A stretch of DNA of 64,000 bases from Pseudomonadota bacterium. GTDB lineage: Bacteria > SZUA-182 > DTGQ01. The notes under the pieces are model-generated. The model had not been told where the DNA came from. It saw only the letters and a program-made list of their open reading frames with translations, and did no database searches. Numbering within the stretch: position 1 is the first letter of the stretch; every line of letters begins with the position of its first letter. Below, one piece after another: positions 1 to 64,000 of this stretch. The stretch is taken from NCBI GenBank assembly GCA_030625085.1, contig DAOURK010000004.1:1-64000 (forward strand). Direction: 5' to 3'. The position numbers and the translations under genes were made by a program.

Positions 1-233
1 AATCAATTTACCTGCCTGATGTCAGCATAGAGACTGTTAATTACTTAATATTATCTGTCGGTATGAGCACGAAAAACCAATCTTTCCCTGTAACATTTTT
101 AAACCGTAATTCTCCCTGCATTTTCACGCAATTGCTAACAAATGGACAGCGATAAGTAATAGAGAGGGGCTAAAGGGAAGTGACTATATAAAAATTAATT
201 TTGTATTATGCCAAAAAATGGCTAAGTAGAAAG

Positions 234-707
234 ATGATTGTGAACAAACGCCGTCAAAAAGAGCGAAGAAAATCTGCCCGGATTACCCTTTCCTTGCCTT
301 TAACTTTTCAACTCATTAAAAAGACTAATAAAGAAAAAATTACCTCCAAATTAAAAGGGCAGTCTATCGATTTTTCTGAAGCCGGAATTTGCATGGAAAC
401 CAATAATGTCATCGCCGATGGACTCCATGTTCTTACCGAGGGGATGGACATTAATAACCTTCTTGCTGTAGAAATTTTTTTACCCAAGGAATCCATCACT
501 CTTACCTGTTACACTACTGTTCTGCGGTATGATCTGGCTTCAGAAAATGCAGGCCGAAGATTACGGGTCTATTTAGAAATTATTGAAATAGAACCTACGT
601 CCCGAAAAAAATGGCGCCAGTTATTTCCCAGGGAAAAGGATATTAAAAATCAGTTCACATCTTTTTTATATGGTTTACCTGATTATATAAAAATAGGCAA
701 AAGTTAA
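234..707 (+). CDS. PilZ domain protein (probable c-di-GMP receptor)
   Basis: A small cytoplasmic protein with the two signature elements of a PilZ c-di-GMP binding domain. An RxxxR motif (RKSAR) lies near the N-terminus, and about 30 residues later comes DFSEAG, matching the (D/N)xSxxG loop. The rest alternates beta strands, as expected of the PilZ barrel, and no output domain is attached. PilZ proteins bind cyclic di-GMP and tune motility, pili or polysaccharide export; PilT-type ATPases lie 7 kb away but not in the same operon. The start is uncertain: an in-frame TTG at 201 would add 11 residues, but neither start has a convincing ribosome-binding site and I prefer the ATG at 234. The gene stands alone and converges on the lipoprotein gene downstream. 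Confidence 0.72.
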   Translation: MIVNKRRQKERRKSARITLSLPLTFQLIKKTNKEKITSKLKGQSIDFSEAGICMETNNVIADGLHVLTEGMDINNLLAVEIFLPKESITLTCYTTVLRYDLASENAGRRLRVYLEIIEIEPTSRKKWRQLFPREKDIKNQFTSFLYGLPDYIKIGKS

Positions 708-775
708 TTTTTTATTTAGCCATTTACAAAAAAGCAAGGCTCTCTAACTCTTTTTTAGGAATCCACCCTTTCTGC

Positions 776-2059
776 TCAGGGAATAAAATCAAAGGGGGGG
801 TGGCCAAAGGTGATGCCAAAGGTAATATCATCAATCTGCAGAGGGATTAAATCTTTAGACTGAAAAATTTTTCCATCCCACTTATACAATCGTAAAGAGT
901 GCTGGTCATCTGAAGCCACAAATATTTCCTGCCGGCCATCACTGTCAAAATCGGCAATAAGGGTAGCATGCTCAAATCCGCTGGAATTATCATCAATCAA
1001 AGTCTTCTCCCAAGCCCCATCTGCTTTTTGACGTAAAATCCAAATACCTGATTGCATGGTGGAGGCCACGATGTCAATAATTCCATCTGCATCAACATCT
1101 CCAGCAGTCAAATAACGACAGAGCATATCCGGCAAATCGGCAATGACCCGGCCGGAAAACAGACCCTCTTCCCATTTATACTGCTTTATTTTGACCGTAT
1201 CTAATAATTGGAGTCGACCATGAACCATTGACATCTCCCCTTCAACGGCAGCAAATAAAGTCGGGGTTCCCGAACCGGTAATATCGGCAATTAAGATCTC
1301 TTTAACATGTCGGCGGGGAAGCTCTTCCACTATGCTACGTACAAAACGCTCTCCGTCAAAACGGTACATAATAATTTTCCCGGCCTGTGGGGTACCGTCA
1401 AGACGATTAGGAGCACTGGGAGTAGCGAAAAACTCCTGTATACCATCGCCATTCACATCTCCAATTTCGATTTCGTGAACAAAGGTATCAGGTGTCCGAT
1501 CCAATTCTGTAACTACCCATGTTCCGTTTACCCATTGCAGGACTGCAATTATACCCTGATCATGGGTAGCAATTACTAAATCCTGAATTCCATCTCCAGT
1601 TACGTCACCAACTTCAAGGTCACGCAGTCGGTTTTGGGTTCCTCCGAAAGTAGGACTCCACAAGACGGTATCCTCCCAATTTCTTCCATTGTAATGCCAC
1701 AGTTTGAGGGCAGCAGCATTTGCTCCAATGGTCAAAATTCCAGGGGAACCTTCCGGGGGGACAAACCAAAGGCCTTTATGGAAAACGTTGCTCTGAGCGT
1801 CTTCCAAGATCGTAGACTCCCAGCCGTGATAGGTTTTTCGTACTAAAGTTAATTTGGCTGCTCCAGGCACAGAATGGGTTTGCCCATCTTCTCCAATTTT
1901 ATTCCGAAACTGGGCCTGAGCCAGAAATATAACTGAAGCGCTAGACAAACTATTGTTCGATGAAAGGGGAGCTTTTTTTAAACAGCCTGCTGAGGTTAAT
2001 AGCCAGACTATTACCAGCAGCGCAAAAAAATAACGAGAATATTTATTGAAATTTGGCAT
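776..2059 (-). CDS. FG-GAP/VCBS repeat lipoprotein
   Basis: An exported lipoprotein of 427 residues. The N-terminus has a basic start, a hydrophobic stretch (about 10-22) and a lipobox ending SAGC, with the lipidated Cys at 26. The mature part carries five calcium-loop repeats of the FG-GAP/VCBS type, DxxxDGxxD, near residues 152, 201, 259, 321 and 370 (for example DVTGDGIQD and DVNGDGIQE). The third is degenerate (DITGSGTPT). Such repeats fold as beta-propeller blades that bind Ca2+, often in surface or periplasmic adhesion and binding proteins. The actual ligand cannot be read from the sequence. A GAGAGGG ribosome-binding site precedes the ATG. Confidence 0.75.
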   Translation of the reverse strand: MPNFNKYSRYFFALLVIVWLLTSAGCLKKAPLSSNNSLSSASVIFLAQAQFRNKIGEDGQTHSVPGAAKLTLVRKTYHGWESTILEDAQSNVFHKGLWFVPPEGSPGILTIGANAAALKLWHYNGRNWEDTVLWSPTFGGTQNRLRDLEVGDVTGDGIQDLVIATHDQGIIAVLQWVNGTWVVTELDRTPDTFVHEIEIGDVNGDGIQEFFATPSAPNRLDGTPQAGKIIMYRFDGERFVRSIVEELPRRHVKEILIADITGSGTPTLFAAVEGEMSMVHGRLQLLDTVKIKQYKWEEGLFSGRVIADLPDMLCRYLTAGDVDADGIIDIVASTMQSGIWILRQKADGAWEKTLIDDNSSGFEHATLIADFDSDGRQEIFVASDDQHSLRLYKWDGKIFQSKDLIPLQIDDITFGITFGHPPFDFIP

Positions 2060-2099
2060 AATAAGACCCTCTCTTAATTAAACCCCTGCTGATGTTTAT

Positions 2100-2116
2100 C
2101 TCGTATTTTATACGAG
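2100..2116. repeat. Perfect 7-bp stem hairpin
   Basis: CTCGTAT and ATACGAG form a perfect 7-bp stem around a TTT loop, about 40 bases upstream of the lipoprotein start. It could be a leader structure, an operator, or the fold-back end of a small repeat. No T-tract follows on either strand, so it is not a clear terminator. Confidence 0.4.
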
Positions 2117-2150
2117 GCAGGGATGGCAACGTGATTAGATTTTTGTTTTT

Positions 2151-2202
2151 TATCCTGTCCACCCTGTTAATCATGTTTAAAAAATAAAAATTCCTAGGCT
2201 AG
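2151..2202. repeat. Dispersed CCTGTTAATC-type repeat fragment
   Basis: TATCCTGTCC followed by CTGTTAATC, then an AAAATAAAAATTCCTAGGCTA tail at the 3' end of the neighbouring leftward gene. Almost the same tail occurs at 9036-9056, and the TATCCTGTCC/GTTAATCCTGTC words recur at 8837-9010. This is a short intergenic repeat family of the kind common in environmental anaerobes. Confidence 0.5.
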
Positions 2203-2208
2203 AATTAT

Positions 2209-2655
2209 TCAGGGCTTGGAAGATTGATCATCTTTAGCATAAATAACCTCAAAAGATGGTTCATGGATGGATCCAGGAATCCGTTTCTGGGCAATGATAG
2301 TGGACACCTTTTTTTCTTTGGCTATGCGAAAGATGTTCTCAACGTATGGTCCCTTGGCTACAATAAATTCTGTTTCAATACCCTTTTCCCGGGCTTTTCC
2401 CTGGATATTCTGTAAAGCTTTTAAGATCACTTCACTTCTTATTTCCTTGATCTCATCCTGGAGTTGACCTAAAACCTTTTTCCCGAGAAAACCCACATTT
2501 TCCGTCATCCTGGTAACCTTGCCGGACATATTGGCCGCGCGCACATCAAGGATAATCAGCCGCGCCTTTTCTTTTACAGCGGTTTCAATAGCAAAATCAG
2601 CCATTTTATCGGAAATGTGAGTAGCCGAAAAAACCACCATAATTTTTTTTATCAT
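2209..2655 (-). CDS. Universal stress protein (UspA-like)
   Basis: A single-domain protein of about 148 residues with the Usp/Rossmann-like alpha/beta pattern. A first strand (KKIMVVFSATH) is followed by a helix, a second strand RLIILDV, a long variable segment, and a later strand around TEFIVAKGP before a helix VENIFRIAKEKKVSTIIAQKR. The usual C-terminal ATP-binding signature of UspA (Gx2Gx9GS) is not recognisable, so it may belong to the non-ATP-binding branch. The reading frame extends to a GTG at 2664, but ATG 2655 is the more natural start. It lies between the transporter and lipoprotein genes on the same strand, with about 150-base gaps, so an operon is not evident. Confidence 0.55.
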   Translation of the reverse strand: MIKKIMVVFSATHISDKMADFAIETAVKEKARLIILDVRAANMSGKVTRMTENVGFLGKKVLGQLQDEIKEIRSEVILKALQNIQGKAREKGIETEFIVAKGPYVENIFRIAKEKKVSTIIAQKRIPGSIHEPSFEVIYAKDDQSSKP

Positions 2656-2815
2656 TATTCCCACACTTTCTGCTTTTTCTTACTTTATCTGTCTCTAAGT
2701 TATTTAAGCCTTTAAAAAAAGCCTTCTTTTTGTTATTGCTACTGAAAGAAAAAATCTTTTAACCGCATTATTTCCGATAGCTTAAAATTTTGTCAAGTTT
2801 GTATTCAGGCACAAT

Positions 2816-4246
2816 TTATAAAGTGATCCCTACCAAAGGCCAATATAATTTAACCAAAATCAAAAAAATAATCCACACACAAACATGCAAAATCAGACCC
2901 GCTCGAAAAATTTCTTTAATTTCATAATATCCGGAAGAATAGGCAATAGCATTAGAGGGAGTGCCCATGGGCAAGATAAAAGCTAAACCGGCAGGAATGG
3001 CTATACCAAAAACCATGGCCAGGGGATTAATGCCCTTGGCCTGAGCAATACTAAACCCAATCGGAAGAATGATAGCCACACAAGCCACATTACTGATCCC
3101 CTCAGTAAGAATGAGGGAGATGAGAGCAAAAAGGGCAATTATCCAAAATGGAGAAAAAAAACCATTACTCAGTAATTGACTGGCCATCCAGTACGCCGCT
3201 CCAGTCTGATCTATAGCCTTAGCTAAAACAATAGCCCCTCCATACATCAAAATCACACCCCAATTAACATAACTGTCCACATCATCCCAGGTAATAGTTC
3301 GTGCAATAAATAAAGCCACAGCAGATAAAAGTGAAACCAGAGCCAGCCCCAAAATTTGATTAAAAAAAATCCAAATAAAGATAGTGACCCCCAAAATAGA
3401 AAACACCTTTTTCTCTTGATGGGTCATGGGGCCGATTTCTCGCAATTCATCCCCCAATTTTTTTTTAGCTGGGGTCACGTCCACCACATCTATCTTAAAG
3501 CAAAAGATAAGGACCGCATAGGCAATAATCAACATTATACATACTACAGGAAGGGCTACTTTAGACCATCCCCAAAAACTAATAGATCGATTAAAAGCTT
3601 CTTGATAAAGCCCAATGGCCAAAGGAGTGCGTGCCCCTCCAAGTAATGTTCCTACCCCACCAATCACAGATCCCCAGGCCATGGCCAAAAATAGGCCAGC
3701 CCCGTATTGACCCGCAAACGGGTCTAAATCTAAACTCAGGGTAATAGTGCTCACTACCGGAAACATCAGGGCAGCCACTGCGTGCGCCGGCATAATAAGG
3801 GATAAAAAACTACATGTTATTAAAATCCCTAAAATCAAAAGCTGAGGACTTTTACTGAAATGACCGAGAATAACCAAAGCCATGCGTTTACTTAAGCCGG
3901 ATTTCATCACGGCTGTAGCGATAATAAAGGCTCCCAGTATAAAAAAAACCGCAGTATTGCCAAAAAAAGAATAAGTTCGTTCCGCTTTCATAACCTTCAA
4001 AAGGGGAATCAGGGCAATGACCAATAACCCGGTCACTGATAAAGGCAAGGCATTAGTCACCCATAAAATCAAGGCCAAGGCAAAAATACCTAAAGCACGC
4101 TTTGCCTGAGGGGAGAGACCGGCAGGCAAAGGTAAAACTAAAATAAAAATAAGTACCAAAAAAGCGAGAAGGATAAAAAGTAAATCTCTTTTTTTACTCA
4201 AGGTATTATGGCTGGATTTGTTGTTTTTTAAGTTGTCTGTTTCCAT
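2816..4246 (-). CDS. DASS/SLC13 family anion transporter
   Basis: An inner-membrane protein of 476 residues with about 12 hydrophobic segments. Blocks typical of the divalent anion:Na+ symporter family are visible: an early LWVTNALPLSVTGLLVIALIPL segment, a mid-protein helical hairpin around MPAHAVAALMFPV, a GISNVACVAIILP segment, and near the C-terminus MGTPSNAIAYSSGYY, which lines the substrate site in this family. These carriers import dicarboxylates, citrate or sulfate, usually with Na+. The substrate cannot be decided from sequence alone; TCA-type dicarboxylates and sulfate are both possible. It is monocistronic as far as can be seen, with nearly 700 bases of non-coding DNA on its 5' side. 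Confidence 0.85.
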   Translation of the reverse strand: METDNLKNNKSSHNTLSKKRDLLFILLAFLVLIFILVLPLPAGLSPQAKRALGIFALALILWVTNALPLSVTGLLVIALIPLLKVMKAERTYSFFGNTAVFFILGAFIIATAVMKSGLSKRMALVILGHFSKSPQLLILGILITCSFLSLIMPAHAVAALMFPVVSTITLSLDLDPFAGQYGAGLFLAMAWGSVIGGVGTLLGGARTPLAIGLYQEAFNRSISFWGWSKVALPVVCIMLIIAYAVLIFCFKIDVVDVTPAKKKLGDELREIGPMTHQEKKVFSILGVTIFIWIFFNQILGLALVSLLSAVALFIARTITWDDVDSYVNWGVILMYGGAIVLAKAIDQTGAAYWMASQLLSNGFFSPFWIIALFALISLILTEGISNVACVAIILPIGFSIAQAKGINPLAMVFGIAIPAGLAFILPMGTPSNAIAYSSGYYEIKEIFRAGLILHVCVWIIFLILVKLYWPLVGITL

Positions 4247-4486
4247 ATTTCCATAATAGAGTCATTGATAAGTAAGGGAAATTTCAACCGGATTAATCTT
4301 GGTTACAATTAAATTTTCATAAGCTTACCATATTTCAGTATTAAATTTCACTCTGTTTTTTCAAACCATCTTTTGTTAAATCGTCTATAGCTTTCATGAA
4401 TCAATTGCATAGGTGACCTATGAACAATAGCAAAAATTGTAATGTTCTACTTGTAATAACCCTTACAATATCTACAACAGTTAAAA

Positions 4487-4545
4487 TGTCATTTTGAGGA
4501 GCGAAAAAGATTTCTCGTTGCACTCGAAACAGGCTCTGAAATCTT
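4487..4545. repeat. Degenerate TGTCATTTTGAGGAGCGA repeat
   Basis: Starts TGTCATTTTGAGGAGCGA and continues AGATTTCTCG...CTCGAAA...TGAAATCTT. This is the core of the larger palindromic repeat found at 17241-17382 and 59722-59877 (GTCATTTCGA / AGATTTCTCGCTACGCTCG), without its terminal AGGAGGCT arms. It is probably a decayed or solo core copy. Confidence 0.55.
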
Positions 4546-4564
4546 AATGCAAAATAAACACTCA

Positions 4565-4579
4565 TGGCTCTCTGAGCCA
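4565..4579. repeat. Short perfect hairpin
   Basis: TGGCTC-TCT-GAGCCA, a 6-bp stem with a 3-base loop, with no adjacent T-tract. Function unknown. Confidence 0.3.
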
Positions 4580-4876
4580 CCACTAATTATAAAAATGTTA
4601 TTTTTCAAAGTGTTATATGGTTATTTTCGGAACAAAATTACTGTTACTGATACCAAATTATTAGGGGATACAATTTATTCGTATTTTACCTTTAGATAAG
4701 AGAATTCAATATTGCCGATTACATATTATTAAAGTATCACAATATAAAAGGGAATAACTATAATGAGGAAAAATATTATATGCCTTAGTAAAATCTTTTC
4801 TCACTGGTTTTAAAAAACTTTGTAAAAGAGATAAGGGAAGAAGTGAATCTTTTAAAACTTTTATTAAATTAATCTA

Positions 4877-4905
4877 TTGACTTTTTGTTAATAAAGAACT
4901 AAAAT
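4877..4905 (+). promoter_or_regulatory. Sigma-70-type promoter for the GT4 gene
   Basis: TTGACT and TAAAAT are separated by exactly 17 bases. The expected start of transcription is near 4912, giving a leader of about 47 bases before the ATG at 4959. Five of six -35 bases and five of six -10 bases match consensus. Confidence 0.6.
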
Positions 4906-4958
4906 AAAAATGTTTATAGAAAACTATAAATAAAGTGTCCTTTTGGGGGAAAAAATAT

Positions 4959-6122
4959 ATGAAAATTGCGTTATTTTCTTGGGAAACCTTACACTCAATT
5001 AGTGTCGGGGGTGTAGGAAACCATGTAACAGAGTTAGGAGCAGCTTTAGAAAGAAAAAACCATGAAGTACATATTTTTACCAGAATAGGATCTAACCAAA
5101 GACCCTACGAAAAAATTCATGGGGTCCACTATCATCGTTGTCCTTTTCCACTCAATCCCAATTTTATCCAAGAAATCAATGGAATGTGCCAATCTTTTGT
5201 TCATCATTTTCTACAAACTGAAGACCACCTCGGACATTTTGATATTATTCATGCCCATGATTGGCTTGCCTCAAATTGTATGATATGGATTAAACAGGGA
5301 AAAGGAATGGGAAAAAAAGCGATTTTTACCATTCATTCAACGGAATATGGAAGATGTGGTAATAACTTTTGGAACGGACAATCCTGTATTATCAGGGATC
5401 ACGAAAAAGCGGCGACCCACCATGCTGATCGAGTGATCACGGTTTCAAATAAGCTTAAAAAAGAAATTATGTGGATGTATAATACACATGAATCCAAGGT
5501 TTCTGTTGTTTACAATGGAATCAACGTCCACAATTTCGATGGGGAGATTGATGCGGGAGAGGTTAAAAAACATTACGGAATTGGGCCACTTGACCCAACC
5601 ATCCTCTTTGTTGGGCGGATGACCTATCAAAAGGCCCCTGACCTCCTTGTTGAAGCTATTCCATATGTGCTGTCTTATTACCCGGCGGCTAAATTCCTTT
5701 TTGTTGGAGATGGAGATATGAAAGCACAACTGGAGCACCGCGCCCATCAACTTGGTATTACCCATGCAACTCGTTTTCTGGGTTATCGCTCTGGGACAGA
5801 GTTACAAAATTTATACAAAGCATGCGATGGGGTGTGTATCCCCAGCAGGAATGAACCATTTGGCATTGTAATTCTTGAGGCGTGGGGAGCAAAGAAACCT
5901 GTAATAACCACCGTAAATGGCGGCCCATCGGAATTTATCTGGCATGATGTGACCGGGCTAAAAATACATGATAACCCTGATTCCATAGCTTGGGGAATTG
6001 GAACCTTGTTCGCTGATTTTGAACATGCGCGATGGATGGGCAAAAACGGCAGGATTGCAGCAGCAAATGGGTTTAGTTGGGATACCATCTCCAATAAAGT
6101 CCTTGAAGTTTACAACAGTTAA
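4959..6122 (+). CDS. Family 4 glycosyltransferase (glycogen-synthase-like)
   Basis: A GT-B fold retaining glycosyltransferase of about 387 residues. The N-terminal donor/acceptor half begins MKIALFSWE and carries the GGVGNHV glycine loop typical of starch/glycogen synthase relatives. The C-terminal half has TILFVGRM, LFVGDGDMK and the GT4 signature EPFGIVILEAW (the E-x7-E nucleotide-sugar motif). The likely reaction is transfer of a hexose from a UDP- or ADP-sugar to a glycan; a storage glucan or surface polysaccharide are both possible. A GTG at 4935 is in frame, but GGGGGA 8 bases before the ATG at 4959 fixes the start there. It has its own promoter and stands alone. Confidence 0.85.
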   Translation: MKIALFSWETLHSISVGGVGNHVTELGAALERKNHEVHIFTRIGSNQRPYEKIHGVHYHRCPFPLNPNFIQEINGMCQSFVHHFLQTEDHLGHFDIIHAHDWLASNCMIWIKQGKGMGKKAIFTIHSTEYGRCGNNFWNGQSCIIRDHEKAATHHADRVITVSNKLKKEIMWMYNTHESKVSVVYNGINVHNFDGEIDAGEVKKHYGIGPLDPTILFVGRMTYQKAPDLLVEAIPYVLSYYPAAKFLFVGDGDMKAQLEHRAHQLGITHATRFLGYRSGTELQNLYKACDGVCIPSRNEPFGIVILEAWGAKKPVITTVNGGPSEFIWHDVTGLKIHDNPDSIAWGIGTLFADFEHARWMGKNGRIAAANGFSWDTISNKVLEVYNS

Positions 6123-6211
6123 TAGCAGTTAATAGGCAGGGAGTGTAGAGCTATAGATACATAATCACGGATTTCAGGATTTGTTAAAATTATTTCCATA
6201 GGACGAAAAAT

Positions 6212-6251
6212 AATTTTTTGACTATTATAGTCACTAGAGAGTCAAAAAATT
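6212..6251. repeat. Nested palindrome between convergent genes
   Basis: AATTTTTTGACT and AGTCAAAAAATT form 12-bp perfect arms around a 16-base centre. GACTATTATAGTC, at the inner edge of the left arm, is a second smaller palindrome. It lies between the 3' ends of the glycosyltransferase and HAD genes, where a bidirectional terminator is expected, but the stems are AT-rich. Confidence 0.5.
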
Positions 6252-6390
6252 AGAGTTTAAAATGCAATAAACGTATCTTAATTGAAAGCTTATGACCTCT
6301 AGCCACCGGGCTTGGTAACTAGGCGTCTTTGTTTATACCCTCATTTTTTTTAATCTCGAAATCTCAAAAAAACTTTTTACTAAATACATT

Positions 6391-7092
6391 TTATCGGATT
6401 TCTGAAATTACCTCCCAAAAATCCTCAAGATCTGAAAAATCTTCCATTAAATAGTCAGGCCGATGAAAAGATAATTCTTCAAAGGAGGTCGAGCCCGTAG
6501 CTACAGCGAGGGCCTTTGCACCGACTGTTCTGGCGCACTGAATATCAAAAACAGTGTCACCAATAACAAAAATTCGATCTAAAGGGATCTGCTCCCCGGC
6601 GTACTCTCGCCCTCGAAGCACAGCCATCTTAGCAATCTCGCCTCGGTCTTCAGAATCTGAGCCAAATCCTCCAAATAGAAAAAACCGATTTAATTGAGAA
6701 CGACCCAATTTCAGTTCTGCTCCTCGCTCTAAATTACCCGTCAATAATCCCATCAGAAGATCAGACCTTTTTCCCGCTCGCTCTAAAAGGGGGAGAACAC
6801 CAGGTAACAGCCTGTATCCAGAGGAAATCTGAATTTCATCTCGCAAATTGTCTAAATACATATGGCAGAGGTTCTCTATCTCTTCGATATTTGGCTCTCT
6901 TTGTAAATTCTTTTGAAAAATTTCCCGAATAATGGCGGGATCGGTCTTGCCATCAGGAATGATAGACTCCATAGCCCTTGAAATTCCATATTGCCTTTGC
7001 AAGGCACGATTCAAGGCACGATTTCCTGCGCCTCCGGAAATTAATAAAGTGCCGTCAATATCAAACAAAAGTAACTTTTTTGTTTCCTTCAC
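6391..7092 (-). CDS. HAD-superfamily hydrolase, phosphoglycolate phosphatase-like
   Basis: A haloacid-dehalogenase phosphatase of 233 residues. Motif I is LFDIDGTLL with the nucleophile Asp and the +2 acid/base Asp. An alpha-helical cap follows (about 20-95), then motif II LLTGN, and motif IV VIGDTVFDIQCARTVGAKALAVATG supplies the Mg2+-binding acidic residues. Closest in style to Gph/PGPase enzymes that hydrolyse small phosphate esters such as 2-phosphoglycolate; the substrate is inferred only from subfamily look. The start is a GTG placed 8 bases after AAGGAG. It lies 68 bases downstream of the small gene next to the pilT-like gene and may be read from the same transcript. Confidence 0.8.
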   Translation of the reverse strand: MKETKKLLLFDIDGTLLISGGAGNRALNRALQRQYGISRAMESIIPDGKTDPAIIREIFQKNLQREPNIEEIENLCHMYLDNLRDEIQISSGYRLLPGVLPLLERAGKRSDLLMGLLTGNLERGAELKLGRSQLNRFFLFGGFGSDSEDRGEIAKMAVLRGREYAGEQIPLDRIFVIGDTVFDIQCARTVGAKALAVATGSTSFEELSFHRPDYLMEDFSDLEDFWEVISEIR

Positions 7093-7160
7093 GAAAAAAA
7101 CTCCTTAATCAACTCTCTCTCCCCCCAGTTTTGAGGGACTTAGGGAGGATGAAATCTTAA

Positions 7161-7631
7161 TTAAGTTGCTATATAACTTCCCCTCTGATTGATTTGTTTC
7201 TTTACTATATTATAGACTTGATACAATTGAGTATAGTAAAAAATCTCCTGGCGAAGTATAGTCACCAAATCTTCCTCTTTGATTTTACCAATATCTAATA
7301 AAAGATTTACGCTCATCGAAAAAGCGCCTATCGGCTCAGGATATGTAATTTCATTGCCCAATAGGACAAAAAAAATATTCCGTCGAAAAGGCATAGTCAT
7401 ACGGATTATTTCTTGATAAATGGGATTTTCCTTAAAAGATATGTTCTGAAAACCATCTTCTAAAATAATCACCTTATTAGATACACTTTTAACTTGCCCT
7501 ATGGTACTATCCGTAATAAAAGGGATAATCGTAGTCCTGTAAGACAGGCTCTCAAGAACTCCAGCTATTTTTTGCTTCATATTCTGATCTTCTATAAACA
7601 ACATAGCTTGATCTTTCAATATTTCGTCCAT
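7161..7631 (-). CDS. Unrecognised small protein in the pilT-like operon
   Basis: A 156-residue soluble protein I do not recognise. It shows a receiver-like alternation of strands and helices: an N-terminal strand AMLFIEDQ, a helix KQKIAGVLESL, strands TTIIPF and KVIILEDG, and FFVLLGNEI. It lacks the clear acidic pocket, Thr and Lys of a response-regulator receiver, so a degenerate receiver fold is only a guess. Its ATG is 2 bases from the stop of the upstream pilT-like ATPase gene, so the two are almost surely co-transcribed and co-translated. This suggests a role in pilus retraction or surface sensing. Confidence 0.6.
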   Translation of the reverse strand: MDEILKDQAMLFIEDQNMKQKIAGVLESLSYRTTIIPFITDSTIGQVKSVSNKVIILEDGFQNISFKENPIYQEIIRMTMPFRRNIFFVLLGNEITYPEPIGAFSMSVNLLLDIGKIKEEDLVTILRQEIFYYTQLYQVYNIVKKQINQRGSYIAT

Positions 7632-7633
7632 GA

Positions 7634-8836
7634 CTATATCAACCTCTTTTCATATTCAGTGTCGACCGAAAGGCCTTCAATATCAGTAGTTTTTTCTCCC
7701 CGGGCTCCTTTAATTGAATCAATACCCCTTGAAACAATACTTCGGTGAGATGCGTAGGCTAGTGCAGTGTCTTCGTCAATCAATTCTTGCTCATATAAAG
7801 AAACCATATGAGCATCAAAAGTTTGCATTCCAAAGGCTTTACTATCATTAATAATATCCTGAAAGGTCTTCCCTTCGGATTCTCCGTTTAAAATAACTTC
7901 TTTTATCCGCAAATTGCTCCCCATTATTTCTAGAGCCGCCACGCGGCCACCTCCTTCATTAGGAAGAAGCCGCTGACATACAATCCATCGTATAGTCTCG
8001 GCCAAGCGAATCCGTATTTGTTTTTCTTCTTCCTGTTCAAACATCCCTACAATGCGGTTAATAGTTTGTCCGGCGTCAATAGTATGCAGGGTGCTTAAAA
8101 CCAAATGGCCTGTCTCAGCCGCACATAAGCCAATTTCTACTGTCTCTCGATCCCGCATCTCTCCAACCAGAATTACTTTGGGGGCTTGTCTCAGCGAAGC
8201 CCTTAGTCCATTGGCAAAACAATCGAAATCCATCCCCAATTCCCGTTGATTAAAGGTAGCCTTATTATGGGTATGGATATACTCTACCGGGTCCTCCAAA
8301 GTAATAACATGCACGGATTTTTGCTTATTGATGATATCCAACAAAGCAGCCAGGGAAGTAGACTTCCCGGATCCAGTTGCTCCGGTAACCAGAATCATCC
8401 CATTCTTTCCCTCAGCCATTTTATAAAAAACTGGGGGGAGTTTTAATTCTTCCACCGTAGGAATTCGGGTCTCCAACTTTCGCAAAACAATGGAATAATA
8501 GCCCCGTTGAGAAAATATGTTAACACGAAAACGAGCCACTCCCTCTAAAGCATAAGAAAGATCACAGGACCCCTCTCGCAGTAAGCTCTCGATCAGCCGC
8601 CGATCATCTTGCAATAACATGAGGGCCAGGATCTCTGTCTGGTAAGCGGTTAAAACGGGGATAGGGGGATCAAACAGCACCGGTACCATTTGGCCGGAAG
8701 CTTCCACCTGCGGAGGTTTTCCAACGGTAAGGTTAAGATCAGAGACACCTTCATGAGACTGTAACATGGTCATTAAGATCCGATCCAATTCTCTTTTGGT
8801 CAAAGTATAATCCCTCCTATTTTTTACGTTAGACAA
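7634..8836 (-). CDS. PilT/PilU-type twitching motility ATPase
   Basis: A hexameric secretion-superfamily ATPase of 400 residues. The N-terminal PAS-like domain is followed by Walker A GATGSGKS (about 152-159), the Asp box around ITLEDPVEYIH, Walker B ILVGEMRD (about 222-229), and the His box ETGHLVLSTLHT. These are the landmarks of PilT/PilU retraction ATPases, which depolymerise type IV pili at the inner membrane. The C-terminus extends past the conserved core with a charged tail, which fits PilU better than PilT. A second paralogue begins 1.3 kb upstream on the same strand, so the pair looks like a pilT-pilU arrangement. Confidence 0.85.
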   Translation of the reverse strand: MSNVKNRRDYTLTKRELDRILMTMLQSHEGVSDLNLTVGKPPQVEASGQMVPVLFDPPIPVLTAYQTEILALMLLQDDRRLIESLLREGSCDLSYALEGVARFRVNIFSQRGYYSIVLRKLETRIPTVEELKLPPVFYKMAEGKNGMILVTGATGSGKSTSLAALLDIINKQKSVHVITLEDPVEYIHTHNKATFNQRELGMDFDCFANGLRASLRQAPKVILVGEMRDRETVEIGLCAAETGHLVLSTLHTIDAGQTINRIVGMFEQEEEKQIRIRLAETIRWIVCQRLLPNEGGGRVAALEIMGSNLRIKEVILNGESEGKTFQDIINDSKAFGMQTFDAHMVSLYEQELIDEDTALAYASHRSIVSRGIDSIKGARGEKTTDIEGLSVDTEYEKRLI

Positions 8837-8885
8837 AATTAAAAGGATTTACATAATTTTTATCCCTGTTTATACTGATTACCCC

Positions 8886-8956
8886 GTTAATCCTGTCTAA
8901 TAAAAAATTTCGGCAACTCTCATTCCGCAGACCGGTTTAAATTAGACAGGATTAAC
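8886..8956. repeat. 16-bp perfect inverted repeat of GTTAATCCTGTC family
   Basis: GTTAATCCTGTCTAAT (8886-8901) and ATTAGACAGGATTAAC (8941-8956) are perfect reverse complements separated by 39 bases. TATCCTCT and TATCCTGTCC words continue to about 9010, followed by an AAAATAAAAATTCCTATGCTA tail at 9036-9056. It sits between the two pilT-type genes. No open reading frame is present. It is probably a mobile or recombination-derived intergenic repeat, related to 2151-2202. Confidence 0.7.
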
Positions 8957-9056
8957 AAGATTTACGAGATTCTTCTTTTTTATCCTCTCGAAGCATCTTT
9001 ATCCTGTCCAAAAATTACTGGGAAGCTGCATAAAAAAAATAAAAATTCCTATGCTA

Positions 9057-10133
9057 TTAAATTAACTCATCCGGTGGTGTCGCCAAAAATGGTGCGAACT
9101 TGGCTTTCTGTACACATTTCATATAGGCCTCTTCCGGACTGATCATACGTTTTTGCAAAAGATTCATAATAGCATCATCAAGTGATTGCATACCTATCTG
9201 TTTTCCTGTTTGCATAACTGATGGAAGCTGCACAGTTTTCCCCTCTCTGATCAAATTTCCAACTGCATACGTGCCGATTAAAACTTCCAGGGCAGCACAA
9301 CGCCCTTTGATATCAATTCGTTTGAATAGGGTCTGAGCTGCCACAGCCTTCAGTGCCTCTGAAAGGGTGGTCCTTATCTGAGGTTGCTGATGGGCCGGGA
9401 ATACATCAATAATTCGGTCCACTGTTTTCGTTGCACTTTGGGTGTGCAAAGTTCCAAATACCAGATGGCCGGTTGCCGCTGCTTCCAGGGCCAAGGAAAT
9501 AGTTTCCAAATCCCGCATTTCACCTACCAGGATAATATCCGGGTCCTCACGCAAAGCACCCCTCAAAGCAGTACTAAAAGAACGGGTATGTGTTCCAACT
9601 TCCCGATGGTTTACAATGCATCCTTGACTTTGGTGTACAAACTCTATTGGGTCTTCAATGGTAATAATATGATCTCGCCTATTTAGGTTAGCGTGGTTGA
9701 TGATCGCCGCTAAAGTGGTCGATTTCCCACTGCCGGTGGGACCAGTTACTAACACCATTCCCTTATTAAGCAAGGCCAATTTCTTAAGGATCGGTGGTAA
9801 ATTTAGTTGTTCTATGGTCCAAATCTCAGAGGGGATCTCTCTAAAAACTGCTCCAATACCATTTTTTTGCATAAAAAAATTAGCACGGTATCGAGCCAAT
9901 CCCGGAATTTCATAAGCAAAATCTATATCCCCCGTTTCTTCAAAAATCTTAATCTTCTCCTCTACTGTTATCTCATACAACATAGAGCGCAGGGTGTCAT
10001 TATCAAGCACATCATACTTAATCCTCTCCATATCACCCCGGATACGCAGGATAGGTTGGGAGCCGGAAACCACGTGTAAATCGGAGGCCCCCTGCTCATG
10101 CATCAATTTAAAAAATGCATCAATTTTGGCCAT
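9057..10133 (-). CDS. pilT: PilT-family pilus retraction ATPase
   Basis: A 358-residue ATPase with canonical PilT layout. The N-terminal PAS-like domain starts with the family phrase GASDLHVVSGSQPILRIRG. Walker A is GPTGSGKST (131-139), the Asp box is IEDPIEFVHQ, Walker B is ILVGEMRDLE (about 201-210), and the His box is AATGHLVFGTLHTQSA. It ends with the retraction-type region GMQSLDDAIMNLLQ, close to PilT rather than assembly ATPase PilB. It powers retraction of type IV pili. It is separated from the downstream pilU-like gene by 220 bases of repeat DNA, so co-transcription is uncertain. Confidence 0.92.
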   Translation of the reverse strand: MAKIDAFFKLMHEQGASDLHVVSGSQPILRIRGDMERIKYDVLDNDTLRSMLYEITVEEKIKIFEETGDIDFAYEIPGLARYRANFFMQKNGIGAVFREIPSEIWTIEQLNLPPILKKLALLNKGMVLVTGPTGSGKSTTLAAIINHANLNRRDHIITIEDPIEFVHQSQGCIVNHREVGTHTRSFSTALRGALREDPDIILVGEMRDLETISLALEAAATGHLVFGTLHTQSATKTVDRIIDVFPAHQQPQIRTTLSEALKAVAAQTLFKRIDIKGRCAALEVLIGTYAVGNLIREGKTVQLPSVMQTGKQIGMQSLDDAIMNLLQKRMISPEEAYMKCVQKAKFAPFLATPPDELI

Positions 10134-10537
10134 ACTCTCTCTCCCTATTAAAATAAATTCTTAAAAAAACAAACCACCCAAAACTAAAGAGGTAAAAACC
10201 TTGATATGTGTAAAATTTAATTTTTTATGGATATATATTTATAAAATTATAATATCACAGTTATTATTAGAGTTAAATACAAATTTAATACTTCTTCCAT
10301 CTAATAACCTTTTCGACAATTTCGACGCAGTATTCAAAATTTTTTAATTGTCAATCTTTAATTTTGATATTAATCTTAATTTTGAGACGAAGATTTAAAG
10401 TCCATAACCGATCAGAAAAATAGATGAAAAAATATCCAAATAAACTCATAGGCAAATAAAATAATAATAAATAAAAAAAATCAAAGTGTGAATAAAATTA
10501 TATTGATTCTCTGTTTTTAAATTAGGAGTTTATATTT
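10134..10537. other. Divergent AT-rich intergenic region
   Basis: About 400 bases between the leftward pilT and the rightward Rieske operon. It is very AT-rich with no open frame, repeat copy or convincing -35/-10 pair. The only clear signal is TTAGGAGTTT just before the Rieske ATG, a good ribosome-binding site. It must hold the promoters of both flanking operons. Confidence 0.5.
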
Positions 10538-10990
10538 ATGGAATCCGGCAAGCCTAAAAAATCTTATCTGACTACAACCCGCAGGGTTTTTACAAATAGC
10601 TTAATGGGCGGAATTATCGGGGGAGTAATTGGCTGGTTTTTATATCCCATATTCCGATTCTTGATCCCTCCTAAAAACATCAATCAGGACTCGAATATTG
10701 TTAAACTCAATGCAACCGAAATTCCGGTTGGAAAATCTAAAATTGTCAATTACAATGAAATCCCAACCATCGTCATCCGCACAAATCAAGGTTTATTTGC
10801 CCTTACGGCCGTCTGCACCCATCTGGGATGTATTGTGAATTGGGATGAAGTTAATCAGGAAATTGTTTGTCCATGCCATGCCGCCAAATATGACCTGAAT
10901 GGCAATGTGTTGTCCGGACCGGCGCCCAAACCTTTGACCTTGGTTAAGGCCAAAATTATTGATGATAAGATATTAATCGGAGAAGCTTAG
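10538..10990 (+). CDS. Rieske [2Fe-2S] subunit of a cytochrome bc/b6f-type complex
   Basis: A 150-residue membrane-anchored Rieske protein. The N-terminus has TRRVF, a twin-arginine-like motif, directly before one hydrophobic anchor (about 20-44), as in Tat-exported Rieske proteins. The cluster-binding residues are intact: CTHLGC (C93, H95, C98) and CPCH (C111, C113, H114), where one Cys and one His of each box bind the 2Fe-2S cluster and the other Cys pair forms the stabilising disulfide. It oxidises quinol and hands the electron to a cytochrome c. The cytochrome b gene begins 4 bases after its stop. Confidence 0.93.
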   Translation: MESGKPKKSYLTTTRRVFTNSLMGGIIGGVIGWFLYPIFRFLIPPKNINQDSNIVKLNATEIPVGKSKIVNYNEIPTIVIRTNQGLFALTAVCTHLGCIVNWDEVNQEIVCPCHAAKYDLNGNVLSGPAPKPLTLVKAKIIDDKILIGEA

Positions 10991-10993
10991 CCT

Positions 10994-12088
10994 ATGGCTA
11001 CTACAGCATCCAACAAAAGGAAACCAAATGAACCTCTGGGATTAAAGGGATTATTGCATTGGTTTACTCCCACAGGTTTTCGTGAGGATGTCCTTAAAAA
11101 AAGATTAAATATTAGTGAAAACTTACTTCAAAAATTTAAACAAAATTTGCAGCCCAAAAAAAAGATCCGTTTAAGCGCCTACATTGGATGGACCATTGTC
11201 TTCGTCTTTTTAATGGAATGCTTTACCGGCATGTTTCTGATGATGTATTATCACCCTACGGTTGCCGAAGCATTCGCAAATGTTCGTTACATTACCAATA
11301 TTATACCCTACGGTTGGCTGATTAGGGGCATCCATTTCTGGGGCTCCCATATAATGATTACTCTGGTCCTCTTACATTTATTCCATACATTTTTCAAGGG
11401 GGCATACAAAGCCCCCAGAGAGATGGCCTGGCTGTCCGGGGTAATCTTACTCTTTCTTTCCCTGGCCTTTGGACTAACCGGTTATCTTTTGCCCTGGAAT
11501 CAAATCTCTTTTTGGGCTGTTACGGTAGTTACCGAAGTCCCCATGGCCTTTCCCTATATTGGGCACTATCTTAAGTTGATTGCGCGTGGAGGAGAAAATG
11601 TCTCGCAGGTAACCCTGACCAGATTTTTTGCTATGCATGTAATGGCCCTGCCGGCGCTAACCACCTTTTTTCTTGTTCTCCACTTCCTGCCGATCAAAAA
11701 ATACCTCATCCCCAAAGATCTCATTACTTATGCAATCGCCATTTTATTCTGTTTCGGATGCCTGATTTCTTTAGCCACCCTTTCACCGGCACCTATTCAT
11801 GATAAAGCCGATCCTTTCCATACTCCGGATAAAGTCAAAGCGGAGTGGTATTTTTTAGCTTGCCAGGAAATTTTAGCCTTAGCCGAGCATCTCGATTTCC
11901 TTGGCAGTTGGGCCCCAAAGCTTTTAGGGGTAATAATCCAGATTGTAATTATTATATTGTTATTTTTGATTCCCTTTATTGATCGAAATTCGGCACGCAA
12001 TCCGAAGAAGCGACCAATAGCTATAACTTTCCTTAGTTTAAGCTATGTAGCCTTTATACTGTTAACCCTTATGGCAAAATTCAGGTAA
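10994..12088 (+). CDS. Cytochrome b (b6-type core fused to subunit IV-like part)
   Basis: A 364-residue integral membrane subunit. Heme b ligands are readable by spacing: H114/H128 (14 apart) and H215/H230 (15 apart), the b6 pattern. Flanking blocks match b6: YYHPTVAEAFANVRYI, GLTGYLLPWNQISFWAV and a TLTRFFAMH segment. The C-terminal third resembles b6f subunit IV, with ADPFHTPDKVKAEWYFL; the quinol-site PEWY motif reads AEWY here. By eye alignment the Cys that binds the extra heme in b6 is not at its usual position, though a Cys lies four residues away. It works with the Rieske protein upstream and the nonaheme cytochrome 4 bases downstream, probably as a menaquinol oxidoreductase. Confidence 0.93.
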   Translation: MATTASNKRKPNEPLGLKGLLHWFTPTGFREDVLKKRLNISENLLQKFKQNLQPKKKIRLSAYIGWTIVFVFLMECFTGMFLMMYYHPTVAEAFANVRYITNIIPYGWLIRGIHFWGSHIMITLVLLHLFHTFFKGAYKAPREMAWLSGVILLFLSLAFGLTGYLLPWNQISFWAVTVVTEVPMAFPYIGHYLKLIARGGENVSQVTLTRFFAMHVMALPALTTFFLVLHFLPIKKYLIPKDLITYAIAILFCFGCLISLATLSPAPIHDKADPFHTPDKVKAEWYFLACQEILALAEHLDFLGSWAPKLLGVIIQIVIIILLFLIPFIDRNSARNPKKRPIAITFLSLSYVAFILLTLMAKFR

Positions 12089-12091
12089 TTT

Positions 12092-13408
12092 ATGAAAAGG
12101 TATTGGAAAAAAACCATAATTGTCATTGCTATCTTTCTTTCGGCCCTTGTTCTTCTCCAAATCACTGGAGCCGAGGCCACAAAAGAAACATCCAAAAAAA
12201 AACGAAAACGCAAAAAGGGAAAAGTCACTTGTATTATCTGCCATAACCAACTGGGCAAAGAAAAAGCTGCGTGGGTCAAACAGTGGCAAGAAAGTGTTCA
12301 TGGAAAAAATGATGTTACTTGTCCTGCTTGCCATGGGGGAGATCCCAGTTCCTTTAACAAGCCCAAAATCGAAGGTACAGGCTATATAGGAAAACCCTCA
12401 CGTTTGGAGGTCCCAGAATTTTGTGCTCGTTGTCATTCAAATACAAACTGGATGCGACAATATAACAAACGAACCGACCAACTCTCCCAATATAAAACCA
12501 GCAAACACGGCAAAGGCCTATTTCAAAAAAAAGATGCCCAGGTAGCAATTTGTATTGACTGTCATGGAAAACATGATATTAGTGGAATCAGCGATCCCTC
12601 CTCCTTGGCTCATCATAAAAGTATTGCTGAAACCTGTGCCGGATGCCATGCCGATGAAGATTATATGCTGCCCTATGGTTTGGTCACTAATCAGCTTGCA
12701 GCTTATAATAACAGCTACCATGGAATGATTATAAAAGGTAAGGTGGATGGAAAAAATCCCTCACTGGTTCCCTCCTGTCCTGACTGTCACAGCCCCCACG
12801 GCGCTAAACCACCGGAAGTTGCCGAGGTCCACAATGTATGTGGAAATTGCCATATGCAAACGGAGAAATATTTCCACCAGGGAGAACATAAAACCGCCTT
12901 AGACGAACAAAACCAGCCACGCTGCATCGATTGCCATGATTATCACGAAATTCGCTACCCCACTTCCGAGCTTTTTGTCGGAGAATCTATTTACCATTGC
13001 GGCTTTTGCCATTTAATGAATTCTAAGCCATATTTAAAAGGTATTCGAATTAAAGAAGCTATTGAAAACGCTGAACGGGAAATAGTTAAAGTGGAAAAAA
13101 TGGTCCTAAGCCTGCAGGAAGCCCCTGGGCTCGATGTTATGGATCTTAAGGAAACTATCCAAAAGGCTCGAAGAAATATACTGGAAGCCATCCCCAAAAC
13201 CCACTCCTTAATAGAAGAAGATGTAACGAAACATACGGATAGAGCCCTAGTTCTTACGGGTGAATTGCAGCAGAAAGTTGATAATATGAAAAAGGAATTT
13301 GTCACCAGGAAAAAAGGGCTTTTTGCAGCCCTAATGGTGATTGGTTTCCTTATCTGTTTTCTCCTTTACAAACGATGGCTTTTGGAATTAAAAGAGGAAG
13401 AAATGTAA
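12092..13408 (+). CDS. Membrane-anchored nonaheme cytochrome c
   Basis: A 438-residue exported cytochrome with nine CxxCH heme motifs, at about residues 47, 77, 111, 154, 182, 229, 250, 278 and 303. It begins with a signal peptide or anchor (about 8-27). After the hemes comes a long charged helical segment (about 320-400) and a C-terminal transmembrane helix (about 403-425) with a short basic/acidic tail. It replaces the single-heme cytochrome c1 or f expected after Rieske and cytochrome b. The three genes are separated by 3 bases each, so the protein very likely takes electrons from this complex and passes them on in the periplasm. Related multiheme partners are known in deltaproteobacterial and anammox bc complexes. 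Confidence 0.92.
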   Translation: MKRYWKKTIIVIAIFLSALVLLQITGAEATKETSKKKRKRKKGKVTCIICHNQLGKEKAAWVKQWQESVHGKNDVTCPACHGGDPSSFNKPKIEGTGYIGKPSRLEVPEFCARCHSNTNWMRQYNKRTDQLSQYKTSKHGKGLFQKKDAQVAICIDCHGKHDISGISDPSSLAHHKSIAETCAGCHADEDYMLPYGLVTNQLAAYNNSYHGMIIKGKVDGKNPSLVPSCPDCHSPHGAKPPEVAEVHNVCGNCHMQTEKYFHQGEHKTALDEQNQPRCIDCHDYHEIRYPTSELFVGESIYHCGFCHLMNSKPYLKGIRIKEAIENAEREIVKVEKMVLSLQEAPGLDVMDLKETIQKARRNILEAIPKTHSLIEEDVTKHTDRALVLTGELQQKVDNMKKEFVTRKKGLFAALMVIGFLICFLLYKRWLLELKEEEM

Positions 13409-13429
13409 AACCCAGAAAAATAAAAATAG

Positions 13430-15193
13430 TTATGTTTGATTCTGCCCAAAAATCGATTGAAAGCGATGCCAAACCTCAATATGAAACCAATTTTTTAAGA
13501 TCCAGCCGACATTCATACGCCATACCTGAGTAGGCCATTCCAACTCCTTTTTTTCACAAATGGTAGACTCACTCAGTTCCCGGATATAAGATTTTAGTCC
13601 CTGCAGTTGCCTTTCTCTTTCCGCTATATCGGGTATAAGCATAATCTTATCAATTTTGTTCATGGTCTGTCTGGCTGATATCATTCGCTTTTCAGTTTTT
13701 TTGGCCTTTTTGGGATTGATTAAACCAAACTCCGCCTTCAACCTATTTAAGGCCAATCCCGCATCATAAGAACTGTCCACAATCTGTTGGCGGGTCATCC
13801 ATTTTGTTTCATAACTTAAAACATATTTCCAACTGGGGCTTTCCATAGCCTGGCGATATTCCTCTACCGTCCGATAAAAAATTTTATAGCCGAATTTTTC
13901 GGGGTGTTCAAAGGCTTCGCTCCCGGGATCAATAAAGGGAACATAGGGCGAAATAAAGGGGATCAACCGCTTACTTTTCCCAAATCTTTCCAATAAATAA
14001 CGAAAATACCTTACCGTATCCAAAACCGATTGATAGGTTTGATTGGATAAACCAATCATAAAAAAAAGGTCGATGCGCTTGCATCCCAAACGCAAGGCAG
14101 TATCCAGCATTTGCTCCATATCTTTATTCCCGTATGGACGACCAAAAGCTCGACGAATCTGTTCATCATGTGACTCCGGAGAAATCTCAATATTAAAATG
14201 GGGAATAGCCTCGGCAATCTTGTTCAAAAAATCATCAGAGGGCGGAGTAAAAAACTCCATGGCTACAGGGTTTCGGATTTTGTGCCTTTTTAAATCATTT
14301 AACAGTTGGTAAGCATAATTTTCCCCTGCCTGCATTATATCCCCAATGATAATAATAGGGGCATTTAATTGGCGATCTATGGTTTTCAAGTCTTGAGCAA
14401 GCAGTTCCGGATCACGAAAAGCGGGTTTTTGGCGATTGCATATTTTCCGAAAGGCATAAGCAGTCCCGCCGCAAGTCTTACAACTATGCGTACAGCCGCG
14501 TACATTAAAAGCCGCCGTAGCCGGATAACTGAACCAATTTTGATAGGGAGTATACCCGCTCAAATCACGATACCGAATGACCTTTTTCATAATATGAGAA
14601 TAATCGATTTTGATGTCATTCAAATTTACCGGCACATGGGTCAAGGGATTGACCCGAACACGGCACCCCTGATCCCGCCAAGTTAAATTAGGGATATTTT
14701 CTAAAGACCCACCCTTCTTGATCATTGACAATAATTGCCTAAGCGGCTCCTCGGTGGAATCTCCTCTCATTACATAATCAATGAAAGGATAAGAGCGAAT
14801 AAGTTCCTGGTGATAGTAACTGGAAGATAAACCTCCAAAAATCAATGGTATATGGGGGTGATATTTTTTCACAATTTCGGCCAAAGCCAAACTCCCATGT
14901 ACATGGGGCATCCAGTGCAAATCGATTCCAAAGAGCAAGGGATGTAATTTCCTGATAGCCTTTTCAACATCAAATCGTTTGCTTTGCAACATCTTTAAAG
15001 CAATATTGATAATACGAACCTGATACCCATATCTATTAAGATATTCAGAAATGCTGGTAAATCCAATTGGATACATCTCAAAAATAGGGGAGGAGGGCAC
15101 TAGATCGCTAATTGGCCCAAACAAAATTGACTTTTCCCGGAAATCATAAACCGTTGGCGGATGAAGCAAAATTAAATCCGCTTCTCGTCTCAT
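13430..15193 (-). CDS. B12-binding-like radical SAM protein
   Basis: A 587-residue radical SAM enzyme with an N-terminal cobalamin-binding-like Rossmann domain (about 1-160) and a central radical SAM barrel. The cluster motif is CTHSCKTC (C234, C238, C241; the CxxxCxxC pattern). The B12 domain has DLHW...HG, not a clean DxHxxG, so base-off cobalamin binding is doubtful. The C-terminal 150 residues are basic and helical. The reaction is unknown. Its ATG overlaps the selB stop (ATGA), so it is translationally coupled to selB, an unusual neighbour for this family. No Sec codon was noticed in it. Confidence 0.8.
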   Translation of the reverse strand: MRREADLILLHPPTVYDFREKSILFGPISDLVPSSPIFEMYPIGFTSISEYLNRYGYQVRIINIALKMLQSKRFDVEKAIRKLHPLLFGIDLHWMPHVHGSLALAEIVKKYHPHIPLIFGGLSSSYYHQELIRSYPFIDYVMRGDSTEEPLRQLLSMIKKGGSLENIPNLTWRDQGCRVRVNPLTHVPVNLNDIKIDYSHIMKKVIRYRDLSGYTPYQNWFSYPATAAFNVRGCTHSCKTCGGTAYAFRKICNRQKPAFRDPELLAQDLKTIDRQLNAPIIIIGDIMQAGENYAYQLLNDLKRHKIRNPVAMEFFTPPSDDFLNKIAEAIPHFNIEISPESHDEQIRRAFGRPYGNKDMEQMLDTALRLGCKRIDLFFMIGLSNQTYQSVLDTVRYFRYLLERFGKSKRLIPFISPYVPFIDPGSEAFEHPEKFGYKIFYRTVEEYRQAMESPSWKYVLSYETKWMTRQQIVDSSYDAGLALNRLKAEFGLINPKKAKKTEKRMISARQTMNKIDKIMLIPDIAERERQLQGLKSYIRELSESTICEKKELEWPTQVWRMNVGWILKNWFHIEVWHRFQSIFGQNQT

Positions 15194-17124
15194 GATGTTC
15201 CCCTTTTTTTCTTGAGAATTCTCTTATCCCCCAATCTCATGGTGAAATTTGTGGAATCAAAATATTCAAATAAAGAAATGGCATATTTTCTGGAAAAGCC
15301 GAATAAATCCTTAAAAACAGGAACGGTTATGTCCGCATTTTTTAAAAAATAGGTTTCTAATTTTTGTCGAATTTCAGATAAAATTTCTTGATGAAACAAA
15401 AGGCCTTCCTTTAACTTAACCAACATCCCCTCATCTACTAAAAAATTTACTATTCTCAAAACATCAACCTTAGTTCCTTGACAGGATTGAAGTACATCAT
15501 CCAGGTTCGGAGGCTGACAGCCTGCGCGATTATAAATACTTAATATTTTACTCTTTTGTTTCTCTTCCTCTGGAGTCAATCTAATTTTGTGAGAAAACAG
15601 ACGGAGGTTTTTTTCTTGAATGATTATTTTCTTTTGCTCTAAAAGGGCAGAAAGAATTCGGTTATAAAGCCGCGGATCTAAGTCAAGGCAGAGACGAGCC
15701 TTTAATTCTTCCTTGGACATCCCCGCCTTTAAAGGGAATCGATGATGAAAATCAGTTAAAATTTCAATTCCCCTTTTTAATAATTCTTGAAAAAAATCTT
15801 GATGTATAACCCATTGTTCTGTATTATCAATGAAAACAATTTTCCCTCTCTTTTGTAATAGATTAAGATCACTGGTAATCTGGTCTCGATCTCTATTCAA
15901 TCGAGTTTCCAATTGAAAGCCATTGATCCCGCCACGGCCTGATTGATGAATTAAAAATTCCATGGCTTGCCAATCTTCTCCCTTCTCCAAAATGCTAAGC
16001 CCTTGAATAACTTCACTGTTGAAGCGCCGATGCCTTCCGGGAAGATTATCAATTATCTTTCCTCCACCTATAGTGATAACTGGAGAATAAGACCTTACCA
16101 CAAATAAGTCCCCGGCCAGCAAAGCCAATGGAGTTTCCAAATAAAACTGTACAAGAGCATCCTGGCCCGGCTCCAGTTCTTTTTTATCCAGCAAGATTAC
16201 TCTGGCCATTACCTCCGAGGTTCCCGTATGAAACCTTAAACGAGTTCGATTTTTAAGTATATGTGAAGCTGAAGGTAAAAGGTGAAGACGTGCATCTAAA
16301 AGATACGTAGGCTGTAAATAAGAAGGGACAGAAATCACTTCCCCCCTGTCCAAATCTTTTCTATCCACACCCTGAAGGTTTATAGCAGTTCGCTGACCGG
16401 CTACCGCCTCTTCGACTAATTGATTATAAACCTGAATTCCGCGAACCTTCGCCTTCTTGCCTTGGGGAAAAATTTCTATGGTCATACCTTTTTTAAGGCT
16501 TCCCGAAAGCATGGTTCCGGTAATCACTGTACCAAAGCCCTTCATGGTGAAAACTCGATCAATAGGTAAACGAAAGACTCCAGAGAGACTACGTGGCTGA
16601 ACCTTGGCAGCCAAATCCTGCAACCCCGTTATAAGGGCGGGTATTCCTGCTCTTGTTTTGGATGAGACAGAAAAAATTGGAAAATTCTCTAAAAAAGACC
16701 CCTGAACAAAATCCCGAATTTCCTCTAATACCAAATCCAGCCAATCCGACTCTACAAGATCCGTTTTGGTAACCACCACCACTCCTTGGTGAATTTGCAG
16801 CAAACGACAAATATCAAAATGTTCACGGGTCTGGGGCATAATGCCTTCGTCCGCAGCCACAATAAGCAGCAGGGCATCAATACTAGTGACTCCGGCCACC
16901 ATATGCCGTACAAACCTTTCATGCCCAGGCACATCAATAATACCGAGCCGACGCCCATTAGGTAAATCCAGATGAGCGAATCCCAATTCAATAGTGATAC
17001 CCCGCTCTTTCTCTTCCTTTAACCGATCAGTGTCAACACCGGTCAAAGCTTGAATCAGGGCTGTCTTCCCATGATCTATATGTCCGGCTGTTCCAAGGAT
17101 AATCCATTTATCCGAGTTAGGCAC
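15190..17124 (-). CDS. selB: Selenocysteine-specific elongation factor SelB
   Basis: A 644-residue translational GTPase that delivers Sec-tRNA to UGA codons marked by a SECIS. G1 is GHIDHGKT (14-21), G2 lies in RGITIELG, G3 is DVPGH (64-68) and G4 is TKTD (119-122). EF-Tu-like domains 2 and 3 follow to about 350, and the remainder is the run of winged helices that reads the SECIS hairpin. The length is normal for bacterial SelB. The start is a GTG, with GAGGAG about 11 bases upstream. selA lies 324 bases upstream on the same strand; neither selC (tRNA-Sec) nor selD is seen in the window. Confidence 0.95.
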
Positions 17125-17240
17125 TTATCTTCACTCTCCTCAGTCTTCTTTTTTATATACCATTGTTCCGAAAATTAAATGATCTTTCCATGATTTATGT
17201 GCCCTTTTAAGGGCGAAGATTTGTTAACCTTTTATTTTGA

Positions 17241-17382
17241 CTAGGAGGCTGTCCAAGAAAGCCTCTTTCTGTCATTTCGACCAAAGGGAGAAATCTAAAA
17301 AAAAATTATTTTCAATACGATAAGATTTCTCGCTACGCTCGAAATGACAACTTTGATCAGTTCTCGGAAAGCCTCCTACTAG
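17241..17382. repeat. Palindromic intergenic repeat, copy 1
   Basis: Begins CTAGGAGGCT and ends AGCCTCCTACTAG, so the ends are inverted. The inside has GTCATTTCGACC...AGAAATCT and AGATTTCTCGCTACGCTCGAAATGAC, again inverted. The reverse complement matches 59722-59877 over nearly all its length. It fills most of the selA-selB gap and could interrupt or terminate that transcript. It looks like a non-autonomous mobile repeat with a fold-back structure. Confidence 0.8.
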
Positions 17383-17448
17383 TTCGACTTTGGGGTTTAA
17401 GTCTTTGAATTCAAAATTTTTTTAAACGGCTAAAGCTTATTAGGATAT

Positions 17449-18870
17449 CTAGATAAAGGTCAGTGCCTGCCTGACGTTGTTGATAATTTCTTGGATATCC
17501 TCCTGTTGAATAGTATGAAGATTTAACCTGAATTGATTTTGATGAATACGTCCTAAAATCGGGGGAGACCCCAAGCGCAATTGCTCTGCCAATTGATTAA
17601 TTCCTCCCCCATTCAAAGAGATAGATACTGACAGGGATGAGATTTTTTGTATAGAAAAAGCACCGCCGCCGAGCTCTGCTTTGTCATCAATAATTTCTAT
17701 ATGTATCTGTCTGCCTTGCAAATCTTGTAATCCCTCTAAAATTTGTTTCCCCCTTTTTTCCAGACTCTTTCGGGAAGCAGTGATCATTTGCAAACAAGGA
17801 ATTTTTTGCACTGCATCCGGTTCTTGATAAATCTTTAAAGTATTTTCCAGACTAAATAAGGTCATTTTATCCGGCCGCAGAGCCCGGGCCAAAGGATTTC
17901 CCCGTAAAGCTTTTGCATATTTTTGTTTACACAAAATAATCCCCGCCTGGGGGCCCCCTAAAAGTTTATCTCCACTAAAGGTTATAATATCCGGACCCTG
18001 TTGAACAACCTGAGAAACTACCGGCACTTTCAGGCCATATGGTGCTAAATCCAACATTACACCACTTCCAAGATCATAAATAACCAATAGCCCTTGATCC
18101 TGCCCCAAAGCAACTAATTCTGAGAGCGAAACTTCTTCAGTAAAACCAAGGATTTGAAAATTACTGGGATGTACTTTTAGAATGGCTATACTTTCCGGAT
18201 TGATAGCCCTTCGATAATCTTTAAGGCGAGTTTTATTGGTAGTGCCAACCTCAACTAGGCGAGCTCCCCCCTCTTTGAGAATCTCCGGGATCCGAAAAGA
18301 GCCCCCTATCTCGACCAATTCCCCACGGGAAACGATTACCTCCTGGGATTTAGCCAGGGTGTTAAGGGCCAATAAAACTGCCGCTGCATTATTATTTACT
18401 ACCAAAGCATCTTCGGCGCCAGTAATTTGACGAAGCAGATGAACAATGGACGCCCCTCTTCTTCCTCTTTTCCCACTGAGAAGATCAAACTCAAGGTTTG
18501 AGTAATGGCTGGAAATAATCGATAATTTTTTCACAACTGCTTCAGGCAAAACAGCACGGCCTAGATTGGTGTGAAGAATAATTCCGGTCCCATTAATTAC
18601 TTTGCCCAACTCAGAAAAACGAATATTTTGAATATAGTGCTCAAGCTCATCTAAAAGGGAACCTATATCAACATGAAGTTCTTGCAGTTTATCCGGCTCG
18701 TTTTGAGATAAAATCCATTTTCTTTTCTGATCAAGAACTTTTCGAACACCTTCAACTAAAGCCCTTCTCGAACAATGAATAGACCTCCCTTCAGTCAATT
18801 CGTGATTCAAAATTGATTCAACCGAAGGAATTGACCTCAAACAAATATTTTTTAGATCATTCAACTCCAT
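17449..18870 (-). CDS. selA: L-seryl-tRNA(Sec) selenium transferase
   Basis: A 473-residue PLP enzyme that converts Ser-tRNA(Sec) to Sec-tRNA(Sec) with selenophosphate. Family landmarks are intact: NGTGIILHTNLGRAVL (about 93-108), the VNNNAAAVLL segment, SRGELVEIGGSFRIPEI, and the PLP lysine in FSGDKLLGGPQAG (K302). The N-terminal helical domain that binds tRNA(Sec) is present (about 1-80). Full length for the bacterial enzyme. It lies 5' to selB on the same strand, separated by an intergenic repeat. Confidence 0.95.
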   Translation of the reverse strand: MELNDLKNICLRSIPSVESILNHELTEGRSIHCSRRALVEGVRKVLDQKRKWILSQNEPDKLQELHVDIGSLLDELEHYIQNIRFSELGKVINGTGIILHTNLGRAVLPEAVVKKLSIISSHYSNLEFDLLSGKRGRRGASIVHLLRQITGAEDALVVNNNAAAVLLALNTLAKSQEVIVSRGELVEIGGSFRIPEILKEGGARLVEVGTTNKTRLKDYRRAINPESIAILKVHPSNFQILGFTEEVSLSELVALGQDQGLLVIYDLGSGVMLDLAPYGLKVPVVSQVVQQGPDIITFSGDKLLGGPQAGIILCKQKYAKALRGNPLARALRPDKMTLFSLENTLKIYQEPDAVQKIPCLQMITASRKSLEKRGKQILEGLQDLQGRQIHIEIIDDKAELGGGAFSIQKISSLSVSISLNGGGINQLAEQLRLGSPPILGRIHQNQFRLNLHTIQQEDIQEIINNVRQALTFI

Positions 18871-18961
18871 AATGCCCTAAGATATCACAGCCCAGATAAA
18901 ATCTCAAGGGATTTATCCCTTTGTAAAGGCGTAAAGTCCCTAAAAATCAAACGTATACCTA

Positions 18962-19987
18962 TTAAACCTCCTGAGGACTTTGTTGCTCTAAAGGCACCAT
19001 GATATGATGTTTTCTCATAAAGTACCCCAGATTTCTCCGATCAATTCCTAATAACTTTGCGGTCCTGCTCTTCACCCAATTGGCACGATCCAGGGCATTC
19101 AAAATCAAAATCTTCTCATACAGCAATAACTGATTTCGCAAATTGAGATCTTTGGCCAGTATATTTTTGTCAACGTGAATATTGCCAATAATATCATTAC
19201 TATTGGTTTGCTGACATTCCCTGATATGGGGGAGTAATGTCTCCGGATAAATTTTATCTCTGCTTCCAATAATCATGGCGTTTTCAATGACATTCTTCAA
19301 TTCACGAATATTGCCGGGCCAGTCGTATTTTATCAATAACTCCATGGCCTCATCAGACACTCCTCTCACCATAGCATCCATTTCTCTATTATTTAACTGA
19401 ATAAAATTCTCTATTAAAGGAGCAATATCCTCCTTCCGCTCTCTTAAAGGAGGCAAAAAGTTGGTTATTACAGTTAATCGATAATACAAATCTTCGCGAA
19501 AATTTCCCTTTTGGACTGCATCTTTTAAAACTACATTGGTGGTAGCAATAACCCGGACATCTACCTTAATGGTTTTACTACTTCCTACTGGTACAATCTC
19601 CTCTTCCTGAAGCACGCGCAACAATTTTGCCTGTCCTGCCAACGGCATATTCCCGATTTCGTCTAAAAGGATAGTACCTTTATTAGCCAGTTCGAAGCGG
19701 CCCTTTCTATCCGAAAGAGCACCAGTATAAGACCCTTTCACATGGCCAAATAGCTCACTTTCCAGCAAGCTCTCACTCAAAGCGGCACAATTTACCTTGA
19801 TAAAGGAACGATTATTTCGCAAACTGTGTTTGTAAATTGCATTGGCTACTACTTCCTTCCCTGTTCCACTCTCCCCTTGTATTAAAACCGTTGATTTGGT
19901 CTTGGCGATAATTCCAATGAGACGACAAATTTCTTTAACCTTCGCACTTTTCCCAATGATATCCGCTTGAATATAATCGTTATCCAT
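18962..19987 (-). CDS. Sigma-54-dependent transcriptional activator, no receiver domain
   Basis: A 341-residue enhancer-binding protein made only of an AAA+ domain and a Fis-type helix-turn-helix. Walker A is GESGTGKE (about 38-45), Walker B GTILLDE (about 104-110), the R-finger region is FREDLYYRL, and the C-terminal HTH includes SRTAKLLGIDRRNLGYFM. The sigma-54 contact loop reads GSYTGA rather than GAFTGA. There is no N-terminal sensory domain beyond about 20 residues, so control must come from expression level or a partner protein, as in PspF. ATG 19987, preceded by a G-rich site, is preferred to a TTG 27 bases upstream. A -24/-12 promoter precedes the gene. Confidence 0.88.
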   Translation of the reverse strand: MDNDYIQADIIGKSAKVKEICRLIGIIAKTKSTVLIQGESGTGKEVVANAIYKHSLRNNRSFIKVNCAALSESLLESELFGHVKGSYTGALSDRKGRFELANKGTILLDEIGNMPLAGQAKLLRVLQEEEIVPVGSSKTIKVDVRVIATTNVVLKDAVQKGNFREDLYYRLTVITNFLPPLRERKEDIAPLIENFIQLNNREMDAMVRGVSDEAMELLIKYDWPGNIRELKNVIENAMIIGSRDKIYPETLLPHIRECQQTNSNDIIGNIHVDKNILAKDLNLRNQLLLYEKILILNALDRANWVKSRTAKLLGIDRRNLGYFMRKHHIMVPLEQQSPQEV

Positions 19988-20055
19988 GATACCCCCCCAA
20001 ATCAAGGTGAACAAATAACTTAGCTCTAATATTTTGCGTGTGTCTCTTTTTCTTG

Positions 20056-20071
20056 AGCAATTCCTATGCCA
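20056..20071 (-). promoter_or_regulatory. Sigma-54 (-24/-12) promoter of the activator gene
   Basis: Read on the minus strand: TGGCATAGGAATTGCT, preceded by a run of T. It has GG and GC separated by exactly 10 bases and matches TGGCAC-N5-TTGCA at nearly every key position. It lies about 68 bases upstream of the activator ATG, so the activator may drive its own gene. Confidence 0.65.
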
Positions 20072-20418
20072 AAAAACGATTAAGGGGAATTTCTTAAATT
20101 ATTTCAGGAGAATGTTATTACTCAACCCAAAAATCCCTTTATAATTAATAAGTTACAAAGAAATAGTATCTATATAATTAATATACCAAAGCATAATTTA
20201 ATCATGTTTGTAAAGCTATTAAGAGAGATTGTTATCAAACTATCCTGTATAATATTTCCTATATGAAAATAGTTGCATATTTATCTTATATTAGTAACTC
20301 TATTTCATATCAATTTATTTTCCCCTTCCTTACCTTCTGTATTGATTCTTTTATTTTAATGTGATAAATTTACGCCTATTAATTACCTTATGTATAATTA
20401 AAGGATAAATAGACGATC
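20072..20418. other. AT-rich region between activator and antiterminator genes
   Basis: About 350 bases with no open frame or repeat copy. It should hold the enhancer sites for the sigma-54 promoter and the promoter of the antiterminator gene. TATAAT (20393-20398) with TTTACG 18 bases upstream is a weak candidate for the latter, although it would leave almost no leader. Confidence 0.35.
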
Positions 20419-20961
20419 ATGAAAATTATTCCGTCGGATCCAAACACTCAACTGCCAGAATTAGAATGGTACGCTGTCCATACCCGATCTCGCCATGAAC
20501 AAACCGTCTACGATCGACTTATGTGCAAATCAATTCATACATTTTTACCCAAAATTGAAACCTGGAGTAAACGAAAAGATAGAGAAAAACGAATTCAGGT
20601 ACCAATGTTTCGAGGGTATGTTTTTATCCAGGCCAATTTAGAAAACCGTCTTTGGCTTTCTGTTTTGCAAACACCTGGGGTTGCGCGGATAATTTCAAGC
20701 AACGGCAAACCTGTCCCTATTCCAGAAAAGCAGATTGATTCAGTTCAGAAGGTTCTGGAAAAGGATACGGTCGTCACCCCCTACCCCTATTTAAATGTGG
20801 GGCAAAGGGTGAGAATTGTCGCCGGGGCCTTAAGAGGTGTTGAAGGCATTCTCCTTCGATTTAAATCCAACAAACAAAGATTGATACTATCAGTTGATAT
20901 TCTTCAGCAGTCGATAAGTGTGGAAATGGATACGATCGAGGTTGAGCCAATAAATTTTTAA
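20419..20961 (+). CDS. NusG paralogue, UpxY/RfaH-like antiterminator
   Basis: A 180-residue NusG-family protein. The NGN domain (about 15-115) begins EWYAVHTRSRHEQTVYDRL and includes VPMFRGYVFIQANLE; the C-terminal KOW domain (about 125-175) has VGQRVRIVAGALRGVEGIL. This short-linker form matches the specialised UpxY/LoaP-type factors that load on RNA polymerase in a leader and help it read long polysaccharide operons. Here it is an orphan: the next gene on either side is on the other strand, so its target operon is elsewhere or the locus has been rearranged. Confidence 0.82.
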   Translation: MKIIPSDPNTQLPELEWYAVHTRSRHEQTVYDRLMCKSIHTFLPKIETWSKRKDREKRIQVPMFRGYVFIQANLENRLWLSVLQTPGVARIISSNGKPVPIPEKQIDSVQKVLEKDTVVTPYPYLNVGQRVRIVAGALRGVEGILLRFKSNKQRLILSVDILQQSISVEMDTIEVEPINF

Positions 20962-21124
20962 CTCCCATCAAAAATTATTGCCAGGATAAACAAAAAATAA
21001 AAATTGTTATAAATCATATTGTCCCGTCTAGTAATATTATTTGGTAATCAAACAGGCATATCCATTTCAGGGTCGCCACAAAGGATGAAAACATAAAGTC
21101 AATTTTCGGAACAAATAAAGGGCC

Positions 21125-22174
21125 TTATCCCCCTAAGGGAAGATTACTAAAGGCATTTAGAGAAAAAATATCTTCTGCCTTCAAAAAATTTCCGGCCACC
21201 TTTTGAAAATAACCCGCCGCAGCAATCATGGCCCCATTGTCTGTACACAAAAGAGGGGGAGGATAAAAAACCCTTACATCATTCTTTTGAGCTTCCATCT
21301 CGATTTTATCCCTCAGGCGAGAATTGCAAGCCACACCCCCAACTAAAATAAGTCTCCTCACCTTTTTATGCAGGCAGGCTTTAATACCCTTAAAGACAAG
21401 AGTATCCACCACCGCTTCCTGAAAAGAGGCCGCAATGTCCCGAATCTCAGAAGAGACTTCTGAGATTCGGCATATTCTATACCCTCCCAAAAGATTGGCT
21501 TGGGATCGTACATGATTAAACACGGCAGTTTTCAGGCCACTAAAACTAAAATCAAAACGATCTTTTTCCAGATATACTCTTGGAAAACGCACTGCCGCCG
21601 GATTGCCGGATTCAGACAACTGATCTATAACCGGCCCACCGGGGTAACCAAGATGTAAAATCTTAGCCACTTTATCAAAGGCCTCGCCTGCCGCATCATC
21701 TCTTGTTCCCCCTAAAAATTCATAATTGGTATGGCTGTAAACAGTAAAAAGGCTGGTATGTCCTCCTGAAACGACAAAAGCAATAAAGGGAAAATCCAAA
21801 GCAGGGTAATCAAGAAAAATGGCTTTAATATGCCCTTCAATATGATGGATGGGCATAAGTGCCTTCTTCTTCACATAGGCAAGAGTTTTGGCTACAGACA
21901 CTCCTATCAATAAAGAACCAATCAACCCCGGGCCTACTGTCACCGCAATACCATCAATATTACTAAAATCCATTTGAGCTTCATGAAATACTTCATTCAT
22001 AAGCGGGATTATAGATTCTATATGCCTTCGTGAAGCAATTTCCGGGACTACACCTCCAAATTTACGATGAAATGAAATTTGAGAAGCAATTTTATGGGCA
22101 ATAATTTTTACTCCATCTTGTACAATCGACACTGATGTTTCATCGCAAGAAGACTCTATCCCTAAAATGTTCAT
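21125..22174 (-). CDS. tsaD: tRNA N6-adenosine threonylcarbamoyltransferase
   Basis: A 349-residue ASKHA-fold enzyme that attaches the threonylcarbamoyl group to A37 of ANN-decoding tRNAs, with TsaB and TsaE. The metal-binding HxxxH is HIEGH (H111, H115). Other landmarks are MNILGIESSCDETS at the N-terminus, VTVGPGLIGSLLIGVS, FVVSGGHTSLF and a C-terminal DNGAMIAAAG. Full length. It is last in an eight-gene leftward operon and begins one base after the stop of the yibQ-like gene. Confidence 0.96.
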   Translation of the reverse strand: MNILGIESSCDETSVSIVQDGVKIIAHKIASQISFHRKFGGVVPEIASRRHIESIIPLMNEVFHEAQMDFSNIDGIAVTVGPGLIGSLLIGVSVAKTLAYVKKKALMPIHHIEGHIKAIFLDYPALDFPFIAFVVSGGHTSLFTVYSHTNYEFLGGTRDDAAGEAFDKVAKILHLGYPGGPVIDQLSESGNPAAVRFPRVYLEKDRFDFSFSGLKTAVFNHVRSQANLLGGYRICRISEVSSEIRDIAASFQEAVVDTLVFKGIKACLHKKVRRLILVGGVACNSRLRDKIEMEAQKNDVRVFYPPPLLCTDNGAMIAAAGYFQKVAGNFLKAEDIFSLNAFSNLPLGG

Positions 22175-22175
22175 C

Positions 22176-23408
22176 TTATTCCATCACCTTCGATAAAGTT
22201 ACCAAAGTAATTCCCTTTTCCTCAAATTTTGGGACAGCCCTCTTTATGGCCTTAATCGTTTTCGGATGTAAGTGCCCAATACCAATGGCTTCTCCCTGTT
22301 CTAATGTCTTTTCAATCAAAAGATCGATTTGTCCTTCAATATAATTCAGGTCCTTTTTATTATCCAAAAAAACATGGCGGTAAGCACTGGGAACCCCCAT
22401 TTTTTGTGCCAACCTATAGCCGACGCTTTTTTGAGTAGTGCGGCTATCTAAAAAATACAATCCTCGGGTTTTCAATTCTTCCAAAATGATATACATTGAT
22501 CTTTCATCTTCCAACATCAAAGAACCCATATGATTATTTACTCCTACTGCCCAAGGGATATCCTGAAGATCGGAATCAAGAATCTCTAAAATCTCTTCTT
22601 TACTCATTTGTGTTAATAAAGTGTTTTTTTCCAAATATTTTGGTTCGCATTGATGCGGCTCCATGGGAAGATGCAGTATAACTTCCCAGGATTTTTGATG
22701 AGCTTCCAGAGCAACTTGACGGCTAAATTTATGATGGGGTAATATTGACACTGTTAACGGCACATTTAATTTAAATAAAGAACGAGCTCGTGATAAATTA
22801 TAGCCCAAATCATCTATTACTAAAGCTACTACCGGCATCTGCTTCGGTTTGCTGGCAGCAAAAAGCTTTTTTTTAAATACTAAAATATAACTGCAAGATT
22901 GAGCCTCAGCCCTCCCCAAATGAATAATCAGCTTCTCAGCCTGGGGTAATACCTCCTCTTGTGTCCCAAAAACTTTGCCCTCATGCTCTTGAACCAAACG
23001 AAAAACAACCTGCCGGATACCGGCCAATGAGGAAACGCTGGTAAACTCAATATGACGTTTGATAGGACATAAAGATTCGGTAACCGCGCCGCTCAAATTG
23101 ACTTCACTCAACCCCATGGCAGGTAAAGATTTTTGAAGAACCGAATCGAATTCCTTTGACCAAACAAAATCACTCTCTTGCTCATTCAAAGGAGTGGGGG
23201 GGGGAGAAGAAATAAAACCTTTCAATCGAATATATAAAGAGCAAACAGTATGTTTACTATTTTTGGTACACTGATCAAAAAACTTCCTTTGATGGCGGTA
23301 GGTAAAAATTCCCAATAAAAGGCATAGTAGTCCCAAGAATACTATGACCCATGTTCGTAAGTACCTCCACCTTTTTTTCTGGAAGTGCCCTTTCTTTCTT
23401 TTCCCCAT
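22176..23408 (-). CDS. Divergent polysaccharide deacetylase (YibQ family)
   Basis: A 410-residue protein with a short cytoplasmic basic start, one transmembrane helix (about 16-32), a linker, and a C-terminal divergent polysaccharide deacetylase domain (about 190-405). The domain begins VALVIDDLGYNLSRA, then VPLTVSILPHHKFS, LHLPMEP, GVNNHMGS, FLDSRTT and IGIGHLHPKT, the usual order for the YibQ/DUF610 family. It is periplasmic. Its substrate is unproven; the frequent linkage with envC and ctpA, as here, points to cell-wall remodelling at division. The stop is one base from the tsaD start. Confidence 0.85.
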   Translation of the reverse strand: MGKRKKGHFQKKRWRYLRTWVIVFLGLLCLLLGIFTYRHQRKFFDQCTKNSKHTVCSLYIRLKGFISSPPPTPLNEQESDFVWSKEFDSVLQKSLPAMGLSEVNLSGAVTESLCPIKRHIEFTSVSSLAGIRQVVFRLVQEHEGKVFGTQEEVLPQAEKLIIHLGRAEAQSCSYILVFKKKLFAASKPKQMPVVALVIDDLGYNLSRARSLFKLNVPLTVSILPHHKFSRQVALEAHQKSWEVILHLPMEPHQCEPKYLEKNTLLTQMSKEEILEILDSDLQDIPWAVGVNNHMGSLMLEDERSMYIILEELKTRGLYFLDSRTTQKSVGYRLAQKMGVPSAYRHVFLDNKKDLNYIEGQIDLLIEKTLEQGEAIGIGHLHPKTIKAIKRAVPKFEEKGITLVTLSKVME

Positions 23409-23425
23409 TTTTCTTTGTGGGAAAG

Positions 23426-24766
23426 CTATAATTTTTTACTTGCTTCTAAAATTTTGGCGGCCCGTATAATATCAATAGCCCGCTGTAGTTGAAGATCCTC
23501 AAAATATTTCATCCCTATTTTCTCATTTTCCATATCTTGGGAATTGGGATCTGTTTGAGGCTTTTTTACATCTTTCGACTTAAGACGATTTTCCATCTCA
23601 AGCAGATCTTTTTCTCGAATAGCGTGTTCTTCCGAAATAATATTTTCCTTTTCTTCCTTCCGGAGATTTTCCACAAAAACATCCGGCATAATCCCCTTTG
23701 CATGAATAGATATGCCTTTTGGGGTGTAATATTTAGCCGTAGTAAGCCGCAAAGCTGATCCATCGGATAAGGGGTATATAGTCTGAACCGAGCCCTTGCC
23801 AAAAGTTTTAGCTCCCACAACAACAGCACGCTTCCAATCTTGCAAAGCGCCGGCCACAATTTCCGAAGCACTGGCACTGCCTGCATTAACCAAAACCACC
23901 ATCGGCATCCCCACCGGGATAAAAGGAGCACGGTTCGATTTAAAGGTAATGGTTTGATCCTCCCCCTTCCCTCGAGTAGTAACCACCACATATCCTTTAG
24001 GTAAAAATTTATCAGCCACATCAACGGCTACACTCAACAATCCGCCGGCATTAAAGCGTTCATCCAAAATTAATCCATCTAGTTCCTTGATTTTGATTTT
24101 TTTTAATTCCTTAATCATATCTTTCGCTGTATTTTCTTGAAATTGACGTAATCGAATGTAGCCGATTTTATTACCATTGCCTTTTATTACTTTGGAGCTA
24201 ACGCTTGCCAATTTGATTACACCACGGGTAATAGTAAAATCTTTTGGTCTTTCAAAACGTTCCCGCATAATGGTAATGGTTACCTCGGTTCCCCTCGGGC
24301 CTCGCATTCTTTTGGCCGCTTCTGCTAAAGACATATCTTTAGTAAAAATGCCGTCAATTTTTAAAATCTGATCCTCGGATTCAATCCCGATTTTGAAAGC
24401 CGGAGTTCCCTCAATAGGAGACACAACTGTTAGTACTCTTTCACGAATGGTAATTTCAATGCCAATTCCCTCAAATTTACCTCGTGTATCAACTTGCATC
24501 TCCTTATACATTTCTGTAGTCAGAAAAGAACTATGAGGATCAAGAATTTGCAACATGCCTTTAATAGCCCCATGAACCAAATCTTTAACCTCGGAATCCT
24601 CCACATAATTGTTTTGGACTTTGGAGAGAACCTCACTAAAAACTTTTAAATCTTCATAGGACTCCTTGCCTGAAACAACGCGATTTCCCAAACCAACGAC
24701 ACCTACTACCAATAAAACCAAAACCATCAACAAATACAACCCTACTTTTGATTTCAATTTTTGCAT
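23426..24766 (-). CDS. ctpA: C-terminal processing peptidase, S41 family
   Basis: A 446-residue periplasmic protease anchored by an N-terminal helix (about 9-30). A PDZ domain covers about 95-180 (GIGIEITIRERVLTVVSPIEGTPAFKIGI). The S41 catalytic pair is visible: Ser299 in NAGSASASE and Lys324 in TFGKG, 25 residues apart as in Prc/CtpA. Such proteases trim exported proteins and regulate murein hydrolases. It sits directly after the envC-like gene, as in many Gram-negative genomes, which fits control of septal hydrolases. The last 90 residues are charged and low in complexity. Confidence 0.93.
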   Translation of the reverse strand: MQKLKSKVGLYLLMVLVLLVVGVVGLGNRVVSGKESYEDLKVFSEVLSKVQNNYVEDSEVKDLVHGAIKGMLQILDPHSSFLTTEMYKEMQVDTRGKFEGIGIEITIRERVLTVVSPIEGTPAFKIGIESEDQILKIDGIFTKDMSLAEAAKRMRGPRGTEVTITIMRERFERPKDFTITRGVIKLASVSSKVIKGNGNKIGYIRLRQFQENTAKDMIKELKKIKIKELDGLILDERFNAGGLLSVAVDVADKFLPKGYVVVTTRGKGEDQTITFKSNRAPFIPVGMPMVVLVNAGSASASEIVAGALQDWKRAVVVGAKTFGKGSVQTIYPLSDGSALRLTTAKYYTPKGISIHAKGIMPDVFVENLRKEEKENIISEEHAIREKDLLEMENRLKSKDVKKPQTDPNSQDMENEKIGMKYFEDLQLQRAIDIIRAAKILEASKKL

Positions 24767-24801
24767 TTTTTCTCCTTTTCATGTATATATATATTTAATG
24801 A

Positions 24802-25995
24802 CTACTGTAACCAGGCTAATGGTTCAAAAGGCTTTCCATGAAAACGAATTTCAAAATATAATTGAGGTTCCCTCACCGCACCCGTATCACCAACCAGGGC
24901 AATTAATTGCCCCTCCTTAACAATATCCTGAGAATCTATCAACAATTCCGAAATATGGGCATAAATACTGCAATATCCTTCGCCATGATCCACAATAAGT
25001 AATTTCCCGTACCCTATACACCAATCCGCGTATAATACTTTCCCCTCGTAAATAGAATATATCTCTTGTCCCTCAGGGGCTTGAATAACGATCCCTTTAT
25101 TTCGAGGTAAAACCTTAATTCCCCCTTCCCCTGATTTATTTCCAGCAAAAGAGTAACTTAACCCTTGGATAGGCCAAAAAAGTTGCCCTTTTTTTGAGGC
25201 AAAATCAAACGAAAGGGATTGTTGAACCTGTTTTTTTTGTAATTTGGTCAATAATTTTTGAATTTCAGCCCTCCGGTCATGCAATTCTTGACTTATCAGG
25301 TGAAATCTTTCCCCTTTATTTTGAAGTATGCCTAAATAAAGTTCTTTCTCCTCTTTTTTTTTAATCCATTCTGTTTCCTGTTCAATAATCTCTTTTCTTA
25401 ATTCTTCTATCTCCTGTTGGTAATGATGGATCTTTTCCTGTTTTATCCGCTTCTTTTTTATTTTGCCGGCGAAATTCTGAATCAATTGTGAGTCTTCTTC
25501 AGCCACTAACCTTAAATAAGCAATCTTCTGGGAAAGTTCCATGAAAGAATCAGACCCGAATATTACCCGCCAAAATCTCAAAGAGCCTGATTTATACCAA
25601 GAACGAAGACGTAAGGCCAAAAAATTCTTTTGATTAGCCAAAGAGGATTGTAATCGATTGATCTCATTATGTAAATTATCTTGTTTTAATTGATTTATAC
25701 ATATTTTATCATCAAACACCCTTCGCTCATAACCATATTTCTCTATAAATTGGTCACATATCTCAACTCTTTGAAAAACTTTTTTTTCTTCTGTTTGTAT
25801 TTTCCTTAACCTTTTTTCCCCCTCCAAAATCTTGTTCTCAATTGCTTTCAACTTTCCCTGCGCTTGCTGGATCCCTTGTTGAAGTGTATTGATTTTCTCT
25901 GCATGAATCAAAGAGTTACAAAAAATACACAAAGAAAAGATAAAAATAAACCAAAAAAAAGCATCATACCTCTTCTTCCAAAAAAAAGCAACCAT
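24802..25995 (-). CDS. envC: EnvC-like murein hydrolase activator (degenerate LytM)
   Basis: A 397-residue exported protein: a signal segment (about 12-30), a long coiled coil (about 33-250) and a C-terminal LytM/M23 domain (about 290-397). Active M23 enzymes carry HxxxD and HxH zinc ligands. Here the first is replaced near RNKGIVI, and the last reads PQLYFE instead of PHLHFE, so zinc binding is lost, as in EnvC, which activates amidases rather than cutting murein. It follows ftsX by 9 bases, and EnvC is the known partner of FtsEX in the periplasm. Very strong context. Confidence 0.88.
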   Translation of the reverse strand: MVAFFWKKRYDAFFWFIFIFSLCIFCNSLIHAEKINTLQQGIQQAQGKLKAIENKILEGEKRLRKIQTEEKKVFQRVEICDQFIEKYGYERRVFDDKICINQLKQDNLHNEINRLQSSLANQKNFLALRLRSWYKSGSLRFWRVIFGSDSFMELSQKIAYLRLVAEEDSQLIQNFAGKIKKKRIKQEKIHHYQQEIEELRKEIIEQETEWIKKKEEKELYLGILQNKGERFHLISQELHDRRAEIQKLLTKLQKKQVQQSLSFDFASKKGQLFWPIQGLSYSFAGNKSGEGGIKVLPRNKGIVIQAPEGQEIYSIYEGKVLYADWCIGYGKLLIVDHGEGYCSIYAHISELLIDSQDIVKEGQLIALVGDTGAVREPQLYFEIRFHGKPFEPLAWLQ

Positions 25996-26004
25996 TTCTG
26001 AACA

Positions 26005-26928
26005 TTATCTCATTTGATGTGAAGGGACACAAAAAGGCAAAATAGCGCCTAACCCACCTACCAGAACCCCTAAGATAAGAATCAGAAAAATCTCTCTACT
26101 CCCAAAAAAATCAATGGCAGATATTCCGAAAACTAATTTTAGGAGAGGACTAATCTCCCAACAAAATGCATAATAAAGCACTGTTGAAATCACAAGCGCT
26201 AGACATCCTCCTAAGAAACCCTCCATTATTCCCTCAAAAACAAAGGGAAACCGAACATACCATTCAGTAGCCCCCACAAGACGCATAATTATTATTTCAT
26301 CTCGTCGATTATCAATGGTGAGATGAATGGTGCTGGCAATAATAAACAAGGAAATAATAGTCAATATTGCTCCTATACATAATAATACCAAGCGAATTGC
26401 CATAAGTAAACCCGACAATTTTTGAACCCACTCCCCCCCCCCTTGCAAACTATCTACTTCAGGCAAATTGGTCAAACGAGAGAAAAATGACTTCAAGAGA
26501 TCAGGGTCTTTCAGCTCATGAGAGAGAGATAATTCAAAGGATGCAGGAAGGGGATTATAGGCAAGGCCATCCAATAAAATTGCGTCTTTTTTGAGCATCC
26601 TGCGAAATTTCTCCAAAGCCTCAGTTTTAGAAATATAGCGAGCCTCTGAAACCTCCACAAAACCAGCCAATTTTTGCTGAAGGTGGGAAATCTGACGGGG
26701 AGAGATATTTTCTTTAAGATACAAAACCACCTCAATATTTCTTGCTAAGTCAAGAACAGGGGAAAGATTAGATGAGACTAATAAATAGAGGCAAATAAGC
26801 AGTAAGGAGCAGGCGATACTAATCACGGCGATAATTGTCGACAGGCCGCCAATTTTAAAATTTCGCCCTGCCTGACGAAAAAAATAAAAAAAATGGCGAA
26901 ATCCGGCATGGATTCTAGTAATGAGCAA
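26005..26928 (-). CDS. ftsX: Cell division protein FtsX
   Basis: A 307-residue membrane subunit of the FtsEX complex with four transmembrane segments: one near the N-terminus (about 28-52) and three in the C-terminal half (about 175-300). The large periplasmic loop between the first two contains IEVVLYLKENISPRQISHLQQKL and the FtsX-typical SKTEALEKFRRML. FtsX transmits ATP-driven motion of FtsE to the periplasmic hydrolase activator EnvC. Its start overlaps ftsE by 14 bases, and envC follows at 9 bases. Confidence 0.94.
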   Translation of the reverse strand: MLITRIHAGFRHFFYFFRQAGRNFKIGGLSTIIAVISIACSLLLICLYLLVSSNLSPVLDLARNIEVVLYLKENISPRQISHLQQKLAGFVEVSEARYISKTEALEKFRRMLKKDAILLDGLAYNPLPASFELSLSHELKDPDLLKSFFSRLTNLPEVDSLQGGGEWVQKLSGLLMAIRLVLLCIGAILTIISLFIIASTIHLTIDNRRDEIIIMRLVGATEWYVRFPFVFEGIMEGFLGGCLALVISTVLYYAFCWEISPLLKLVFGISAIDFFGSREIFLILILGVLVGGLGAILPFCVPSHQMR

Positions 26929-27589
26929 TTTCCCCTTCTCTTAAATAAATTGCCCTCTCATTCATTCCTTCTACTGTTCTCAGGTTATGGGTGGCCATGA
27001 GCACCGTAGTCCCTTCATGATTAATATCTAAAAAAAGTTGCATAATTTCTCTTGATCGTTCTGCATCCAGATTTCCAGTGGGCTCATCTGCCAATAATAA
27101 AACGGGATTATTTACCACTGCACGAGCAATAGCTACTCGTTGCTGTTCTCCTCCCGAAATTCTCTTTGGATATCGTTCCAGTTTATGTTCTAAACCTACC
27201 CGTTTTAAAGCAGCGCAGACTTTTCGTTCAATTTCAAATCTGGATCGGCCCAGAACCCGGAGCACATAGGCGACATTTTCAAAAACTGTCTTGGTAGGAA
27301 TGAGTTTGAAATCTTGAAATACCACACCAATTTTACGGCGCAACTGATATATGTGACTATCCTTCAGTTTATTGATATTTCTTCCATTAACAATAATTTG
27401 CCCAGAGGAAGTCTTTTCCTCCCGGAACAATAACCTCATTAAGGTTGTCTTACCAGCCCCACTTGACCCAACCAGAAAAACAAACTCTCCCTTTTCAATA
27501 CGTAAATTGATATCGACCAAGGCCTTGCAGTTGCCATCAAATGTTTTATAAACATGAAACATTTGAACAATGGCCGATAAGGGCTGCAT
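26915..27589 (-). CDS. ftsE: Cell division ATP-binding protein FtsE
   Basis: A 224-residue ABC ATPase. Walker A is GSSGAGKTT (about 41-49), the Q-loop is [14 protein letters not shown], the signature is [14 protein letters not shown], Walker B is [12 protein letters not shown], and the H-loop is MATHN. The Q-loop neighbourhood and length are typical of FtsE. It hydrolyses ATP with FtsX at the division septum. It begins 7 bases after the transketolase C-subunit stop, so central metabolism and division genes share a transcript. Confidence 0.95.
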
Positions 27590-27596
27590 GAGATAT

Positions 27597-28547
27597 TCAA
27601 ACCTTTTTTTTCTTATCTATTATTTCTTTTACAGATTGAACAATGGATTGCGCGTTTAAACCATAATAATTCAAAAGCTCATCAGCATCCCCGGAAATTC
27701 CAAAGCAGTCCTTGATTCCGATTCTTTTCAGCGGCACTGGACATTGCTCAGACAAAACCTCGGCTACAGCGCTTCCCAATCCACCGATAATCGAATGTTC
27801 CTCGGCAGTTACCACAGCCCCAGTCTCCTGAGCCGCAGATATAATAGCTTCTCGGTCGATGGGCTTTATAGTAGACATGTTGATTACTCGAACGGAAATA
27901 CCTTGCTCTTTTAACATTTGCTGGGCTTCAAGGGCCCTGGAAACCATAAGCCCAATGGCTATTACCGTGGCCTCCGTGCCTTCTTCAAGGACAATGGCCT
28001 TACCCTTTCTAAAGACATATTGAGAATCAAAAATTACCGGGAATTTATATCTACTCAACCGCAAATAAACAGGGCGGTTATCGTACTTGACTAAATACTC
28101 CAGGGCTTTTTCCGTCTCGATCCCATCCGCAGGCACAATAATACTCATATTGGGTAAATTCCGCATCAAGGAAATATCTTCATTCGCTTGATGCGTAGCA
28201 CTATCTTCTCCTACAGTAATGCCTGAATGTGAAGCCACAATTTTAACATTTTGTTGAGAATAACAAAGTGATTGACGAATTTGATCCCAGGCTCTTCCTG
28301 TGGCAAAAACAGCAAAAGTGCTGACAAAGGCAATTTTACCGGCTGCGGCTAATCCCGCAGCCGTAGAAATCATATCTTGTTCGGCAATACCCATATTAAA
28401 AAATCTTTCAGGAAACGCCTCAGCGAATTTACAAGTGCGGGTCGAGCAGGAAAGATCTGCATCCAAAACCACAATATTGGGATTTTGTTGTCCCAATCTC
28501 ACCAACACTTCTCCATATACATCCCTGGTACCTAATTTCTTGACCAT
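27597..28547 (-). CDS. Transketolase, C-terminal subunit
   Basis: A 316-residue pyrimidine-binding plus C-terminal half of a split transketolase. It has the TPP aminopyrimidine-binding glutamate region FFNMGIAEQDMISTAAGLAAAGK, a SHSGITVGEDSATHQANED block, and the C-terminal regulatory-like domain with INMSTIKPIDREAI and EEHSIIGGLG. It exchanges two-carbon units between sugar phosphates in the non-oxidative pentose phosphate pathway, together with the N-subunit 3 bases upstream. A split transketolase is common in anaerobes and archaea. Confidence 0.92.
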   Translation of the reverse strand: MVKKLGTRDVYGEVLVRLGQQNPNIVVLDADLSCSTRTCKFAEAFPERFFNMGIAEQDMISTAAGLAAAGKIAFVSTFAVFATGRAWDQIRQSLCYSQQNVKIVASHSGITVGEDSATHQANEDISLMRNLPNMSIIVPADGIETEKALEYLVKYDNRPVYLRLSRYKFPVIFDSQYVFRKGKAIVLEEGTEATVIAIGLMVSRALEAQQMLKEQGISVRVINMSTIKPIDREAIISAAQETGAVVTAEEHSIIGGLGSAVAEVLSEQCPVPLKRIGIKDCFGISGDADELLNYYGLNAQSIVQSVKEIIDKKKKV

Positions 28548-28550
28548 GAT

Positions 28551-29378
28551 CTACCTTAACTCCAATAATGCTTTTTCCAGCTCTTCCTCTGTAGGCGCCA
28601 CACCATGATAGCCCACCTTCCCTTCCATAAAAGAAACACCCTTTCCTTTAACTGTATGAGCGATAATCATGCAGGGCTTACCCTTGATTTTTTCACATTG
28701 ATCAAACGCAGTCGATAAACTATGCAGATTGTGGCCGTCAGCCTCAAGAACCTGCCAGCCAAAAGCCTCCCATTTTTCTTTCATAGGTTCCACATTCATT
28801 ATTTCACAAACAGAACCGTCAATCTGTAATTTATTGGCATCAATAATGCCGCAAAGATTATCTAAATGATAATGAGCGGCTGTCATGGCAGCTTCCCAAA
28901 TTTGCCCCTCCTGGGTCTCTCCATCACCCATCAAAACATATACTCGCCATTTAGCCTTATCCAACTTGGCAGCCAAGGCCATCCCATTGGCTGCCGATAA
29001 TCCCTGGCCCAAAGAGCCGGTCGAAATCTCAATACCGGGAGTACTTATATTGTAAGGGTGCCCCTGGAGCATCTCGTTAATTTTCCGAAGTTTCTTTAAC
29101 TCTGCCTCATTAAAATATCCCAGCCGGGCTAAGATGGCATACAAAGCCGGCGCTCCATGTCCCTTAGATAAGACAAACCGATCACGATCGGGCCACGTGG
29201 GATTTTTAGGATCATAACGAAGTTTAAAAAAATAAAGAGTCACCAGAATTTCTATAATTGAAAGAGATCCTCCCGTATGTCCGGAGCCGGCGAGTGTCAA
29301 CATCTTAAGAACTTCAACCCGCAGTTGGCGAGCTATCTCTTTCAATTCCAAAATTTTATTCTCTGGTAATGACATCAT
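28551..29378 (-). CDS. Transketolase, N-terminal subunit
   Basis: A 275-residue TPP-binding half of a split transketolase. The family motifs are SGHTGGSLSIIEI, RDRFVLSKGHGAPALYA, SLGQGLSAANGMA, and the GDG...N thiamine-diphosphate motif MGDGETQEGQIWEAAM continuing to GIIDANKLQIDG. It dimerises with the C-subunit encoded 3 bases downstream. It is the first gene of the operon that runs into ftsE-ftsX-envC-ctpA-yibQ-tsaD, with a good promoter about 100 bases upstream. Confidence 0.93.
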   Translation of the reverse strand: MMSLPENKILELKEIARQLRVEVLKMLTLAGSGHTGGSLSIIEILVTLYFFKLRYDPKNPTWPDRDRFVLSKGHGAPALYAILARLGYFNEAELKKLRKINEMLQGHPYNISTPGIEISTGSLGQGLSAANGMALAAKLDKAKWRVYVLMGDGETQEGQIWEAAMTAAHYHLDNLCGIIDANKLQIDGSVCEIMNVEPMKEKWEAFGWQVLEADGHNLHSLSTAFDQCEKIKGKPCMIIAHTVKGKGVSFMEGKVGYHGVAPTEEELEKALLELR

Positions 29379-29478
29379 TCTTTCCTTTTTCCAAAAGTAT
29401 CTACTCCCTTTATTTCATTATAAACGGATAAAAACACAAAGCCGACCATGTTAATAATTTCAAAGGAAACAACAGAAT

Positions 29479-29507
29479 ATTATATCACGACGTCACTTTT
29501 TTTTGAA
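29479..29507 (-). promoter_or_regulatory. Sigma-70-type promoter of the tkt-fts operon
   Basis: On the minus strand TTCAAA and TATAAT are spaced by 17 bases. The -10 is perfect and the -35 matches at four of six. The predicted leader to the tktN ATG (29378) is about 95 bases. Confidence 0.5.
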
Positions 29508-29641
29508 TGGGAAAAATATATCCGATTGGATTTAAGATTAATAAATGAATCTAGTTAAGGCAATTGATGGTTAATAATCGTTTAAATGGTGGAACTTTCT
29601 ATAAAAAAATAAAAAATTCCGTGTCCATTCAAATCATCTCA

Positions 29642-29872
29642 TTATTCCAACAATTCTAAGACATATCTTACCTTTTCTTTTCCGCTTGCACTAGCTAATA
29701 ATGTCCGGATGGCTGATATAGTATGGCCTTTCTTTCCTATGACCTTTCCTATATCATCTTTGGCTACCCGAAGTTCAATAATCTTCGTTCTTCCACCATC
29801 CACCTCATTGATATGTACGTCATCCTGACTATCCACGATAGCTTTCACAACTTTTTCAATAATTTCTCTCAT
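29642..29872 (-). CDS. khpA: KH-domain RNA-binding protein (KhpA-like)
   Basis: A 76-residue KH protein. The central motif VIGKKGHTISAIRTLL contains the GxxG loop (GKKG) that grips single-stranded RNA. The start is MREIIEKVVKAIVDSQ, typical of KhpA/YlqC. The frame continues upstream to 29956, but AGGGGCAGG five bases before the ATG at 29872 fixes the shorter product. KhpA proteins act with KhpB/Jag in RNA metabolism and cell-shape control. In many genomes khpA lies between rpsP and rimM; that context is absent here. Confidence 0.85.
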   Translation of the reverse strand: MREIIEKVVKAIVDSQDDVHINEVDGGRTKIIELRVAKDDIGKVIGKKGHTISAIRTLLASASGKEKVRYVLELLE

Positions 29873-30007
29873 AAAAACCTGCCCCTTTATATTGTGATCT
29901 TCCGTTCCTTTTGATTTAAAAAATTTTTTAAACATATCATGACCATTATATAACAAGTTGTTTGATATTTGTCAAGTCAAAATATTAATCTACCAAATAA
30001 ATCCCCA

Positions 30008-30832
30008 TTATTTTTTACCCCTTTTGGCCACCTCCCATAGATTATCCATCTCCTGAATTGACATTTCCATTAAACTCCTTCCCTCATCTTGAGCTTTCTT
30101 TTCCATAAAATGAACCCGAGAAATAAACCGTCCAATAGTTCCGGCTAAGGCTTTTTCCGGATCAACTTTTATAAAACGAGCCATATTCACCAAAGAAAAT
30201 AGTAAATCCCCCAATTCATTTTCCATCTCCTGAGCATCCTGAGCAAAAAAAGCATTTTTAAACTCTTGTATCTCCTCTCGTATTTTAGCCAGAACCTGGT
30301 CTGCATACTCCCAATCTAACCCAACTCTAGCCGCTTTTTCTTGAATTCGATGTGCTCGCAATAATACCGGCAATTGGTAAGGTACTCCATCTAATACCGA
30401 TTTCTTAGGAGTCTTGCCCTCCTCCTTTTTAATCTCTTCCCACCTGGCTAAAACCTCCCTACTGTTGGTCACTTTCTCATTGCCAAAAACATGAGGATGC
30501 CTCCGAATCAATTTGGCGCAAATATGGTCTATTACATCGGCAATAGTAAATTTTTTCTCTTCAGTGAAAATTTGAGATAAAAAAATTACCTGGTATAATA
30601 CATCCCCCAATTCCTCCTTCACCTTATCATTATTATTACCTTCTTTATCTATACCTTCTTCATCTATGGCGGCCAGAAGTTCATAGCATTCCTCTAATAG
30701 AAAAGGTTTTAATGAAAAAATTGTTTGCTCTTTATCCCAAACACATCCATTTTCTCCTCGCAAGATAGCCGCAATTTGAACGAGACGTATTAAAGATTGG
30801 CCTGCCGTATCAAAAATTTTTTCCTTATTCAT
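30008..30832 (-). CDS. mazG: Nucleoside triphosphate pyrophosphohydrolase MazG
   Basis: A 274-residue tandem MazG protein. The N-terminal copy has GCVWDKEQTIFSLKPFLLEECYELLAAI and KEELGDVLYQVIFLSQ, giving the EExxE...ExxD Mg2+ site. The second copy (about 165-240) repeats KIREEIQEFKNA and MENELGDLLFSLVNMARF. The enzyme hydrolyses (d)NTPs to NMP and pyrophosphate as house cleaning and can affect ppGpp levels. It starts with ATG 30832 and is close to full length for E. coli-type MazG. The upstream gap holds a short repeat. Confidence 0.93.
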   Translation of the reverse strand: MNKEKIFDTAGQSLIRLVQIAAILRGENGCVWDKEQTIFSLKPFLLEECYELLAAIDEEGIDKEGNNNDKVKEELGDVLYQVIFLSQIFTEEKKFTIADVIDHICAKLIRRHPHVFGNEKVTNSREVLARWEEIKKEEGKTPKKSVLDGVPYQLPVLLRAHRIQEKAARVGLDWEYADQVLAKIREEIQEFKNAFFAQDAQEMENELGDLLFSLVNMARFIKVDPEKALAGTIGRFISRVHFMEKKAQDEGRSLMEMSIQEMDNLWEVAKRGKK

Positions 30833-30963
30833 GTTTTTTCTATGACCCTGTCCAATTACAAATGATAGACAAAACAGACTAAATTCTATATATAACCCAC
30901 ATTTATTTTATTTTCAAATAAACACTCATGAAAAGCTTTTTTCACCCCCGAGGATGAAAAATC

Positions 30964-31014
30964 TGACTGTTTCAGTAAAGTCTATTTCTCAAAATGTGTT
31001 TCCATGGTAAATAT
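30964..31014. repeat. 51-bp dispersed repeat, copy 1
   Basis: Begins TGACTGTTTCAGTAAAGTCT. It aligns without gaps over 51 bases, with roughly 85% identity by eye, to 53499-53549 in the same orientation, ending in CATGGTAAA followed by AT. Both copies are intergenic. They may be the end of a longer degraded element. Confidence 0.6.
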
Positions 31015-31033
31015 CTTATAATTCACAAAGCAC

Positions 31034-32137
31034 TTATATAGGCTCTTGATATTGATAAATCTGATTTCGATAATTACGAAGGATAACATGTTCCGGTGAA
31101 AAGGAGAGACAATAATTTGGTATTAAAGGCACTTTCCCCCCTCCTCCAGGCGTATCAACAGCAAATATTGGTACTGCCAGGCCGGAAGTGTGTCCCTGGA
31201 GGTGTTCAATAATTTCAATCCCTTTAGCAACCCTCGTTCTAAAATGCTCAACCCCAATTACAGGATCACATTGAAACAAATAATAAGGTCTAACCTTAAT
31301 TTTTAATAGGGCATGATTTAGCTGAAGAAGAGTTTGAACATCATCATTGATACCTTTTAAAAGAACCGTTTGATTATTTACCGGAATTCCGCTTTGAACA
31401 ATCTTCTCACATGCCTCTGCAGATACTGATGTAATTTCACAATAATGGTTAAAATGTGTATTGAGCCAAACCGGGCTATATTTGGCTAACAAAGTCAGCA
31501 AATCACCGGTAATTCTCTGCGGGAGGGTAACCGGAATTCTGCTGCCGATACGAATTATTTCCACATGATCAATCCTTCTTATCGACCAGAGGATATAATC
31601 CAAATCTTCCATAGGAATCATTAACGGTTCACCTCCGGAAAGAATTACCTCACGAAGGTGTAAATTCTTACCAATATAATGAATCATTTGGTCAATTCTT
31701 TCTCTGGTGATATTATGCTCTTCTTGCGGCCACTTTCTTTTCCGATTACAATGCCGGCAATAGGAAGGGCAAAAATTAGTCAACACCATCAAAACCCTGT
31801 CCGGATAACGATGGGTCAATCCCGGAACAGGAGAATCTCCTTCTTCATTGAGAGGGTCCCAACTGCCTTTACCCCAACCTTCCAATTCCTTTTCAGAAGG
31901 CATAATCTGCCTAAATACCGGGTCATGCTCTCTGTCTTGGAAATTGATCAAAGAAAAATAATAGGGGGTAACTCCAAAACGAAAAACCGAAATCACCTTC
32001 TCCAAATTGGATACCTGTTGAGCAGATAAGGGAATAAATTTTTGTAATTCTTGCAAAGTGTGAATACGATTGGCGATTTGCCACTTCCAATCATTCCAGT
32101 CCTTATCTAATATATGCTCCCATAATTTTCTGGGCAC
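31034..32137 (-). CDS. kamA: Lysine 2,3-aminomutase family radical SAM enzyme
   Basis: A PLP- and SAM-dependent aminomutase. The core begins WEHILDKDWNDWKWQ. The radical SAM cluster motif is CPSYCRHC (CxxxCxxC), and the PLP lysine lies in DTPGGGGKVP near the C-terminus. It lacks the Cys-rich zinc tail of clostridial KamA, ending soon after YQYQEPI. Lysine or glutamate 2,3-aminomutase (beta-amino acid solutes) and an EpmB-like role are all possible. Start: the frame runs up to an ATG at 32239, but that part is a 103-bp mobile element inserted at the 5' end. Without the element the frame meets TGA with no start codon before it. GTG 32137, with AAGGGGG six bases upstream, is the only native start I find. 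Confidence 0.85.
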   Translation of the reverse strand: MPRKLWEHILDKDWNDWKWQIANRIHTLQELQKFIPLSAQQVSNLEKVISVFRFGVTPYYFSLINFQDREHDPVFRQIMPSEKELEGWGKGSWDPLNEEGDSPVPGLTHRYPDRVLMVLTNFCPSYCRHCNRKRKWPQEEHNITRERIDQMIHYIGKNLHLREVILSGGEPLMIPMEDLDYILWSIRRIDHVEIIRIGSRIPVTLPQRITGDLLTLLAKYSPVWLNTHFNHYCEITSVSAEACEKIVQSGIPVNNQTVLLKGINDDVQTLLQLNHALLKIKVRPYYLFQCDPVIGVEHFRTRVAKGIEIIEHLQGHTSGLAVPIFAVDTPGGGGKVPLIPNYCLSFSPEHVILRNYRNQIYQYQEPI

Positions 32138-32195
32138 GCCAATCCCCCTTACATATCTCGAAAAAATTCCACTAGGTTCAATTTTATCTAGAGAA

Positions 32196-32298
32196 TGATG
32201 CATTCGTAAAAAGTCGTTTTTTGAAAATTTGGGTTGCATAGATTAAACAAGTTATGTTGTACATTTATCCTCATTTTGGACTTTATACGAAACCATCA
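32196..32298 (+). mobile_element. 103-bp MITE-like element, copy A (subfamily I)
   Basis: Starts TGATGCATTCGTAAAAAGTC and ends GGACTTTATACGAAACCATCA. It is flanked on both sides by GAGAA, a 5-bp direct repeat as left by transposition. It lies between the kamA-like and hrcA genes, with its inner end running into the kamA reading frame. The interior matches copies B and C. Confidence 0.85.
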
Positions 32299-32438
32299 GA
32301 GAATAGTATCATAAATAAGAGCATGATAAAATAGTAAGAAAAAAAGCCGCCTTTCCTGAATGGCTTACTTAAGGGTTCTCTCAAAATTAATAGCTTCCAT
32401 TTTTAATACCTTACTAAGACACACCCATTACTTTTTAC

Positions 32439-32467
32439 TTGACACAAAGATCAAATCTTGTTATTTT
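32439..32467 (+). promoter_or_regulatory. Sigma-70-type promoter of the hrcA operon
   Basis: A perfect TTGACA -35 is followed after 17 bases by TATTTT. The CIRCE operator begins 12 bases after the -10, so HrcA bound there would cover the transcription start. Confidence 0.72.
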
Positions 32468-32479
32468 TTAAGGGATTTA

Positions 32480-32506
32480 TTAGCACTCTACTTTATTGAG
32501 TGCTAA
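32480..32506 (+). promoter_or_regulatory. CIRCE operator upstream of hrcA
   Basis: TTAGCACTC, 9 bases, GAGTGCTAA: a perfect match to the CIRCE inverted repeat. It is the binding site of the HrcA repressor encoded 18 bases downstream, giving autoregulated heat-shock control of hrcA-grpE-dnaK. Confidence 0.97.
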
Positions 32507-32524
32507 GTAAAAAGGATGAATAGT

Positions 32525-33550
32525 ATGGAATTGGGACTTACCAAAAGAGAAAAGTTTATTCTCAGTATAATTATTGAATACTATACCCTGCATGCAGAGC
32601 CTATTGGTTCGAGGACTCTTTCCAAAAGGCTCAACACCTCACTTTCACCGGCAACCCTTCGAAATATTATGGCCGACTTAGAGGAAAAGGGACTCCTTAA
32701 ACATCCACATACCTCAGCAGGCCGCATTCCTACAGATATTGGCTATAGATATCATGTAGATAATTTGTTGAAAAGATATAGCCGAAAAAAAATAAAAAAA
32801 TTCGGCCTTGAGTCATTATCAAAAATCCAAGAGGGTGAAGGATTAATGGAGGAGGTTTCAAGGCGCTTATCCTTTCTCTCCAAATATGTCGGCCTTATTA
32901 TAGCCCCTAAGATTACGGACCTGCGAATGAAACATATGGATTTTATTGTGTTAAGTTCAAATAAAATCTTGGTGGTCTTTATTTCAAAAACCGGCTGGGT
33001 ATATAACAAAATAATAGAAGTAAAGGAATCATATTTACAAGAAAAATTAAATACTATAACCCGCTATATCAATACAGAATGTGTAAATCTTACTCTAAAG
33101 CAGATCCATAAAAAACTTATCGAGCGGGTGAGCGAAGGCAAAAATTTATACAAAATTTTGTCTGAAAATATTAGTATTATCAATGATGAAATCTATAAAA
33201 AGCATACAGAGGATTTATATTTACAAGGCCATGCTAATATTTTAAAACATCCTGAGTTTGCAGATTTGGAAAAAATGAAAACACTTTTTCAAACCTTAGA
33301 AGAAAAAATCAAGCTGGTCCAATTGTTAAACAAATGCATCTATCAAGACGGAGTGAAAGTTACCATTGGCACTGAAAACGAGGACCCCGCCATCCAAAAT
33401 TGCAGTGTAGTAATGTCCAGCTATTGCATGGGGGATCGTATTAAGGGGGCATTAGGCATTATAGGCCCAACCCGTATGAGGTACCCGGAAATAATTACTC
33501 TGGTAGATAATGTAGCTGCCTTTATCGAAATACTTTTTGCTAAAGAATAA
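32525..33550 (+). CDS. hrcA: Heat-inducible transcription repressor HrcA
   Basis: A repressor of about 341 residues. The N-terminal winged helix has the HrcA hallmarks AEPIGSRTLSKR, SPATLRNIMADLEEKGLL and HPHTSAGRIPTDIGYRYHVD. The C-terminal two thirds is the GAF-like and inserted dimerisation region, ending GALGIIGPTRMRYPEIITLVD. It binds CIRCE and depends on GroE for folding, which couples repression to chaperone supply. The frame starts at ATG 32516, but that codon abuts the AAAGG site; ATG 32525 has 9-base spacing and is preferred. grpE begins directly after its stop. Confidence 0.96.
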   Translation: MELGLTKREKFILSIIIEYYTLHAEPIGSRTLSKRLNTSLSPATLRNIMADLEEKGLLKHPHTSAGRIPTDIGYRYHVDNLLKRYSRKKIKKFGLESLSKIQEGEGLMEEVSRRLSFLSKYVGLIIAPKITDLRMKHMDFIVLSSNKILVVFISKTGWVYNKIIEVKESYLQEKLNTITRYINTECVNLTLKQIHKKLIERVSEGKNLYKILSENISIINDEIYKKHTEDLYLQGHANILKHPEFADLEKMKTLFQTLEEKIKLVQLLNKCIYQDGVKVTIGTENEDPAIQNCSVVMSSYCMGDRIKGALGIIGPTRMRYPEIITLVDNVAAFIEILFAKE

Positions 33551-34222
33551 ATGCAGGAAAAACGAGAGGGATCATTTTTGGCTAAAGACAAAAAAATAAA
33601 AATAGATTTGCCTGAAGAAGAAATTAATAGTTCATCCAAAAAAGAAACAAGATCCGCTAGTACCCAGGCAAAAAATTCACCTGAAAAAGATACAAAAATT
33701 ACCCACCTCCAAAAAGAGCTAAAAGCTAGGGACGAGCAGATAGAACATCTGAAAAATGACTACCGAAATGAAAAAGGAAAAAACCAAGAAATCTCAGATA
33801 AATACTTACGATTGCAAGCTGAATTTGAAAATTTTAGAAAACGAATGGAAAGAGAAAAAGCTGATTTCTTAAAGTATTCAATGGAAAATTTTTTTAAGGA
33901 GCTTTTACCGGTAATTGATAACTTTGAACTAGCCCTTGAATCTGCCAAAAAAGCCTCTGATTTAGAAGGCTTTTCCGAGGGAGTAAAATTAATCCATAAG
34001 CAATTGCAAGATATTCTCCAGAAAAAGGGGTTAGCCCATTTCTCTTCTGTTGGTGAAACATTTGACCCGATGAAACATCAGGCTGTTATGCAGGTAGAAT
34101 CTGATACCCACAGCGAAAACACGGTAGTAGATGAGCTCAAAAAAGGATATCTTCTCAACGACCGGCTTCTGAGACCTGCTCTGGTGTCTGTAGCCAAAAA
34201 AAAATCCAATGAGCAAAAATAA
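33551..34222 (+). CDS. grpE: Nucleotide exchange factor GrpE
   Basis: A 223-residue DnaK co-chaperone. A charged, low-complexity N-terminus leads into a long coiled coil (about 50-120) and then the beta-wing domain. The family core reads YLRLQAEFENFRKRMEREK, LLPVIDNFELAL, and near the C-terminus FDPMKHQAVMQ. It releases ADP from DnaK. Its ATG follows the hrcA stop with no gap. Full length for the family, with a longer than average N-terminal tail. Confidence 0.95.
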   Translation: MQEKREGSFLAKDKKIKIDLPEEEINSSSKKETRSASTQAKNSPEKDTKITHLQKELKARDEQIEHLKNDYRNEKGKNQEISDKYLRLQAEFENFRKRMEREKADFLKYSMENFFKELLPVIDNFELALESAKKASDLEGFSEGVKLIHKQLQDILQKKGLAHFSSVGETFDPMKHQAVMQVESDTHSENTVVDELKKGYLLNDRLLRPALVSVAKKKSNEQK

Positions 34223-34270
34223 AAATCCAATAGGTCCATTTTTCAAGAATTCTGCAAAATAACCCTGAAC

Positions 34271-34351
34271 TGTCATTTAAGAAGATTTAGCGACAAAAAA
34301 TATTATTAAAAACAAACTGTTAAAGATTTTTCGCTCCCCCTTAAAATGACA
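34271..34351. repeat. Degenerate TGTCATTT palindromic repeat
   Basis: TGTCATTTAAG...AGATTTAGCGA near the left end and AGATTTTTCGCT...CTTAAAATGACA at the right end form an imperfect fold-back of about 80 bases between grpE and dnaK. It is related to the cores at 17241 and 59722. It may attenuate or process the grpE-dnaK transcript. Confidence 0.6.
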
Positions 34352-34404
34352 AAATACCTTATTTTGCAAAATCCTTCCCTATTTTTCAATAAAGGAGGCA
34401 TTGA

Positions 34405-36372
34405 ATGGGAAAAGTAATTGGAATTGATCTGGGGACAACAAATTCATGTGTAGCCATTATGGAGGGGGGATCGGCAAAAATTATTGAAAATAATGAAGGT
34501 AATCGTACAACCCCTTCAATGGTGGCTTTTACTGATCAGGCAGAAAGATTGGTCGGCCAAATTGCCAAACGTCAGGCCATTACCAATCCGGAAAATACTA
34601 TCTTTTCTGTAAAAAGGTTGATTGGAAGAAAATTTAATGCCCCTCAAGTTACCAAATCTCAAGAAACGTCACCTTATAAGATAATTGAAGCCTCAAACGG
34701 GGATTGCTCTATAGATGTAAAGGGAAAACAATACACACCACCGGAGATTTCAGCTATTGTCTTACAAAAGATGAAGGAAACTGCTGAGAGCTACCTGGGT
34801 GAAAAAGTGACCGAAGCCGTTATTACCGTGCCGGCCTATTTCAATGACAGTCAAAGACAGGCCACCAGAGACGCTGGAAGAATTGCCGGACTTAATGTCC
34901 TTCGCATCATCAATGAGCCGACAGCCGCTTCCCTGGCCTACGGTCTTGAAAAGAAAAAAGATGAAAAAATTGCCGTCTACGATTTAGGAGGAGGGACCTT
35001 TGATATTTGCATCTTAGAAATTGGAGATGGCGTATTCGAGGTTAAATCCACTAATGGAGATACCTTTCTTGGCGGCGATGATTTCGACCAAAAAATAATA
35101 GCTTACTTAGCTGATACCTTTAAAAAAGAACAAGGTATTGATCTGCGGAATGACAAAATGGCCCTCCAACGTTTAAAAGAAGGGGCTGAAAAAGCCAAAT
35201 GCGAATTATCCTCCTCTATTCAAACACAAATTAATCTCCCTTTTATAACAGCAGATGCCAGTGGCCCCAAACATCTTAATATTACCCTGACTAGGGCTCA
35301 ATTGGAGCAATTGGTGCAAGATCTGATTGATCGAACCATTGAACCATGCCAAATAGCCTTAAAGGATGCCGGATTTAATGCCGGTGATATTAATGAGGTA
35401 ATTTTAGTCGGAGGACAAACCCGGATGCCATTAGTCCAGGAAAGGGTGAAAATTTTTTTTGGTAAAGACCCCCACAAGGGAGTGAATCCGGATGAAGTGG
35501 TGGCTATCGGTGCGGCCATTCAAGGAGCTGTCCTTAAGGGAGAAGTGAAAGATGTTTTACTCCTTGACGTTACTCCGCTTTCACTGGGCATCGAAACCTT
35601 AGGTGGAATCTTTACCAAACTTATAGAAAAAAATACCACTATTCCAACCCGCAAAAGTCAAACCTTCTCTACCGCTGCTGACAATCAAACCGCAGTAGGT
35701 ATACATGTTTTGCAGGGAGAACGTGAAATGTCCGGCGACAACAAAAGTCTGGGCCAATTCGACTTAGTGGGTATACCACTTGCCCCTCGTGGAGTACCTC
35801 AAATTGAGGTCACCTTTGACATCGACGCTAATGGAATTGTAAATGTATCAGCCAAGGACTTGGGGACCGGCAAAGAACAGGCTATTAAGATCAACGCTTC
35901 AAGCGGCCTTTTAGAGGAAGAAATTCAAAAAATGATCAAAGAGGCTGAGCTGCACGCTGAAGAGGACAAAAATAAAAAGGAATTAGCCGAATTACATAAC
36001 AAGGCTGATTCTCTCTTATTCCAAACTGAAAAATCAATGTCGGAATTCGCAGATAAATTATCTGAAACCGATCGGAAGTCAATTCAAGATGCTCTGGACG
36101 TATTGAAAAAGGTTAAAGATAGTTCTGATTCGCAAACCATAAAAACGGCCATTGAGGAATTAACCAAAGCATCCCATGCTTTGGCACAGCAAATGTATGC
36201 ACAGGCTGCCCAAAAGCAGCCACAGCAAGGAGAGAAAAACTCATCCCCCTCAGAAGAGCAGACATCAGCATCAGGCGAGCAGACAGACAGCAGTCAATCA
36301 AAAGAGCAAAAAGATAAAAAAGATGAAAAGGTTGTTGACGCTGATTCTGAGGTAATCAACGATAATAAATAA
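34405..36372 (+). CDS. dnaK: Molecular chaperone DnaK (Hsp70)
   Basis: A 655-residue Hsp70. The ATPase domain begins [21 protein letters not shown] and includes [46 protein letters not shown] and the VGGQTRMP block. The peptide-binding domain starts near [17 protein letters not shown]. The C-terminal lid ends in a Gln/Ser/Lys/Asp-rich tail. An AAAGGAGG site lies 7 bases before the ATG. It is controlled through CIRCE with hrcA and grpE. dnaJ, which usually follows, is absent: rsmE takes its place. Confidence 0.98.
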
Positions 36373-36375
36373 AAA

Positions 36376-37113
36376 ATGCCGAAATTTTTTATTCATTCAA
36401 ATAATTTTACCGGCGATCAAACCATCATCACCGGAAGCGACGTTCATCATATTATTCATGTACTTCGTAAAAAGGTGGGTGATAAACTCATCATTACTCT
36501 TGAAGACAAAAAAAATTTTTGCGCCCAAATTGAAAATATTACCCCCTTAAAAATAGATCTTCACATCCTTGAACAAATTCCCTCCTCTTTTCAAAATAAA
36601 CATACCCTCATTTTAGCCCAAGGGATACCCAAACACGCTAAAATGGATCTGATTATTCAAAAAGCTACCGAACTTGGCGTGGAGGAAATTATCCCGCTTA
36701 TGAGCAGCCACAGTTTTAATTCAAAGGGAATGATTTCTCAAACACGATGGACGCGATGGCAAAAAATTGCCAGTGAAGCAGCTAAACAATGCGGGAGAAA
36801 TACCCTTCCCATGCTTCATCATCCCACTGAATTTTCAACTCTACTGCAAAATTTAAAAGAAGAAACGAGTTTACTTCGCTTACTTCTCTGGGAAAAGGAA
36901 CATCAGAACCGGTTAAAGAATGTCCTTGATAAGCATAAAAAAATAAAAAAAATTATCGTCTTAATTGGACCTGAAGGAAGTTTCTCGGCAGATGAGATTC
37001 AATCGGCCAAAGAAGCTCAATTCATTCCTGTGTGCTGTGCTCCCTGGATTCTTCGATGTGAAACAGCCGCCATTTATGCCCTCAGCACTATCCAGTATGA
37101 ATTCAATTTTTAA
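36376..37113 (+). CDS. rsmE: 16S rRNA m3U1498 methyltransferase RsmE
   Basis: A 245-residue SPOUT methyltransferase. The N-terminal PUA-like domain (about 1-70) has GSDVHHIIHVLRKKVGD. The C-terminal trefoil-knot domain has KAEL-type block KATELGVEEIIPLMSSHS, LIGPEGSFSADEI for SAM binding, and ILRCETAAIYALSTIQYEF at the end. It methylates U1498 of 16S rRNA. It begins 3 bases after dnaK and is co-transcribed with it, a common placement after dnaK-dnaJ. Confidence 0.94.
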   Translation: MPKFFIHSNNFTGDQTIITGSDVHHIIHVLRKKVGDKLIITLEDKKNFCAQIENITPLKIDLHILEQIPSSFQNKHTLILAQGIPKHAKMDLIIQKATELGVEEIIPLMSSHSFNSKGMISQTRWTRWQKIASEAAKQCGRNTLPMLHHPTEFSTLLQNLKEETSLLRLLLWEKEHQNRLKNVLDKHKKIKKIIVLIGPEGSFSADEIQSAKEAQFIPVCCAPWILRCETAAIYALSTIQYEFNF

Positions 37114-37127
37114 ATAAATAAGTGTAT

Positions 37128-37230
37128 TGATAGTCTCGTAAAAAGTCCAGAATAAGGATATATGTACAACATAACTTCTTGAATTTATGCAACCCAAATT
37201 TTCTAAAAACTACTTTTTACGAATGCATCA
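37128..37230 (-). mobile_element. 103-bp MITE-like element, copy B (subfamily I)
   Basis: In reverse orientation, 103 bases, from TGATAGTCTCGTAAAAAGTCC to ACTTTTTACGAATGCATCA. The flanks share GTAT (GTATTG if the element edge is counted). The interior is the reverse complement of copies A and C, including a TTGGGTTGCATAAATTCAAG segment. It lies 15 bases beyond the rsmE stop. Confidence 0.85.
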
Positions 37231-37375
37231 GTATTGCTGAAAAAAAATGTAATTGTGGAAAATTATAGAATTAGTCGGCAAATAATCGCTTCGCTCAAAC
37301 AGCGGCCCATCTTCCTTTAGCAAAAATTTCATCAACTTTACTACGGATAGAGGTTAAAATAAAAATCGCTGACTA

Positions 37376-38224
37376 CTAAGAGGACATCGTTTCAAGTCTG
37401 GCTATTCGCTCTTCAAGGGGAGGATGTGTACTGAACAAAGACTGAATGCCGCCACCGCGTAAGGGATTAATAATAAACATGTGAGCGGTAGCAGGGCTGG
37501 CTTTCATAGGAGTAACCCGAGCGCCTTGCTGAAGTTTTCTCAAAGCGCCAGCCAACCAAAGGGGATGTCCGCTTATTTTCGCTCCATCCTTATCAGCCAT
37601 ATACTCACGGGATCGGGATATAGCCATCTGAATCAGCATGGCTGCAATTGGCGCTAAAATCATCATTACCAGATAAGGTATAATACTCCCCTCACCACCT
37701 CGGCGACTATCACCGCCAAATCCTCCGAAAAGGGCCCCCCACCGTGCCATAGAAGCCAGCATAGTAATAGCCCCCGCCATGACTGCGGCAATAGTGCTAA
37801 TCAAAATATCCCGATGTTTCACATGGGCCAATTCATGAGATAGCACTCCGGCCAATTCATTCCGATCTAAGATTTGCAAAATCCCTGAAGTCACGGCAAC
37901 CGCAGCATGTTTGGGACTTCTCCCCGTCGCAAAGGCATTGGGAGAGCCTTGGGGAATAATATAAACTTTGGGCATTGGTAAACCAGATGCTCTGCTCAAC
38001 GACTCTACGATATCATAAAGCTCCGGAGCCTGTGCTCTGCTCACCTCCTGAGCCCGGTACATTTTCAAGACCATTTTATCACTAAACCAATAGGCGCCGA
38101 CATTCATTACCAGAGCAAAAACAAAAGCTATATACAGTCCTTGCCGCCCCCCCAGGATATTCCCTACAAGAACCAAGAGCACAGTTAGCAAAACCATAAA
38201 AAATCCTGTTTTTACAGAATTCAT
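37376..38224 (-). CDS. htpX: Membrane zinc protease HtpX
   Basis: A 282-residue M48 metalloprotease. Two N-terminal helices (about 5-45) are followed by the catalytic region SHELAHVKHRD, in which HELAH is the HExxH zinc motif, and a second hydrophobic pair (about 140-205). The third ligand Glu lies in SREYMADKDGAKI. It degrades misfolded inner-membrane proteins. It is last in the ftsK-lolA-def-fmt-htpX string, separated from fmt by 125 bases. Confidence 0.95.
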   Translation of the reverse strand: MNSVKTGFFMVLLTVLLVLVGNILGGRQGLYIAFVFALVMNVGAYWFSDKMVLKMYRAQEVSRAQAPELYDIVESLSRASGLPMPKVYIIPQGSPNAFATGRSPKHAAVAVTSGILQILDRNELAGVLSHELAHVKHRDILISTIAAVMAGAITMLASMARWGALFGGFGGDSRRGGEGSIIPYLVMMILAPIAAMLIQMAISRSREYMADKDGAKISGHPLWLAGALRKLQQGARVTPMKASPATAHMFIINPLRGGGIQSLFSTHPPLEERIARLETMSS

Positions 38225-38349
38225 GAATCCTTATCCTCCCTCTTTTCTTTCGTAATTTAGTAGAAAAAATATTACCTTAATCAAAAAAAATTTGCTCTCT
38301 TCAGTTTAATCCTCATAAAAATTATGAATTAATTTATATAATTTATTCA

Positions 38350-39306
38350 TTAATCTTTGGGTGGGGAAGACCAACATCTCCCCTCCAATTTTTTACCTCG
38401 AAATCCTTGCGCGTATTCCCAGGCATTCATAATGCGTTTATTTTCCGGTTGCAACAAGGTGATCCCCAATAATGTATTTTCACCGGCTGTTATCAGCAAC
38501 CCATCGGTCCGACTTACCCCTACAATTTCTCCTAACCTTTCACCCCTGCAATGGTCAATGGTTTGAGCCTGCAATATTTTTATCCTACGCCCATCTAAAT
38601 AAGAAAAGGCCCCAGGCCAAGGGCTGAAGCCTCTAACGACTCGACAAATTCGCTCAGCCCTCTGGTTCCAATGGATTAACCCGTCTCCTTTTTTTAATAA
38701 TCTGGTATAAGTGGCCAATTCCTCATTCTGCTTAATTCTGACAACTTTCCCCGTTTCATAAAGAGTCAGGGTTTCCAGCAAAACCTCTGTTCCTAATTGA
38801 GCCATCCTTTCAGATAAGCTGCCAGATGTATCCTCTGGTAAAATAGGGATCTCTCTTTGTATTAAAATAGCTCCGGTATCCATTCCCTCATCCATTTGCA
38901 TGGTGGTAACCCCCGTTTTTTGTTCACCCTCGATAATGGCCCAGTTAATTGGGGATGCCCCCCGATATTTAGGTAATAAAGAACCATGGACATTAAGGCA
39001 TCCGTGGACTGGTATGGCTAAAAGGTTTTTGGTAAGTATTTGCCCATAAGCCACCACTACCATAATATCCGGCTTTATTTCCCGAATAAATTCCATGCTC
39101 TGGGGGTTAGAAACTTTTGGAGGTTGTTCTATCGGCAATCCTGCTTCAAGAGCTAGTGTTTTAAGGGATAAAGGATGTATTTGCCGCCCTCGCCCCTTGG
39201 GCCTGTCCGGTTGCGTAATAACACCTTTGATCTGATGATGGCTGTTTATAAGCGCTTTCAATGATGGATAGGCAAAATCAGAGGACCCTAAAAACACCAG
39301 GCGCAT
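38350..39306 (-). CDS. fmt: Methionyl-tRNA formyltransferase
   Basis: A 318-residue enzyme that formylates initiator Met-tRNA with 10-formyl-THF. The N-terminal catalytic domain has MRLVFLGSSDFAYPSL, NVHGSLLPKYRGASPINWAII (the Asn-His...catalytic region) and MDEGMDTGAIL. The C-terminal OB-like tRNA-binding domain starts near FSPWPGAFSYLDGRRIKIL. It lies 15 bases downstream of def, the usual pairing of formylation and deformylation genes. Confidence 0.96.
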   Translation of the reverse strand: MRLVFLGSSDFAYPSLKALINSHHQIKGVITQPDRPKGRGRQIHPLSLKTLALEAGLPIEQPPKVSNPQSMEFIREIKPDIMVVVAYGQILTKNLLAIPVHGCLNVHGSLLPKYRGASPINWAIIEGEQKTGVTTMQMDEGMDTGAILIQREIPILPEDTSGSLSERMAQLGTEVLLETLTLYETGKVVRIKQNEELATYTRLLKKGDGLIHWNQRAERICRVVRGFSPWPGAFSYLDGRRIKILQAQTIDHCRGERLGEIVGVSRTDGLLITAGENTLLGITLLQPENKRIMNAWEYAQGFRGKKLEGRCWSSPPKD

Positions 39307-39321
39307 AAATAATTCTCTCCC

Positions 39322-39834
39322 TCAACCCCTAGCCGTTAATTTTGCTTTTTTGCGCAATTTAGTCTTTATTAACTCTCGTCTGATCGCACTGAGGTGATCA
39401 ATAAATAAAATTCCATTCAGATGATCCACCTCATGCTGGATAGCACGAGCTAAGAGATCTTCGCCTGTAATTTCATGTTCTTTGCCGGCCAAATCTAAAT
39501 AAGACACCCTGACCACCTCTGATCGTTTTACCTCACCATATACCTCGGGCAAACTTAAACACCCCTCTTCACCGACCATTTGTCCTTCCGCCCATAATAT
39601 ATGCGGATTGATAAACACCCTTAAATTTCGCTGGTCAGGATCTCTAGCTGTATCGATAATGACCACCCTCTTTAAAATCCCGACCTGTGGCGCAGCCAAA
39701 CCAACTCCCGGCGCTGCATACATTGTATCGGCCATATCGGAAACCAACTTTTTGATAGAAGTATCAGTAACCTGAACCGGAGCACACTTTTCTCGCAATA
39801 GAGAAGCCGGATATTTGATAATATCTAAAATCAC
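39322..39834 (-). CDS. def: Peptide deformylase
   Basis: A 170-residue metalloenzyme that removes the N-formyl group from nascent chains. All three motifs are intact: GVGLAAPQVG, EEGCLSLPE with the metal-binding Cys, and QHEVDHLNG containing the HExxH-type HEVDH. Length and motif order are standard. fmt follows at 15 bases; lolA lies 80 bases upstream on the same strand. Confidence 0.97.
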   Translation of the reverse strand: MILDIIKYPASLLREKCAPVQVTDTSIKKLVSDMADTMYAAPGVGLAAPQVGILKRVVIIDTARDPDQRNLRVFINPHILWAEGQMVGEEGCLSLPEVYGEVKRSEVVRVSYLDLAGKEHEITGEDLLARAIQHEVDHLNGILFIDHLSAIRRELIKTKLRKKAKLTARG

Positions 39835-39914
39835 TCTACTACCTCACTCTTTTAAAAAAACAAAATTATTCCTTACATTAATATATTAGGTGACTATATA
39901 ATCTTTGTCAACAG

Positions 39915-40628
39915 CTAGAAAGGCTTGCTCGATGGACCTATTTGCTCTGCATCTCCACTTATAATATCCACACCTTTAGGAGGCACAAAATGAAAAATTT
40001 TATTTTTTAAATCTCGGTTGATCTGAATATTGATAAAATCAATATCATTTGTATTACCATAGGGATCAACTACCAGCATCCCCAAGACTTGGAATGTTTT
40101 GGCTGCCAATTTTATCTGCATCCGCTTAATATTGACAGACTCTTGCCGAGGGGTTAAATTCAAATACAGGACATCTCCCATCTCATCTGCTTTTACTTCT
40201 TTAGGCAGGGTAATGATAAAACTTTTTTGTAAATCACCCATACCGGCCAAAAAAGAAAGGGGGGTCGCATCTTGTAAAACACTTTCGGCTTTCTTTTTTA
40301 CCACCTGGGCATCCTCAGGTACATACCACCAAAAATTTTTTTGATCAATAATATAAATCTGTATTTCCGGAGATTCATATTCCCATTTAATGAGATGAGG
40401 CTTTTTAAAATAAATTTTACCCCTTGCCTCTGACGTATTTTTCAAGGTTTGGCTAAAGGTTTTTTGCTGAAAATCGGCTTGAAAATCCAACAAGTTATCA
40501 TACCAGCCCTGAACATTACGCACAATCGAATCTACCTTTACCTCTTGGGCCCACCCGAAATTAGCCGTAAGCGCAAACTGCAAAGCACAGATAATTGAAA
40601 CAAGTTTACAAATTAATTTACCGTTCAT
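39915..40628 (-). CDS. lolA: Outer-membrane lipoprotein carrier LolA
   Basis: A periplasmic carrier of about 237 residues that ferries lipoproteins from LolCDE to the outer membrane. It has a signal peptide (MNGKLICKLVSIICALQ... to about residue 27, with a cleavage-like AQ), then YDNLLDFQADFQQKTFSQ, RGKIYFKKPHLIKWEYESPE and a later VVDPYGNTNDIDF, the usual LolA order. A TTG at 40640 is in frame, but ATG 40628 is preferred because it directly precedes the signal peptide. It overlaps the ftsK stop by 11 bases. Its presence supports a double-membrane cell. Confidence 0.93.
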   Translation of the reverse strand: MNGKLICKLVSIICALQFALTANFGWAQEVKVDSIVRNVQGWYDNLLDFQADFQQKTFSQTLKNTSEARGKIYFKKPHLIKWEYESPEIQIYIIDQKNFWWYVPEDAQVVKKKAESVLQDATPLSFLAGMGDLQKSFIITLPKEVKADEMGDVLYLNLTPRQESVNIKRMQIKLAAKTFQVLGMLVVDPYGNTNDIDFINIQINRDLKNKIFHFVPPKGVDIISGDAEQIGPSSKPF

Positions 40629-42798
40629 AATCCGAACCAACCAGCACCTCCCTGGGCTTGCTTCCTTGGGGTTTACTCACCACTCCTTCTCGCTCCATAA
40701 TTTCAACCATTCTTGCCGCCCTGTTATAGCCAATCCGGAGCCGTCTCTGAACCATGGAGATCGAAGCCTGCCTCGTTCTCAATACCAAATCAACCGCCTT
40801 ATCATATAAATCGTCATATTCTTCATCTGACGAACCATTTTCTGATTTTACCTCATCAGCAGTACAGGTCAGGATAGCTTCATTATATTGTGCCTTCCCC
40901 TGATTTAATAAATACTTAACCAATCGATTAATCTCAACTTCATTGATAAAAGAACCATGCAGCCTAATTAATTCAGAACTGTTAGGCGGTAAAAACAACA
41001 TATCACCTTGCCCCAGTAGCCTTTCTGCGCCATTAGCGTCGAGAATCGTCCTTGAATCAATTTTTGAAGATACCCGAAATGAAATCCGACAAGAAAAATT
41101 AGCTTTAATTAAGCCTGTAACAACATCTACCGAAGGGCGTTGAGTGGCAATAATAAGATGAATACCCACGGCCCTGGCCATCTGAGCTAACCGGATCAAC
41201 AAAGTTTCCACCTCTCTGCCTGACATAATCATCAAGTCGGCAAATTCATCAATTACAATGACAATATAGGGCAAGGGACTATGGACTGTTTCTTCAGGTA
41301 AGGCTTCCGAAACCGCTCTTTTCGTTCCCTCCGAGCGAATTAATTGATTGTATTGATCAATATTCCGAACCCCCTTTTCAGCCAAAGCTCGATAGCGGTT
41401 TCCCATCTCCTGAGTAGCCCATCGCAGGGCATTGGCTGCCTCCTTTGGCTCCACCACTACCGGTGCCAAAAGATGGGGAATATTATTATAAATTCCCAAT
41501 TCCAGCATTTTGGGGTCAATCATAATAAATTTTACTTCTTCAGCCGAGGAATTAAACAAAATACTGCAGATAATAGTATTTACAGAAACACTTTTTCCTG
41601 ATCCAGTAGTCCCGGCTAATAATAAATGAGGCATTTTGGCCAGATCAGTAATATAAGGGGTTCCGGCAATATCCTTGCCCAGGGCCAAAGTGAGTTTAGA
41701 GGATGAGGCACTGAATTGCTCCGATTCTAAAATCTGGCGCAAATATACTTTCTCCCGATGCTGATTTGGGATCTCCAGTCCCACCACGCTTTTACCGGGT
41801 ACTGGCGCTACTATACGAACAGATAAAGCCTTCATAGCCAAAGCCAGATCATCCGAAAGGTTTGAAATTTTAGAAATTTTAATCCCTGTGCCCGGTTCAA
41901 ATTCGTATCTGGTAACAACCGGTCCCGGAAGTTCATTAACAACATTTCCCTGCACCCCAAAATCCAGCAGCTTTTTCTTAAGTTTTCCTGAACTTTCCTT
42001 GATCCATTGCTTATTTTCAGCGGAGCCCACCCTTTCCGGCTCTTCCAATAACCATAAGGGTGGGGGCCCGTCAGCGACCGCCAAAATTTGCTCGAATTTT
42101 TCCCCCTCGGCCAATTGAGCCCTTTTGCCTTTTCTTTTTCTTTTAGGGGATGCTTTAGATGAAATATCAGCCCCTTTGAGACTCTCTTTCTTTCTCCAGG
42201 AAGCAACACCCAATTTTCGATTTATCCTCCAATCTTGTAAAAAGGTAACCATATGGCTTATTTTCTCTTTTATTGAAAAAAGAAAATCATAAATGGAAAT
42301 TTGTGTCAAAAGCATCAGTGAAACCAAAAGAGCGGTAAGGAGTATAATCCAGGTGCCGAGAACATTAAAATAGGAAACCAAGCGAGAATAATCAATGACC
42401 CCCTTGCCTATTGATCCCCCATAATAAAAATCAGAAAATACTTTCCGGTCATAAGCACTGAGCGACAGCAAACCACACACAGAAATAATTAATAAAAAAA
42501 TTCCCAACAGTTGGGAAACGGAATATTTCCATTCCCGCAATTTCAATTGACTCCACCCCATTAATACCAAAGCCAAGGGGAGAAAAAAGGCCATTCCCCC
42601 AAAAAAGGTAAGGGTGAAACTAGCTGAATAAGCGCCGAAACGGCCAATTAAATTATGGACTACTCGGGTTTCCACCGCATGATTAAAAGAAGGATCATCT
42701 GGATGGTAAGAGATAAGACTTAATAAGAAAAAAAGGGCCAGGGCCAAAAAAACCACCCCGAGAATTTCTCGAACTAATCGATGTTTTAAAATACTCAT
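40618..42798 (-). CDS. ftsK: DNA translocase FtsK/SpoIIIE
   Basis: A 726-residue septal DNA pump. Four to five transmembrane helices occupy about 15-180, followed by a short basic linker and the RecA-like motor. Walker A is AGTTGSGKSV, preceded by MPHLLLAG; Walker B is YIVIVIDEFADLM. The C-terminal gamma winged helix, LRIGYNRAARMVEIMEREGVV, reads KOPS/SRS orientation sites. The linker is far shorter than in E. coli and resembles SpoIIIE-type FtsK. It opens the ftsK-lolA-def-fmt-htpX gene string. Confidence 0.96.
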   Translation of the reverse strand: MSILKHRLVREILGVVFLALALFFLLSLISYHPDDPSFNHAVETRVVHNLIGRFGAYSASFTLTFFGGMAFFLPLALVLMGWSQLKLREWKYSVSQLLGIFLLIISVCGLLSLSAYDRKVFSDFYYGGSIGKGVIDYSRLVSYFNVLGTWIILLTALLVSLMLLTQISIYDFLFSIKEKISHMVTFLQDWRINRKLGVASWRKKESLKGADISSKASPKRKRKGKRAQLAEGEKFEQILAVADGPPPLWLLEEPERVGSAENKQWIKESSGKLKKKLLDFGVQGNVVNELPGPVVTRYEFEPGTGIKISKISNLSDDLALAMKALSVRIVAPVPGKSVVGLEIPNQHREKVYLRQILESEQFSASSSKLTLALGKDIAGTPYITDLAKMPHLLLAGTTGSGKSVSVNTIICSILFNSSAEEVKFIMIDPKMLELGIYNNIPHLLAPVVVEPKEAANALRWATQEMGNRYRALAEKGVRNIDQYNQLIRSEGTKRAVSEALPEETVHSPLPYIVIVIDEFADLMIMSGREVETLLIRLAQMARAVGIHLIIATQRPSVDVVTGLIKANFSCRISFRVSSKIDSRTILDANGAERLLGQGDMLFLPPNSSELIRLHGSFINEVEINRLVKYLLNQGKAQYNEAILTCTADEVKSENGSSDEEYDDLYDKAVDLVLRTRQASISMVQRRLRIGYNRAARMVEIMEREGVVSKPQGSKPREVLVGSDYER

Positions 42799-42838
42799 CT
42801 TGGCAACTCTTCACCAAATAATTGATTATATTGTTTCA

Positions 42839-42867
42839 AGTATATATTTTTCTCCACCCCTTGTAAA
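42839..42867 (-). promoter_or_regulatory. Possible sigma-70-type promoter of ftsK
   Basis: On the minus strand TTTACA and TATACT are 17 bases apart, ending about 40 bases before the ftsK ATG. Both hexamers match consensus at five of six positions. Confidence 0.42.
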
Positions 42868-43127
42868 GTTTAAAGTTTTTAGATAAAAAGCCCTTGAAAA
42901 CAAATAAAAAATATAATAGTATTATATTTTTTATTATCATCTAATTTATTAATTTTTACCACAAAAAAATATAAACGTAGGCTATTGATACGTAATAAAA
43001 TATACCTTTAGTTATTCCTTTCCCTTAACCCTTCCCCATCGTCGGGGCAGGAATTCATAAGGGATGAGCTGGGGGAAAAAATTTTAAAAAAATAACTGTG
43101 TTTTAGAGTAGGTGGGAGTACTAAGCG
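42868..43127. other. Divergent region upstream of the giant activase gene
   Basis: About 260 AT-rich bases. One small GC-rich hairpin, CCCC-ATCGTC-GGGG, lies near 43036-43049. GGTGGGAG about ten bases before the ATG of the next gene is its ribosome-binding site. Nothing else stands out. Confidence 0.4.
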
Positions 43128-46100
43128 ATGCGAGATGTTCATAACAGCAAAAAAGAAAATTTTTGCCTTGGCATTGATATTGGTTCAATAAGTGCTGATT
43201 TTGCTCTAATCGGGGAAAATCAAAACATTATCAAAACCTCTTATCATCGCATTAAAGGACAACCTATCCATAAAACCCTCGAGGTGCTGCAGGATGAATT
43301 TTCAGATTATCTGCAGACAGATTCCATCTGTTTATCGTTTACCGGGACCGGAGGTCAAATACTCAGTAATGTCCTTTCATGTTCCTTTATTAATGAAATT
43401 ATTGCACAAATGAGAGCAGTTACTCTTCTTTATCCTAAGGCTAAAACCATCATTGAAATCGGTGGAGAGGATTCCAAGCTGATCCTTTTGGATCATGAGG
43501 CCTCCTCAAGCCAAGCTGTCTTGAAAGACTTTGCTATGAATATGATGTGTGCAGCGGGCACCGGTTCATTTTTAGACCAGCAAGCCTCACGTCTTGGGGT
43601 ATCAATTGAAGATGAATTTAGCGAATTAGCCCTAAAATCAAAAACCCCCGCTCGTCTGGCTGGACGATGCAGCGTTTTTGCCAAATCCGATATGATACAC
43701 CTCCAACAAGAAGCAACACCGGATTGTGACATTATTGCCGGACTCTGTCAGGCTATGGTTCGAAATTTTAAAGGAACCATCGGCAAGGGTAAACAGTTTC
43801 AAAAACCCATTGTTTTTCAAGGCGGAGTAGCTGCTAACCGAGGCATGGTGAAAGCTATGGAGACTGTGTTGGGCCTAGGGCCTGGGGAATTGATCATACC
43901 CAAATACTATAATTGTATGGGGGCCATCGGGGCGGCCTTCATTGTTTTAGAAAAACCGAACTTTATTAAGGGGAATAAAGTCGTAGAAACAATCAAAGAA
44001 TATCTGGGTCAAAACCATCATAAATCCTCGCCGTTGCCGGCATTACACTGCTTTTATCATCAGCAGTCCAAGGCTCAAAAAAATAATATACCCGAAAAAA
44101 CAATCAAGTTTAAGCAAAAGACAGATGTGAGGCAAGCTTTTTTAGGGATCGATGTAGGATCGATCAGCACAAATGTAGTTGTCATTGACACTCAAAAAAA
44201 GGTGTTGTCCAAAAGATATCTGATGACTGCCGGTCGTCCAATAGAAGCAGTTCGTAAGGGATTAGAGGAAGTTGGACAAGAGGTTAAAGATCTGGTTCAT
44301 ATCTGCGGCGTAGGGACGACAGGCTCCGGTAGATATCTCATTGGTGATTTTGTGGGTGCGGACATCATTAAAAACGAAATCACCGCACAGGCAAAAGCTG
44401 CCTTCCTTATTGATCCTCAGGTTGATACCATCTTTGAAATCGGTGGGCAGGATTCAAAATATATCAGCCTGGATCAGGGTGCTGTGGTGGATTTTGAAAT
44501 GAATAAGGTTTGTGCGGCCGGGACAGGCTCCTTTTTGGAGGAGCAAGCCGAAAAATTAGAAATAAACATAAAAAAAGAATTTGAAACCATGGCCTTATCC
44601 TCCCCTTGCCCGGTGAAACTGGGAGAGCGCTGCACCGTCTTTATGGAGTCCGACCTGGTGCATCATCAACAAAAGGGTGCTGCCAAAGGTGATCTGGTTG
44701 CCGGGCTGAGTTATTCTATCGTCAATAATTACCTGAATCGTGTCGTAGCCGGCCGAAAAATCGGCCGACATATTTTTTTTCAAGGCGGAGTGGCCTTTAA
44801 CAAAAGTGTGGTAGCAGCCTTTCAACAGGTCTTAGAAAAACAAATTATTGTCCCCGACCACCATGAGGTTACCGGGGCCATTGGAGCAGCCCTTATAGCC
44901 CAGGAGGAACAAAATTGGACTCAAAGTAAATTTAAAGGCTTTGATCTGAGCAAGCGCCACTATAGCGTTGAAAGTTTTGAATGCCAGGGGTGTGCTAATC
45001 ATTGCCAAATTAAAAAAGTCACTCTCGATCTGGATCGCCCTTTATTCTATGGAAGCAGGTGCGATAAATATGATGAAAAAAAGGGAGGGAAGTCCCAACA
45101 ACGACATCCGGACCTTTTTGCTTTTCGGGCTCAAGAACTTTATAAATCCTATTTCCCCGCCCAACCGACGCCTTTCCCCCACAAAAAAAAAGTTGGGATT
45201 CCTCTTTGTCTCTTTTTTCATGAATTACTTCCCTTCTGGCGCACTTTTTTTGAAGCTTTGGGCTTGGAAGTGGTCCTTTCCCAGCCTACCAATAAAGAAA
45301 TCATTACTCAGGGAGTGCAAACAACGGTAGCAGACACATGTTTTCCCATCAAAGTCACCCATGGACATGTACTTAACCTTTTGCAAAAAGGGATTGATTA
45401 TATATTTTTACCAAGTATCATTAACATGCCTCCGGACCACAGCGACATGAATGACAGCTTTAATTGCCCCTATGTTCAAACCATTCCCTATACTGTTTGT
45501 GCAGCCATTGATATTGAAAAACAAGGGGTTGAGCTCCTTAAACCGGTTATATTTTTTCAAAAAAAAGATAACTGCCTGCCAAAAGGCTTGATTGACTTGG
45601 GCCAAGACCTTGAAAAATCAAAGGCTAAGGTAACCAAGGCCTTTAATTTAGCTCAAAGGGCGCAAAACTTTTTTTACACTACTCTTCAAAAAAAGGGGGA
45701 GGAGATCATAAAAAGGCTGCCCAAGGATGAAAAAACAATCGTTTTGATTAGTCGTCCATATAATGGTTTTGATTATGGCCTTAATTTGGAAATTCCCAAG
45801 ATTCTTCAAGATATGGGATTTCTTATTATTCCTATGGACTTTTTAGCTCTTCAGCAAAATCCTATTGCCGATGAATGGCCCAACATGTACTGGCGATACG
45901 GTCAGCGTATTTTGAGCGCCGCCAATATTATTCGCACTATGCCCAACTGTCATGCCGTTTATATTACCAATTTTAGCTGTGGTCCTGATTCTTTTATTAC
46001 CCAATTCTTTCAAAACATAATGAAAGAAAGACCCTATCTGCAAATTGAAATTGACGAACACAGCGCCGGGGCCGGAATTATAACGCGTTGTGAGGCTTTT

Positions 46101-47489
46101 GTGGATAGTCTCAAAATGCAATCCGAAGCAAAGAGACCTATTAAGTCACAGGTCTTAAATCATCCGGCACAGGCCCCCTTTCAAGAAAAGCCAAAAGACA
46201 GCCAATTAAACAATAAATGCCTCCCCTCGAGAAAAATTACTCAGTCAAGCGGACCCTTTGGTCAACCCTTAACCGCCAAATCAAATCAAAGGACCCTTTA
46301 CATTCCCCATATGTCCGAGCATGCTCATGCTATTTGTTCCGCTTTTAGATCTCAAGGGATATCGGCCGAGGTAATGCCTGAACCTGATGAGGAAACCATT
46401 TATTATGGAAGGATGTATACCTCGGGCAAGGAGTGTTATCCTTGTCTCATTACCACCGGGGACATGATTAAAATCGTTCAATCATCTGACTTTACCCCGA
46501 CGAAATATGCCTTTTTTATGCCATCCGGTGATGGCCCCTGTCGATTCGGCCAATATTACCGATTTCAAAGGATGGTACTTGATCAGTTAGGGTTTCAACA
46601 GGTACCTATATATGCTCCCAACCAAGGGGAGTCCTTTTATAATGAACTTGGGATTATCAGTAAAAAATTTTCCCGTCTGGCCTGGCAGGGGATAGTGGTT
46701 ATTGATTATCTTGAAAAATGGCTGTTGAGCCATCGCCCCTATGAAAAAATACCTGGCGAAGCTGATAAAATTTATCAAAAATGCCTATCGCTTTTATGCC
46801 ACCATATGGAAACGAAAAATTCTGTTTTCCCGGTTTTGAAAAAAATCTATCAGCCCCTAGCCTCCCTTCGTCTCAAACAAAAGACCAACCGGCCCATTAT
46901 TGGTATTGTTGGAGAAATCTTCATCCGATCTAATCGCTTCAGCAACAATGACTTAATTCGAGAAATGGAACATCTTGGAGCGGAAATTCGGCTAGCGCCA
47001 GTGAGCGAGTGGTTTCATTATATTAATTATACGGCTAAGGAGCGCAGCTTCAAGAATAAAAATTTTAAAAATTTGTTATCTACCACTATCAATGATTTTG
47101 TCCAAAAAAAAGACGAAGAAAAAATATACCGACAGCTTTGTGCCCTGATGCCCAATGGCCGGGAGCCTTCCACCAAAAAACTTCTCAAGCACAGCCGGCC
47201 CTATCTACATTCATCCTTTGAGGGAGAAGCCATCCTGACCATCGGCAAATCCATTGATTTGGTGAAAAAAAATATTTCCGGAATAATCAATGTCATGCCC
47301 TTTACGTGTATGCCGGGAAACATCAGCACCGGCATTTTAAAAAAGGTGCGAGATGATTATAAAAATTTCCCCTTCTTAAATCTGGCTTACGACGGCTTGG
47401 AGGATACAACGATTAAGACCCGTCTGGAGGCTTTTGTCCATCAAACCCGCCAATTTAAAAACCCATTTAAAAGGCCGTCGGCTCCTTAA
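43128..47489 (+). CDS. Giant 2-hydroxyacyl-CoA dehydratase activase-like fusion protein
   Basis: A 1453-residue protein with two tandem BadF/BcrA/HgdC-type ASKHA ATPase domains. The first starts LGIDIGSISADFALI (about 13), the second LGIDVGSISTNVVVI (about 337). Each carries CAAGTGSFL and a (G)RC(S/T)VF...SD motif, whose cysteines in activases hold a [4Fe-4S] cluster between subunits. After about 620 come Cys-rich CQGCANHC, a DUF2229 domain (about 680-900) and, from about 1060, a region like the dehydratase D-component (SEHAHAICSAFRSQG, GKECYPCLITTGD). Known activases inject one high-energy electron per ATP into the dehydratase. This family joins both in one chain; its substrate is unknown. 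No dehydratase, CoA-transferase or ligase gene is adjacent. Confidence 0.9.
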   Translation: MRDVHNSKKENFCLGIDIGSISADFALIGENQNIIKTSYHRIKGQPIHKTLEVLQDEFSDYLQTDSICLSFTGTGGQILSNVLSCSFINEIIAQMRAVTLLYPKAKTIIEIGGEDSKLILLDHEASSSQAVLKDFAMNMMCAAGTGSFLDQQASRLGVSIEDEFSELALKSKTPARLAGRCSVFAKSDMIHLQQEATPDCDIIAGLCQAMVRNFKGTIGKGKQFQKPIVFQGGVAANRGMVKAMETVLGLGPGELIIPKYYNCMGAIGAAFIVLEKPNFIKGNKVVETIKEYLGQNHHKSSPLPALHCFYHQQSKAQKNNIPEKTIKFKQKTDVRQAFLGIDVGSISTNVVVIDTQKKVLSKRYLMTAGRPIEAVRKGLEEVGQEVKDLVHICGVGTTGSGRYLIGDFVGADIIKNEITAQAKAAFLIDPQVDTIFEIGGQDSKYISLDQGAVVDFEMNKVCAAGTGSFLEEQAEKLEINIKKEFETMALSSPCPVKLGERCTVFMESDLVHHQQKGAAKGDLVAGLSYSIVNNYLNRVVAGRKIGRHIFFQGGVAFNKSVVAAFQQVLEKQIIVPDHHEVTGAIGAALIAQEEQNWTQSKFKGFDLSKRHYSVESFECQGCANHCQIKKVTLDLDRPLFYGSRCDKYDEKKGGKSQQRHPDLFAFRAQELYKSYFPAQPTPFPHKKKVGIPLCLFFHELLPFWRTFFEALGLEVVLSQPTNKEIITQGVQTTVADTCFPIKVTHGHVLNLLQKGIDYIFLPSIINMPPDHSDMNDSFNCPYVQTIPYTVCAAIDIEKQGVELLKPVIFFQKKDNCLPKGLIDLGQDLEKSKAKVTKAFNLAQRAQNFFYTTLQKKGEEIIKRLPKDEKTIVLISRPYNGFDYGLNLEIPKILQDMGFLIIPMDFLALQQNPIADEWPNMYWRYGQRILSAANIIRTMPNCHAVYITNFSCGPDSFITQFFQNIMKERPYLQIEIDEHSAGAGIITRCEAFVDSLKMQSEAKRPIKSQVLNHPAQAPFQEKPKDSQLNNKCLPSRKITQSSGPFGQPLTAKSNQRTLYIPHMSEHAHAICSAFRSQGISAEVMPEPDEETIYYGRMYTSGKECYPCLITTGDMIKIVQSSDFTPTKYAFFMPSGDGPCRFGQYYRFQRMVLDQLGFQQVPIYAPNQGESFYNELGIISKKFSRLAWQGIVVIDYLEKWLLSHRPYEKIPGEADKIYQKCLSLLCHHMETKNSVFPVLKKIYQPLASLRLKQKTNRPIIGIVGEIFIRSNRFSNNDLIREMEHLGAEIRLAPVSEWFHYINYTAKERSFKNKNFKNLLSTTINDFVQKKDEEKIYRQLCALMPNGREPSTKKLLKHSRPYLHSSFEGEAILTIGKSIDLVKKNISGIINVMPFTCMPGNISTGILKKVRDDYKNFPFLNLAYDGLEDTTIKTRLEAFVHQTRQFKNPFKRPSAP

Positions 47490-47774
47490 TTAAAGCCCTT
47501 AAAAATCCTCCATTTCTATTGTTATGATTGGATTGTTATGCTATTTTTAGCCGCCCTTTATTTAATCCCCTTCTCTGTAACAATTCAGCCCTATAAACCA
47601 GATTTAAAAATCAGAAATTATATTTTAAACCCACAAAGGCACAAAGAACATAAAAATAAGTCTTTGGTTATGTGTTTGTGGTTTTAATATTTTAATATGT
47701 GGGGGCTCTGAATTATTACCTCTCTATAGTAGGTTATGTACCTTGTGAGGGATGATTCACCAAATGATGAGGCA
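47490..47774. other. Intergenic region with repeat-like words
   Basis: About 285 bases between convergent genes, without an open frame. It contains ACCCACAAAGGCACAAAGAAC (47630-47650), a word family seen as dispersed repeats in many environmental genomes. A partly complementary GTTATGTGTTTGTGGTTTT follows within about 40 bases and could fold back on it. Confidence 0.4.
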
Positions 47775-47815
47775 AACAAAAAAAAGGCGGGTAACAAAAA
47801 TTGTTACCCGCCTTT
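47775..47815 (-). terminator. Strong intrinsic terminator of the secreted-protein gene
   Basis: A perfect 14-bp stem, AAAGGCGGGTAACA / TGTTACCCGCCTTT, with a 5-base loop. Read leftward it is followed by a run of T. It lies about 50 bases after the stop of the large secreted protein. The strength suggests a highly expressed gene. Confidence 0.93.
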
Positions 47816-47863
47816 GGCCAGACTATTTAAACATTACTTAATCATCAAAATGAACAGCCTGGA

Positions 47864-50065
47864 TTACATCGACCACCATGGACGTACGTGAATTACGAAC
47901 TCAGTGGTTGCAGCGCCGCCTCGAATATCATAAGCGGTAATTTGAACCAGATAATATCCAGGGAACTGAGTCTGGAAAGTATAGATGCCATTGTTTCCAA
48001 CAGAACCTACATTACATGACCAGTACATCTTGTCTCCATCAGGATCTTGGAAGTTCATTTCATTGGCAATAAACATTTCTCCGGCCCTGATTGTTTGAGG
48101 AGAATCAAGATCTCCCAGGACAATAGGCGGATGGTTAAACCACGTTCCCCGATTTACGCAGAAGATGGTAATTTGGCAAACAGCATTCATACCGCGAGGA
48201 TCAGTTACAGTTACAATACAATCAAGAGCACCTTCAAATTGAGGCACAAAGGATATCACACCAGTAGTCGGTCCTATAATTTGATTCATCCAAGGACCAA
48301 CCTGATAGTTAGGCAAACCGTTCAAGGTAGCGTGGTAGGTCAAACCAGCCATATCCTGTATATCAGGATCAAGGGCCAAAATTCGATAACCATTACCCTC
48401 TGATACATAAAAAATCTGATCATCAACATCATTGATTATTGGAGGATAATTGGTCACCGGATAATTAACTACTGAAATCGGAAATGTTTCCTTGTCTGTA
48501 ACTATGCCATCGCTAACTCTTGCGGTAACGATCATATCTTCAATCACCTGTCCAAGATGAGGAACTATTCTCACTGCCTGCGGTAATGTCGTATGCTCGG
48601 AATCGGCATTAGCTAATGCAATGGCTAAGCCATACATTGGGTTGGTCTCATCCATTACGTATGGGTTGCCGTCTTGATCTTCAACTGTATTAGCATCTGT
48701 TTGTATCTTATTGACAATCATTACGCCGTCTTCCTGAATCAAATATGGAGGCCACGTCTTCATCTGCGCGTCAGTAGGGTTACTAGAAATATCAGCATAC
48801 TCAATAAAACCATCAGTAATTTGAGGGCCAAGGGTATCACCCATAGTCAACGTCCAGGTAAGATCAGCGGTAATCGCTTTATCAGGATCAATATCACAAT
48901 TATCATTCGCATCAAGTTCATAAGCTTTAAAGGCAGAGGTATTCCCCAAATCAGAAAATCCGTCGACCGATCCGTCACTATTAATTGTATATGGGTCTTT
49001 CGGAAAATCCGGGTCAAAAATATTAGGGAAAATCAGATCGCCATCTTTATTATATTCGGCAGTCACTCCAAGATCGCCATCTTCGGCCAGCAGCCATCTG
49101 CCTGCAGGGTTGTAACCCTGCTGTCCATATAACTGGCAGTATACAGGCCCAACATGGAAAAGATGTGGCGCAGCATTTCCAGCTATGGAAGCCTCCGGCC
49201 TGGTGAACATAATGTTGTCTAATCTGTATTGATTTCCTCTTACCGTAATCATAGCAATCTTCTCAAGAACAGCGCTATCGTCATCATCGTCGGGGTCACC
49301 ACGATCATATTGGGCTACGATTTCAGCGAGATCTTCCATTACCAGATGCCAGGTTCCGTCCTGAAACATTCGTCCCAAGGCCACCATGATAACATCCCCC
49401 TCTTCAAGCCCTTCTCCATCGTCCAATGCATCGTCTGTCATTGCATTCAAAATACCATAATAACCCTGTGGGCCTTCAATAGGCCTGAAAACAATACTTA
49501 CTTCCTGGCCTGTATCACCACTATTTCCCGCTTGAGCCTCAACACTCACAATTATCTCAAAAGTATCGAACTGCTCTATAGCCAGAGGCGCTCTTACCTC
49601 AAGGCTCATTCCACTAAATGCTGCATCAATGATATTCCCATCATTGAATACACATGCTTTATAAATCGTAAAAACATCATATCCTGTGTTCAGAAGAAAC
49701 ACTGACATGGGCCGATAAACATCCAAGACCCTGCTTCCTTGCTCAAAGTCCAAAACGTTGTTCACTTGCCCGTAACCTAGACCGGCACCCCATACAGGGT
49801 AAGCAGGCTCAATAACGCTCCATCCCATATTTCTGGGGTTGTTCCAATATTCGAAGTTATCTACCAATGCCGTGGTAACATCCTCGCGGCCGTCATTATC
49901 CACATCCACGACTTCGCCTGTACCGTCAATACCAGCGGCATAGCCTTTTTGCAGCGGAATTTGCGTTGTCATAACCTGAGCCATAACATTACCGGCCACA
50001 AACACAGCCGCTACGGCTATAACCAAACTCATCATCAAAGCTTTCAAAAACCCTTTTTTATTCAT
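47864..50065 (-). CDS. Large secreted protein with Ig/cadherin-like C-terminal repeats
   Basis: An exported protein of about 733 residues, not recognised by name. A signal peptide (about 1-30) ends in NVMAQ. The N-terminal part has an Asp-rich calcium-like loop (DVDNDGRED) and then NFEYWNNPRNMGW and VLDFEQGSRVLDVYRP. An acidic run DPDDDDDS lies near 265. The C-terminal 220 residues contain two Ig/cadherin-like domains (FVPQFEGALDCIVTVTDPRGMN; FQDPDGDKMYWS). This looks like a cell-surface or S-layer-associated protein, possibly Ca2+- or glycan-binding. ATG 50065, with AAGGAG 8 bases upstream, is preferred to ATG 50071. A long leader and strong terminator suggest abundant expression. Confidence 0.75.
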   Translation of the reverse strand: MNKKGFLKALMMSLVIAVAAVFVAGNVMAQVMTTQIPLQKGYAAGIDGTGEVVDVDNDGREDVTTALVDNFEYWNNPRNMGWSVIEPAYPVWGAGLGYGQVNNVLDFEQGSRVLDVYRPMSVFLLNTGYDVFTIYKACVFNDGNIIDAAFSGMSLEVRAPLAIEQFDTFEIIVSVEAQAGNSGDTGQEVSIVFRPIEGPQGYYGILNAMTDDALDDGEGLEEGDVIMVALGRMFQDGTWHLVMEDLAEIVAQYDRGDPDDDDDSAVLEKIAMITVRGNQYRLDNIMFTRPEASIAGNAAPHLFHVGPVYCQLYGQQGYNPAGRWLLAEDGDLGVTAEYNKDGDLIFPNIFDPDFPKDPYTINSDGSVDGFSDLGNTSAFKAYELDANDNCDIDPDKAITADLTWTLTMGDTLGPQITDGFIEYADISSNPTDAQMKTWPPYLIQEDGVMIVNKIQTDANTVEDQDGNPYVMDETNPMYGLAIALANADSEHTTLPQAVRIVPHLGQVIEDMIVTARVSDGIVTDKETFPISVVNYPVTNYPPIINDVDDQIFYVSEGNGYRILALDPDIQDMAGLTYHATLNGLPNYQVGPWMNQIIGPTTGVISFVPQFEGALDCIVTVTDPRGMNAVCQITIFCVNRGTWFNHPPIVLGDLDSPQTIRAGEMFIANEMNFQDPDGDKMYWSCNVGSVGNNGIYTFQTQFPGYYLVQITAYDIRGGAATTEFVIHVRPWWSM

Positions 50066-50178
50066 AATCATAACTCCTTATTATACTCCTTCCAAAAATT
50101 CTCTTTCAGCCAACTTTCTTTTAGCTTAAAACCTTCTCAGTCTAAATACGAAAAACTTCTTATTTCAGCTAAATATTT

Positions 50179-50223
50179 TTACTTATTATCCACCCCCTTT
50201 TCTCTCTTTTTTTTACTGATCAT
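50179..50223 (-). CDS. Possible 14-codon leader peptide with near-perfect Shine-Dalgarno
   Basis: MISKKKREKGVDNK and a stop. AGGAGGTGATC, complementary to the 3' end of 16S rRNA over its length, ends so that AGGAGG is 9 bases before the ATG. TGATCA-AACA-TGATCA forms a 6-bp hairpin holding the SD tail and the start codon. It lies about 114 bases upstream of the secreted-protein gene on the same strand. It could be a translated leader, a ribosome standby or stabiliser site, or a relic of a lost gene start. There is no similarity to go on. Confidence 0.4.
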   Translation of the reverse strand: MISKKKREKGVDNK

Positions 50224-50274
50224 GTTTGATCACCTCCTATTAAATATATATTTTTAAAATGTTGATCACTCCAA
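50217..50274 (-). promoter_or_regulatory. TGATCA-rich leader and possible promoter of the secreted-protein gene
   Basis: Three TGATCA palindromes lie at 50217-50222, 50227-50232 and 50263-50268. On the minus strand TTGGAG (50269-50274) and TATATA (50245-50250) are 18 bases apart, a fair promoter. The outermost TGATCA lies inside the spacer next to the -35, where an operator would act. The predicted leader to the main ATG is about 170 bases. Confidence 0.38.
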
Positions 50275-50346
50275 TACATTAAAAGCTAACATTCTTTTAT
50301 CTTTAGGTCTTGTTCGCCTACTTTTACCTCATGTTTTTTATTATTG

Positions 50347-50727
50347 TTATTGTTCATCATAAACTCTCTCTTCAACATATGTGTATGTGGCTAATTGATA
50401 TGCAACATCTGTGCCATAAACGAATTCAAAAAAACAATGGAAAAAATTTGACTGCAAGTTCCTTGCTTTATTCATTATTTCTTTAGCCTTAGCCTTAAAC
50501 AGCTTGCTCTCTTCAATTCCAATTTTATAATTTTTTAAATTTATCAAAAATTCCTGTGTCCGGCCTTTATAATCTCTTATATTTTGCCCCCTTTGTCGGG
50601 CAAAACATGTGAAAAAAATTTCATATATCCTTGACAATACATTTGTCATTAGCTTATTTAACAAGGCATTACCTATGAATGAAATTGAATACATATCTAT
50701 GAATCTCCTTGCATAGGCACTCACCAC
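50347..50727 (-). CDS. Unrecognised small helical protein
   Basis: A 126-residue frame with high helix propensity. It is basic in the middle (RQRGQNIRDYKGRTQEFLINLKNYK) and aromatic at the C-terminus. No signal peptide, membrane segment or known motif is clear. It lies between the secreted-protein gene (same strand) and divergent comEC. Reasonable amino-acid composition argues for a gene, but no ribosome-binding site stands out, so it may also be a decayed fragment. Confidence 0.45.
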   Translation of the reverse strand: MVSAYARRFIDMYSISFIGNALLNKLMTNVLSRIYEIFFTCFARQRGQNIRDYKGRTQEFLINLKNYKIGIEESKLFKAKAKEIMNKARNLQSNFFHCFFEFVYGTDVAYQLATYTYVEERVYDEQ

Positions 50728-50836
50728 GTATCCTCCATTGTCATAACAAATAAATTCTTCTATAATAAATATAATGTTAACTTCAATAAAATAATGTTAA
50801 CTTCACTTAATTTTTTTTAATTTTCACCTGTAATAA

Positions 50837-53410
50837 ATGTCTAAGGTATTGTTTCGGAATATGAATTTTCTCGTTCTTGCCTCCGTTTCTTATCTTTTTG
50901 GGGTCCTCTGGGGTTATTATCCGACACACTATTTCCCCCCTCTTTTATTTACTCCCCTTTTCTTTATCCTGTTGAGCGGGACCTTCCTAGCTCTATCCAG
51001 ATCCTTCAACCCCAAATTTCGCCAATTCCTTTTTATTATTTTGTTCTCTTCTGTGTTCCTTGGCCTGGGCTCTCTATTAATCCGAATAAATATCATTCAG
51101 ATAGACGAGGTGCCATCACATCGCCTTACGAACTATTTAACCCAAACCCTCAATTCTAACAAACCACCTATCAGCATAATTGGCCGCCTTGTAAAACCGC
51201 CGGAATACTTTTATAAAAAAACCCGACTTCATCTAGCCGTACAAAAAATTATGTCCCCAGGACAAAATCTTATGACATCCGGAATCGTACGGCTCGATTG
51301 GTACAACCCAAAAAAAACGTGCCGATATTATGACACCGTCCAGGTAAAAGCCAGATTAAAACTCCCTCACGATTATAATAATCCAGGTTGCTTCCCATAT
51401 TCCAATTACCTTCGCCAAAAGGATATTTTCGCCACCGGTTATATTAAAGATCTCTGTTTAGTTACTCCAGCAAGAAAGATTCCATGGTTCAAACAAATTC
51501 TTCGTCGAATTTATCAGTTGAGAAAAGATATCTCCGAAAATATTGAGAAAGTAACCTCCGGACCTGAATCTCTTCTTATGCAGGCCATTCTTTTAGGTGA
51601 AAGACAAAAGCTGTCCAAACACATTAAAACTACCTTTAGTGAAGCAGGTGTGGCTCACCTTTTATCTATCTCCGGTCTGCATCTTAGCATCCTGGCCATG
51701 GCCGCTTTTTTTTGCTTAAAATTTATTTTTCACATCCTTCCGGATAAATGGTTCGAAATACTTACCTGTTTTGGTAAACCAACAAATTTGGCCGCTTTAT
51801 TATCTATTCCCTTTATTATTTTCTATACCCTTTTAACCGGAAACAAAATCTCAACCATCCGTGCCTCCATTATGATTATTGCCTATTTCCTTTCCCTCCT
51901 TCTGGAAAAAGAAAAGGGCCTTTGGCAACCTCTCCTGCTGGCAGGCTTCTGCATTTTGCTTTGGCAGCCTGAGGCCCTGTTTATGGCCAATTTTCAATTA
52001 ACCTTTCTGGCAACAGTAGGGATACTTTTTGTCCTGGAATATTTGCCCCATCACCCTCTAGTCTCTACTAAACGGGCGCCTGCCAGATTCCTTTTACGTT
52101 CCAAAGAATATTTTCTTTCCTCCTTATATATGTCTTTGATGGCTTTATTCATAACCAGTCCCTTAATCGCTTATTATTTTAATCTGATTTCCCCTGCAGG
52201 AATCATCACTAATCTTTTGGCTGTTCCTCTGATGAGCATCCTTCTTTGCCTGGGCCTGTCTTCAATTATACTTTTTCAGATATGGTCGGCCCCAGCCATT
52301 CTGCTTTTTCGTTTTGAAGCATGGCTATGCTACCTGATAACTAGATTCAGCGCTTCAGTCACCAAAATCCCCCTGGCTTTCTTTTACGTTCCCTCACCCT
52401 CAAAGATTCATCTTTTAATAATCTATGGTATTATGGCTACTTTTTTGATCATCTTTTGCCAATGGAATCCAAAATCTCCGCTAGTCAAAAAAAACTTATT
52501 TCTTATAGGTATCCTGGCTGGATTTTTTTTCCTACTCTTTTTCTGCACTCGCCCCTCCCCTTCTGTCATAAAAAATATGCGAGTTACCTTTCTTGATGTT
52601 GGTAAAGGGGATGCCTGTTTTATCCAGACTCCTGGGGGAAAAAATATTTTGATTGACGGGGGAGGCACCTATAATAACAAATTTGATATCGGAAGATATG
52701 TGGTTGCGCCCTACCTTTGGTCTAAAAGGGTCAAAAAAATCGACCTGATTATCCTTTCCCATCCCCATCCCGATCACTTACACGGTCTGCTGTTTATTCT
52801 CAAAAATTTTAAGGTAACTCAAATCTACAAAACAAAAGAACGATCCGATTCCACCGGTTATAAAATCTTTGAAGATATAACTAGGAGAAAAAAGATCCCT
52901 ATACGGCATACGGCCAAAGGAGATCAATTTATAATGGATAACATTCTTATGGAAGTATTTGGCCCTGATGATCGGCTAAGTCCTTTGATAAACTTAAAAA
53001 CCAGTAGTCGGGAAGAAAATAACCGTTCCTTGGTGCTAAAAATATCTTATCAGCAAGTGAGTTTTTTATTTACCGGTGATATCGAGCGGGAAGCGGAAAA
53101 AGATCTGCTGGGATTTGGTGAAAAACTTCAATCCACTATCTTAAAGGTGCCCCACCATGGAAGCCGAAACTCCAGTTCAGACCCATTTTTGCAAATGGTA
53201 TCGCCGCAAGCGGCTATCTTTTCAGCCAGAAAATACGGAAATCTGCTATTTCCCCATCCCGAGACTCTGGCGCGGTATCAAAACCTCCCCTGCCGGATTT
53301 ACCGAACAGACCTTGATGGGGCTATTACGGTCGTTACCGACGGCGTCGACTTTACTATCACTACCAAAAACAAAACAAACCTTGAACAAAAAATCTTAAC
53401 CGGGAGATAA
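50837..53410 (+). CDS. comEC: DNA internalisation protein ComEC/Rec2
   Basis: An 857-residue competence channel. Two to three helices at the N-terminus precede an OB-like domain (about 110-215). The Competence membrane domain follows (about 240-520) with LLMQAILLGERQKL and VAHLLSISGLHLSILAMA. After another helix, the C-terminal metallo-beta-lactamase domain starts MRVTFLDVGKGDACFIQTPGG and carries LSHPHPDHLHG, the HxHxDH metal motif. It transports single-stranded DNA across the inner membrane in natural transformation; retraction ATPases at 7.6-10.1 kb could supply the pilus side. Full length. Confidence 0.94.
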   Translation: MSKVLFRNMNFLVLASVSYLFGVLWGYYPTHYFPPLLFTPLFFILLSGTFLALSRSFNPKFRQFLFIILFSSVFLGLGSLLIRINIIQIDEVPSHRLTNYLTQTLNSNKPPISIIGRLVKPPEYFYKKTRLHLAVQKIMSPGQNLMTSGIVRLDWYNPKKTCRYYDTVQVKARLKLPHDYNNPGCFPYSNYLRQKDIFATGYIKDLCLVTPARKIPWFKQILRRIYQLRKDISENIEKVTSGPESLLMQAILLGERQKLSKHIKTTFSEAGVAHLLSISGLHLSILAMAAFFCLKFIFHILPDKWFEILTCFGKPTNLAALLSIPFIIFYTLLTGNKISTIRASIMIIAYFLSLLLEKEKGLWQPLLLAGFCILLWQPEALFMANFQLTFLATVGILFVLEYLPHHPLVSTKRAPARFLLRSKEYFLSSLYMSLMALFITSPLIAYYFNLISPAGIITNLLAVPLMSILLCLGLSSIILFQIWSAPAILLFRFEAWLCYLITRFSASVTKIPLAFFYVPSPSKIHLLIIYGIMATFLIIFCQWNPKSPLVKKNLFLIGILAGFFFLLFFCTRPSPSVIKNMRVTFLDVGKGDACFIQTPGGKNILIDGGGTYNNKFDIGRYVVAPYLWSKRVKKIDLIILSHPHPDHLHGLLFILKNFKVTQIYKTKERSDSTGYKIFEDITRRKKIPIRHTAKGDQFIMDNILMEVFGPDDRLSPLINLKTSSREENNRSLVLKISYQQVSFLFTGDIEREAEKDLLGFGEKLQSTILKVPHHGSRNSSSDPFLQMVSPQAAIFSARKYGNLLFPHPETLARYQNLPCRIYRTDLDGAITVVTDGVDFTITTKNKTNLEQKILTGR

Positions 53411-53498
53411 TAATATGCCATACTTAACCACCTCACGGACAAAATAAGCGGCAATGCTTATTTTACTTTAATTTTGGTGAATGGTTCGGCAAAAATTT

Positions 53499-53549
53499 TG
53501 ACTTTTTCAATAAAATCTATTTTTCAAAATGCGTTTTCATGGTAAAAAT
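53499..53549. repeat. 51-bp dispersed repeat, copy 2
   Basis: Begins TGACTTTTTCAATAAAATCT. It matches 30964-31014 without gaps over 51 bases. Intergenic, between comEC and the peptidase MA-like gene, ending about 30 bases before the ATG of the latter, so it may contribute to its leader. Confidence 0.6.
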
Positions 53550-53581
53550 TGCTGTCAAGTTGACCAAAAGGATTTTAAAAT

Positions 53582-54598
53582 ATGAAAATGATTAATATAT
53601 ATATCCCCCTCAGCCTCATTTTCTTATTCTTACTAACAATAATTACCCCGGGTACAATTTCCCCGGCCACAACTAAATTTAATCAGCAATCTCCTCTATC
53701 CTTATTACTTACTTCACCTGATTGGTTTTCAGTCAAAACCCGCCATTTTGTTATCCGCTATACAGAGAAAGATACCTATTTTGCCCAAGAATTGAAAAAT
53801 TTGGCTGAAAAATGTTTTGACAATGTAACCAATCATATCGGCCTTTATCCCACCAAAAAAATCACCATTTATATAGCCGCCTCAAAAGAGACTTTTCTAA
53901 AGCTCCAACCCTCCCCATCAAAAATCAGTGCCCAGGTCGTTGGGCTTGCTTATCCGAATCTTCATCGGATATTGCTCTTATCTCCCAGAGCGATATCTTC
54001 GGGACATATTCAATTGAAAAAAATTTTTATTCATGAGCTAACCCATATTGTTTTGGGAGCAACGTATCAAAACAAATCCCCTGTTCATATACCCAAATGG
54101 TTCAATGAGGGATTGAGTATGTATGAGGCTAAACAATGGAATTGGCAATATCGAATGCTTATGACTCGTATTTGTTTAAAAGGCGACATCATTTCTTTTC
54201 GTGAACTTGAACATTCATTTCCGGTTGATTCTATTCACCATATTAATATAGCCTATGCCCAAAGTTTTAGTTTGATTTCTTTTATCCTCAATAAATATGG
54301 TCAGGATTCTTTACGGGATATCACCCGCGCTTTGATTCAAGGTGATAAAATTGATAAGGCTTTGAATAAAGTTATTGGTCTTGACCTTTATGGATTGGAA
54401 ATTATTTGGAAAAAACATCTTCGTTTAATCTATACTTGGGTCCCCGTCCTGACCAGTTCCCTGAGCCTATGGTTTGTGATAAGCCTTATCTTTCTTCTGG
54501 TTTACTATCAAAAAAAACGCACCTCCAAGGCCAAACTTTATGCTTGGGAAGAAGAGGAAATCGAGGAATGGCTAAAAAAAGAATTAAATGACTTATAA
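53582..54598 (+). CDS. Peptidase MA-like (gluzincin) membrane protein
   Basis: A 338-residue exported protein. An N-terminal signal or anchor (about 5-27) is followed by a domain with HELTHIVLG, the HExxH zinc motif, and about 30 residues later WFNEGLSMYE, which supplies the third ligand Glu of gluzincins. A C-terminal transmembrane helix (about 283-308) precedes an acidic tail. This is the arrangement of Peptidase_MA family proteins, whose substrates are unknown. Probably active in the periplasm. It stands 171 bases after comEC and may be cotranscribed. Confidence 0.8.
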   Translation: MKMINIYIPLSLIFLFLLTIITPGTISPATTKFNQQSPLSLLLTSPDWFSVKTRHFVIRYTEKDTYFAQELKNLAEKCFDNVTNHIGLYPTKKITIYIAASKETFLKLQPSPSKISAQVVGLAYPNLHRILLLSPRAISSGHIQLKKIFIHELTHIVLGATYQNKSPVHIPKWFNEGLSMYEAKQWNWQYRMLMTRICLKGDIISFRELEHSFPVDSIHHINIAYAQSFSLISFILNKYGQDSLRDITRALIQGDKIDKALNKVIGLDLYGLEIIWKKHLRLIYTWVPVLTSSLSLWFVISLIFLLVYYQKKRTSKAKLYAWEEEEIEEWLKKELNDL

Positions 54599-54769
54599 GA
54601 GATCAATAACCAATGCTTAAAAAAAGTAAAAATAAAAATAAAAAAATTCTAGACACTTAATAATAGCTTATAAATCATAAAAAATAATAGAATAAATAAA
54701 TATTCTAAAAAAAAAGGGGACATTTATCCCAGATTCCTTTAAATCAGCTCTAACCCCCCATTTTTCAGC

Positions 54770-54798
54770 TTGCATTTTGTTTACAAGAAAAATATAGT
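54770..54798 (+). promoter_or_regulatory. Sigma-70-type promoter of groESL
   Basis: TTGCAT and TATAGT are separated by exactly 17 bases. The CIRCE element starts one base after the -10, so the repressor would block the start site. The leader to groES is about 205 bases, much longer than usual. Confidence 0.62.
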
Positions 54799-54799
54799 A

Positions 54800-54826
54800 T
54801 TAGCACTCACTTCGAACGAGTGCTAA
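54800..54826 (+). promoter_or_regulatory. CIRCE operator upstream of groESL
   Basis: TTAGCACTC, 9 bases, GAGTGCTAA, identical in both arms to the hrcA operator at 32480. It is the second HrcA site in the window and places groESL in the same regulon as hrcA-grpE-dnaK. Confidence 0.97.
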
Positions 54827-55010
54827 TAATTTTTAGAATATGGTGAGAAAGGGGGTGCCGTAAAAAATTTAACAATTCATTTTTTTGATTTATCTTATTC
54901 ATCTTGCATTATCTTATTTATCTTACCAAAAAGCATTGTAAGGTTATTGCTTTAAGGTTATTGGGTCATAATAAAGAAAAAAACAGTTTAAGAAAGGATA
55001 GCTTAACATT

Positions 55011-55301
55011 ATGAATCTAAAACCATTACAAGACAGACTTCTGGTAAAACGCATTGAAATTGGGGAACAGGTCAAAGGAGGCATTATCATCCCGGATACG
55101 GCTAAAGAAAAGCCTATGGAGGGAAAGGTTATAGCAGTTGGCGGCGGCAAAGTAAAAGAAGATGGGTTCAAAATAACCATGGATGTTAAAGTAGGGGATC
55201 GTATCCTTTTTGGAAAATACGGCGGCACCGAAGTCAAGATTGATGATGAAGAATACTTAATTATGCGCGAAGACGAAGTCTTAGGAATTATAGAGGGTTA
55301 A
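55011..55301 (+). CDS. groES: Co-chaperonin GroES
   Basis: A 96-residue Hsp10. It begins [16 protein letters not shown] and has the mobile-loop region [58 protein letters not shown]. All family blocks are present. It caps the GroEL cavity. An AAGGA site precedes the ATG. groEL follows after 69 bases. Confidence 0.97.
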
Positions 55302-55331
55302 TGAAAAATTTTTACCTATTATTAATTTTAA

Positions 55332-57005
<1,674 letters not shown>

Positions 57006-57042
57006 TAGCCCATCAACCATAACCGGATTATCTTAAAAAATA

Positions 57043-57075
57043 AAGGCCCCTCTTCACTATTGAGGGGCCTTATCC
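57043..57075 (+). terminator. Probable terminator after groEL
   Basis: AAGGCCCCTC and GAGGGGCCTT form a perfect 10-bp stem around a 9-base loop, 38 bases after the groEL stop. The T-tract is short and interrupted (TTATCCATTTT). Confidence 0.75.
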
Positions 57076-57443
57076 ATTTTATGAAATGTATTATTAAGCT
57101 TAAATTTACGTGGACAGAAACTCGCAAGAATCATGATGCAAAAAAATAACTAACAGGAAAAGTTTTTCATACTCAGTCTCTATTTTTTATTCTTAATATC
57201 AATATGTAATTTTATCTCCCTGTCGGATTTAACCAATCAATTTCTTTTTTTTTTACCATTTTTAAAATGCATTAAATCCTTGACCTGAGCTTTATTCTAA
57301 CTTATCCCTCAATCACCCAAAAAATATTTTTACAGTAAAATTTTTCGACCGGAAGATTAGCTAAAAATCTGGCAATCATATTGCATATCTATAGAAAAGA
57401 AAACAATCGATGAGCAGTATCTATTTTCTGTTAATGTTAAAAT

Positions 57444-57546
57444 TGATGCATTCGTAAAAAATCGTTTTTAGAAAATTTGGGTTGCATAAATTCAAGAAGT
57501 TATGCTGTACACATACCCCCATTTTGGACTTTTTACGAGAGCATCA
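57444..57546 (+). mobile_element. 103-bp MITE-like element, copy C (subfamily I)
   Basis: Starts TGATGCATTCGTAAAAAATC and ends GGACTTTTTACGAGAGCATCA. AAAT flanks both sides (AAATTG counting the element edge). The interior matches copies A and B, including TTGGGTTGCATAAATTCAAG. Confidence 0.87.
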
Positions 57547-57732
57547 AAATTGCTTTGATAATAAAAAAAATTTTAAACGATAATCAATGAATTATTTTTT
57601 CATGGTATGGAGAATGGAAAAAACCTAAAGGATTTAATCAAGGGATTTTAAGATAAAAGATTAGAAACTTAACAGGTCAGGAGGATTAACGAGGTTATTT
57701 AATGAGTAATAATTTTAATATTTTTTAATACT

Positions 57733-57835
57733 TGATGCAATCGTAAAAAGTCAGATTTATAAAAACAGTGTCTAATAAAATCAGATAGTTATAATAATTG
57801 AAATGGTTAATTTGGGACTTTTTACGAGATCATCA
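57733..57835 (+). mobile_element. 103-bp MITE-like element, copy D (subfamily II)
   Basis: Starts TGATGCAATCGTAAAAAGTC and ends GGGACTTTTTACGAGATCATCA; flanked by the 5-bp direct repeat ATACT. The ends match subfamily I but the interior is different (AACAGTGTCTAATAAAATCAG), shared only with copy E. Confidence 0.87.
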
Positions 57836-57922
57836 ATACTTGGTCATTTATTATTTATATTATTAACCAATTATGTTAAAAAATATTAAAATCTTAGGTT
57901 AGGTAAGGAGATTGAGTAAAAA

Positions 57923-58549
57923 ATGCTGGCTAGATATATAAAACCCTCTTTAGAAAAAATATTACTTCCGATCAGTAAAAAAATTCCGAATATTCTTACC
58001 CCAAACCATCTCTCGTTTTTTGGATCATTCCTTAATCTTGTGGTTGGAACTGTTTTCGCGTTGGGTAAAGTTCAATTAGCCGGTTTTCTCCTTCTGGTAG
58101 CCGGATTTTTCGATTTACTTGATGGGGCATATGCCCGATTTCTCGGTCAAGCAAAAAAATTTGGGGCCTTCTGGGACTCAGTACTCGATCGTTATTCCGA
58201 CCTTTTCATTATAGGAGGGATTATCTTCTATTTTGCCAGAGCCCATCAATCAACCTATGTTCTCTTAAGTATTCTAACCTTGGCCGGGTTTGTCACGATA
58301 AGCTACGCTAAAGCGAGGGCGGAAAATATCATAAAATCTTGTGATACCGGCCTCATGGAAAGGCCGGAAAGGATACTCGTTCTTTCAGCAGGTTCAATAC
58401 TAAATAGTCTCAAGCCAACTATGTGGATTTTAACTTTTTTATGCCACCAGACCGCCATCCAACGGATATGGTACACCTATCGACAAATCAAATATGAAGA
58501 GACAAAAGAAAAAACAGCGCGGATAAGCAAAGGAGAGGGAACTGTATAA
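57923..58549 (+). CDS. CDP-alcohol phosphatidyltransferase
   Basis: A 208-residue integral membrane enzyme. The family signature is exact: DLLDGAYAR, eight residues, G, three, D, three, D (about residues 66-94), the metal and CDP-lipid site. About five to six hydrophobic segments surround it. It transfers a phosphatidyl group from CDP-diacylglycerol to an alcohol; glycerol-3-phosphate, inositol phosphate or another acceptor cannot be distinguished by eye. Its stop overlaps the start of the sigma factor gene by one base (TAATG), so the two are translationally coupled. Confidence 0.85.
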
Positions 58550-59538
58550 TGGAAGCCTATGACTCTTACAAAATCTTTTTCAATAAAGATTCTAATTGTC
58601 TGGATATTATAGATGAAGATGCAATGCTTGAAGAATCTTTAAAAAATACTTCAAACTTAGATTCCAGTATAAAACTTGAGGAAAAACAAAAGACATTCTT
58701 TGAAGAATGCGACAATCAAGTACGTTCCTACCTCAGAGAAATTGGGCGGGTCCCTCTTTTAAGCAAAGAGCAGGAAATTAATATCGCCAAAAGCATTGCT
58801 AAGGGCAATGAAAAAGCCAAGGAGTTACTGATCAAAGCTAATTTACGCCTTGTAGTAAGTATTGCTAAAAAATACCTCAACAGTGGCCTGCCATTTTTAG
58901 ATCTGGTTCAGGAAGGCAATATTGGTTTAATGAAGGCTGTAGACAAATTTGATTACCGTAAAGGGTGTAAATTCAGTACCTATGCTATCTGGTGGATTCG
59001 TCAATCAATCACCAGGGCCCTGGCGGATAAAGGGCGGACTATCCGCATCCCGGTTCATACCCTTGACGCTATTAAAACTATGATGAAAAGCCATCAAAAA
59101 TTGATACAAAAAATAAAAAAAGAACCTACCCTTTCAGAAATCGCTTATGATATGGGGGTACCTGTCCAAAAAATCTACAACTTAGTTGGAATTATCAAAA
59201 ATCCCATTTCGGTAGAAACACCTCTAGATGAATTGGGAAACTACAACATTGTCGATTATATCGAAGATAAAAATAGCGCATCCCCAATGGACATAGTTAT
59301 TGATTGCAATTTGATAGAGCAAATGCAAAAGGTCCTTAAGACATTAACAAAACGCGAAAAAATAATTATTGAAATGCGATACGGAATTGGCAACAATAAA
59401 GAACAGACACTGGAAGAGATTGGTAGATACTTTCATCTAACCAGAGAAAGAATACGTCAAATTGAGGAAAGGGCCCTGCAAAGACTAAAACAACCAAATA
59501 GAGTTACACCATTGATGGACTTTATTACCAAATCATAA
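58549..59538 (+). CDS. RNA polymerase sigma-70 family factor (group 1/2 type)
   Basis: A 329-residue sigma factor with regions 1.2 to 4 and no long region 1.1. Region 1.2 is [22 protein letters not shown]. Region 2 includes [62 protein letters not shown], nearly identical to RpoD core recognition and -10 binding blocks. Region 4 has the [21 protein letters not shown]. It could be an RpoS-like alternative factor or a second primary-type sigma. Coupling to a lipid synthesis gene suggests envelope stress or growth-phase control. Confidence 0.9.
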
Positions 59539-59721
59539 TTAAGGGACTTAATAGCTCAAAGATTGGAAAAACAAAAAATGAATCCCTTTCATTTCTCTTT
59601 GGGTCCCTCATTAACTCCCCATTAATTTCTCAAGTTTTCCCTATAAAATTCCATGCCAGCATAAAATCTATTTTAAAAGGTATATTCCAAATATTTTAAC
59701 ATATTTTAAAATATACTCCTC

Positions 59722-59877
59722 CTAGGAGGCTGCCCGAGAACTGATCAAAGTTGTCTAATAGAGCGGAGCGAGAAAACTTATCGTATTTAAAATAAAAAAC
59801 TTTTAGATTTCTCCCGGAGTTTACACTGAACATAGTGAATGTGGTCAAAATGACAGAAAAAGGCTTTCTGTTAGACA
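59722..59877. repeat. Palindromic intergenic repeat, copy 2 (reverse orientation)
   Basis: Starts CTAGGAGGCTGCCCGAGAAC and continues to GGCTTTCTGTTAGACA. It is the reverse complement of 17241-17382, with shared segments GAGAACTGATCAAAGTTGTC and a CTTATCGTATT block. The far AGCCTCCTAG end has been lost, and about 15 extra bases appear near ACACTGAACATAGTGA. Confidence 0.78.
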
Positions 59878-59929
59878 ATTTATTGTCACAGAAGCCGAAC
59901 TTGCGGTCAATTTTCTCATTACCAAATAA

Positions 59930-60032
59930 TGATAATCTCGTAAAAAGCCCCAAATTAACCATCTCAACTATTATAACTATCTAGTTTTATTAGACACTGT
60001 TTTTATAAATTTGATTTTTTACGATTGCATCA
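59930..60032 (-). mobile_element. 103-bp MITE-like element, copy E (subfamily II)
   Basis: In reverse orientation, from TGATAATCTCGTAAAAAGCC to TTTTTTACGATTGCATCA, and flanked on both sides by AATAA. The interior is the reverse complement of copy D. It lies 52 bases after the palindromic repeat copy and about 60 bases before the Do-protease promoter. Confidence 0.87.
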
Positions 60033-60093
60033 AATAATGGATTTATTCCATAAAAAATCCGAAAATAATTTAAACAAAATTACTACAAACATA

Positions 60094-60122
60094 TTGATAG
60101 TTAAAATCAAATATAGTACAAT
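60094..60122 (+). promoter_or_regulatory. Sigma-70-type promoter of the Do protease gene
   Basis: TTGATA and TACAAT, 17 bases apart, each matching five of six consensus bases. The predicted leader is about 27 bases to the ATG at 60156, with AAGGAG in between. Confidence 0.62.
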
Positions 60123-60155
60123 CTGTTTAATATCTTAAAAAAGGAGAAACAAGTT

Positions 60156-61616
60156 ATGAATCAAAAGAAAATCATTATTCCGACAATTATTATTTCTTGT
60201 CTCATTTCTATTCTTATGGGTATTATCATCGCCGCAAATTTTAACTGGACCAAAAGCAGTATTGCTTTACAGGAAAAGGCGTCCCTGAAACAGAAAGAAC
60301 TTTCACAAGAAGCTTTCATTCCTGGAAATACTTTTGTCAATATTGCCAAAGAAATAAATCCCGCAGTTGTATATATTAGTTCCACTCAGGTTATTAAAGG
60401 TTTTAGGTTTCATACGCCCCTAAAAGATCCTTTTCGCGATTTTTTTGGAGATGATTTTTTTGATAAATTTTTCGGAATACCTAAGGGTGAGCTTAAACAA
60501 AAAAGCTTAGGTTCCGGTTTTATTATCAGCCAAGACGGTTATATTTTCACCAACTATCACGTTGTAAAAGATGCTGAAGATATTAAAATTACTCTATCAA
60601 ACAAAAATGAATATGATGGCAAGGTAGTTGGGTATGATCAAGATATGGATATTGCCCTCCTTAAAATAGAGACCAAAGAAGAACTTCCTACAGTCAGACT
60701 GGGTGATTCAAGTAAATTGCAAATTGGGGAATGGGTGGTAGCCATCGGAAATCCTTTTGGTTTGGAACATACAGTAACAGCAGGAATCGTGAGCGCTAAA
60801 TGGAGATCCATCGGGCAGGGGCCGTATAATTCATTTATTCAAACCGATGCCTCCATTAATCCGGGTAACAGCGGAGGACCTCTGATTAATTTGGCTGGAG
60901 AAGTGGTTGGTATCAATACTGCTATCACGGCTGAAGGACAAGGAATCGGTTTTGCCATACCCATTAATATGGTTAAGGGGGCCCTGCAGGAGCTAAAAGA
61001 AAAGGGGAAGATTACACGAGGCTGGTTAGGACTTATGATTCAAAAAGTTACACCTGATTTAGCCAAATCCTTTGGTTTGAAAAAAAATAAAGGGGCCTTG
61101 GTGGCGGATGTAGTGGAAAATAGCCCTGCAGAAAAAGCAGGCATCCAGCAAGGTGATGTCATTGTTTCCTTTGATGGGAAAGAAATTAATGAATATGTTG
61201 ACCTCTCTAGATATGCCGGCCTCACTCAACCGGGGAAAAAAATACGACTGGAAATCATCCGGGATATGAAAAAAAAGGAAATAACCGTGAAGATAGCTGT
61301 TTTTCCTGATGAAGAAAAAATCTCTCAAGCTCCTGTAGAAACCGAATTGGGTATGAGTGTACAGGATATTACCCCAGAGTTGGCTGAACATTTTAATTTA
61401 TCGGAAACAACCGGGGTGCTGATCACCAACATTGTCCCCGACAGCCCTGCGGACAAGGCTAATATCCGAAGAGGAGATATTATTGTTGAGGTGGATAAGC
61501 AAAAGGTAAAGAATGTAAAACAATTTAAAAAAGTAGTGAAAAAAAATAAAAAAACTTTACTCTTTCTTGTAAAGCGGGGAGAACACTTGCTCTATACGGC
61601 TATTAAGAAAAAATAA
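60156..61616 (+). CDS. Do/DegP-type periplasmic serine protease (HtrA family)
   Basis: A 486-residue protease-chaperone with an N-terminal anchor or signal (about 7-28), a trypsin-like domain and two PDZ domains (about 275-375 and 395-480). The catalytic triad is complete: H135 in TNYHVV, D165 in DMDIALLK and S239 in PGNSGGP. The LA loop is long and aromatic (FRDFFGDDFFDKFFG), as in DegP. It degrades or refolds damaged periplasmic proteins. It has its own promoter and follows the sigma factor gene after 600 bases of repeat-filled DNA. Confidence 0.93.
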   Translation: MNQKKIIIPTIIISCLISILMGIIIAANFNWTKSSIALQEKASLKQKELSQEAFIPGNTFVNIAKEINPAVVYISSTQVIKGFRFHTPLKDPFRDFFGDDFFDKFFGIPKGELKQKSLGSGFIISQDGYIFTNYHVVKDAEDIKITLSNKNEYDGKVVGYDQDMDIALLKIETKEELPTVRLGDSSKLQIGEWVVAIGNPFGLEHTVTAGIVSAKWRSIGQGPYNSFIQTDASINPGNSGGPLINLAGEVVGINTAITAEGQGIGFAIPINMVKGALQELKEKGKITRGWLGLMIQKVTPDLAKSFGLKKNKGALVADVVENSPAEKAGIQQGDVIVSFDGKEINEYVDLSRYAGLTQPGKKIRLEIIRDMKKKEITVKIAVFPDEEKISQAPVETELGMSVQDITPELAEHFNLSETTGVLITNIVPDSPADKANIRRGDIIVEVDKQKVKNVKQFKKVVKKNKKTLLFLVKRGEHLLYTAIKKK

Positions 61617-61723
61617 ACCCTAACTTGCTTTGCTCACTATTATTTTGATGCTGGTATTTTGATACCGGTTAACATATTGTGATAATGTCGGTTTAATTTG
61701 GATTTGGGCAAATTTGGGTTAAG

Positions 61724-61828
61724 TCAATTGGTAATAGAATTTCCAAAAGTGCACATATTTGCTAATGCCGCAGCTATGGCTAATCCGATTACACCCGCAC
61801 CAATTATGGTAATTTCAACTTTACCCAT
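61724..61828 (-). pseudogene. 5' remnant of an FAD-dependent oxidoreductase gene
   Basis: A 34-codon frame on the minus strand, starting MGKVEITIIGAGVIGLAIAA and then ALANMCTFGNSITN before a stop. The opening is a perfect dinucleotide-binding GxGxxG Rossmann start (GAGVIG) like the N-terminus of LhgO/L-2-hydroxyglutarate oxidase-type flavoproteins. After ALAN the sequence jumps to TFGNSIT, resembling a region some 15 residues further on, then stops. The rest of the gene is missing, so it is a deletion remnant rather than a gene. Confidence 0.62.
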
Positions 61829-62127
61829 GAATATGTTTATCCCTAAAAGGAATAGTATAGTATGGAGGAAAGGCATTTTTATCTAATCCGTGAAGCCCTT
61901 TTTTATTAAATTCAGATAAATTCAAATTTATTTCTTAGCCGACGTATTCAGTGTGCTTTCGGTAAGCCTGCACAAGCCAAAAAAATTTTAATTGGCGCGT
62001 TATTCCTTCTTTCGGCACCAATAAAACAAATAAAATCGATAAAAAAAAGAACCCGCTCTATAAAAAAAGGAAAACGAATAAAGTTAATGCTAAAATAAAA
62101 ATTTCATTCCCATAGGAGGATCAAACC
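61829..62127. other. Intergenic region upstream of moxR
   Basis: About 300 bases with imperfect hairpins, among them GTGCTTTCGG...CTTTCGGCAC around 61952-62018. It also includes the former upstream region of the oxidoreductase remnant. AGGAGG before the moxR TTG is the only clear functional site. No known riboswitch consensus is recognised. Confidence 0.35.
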
Positions 62128-63114
62128 TTGGATTATGATATCCGTGCTATTAATGAGAAAGTAAAAGAGGAAAGCGTATTTGTTGAAGTAGTTTTTAAAG
62201 AATTAGAAAAAGTCATTGTTGGTCAGCGACACATGCTGGAACGGCTTTTTATTGGCCTTCTGTGCAACGGACATATGCTGCTGGAAGGGGTGCCAGGTCT
62301 GGCTAAGACCTTATCGATTAAAACCCTTTCTCGAATTATCAAGGCCCAATTCCAGCGTATTCAGTTTACTCCTGATTTATTACCGGCAGATCTGATCGGC
62401 ACTATGATCTATCATCAAAAAGACGGCAGTTTCATTCCCAAAAAGGGACCGATTTTTACCAATATCGTCTTGGCTGATGAAATAAACCGGGCGCCGGCTA
62501 AAGTACAAAGCGCCCTTTTAGAGGCCATGCAAGAGCGGCAGGTAACCATTGGCAATCAAACCTATCCGCTGGAAGATCCCTTCCTGGTGCTGGCTACGCA
62601 AAACCCCATCGAACAGGAGGGCACCTATCCTCTTCCGGAAGCCCAGGTAGATCGATTTATGCTTAAAATTCATATTACCTACCCTGATAAAAAGGAGGAG
62701 CGACTGATCATGGACAGGATGATGAATGAAGAACAGATTCCTGTCTCTCAAGTCATTTCACCTGAGGATATTGTCCGGGCAAGATCAGTAGTCAACGAGG
62801 TGTATGTTGATGATAAAATTAAAGATTATATTATCGATATTGTTTTTGCCACTCGAGAACCAAAAAAATATGGTCTTGATCTTGACAATCTGATCGAATA
62901 CGGCGCCTCACCCAGAGCCACTATTTATTTGACCCGCGCAGTAAAGGCCCATGCTTTTCTTCAACGACGAGGGTACGTTACTCCCGAAGACATCAAGTCC
63001 ATTGGAATAGATATTTTGCGCCACCGTGTTATTGCCACTTACGAAGCAGAAGCTGAAAACATTACCTCGGAAAACATTATTCAACAAATTTTTGACACCA
63101 TCGAAGTCCCGTAA
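62128..63114 (+). CDS. MoxR-family AAA+ ATPase
   Basis: A 328-residue AAA+ ATPase of the MoxR/RavA branch. Walker A is GVPGLAKT (about 54-61), Walker B with sensor region is VLADEINRAPAKVQSALLEAMQERQV, sensor 1 is LATQNPIEQEGTYPLPEAQ, and the C-terminal lid includes ASPRATIYLTRAVKAHAFLQ. These ATPases act as chaperones for assembling metal or von Willebrand domain protein complexes. The start is a TTG 7 bases after AGGAGG. The DUF58 gene follows at 5 bases, the standard moxR-DUF58-vWA layout. Confidence 0.93.
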   Translation: MDYDIRAINEKVKEESVFVEVVFKELEKVIVGQRHMLERLFIGLLCNGHMLLEGVPGLAKTLSIKTLSRIIKAQFQRIQFTPDLLPADLIGTMIYHQKDGSFIPKKGPIFTNIVLADEINRAPAKVQSALLEAMQERQVTIGNQTYPLEDPFLVLATQNPIEQEGTYPLPEAQVDRFMLKIHITYPDKKEERLIMDRMMNEEQIPVSQVISPEDIVRARSVVNEVYVDDKIKDYIIDIVFATREPKKYGLDLDNLIEYGASPRATIYLTRAVKAHAFLQRRGYVTPEDIKSIGIDILRHRVIATYEAEAENITSENIIQQIFDTIEVP

Positions 63115-63119
63115 AAGCG

Positions 63120-63998
63120 ATGCTACCAAAAGAAATTATTAAAAAAATCAGACACATTGAGATTTACACCGCCCATTTAGTTAACGATCTCTTGGCAGGA
63201 GAATACCACAGCGTCTTTAAGGGGCGGGGGATGGACTTTGCCGAGGTTCGCGAATACCAAATGGGGGATGACATCCGTACCATAGACTGGAATGTTACTG
63301 CTCGCACCAGCCACCCCCACGTGAAACAATATGTGGAAGAACGAGAACTTACAATAATGCTTCTTGTAGATGCGAGTTCTTCGGGAGAATTTGGGACCGT
63401 TCGTCAAATGAAAGGTGAGATAGCGGTTGAGCTGTGCGCTTTGCTGGCCTTTTCCGCCATTAAAAATAATGACCGCGTGGGATTAATCATTTTTACTGAC
63501 AAGATTGAAAAATTTGTTCCCCCAAAAAAAGGAAAAAAACATGTTTTGCGCGTTATTCGAGAACTTTTATACTTTCGGCCGGAAGAAAAAAAAACAGATA
63601 TTACCCAGGCCTTAGAATACATGCACAAGGTTATTAAACGAAAATGTGTCGCCTTTCTCATTTCCGACTTTATCGCCGGGGACTACCGCAAGGCTTTTGA
63701 AATCACGGCCAAAAAACACGACCTGATTGCCATTACCATTACCGACCCTCGGGAGATGCAATTGCCTGATGTGGGCTTGATTGAATTGGAAGATGCCGAA
63801 ACAGGAGAGGAAATCCTGGTTGATACTTCCGACCCTGAGGTGAGAGAACTTTTCTCACGACTAAATACCCGGCAAAGAACAGAAAGACAAAAAATTTTCC
63901 GCTCCATGAAATTAGATTTCATTGATGTATTGACCAATCAATCGTATGTGGACGAGTTGATTAAATTTTTCCGGATGAGGGCTAAAAGAGCGCAATGA
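63120..63998 (+). CDS. DUF58 domain protein (MoxR-associated)
   Basis: A 292-residue soluble protein. The DUF58 core reads HSVFKGRGMDFAEVREYQ, GDDIRTIDWNVTARTSHPHVKQY, followed by a von Willebrand A-like fold starting LTIMLLVDASSS with the DxSxS metal site. DUF58 proteins pair with MoxR ATPases and downstream BatA-type vWA membrane proteins. The stop overlaps a new ATG (ATGA at 63995), so another gene of this cluster probably begins at the window edge. Confidence 0.9.
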   Translation: MLPKEIIKKIRHIEIYTAHLVNDLLAGEYHSVFKGRGMDFAEVREYQMGDDIRTIDWNVTARTSHPHVKQYVEERELTIMLLVDASSSGEFGTVRQMKGEIAVELCALLAFSAIKNNDRVGLIIFTDKIEKFVPPKKGKKHVLRVIRELLYFRPEEKKTDITQALEYMHKVIKRKCVAFLISDFIAGDYRKAFEITAKKHDLIAITITDPREMQLPDVGLIELEDAETGEEILVDTSDPEVRELFSRLNTRQRTERQKIFRSMKLDFIDVLTNQSYVDELIKFFRMRAKRAQ

Positions 63999-64000
63999 AT

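Follow-up and report, generated by a model that had tools for sequence, protein, structure and literature searches.

A 1453-residue chain that fuses tandem activase modules to two dehydratase-like halves: a predicted single-chain, ATP-driven reductase

The gene and its surroundings

The window, by which we mean the whole 64,000-nucleotide stretch of DNA analysed, carries an open reading frame at positions 43128..47489 of the forward strand, the strand of every feature given below. It starts with ATG, is free of internal stops and encodes 1453 residues; the ATG is preceded by a purine-rich stretch, GGTGGGAG. The product is laid out as a tandem activase, a four-cysteine motif, a DUF2229 half and a C-terminal HGD-D-like half. 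Might this architecture have arisen by chance? It did not, since close relatives of the same family, at 67–70% identity, share both its length and its domain order.

The gene stands alone, divergent from ftsK and convergent with a 735-residue open reading frame. Of the closest genes scanned, those on one flank encode FtsK, LolA, Def, Fmt, HtpX and RsmE, while the other flank has the 735-residue frame (without assignment), ComEC and a gene for a peptidase-MA protein. The FtsK-side genes are kept in relatives of the same family but not in more distant ones. Neither CoA enzymes (dehydratase, CoA-transferase, ligase, beta-oxidation) nor aromatic-degradation genes were found among these neighbours. 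An earlier note on this DNA had stated that no substrate-specific dehydratase, CoA-transferase or ligase is adjacent, and for the nearest genes on both flanks this holds.

What surrounds the gene in other organisms? We clustered 875 open reading frames from 80 loci, whose relatives belong to 16 named bacterial phyla (some under old labels, such as Deltaproteobacteria) and to one archaeal phylum, represented by Methanolobus. No neighbour family occurs in more than eight of the 80 loci, and the commonest are generic: an ABC ATPase and a GFO/IDH-like oxidoreductase. Neither a recurrent catabolic context nor a consistently linked partner gene was found in this set. The neighbourhood was given up as a clue to the substrate, because solely generic families recur.

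The activase modules and the linker motif

Module 1 (43155..43997, residues 10–290; AF2 pLDDT mostly 85–95) and module 2 (44133..44912, residues 336–595) are activase (ASKHA) modules, joined by a flexible tether (44025..44126, residues ~300–333). Each matches PF01869 (BcrAD_BadFG) far above the Pfam cut-off, and TIGR00241 of NCBIfam (CoA_E_activ, acyl-CoA dehydratase activase) is likewise matched twice, at 315 bits against a curated cut-off of 125. Both contain the ATP motifs, the CAAGTG cysteine loop and a second cysteine. There is one CAAGTGS at residue 141 and another at 462, and the cluster cysteines are C141 (43548) and C181 (43668) in module 1 and C462 (44511) and C502 (44631) in module 2. 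With the frame intact and both modules above the profile cut-offs, the description of one 1453-residue chain with two complete activase modules, each with its own CAAGTGS, is borne out. The two modules align with one another, profile to profile, at E=1.6e-80, and module 2 matches the solved activases 4eht, 1hux and 9gai_D, with E down to 2e-35. The equivalog profiles of class I benzoyl-CoA reductase all stay below their cut-offs in the 1453-residue protein (TIGR02259, 160 against 578 bits; TIGR02261, 103 against 313; TIGR03192, 118 against 380).

How are the two modules arranged? An AF2 model of residues 8–1003 (996 residues, pLDDT 88, pTM 0.85) matches the activase chains of MbdONPQ, the 2-hydroxyisocaproyl-CoA dehydratase activator, HgdC and DCCP-R with TM-t of 0.84–0.92. 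In an alignment of 67 full-length homologues, which is the basis of all the cysteine counts given here, C141, C181, C462 and C502 are kept in 67/67. Relatives with split genes have a single activase gene, the product of which presumably acts as a homodimer. From these sequence comparisons it is most likely that modules 1 and 2 pair as an activase dimer that holds a single [4Fe-4S] cluster in common, as the earlier note had proposed. Alternatively, the modules might pair between the chains of a dimer, giving two activase clusters per dimer. The long tether, whose pLDDT falls below 50 at residues 311–324, does not force an intramolecular pair, but the pTM of the 996-residue model points to a defined arrangement within one chain, and we regard pairing between chains as very unlikely.

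Do both modules hydrolyze ATP? In the 1453-residue protein the motifs of module 1 (GIDIGSIS, EIGGEDSK and FQGGVAAN) are all intact, and to judge from these residues both ATP sites look intact. Elsewhere the ATP site of module 1 drifts, D115 being present in 46 and K117 in 51 of the 67 homologues. The corresponding residues of module 2 are stable, with a GGQD-type ATP motif in all 67. Such drift, with the cysteines retained, fits a module 1 that would be selected chiefly to complete the shared cluster. A refinement that does not exclude our reading is that, in some lineages, module 2 alone is a full ATPase and module 1 mainly a cluster-completing scaffold. Against this, both modules of the present protein retain every motif, and D17 of module 1 is kept in 58 of 64 relatives; we consider the refinement unlikely.

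Between the activases and the reductase part lies a four-cysteine motif, C619-x2-C622-x3-C626-x18-C645 (44982..45062), in a linker that has no Pfam name. Its cysteines are kept in 64–65 of the 67 homologues. It is absent from the HgdC-like activases tested (0/18 in the outgroup). The motif is predicted to bind an additional [4Fe-4S] cluster or another metal, which could be zinc, and it resembles CX2CX3CX11-13C, a predicted [4Fe-4S] motif of flavin enzymes (PMC11574389). Altogether 14 cysteines are near-invariant in the homologues and fall into four groups, 4+4+3+3, a pattern of the fused family that the present protein displays in full and that predicts four [4Fe-4S]-type sites.

The reductase halves and their relatives

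The DUF2229 half (45165..46136, residues 680–1003) is HgdA/B-like; PF09989 matches residues 688–905 far above the Pfam cut-off, and C738, C780 and C951 are kept in 67/67 homologues. A second flexible tether follows (46137..46277, residues ~1004–1050, pLDDT ~40), and then the C-terminal HGD-D-like half (46281..47465, residues 1052–1446), in which C1103, C1138 and C1394 are kept in 64/67. Against the HGD-D profile (PF06050) the C-terminal 447 residues give a weak match, E=0.0021, that does not reach the cut-off (18.2 against 28.4 bits). The two halves are nevertheless homologous to one another (hhalign E=1.8e-9), with their cysteines in register: C738 with C1103, C780 with C1138 and C951 with C1394. 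The chain thus has the HGD-D trait of two homologous subunits, each with a three-cysteine cluster site. Since the activase modules align with one another, as do the reductase halves, the chain amounts to two pseudo-dimers in a row.

The earlier note had spoken of a DUF2229 and a dehydratase-like part. The DUF2229 assignment stands; 'dehydratase-like part' was vague wording. The accompanying picture of a lone electron acceptor did not survive, since the chain has two dehydratase-like halves and so brings a complete reductase partner of its own. The four-cysteine motif and the second dehydratase-like half had both been overlooked. Linker motif and C-terminal triad are lost together in three loci (L084, L088, L096); an electron path between the two, suggested by this joint loss, was dropped because a fourth locus (L148), which lacks the motif, keeps the triad.

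Which enzymes do the halves resemble? A model of residues 608–1446 (pLDDT 89, pTM 0.88), which places the second tether at about residues 1004–1049, was used in a fold search. At E<=0.001 it found solely proteins of the BCR/HAD class, namely DCCP, DCCP:DCCP-R, MbdON and BzdNO, with TM-t of 0.39–0.50. When the reductase-half profile was searched against PDB sequences, nothing significant came up, members of the class appearing only at E=0.66, and identity to the matched enzymes is 10–14%. Given these E and TM-t values, no characterised enzyme is close to the reductase half. In the C-terminal half the cysteines are spaced by 35 and 256, nearly the spacing of BzdO's active-site cluster ligands Cys95/128/380, 33 and 252 (PMC11971306).

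The best fold match of the reductase part is DCCP:DCCP-R (6eno/7yyl, E=1.9e-6), which is likewise ATP-driven. The DCCP double cubane, however, needs six cysteines, as does the [8Fe-9S] double cubane of BzdN, whereas three are invariant in each half here; the six cysteines in one subunit that mark an [8Fe-9S] cluster were found in neither. Class I benzoyl-CoA reductases (MbdONPQ, BzdNOPQ, BcrABCD) also combine two non-identical activase modules with two homologous reductase subunits, and structures of this class match in fold (9gai_D with the activase, TM-t 0.91; 9gai_B with the reductase part, TM-t 0.50), but they have four subunits rather than one chain. 2-Hydroxyacyl-CoA dehydratases with their activators (HgdC/HgdAB, HadI/HadBC) have the same activase cysteine pairs and two three-cysteine reductase subunits (PMC11574389). 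They differ in being separate proteins with a homodimeric activase, and their sequence similarity to the reductase part is very low.

Far closer are the fused 'acyl-CoA dehydratase activase-related' proteins (PF01869 twice, with PF09989), whose architecture, length and cysteines equal those of the 1453-residue protein. This carries all the parts of that family, two PF01869, PF09989 and the HGD-D-like half, in one frame of the ~1400-residue class, and it belongs to the family with no difference that matters. Nor is the architecture novel; it is widespread, and a fusion of two YjiL ATPase domains with DUF2229 has been described (PMC11362221). There a separate Hgd-D-like gene adjoins, whereas here the C-terminal half lies within the chain. 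To this we add the 4+4+3+3 cysteine anatomy, the homology between the two reductase halves, the operon with separate genes and the asymmetry between modules 1 and 2.

In several genomes the parts occur as three neighbouring genes, encoding DUF2229 (~320 residues), a C-terminal-like protein (~365) and one activase (~320). In these operons (L112–L114 and L116–L119) the domains and cysteine groups match those of the fused protein, the differences being the lack of fusion and the single activase gene; the activase bears the four-cysteine motif at its C-terminus. Two-gene forms (~1025 + ~430 residues) break at the tether near residue 1000. In a tree of activases, module 2 forms a single clade (0.999), whose sister group is the standalone activases of the split operons (support 1.0). 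Module 1 falls outside both, its base without resolution.

Mechanism and cellular role

Taken with the predicted folds, the domain and cysteine comparisons make it probable that the 1453-residue protein is a single-chain BCR/HAD-like system, an ATP-driven low-potential one-electron reductase with activator and reductase fused. How might it work? Ferredoxin or flavodoxin would supply electrons to the activase cluster, perhaps by way of the four-cysteine linker site. That cluster would be a single [4Fe-4S] held jointly by C141, C181, C462 and C502 between modules 1 and 2. Binding and hydrolysis of ATP would bend the activase pseudo-dimer and push an electron onto the DUF2229-half cluster, from which it would move to its C-terminal counterpart and then reach the substrate, an order that we infer.

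What, then, is reduced? A literature search found no function assigned to the DUF2229 family. The fold class and cluster sites, which are as in HAD and BzdNO, might point to a catabolic acyl-CoA enzyme, either an ATP-dependent 2-hydroxyacyl-CoA dehydratase or an aryl/acyl-CoA reductase, with substrate-activating enzymes encoded elsewhere; an acyl-CoA reductase was proposed for a fusion of similar kind from Ruminococcus MAGs (PMC11362221). The very low identity of the reductase halves to such enzymes argues against this, as do the lack of CoA-transferase, ligase or beta-oxidation neighbours, the lack of a recurrent catabolic context in the 80 loci and the single copy of the family in 9/9 genomes searched of the phylum. 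We therefore judge a catabolic enzyme unlikely. The same observations, a single copy without evident operon in every phylum genome searched and no catabolic neighbours, favour a housekeeping role and suggest a biosynthetic or cofactor-maintenance reduction. They also agree with the earlier proposal of a role outside amino-acid fermentation, for which the cross-species context had been named as a check.

A protein of housekeeping-like distribution, without pathway neighbours, might instead serve solely to activate another metalloprotein or a cofactor by reduction, in the manner of RACo or the methyl-CoM reductase activation machinery, and have no small-molecule substrate. TIGR03286 (methanogenesis marker 15) does match the activase region, though below its cut-off. 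However, both halves retain the three-cysteine site that substrate-reducing HAD subunits typically have, and a consistently linked partner gene was not found in the 80 loci. It seems to us highly improbable that the protein is such an activator rather than a reductase with a substrate of its own.

PF09989 occurs in about one third (138/389) of the genomes sampled, for the most part within fused frames; among the 150 matches listed, 89 are in frames of 1300 residues or more and 38 in frames of 900–1299. The Lactococcus lactis control is one of its carriers. After weak matches had been removed, it was commoner in genomes without a heme-copper oxidase (43%) than in those with one (21%, 35/166; Fisher p=5e-6, phylogeny ignored). 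In the genome of the window COX1 gave no match and POR gave five. The presence of PF09989 in those 35 of 166 genomes, as well as in two controls, Thermus and Deinobacterium, is odd for an oxygen-sensitive enzyme and counts against the reading as an ATP-driven low-potential reductase. We tentatively entertain, as a possibility below even chances, a housekeeping reaction, widespread, mostly anaerobic and as yet unrecognised in bacteria, that depends on ATP-boosted electrons and would be run by a self-contained four-cluster archerase-reductase, with the four-cysteine linker as built-in entry point for electrons.

Nitrogenase aside, archerase-type enzymes are among the few known cases of ATP-driven electron transfer. 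A fused chain, in which activator and acceptor stay together and a transient complex is avoided, would be convenient for the study of such coupling, and knowledge of its substrate would close a gap in our picture of anaerobic metabolism. A 'CoA-substrate-specific enzyme activase' of Lactobacillus oligofermentans, which may be a homologue, has a Rex-like site upstream (PMC4972977).

Relatives with altered cysteine groups

What becomes of the cysteine groups in other genomes carrying relatives of the main gene, the predicted ATP-driven Fe-S reductase? In three variant relatives (L084:9959-14038, L088:9998-14008 and L096:9998-13966), the 4-Cys motif of the linker is absent and the C-terminal cysteine triad is replaced by Y/E/E. 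The organisms bearing them belong to Bacillota, Methanolobus and Desulfobacteraceae. This variant may be a metal-related offshoot. A further relative of 1308 aa (L146:7918-11841) has a module 2 without its cysteines and retains the remaining cysteine groups.

PF09989 in genomes with COX1

Thermus and Deinobacterium control genomes carry both PF09989 (DUF2229) and the heme-copper oxidase marker COX1, an unexpected pairing for a predicted low-potential Fe-S reductase.

Neighbouring genes

On the minus strand of the window (47864-50071) lies a 735-aa ORF whose start resembles a signal peptide; Pfam and NCBIfam scans returned no matches to it. Judged from their first residues, neighbours of the variant at L088 resemble metal-uptake ABC components; at L096 the resemblance is to an FmdE-like protein, and at L084 to a Fur-like one. 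At four loci (L036, L075, L099, L104), labelled Deltaproteobacteria, Desulfobacteraceae or Desulfocarbo, a radical-SAM-like gene with the signature GPVPSRRLG...CxxDCxYC has the same orientation as the main gene and is located 0-400 bases upstream of it. A gene for an aconitase/3-isopropylmalate-dehydratase-like protein directly precedes the main gene at L037, L038 and L041, whose hosts are two anammox planctomycetes (Brocadia, Scalindua) and one unplaced bacterium.
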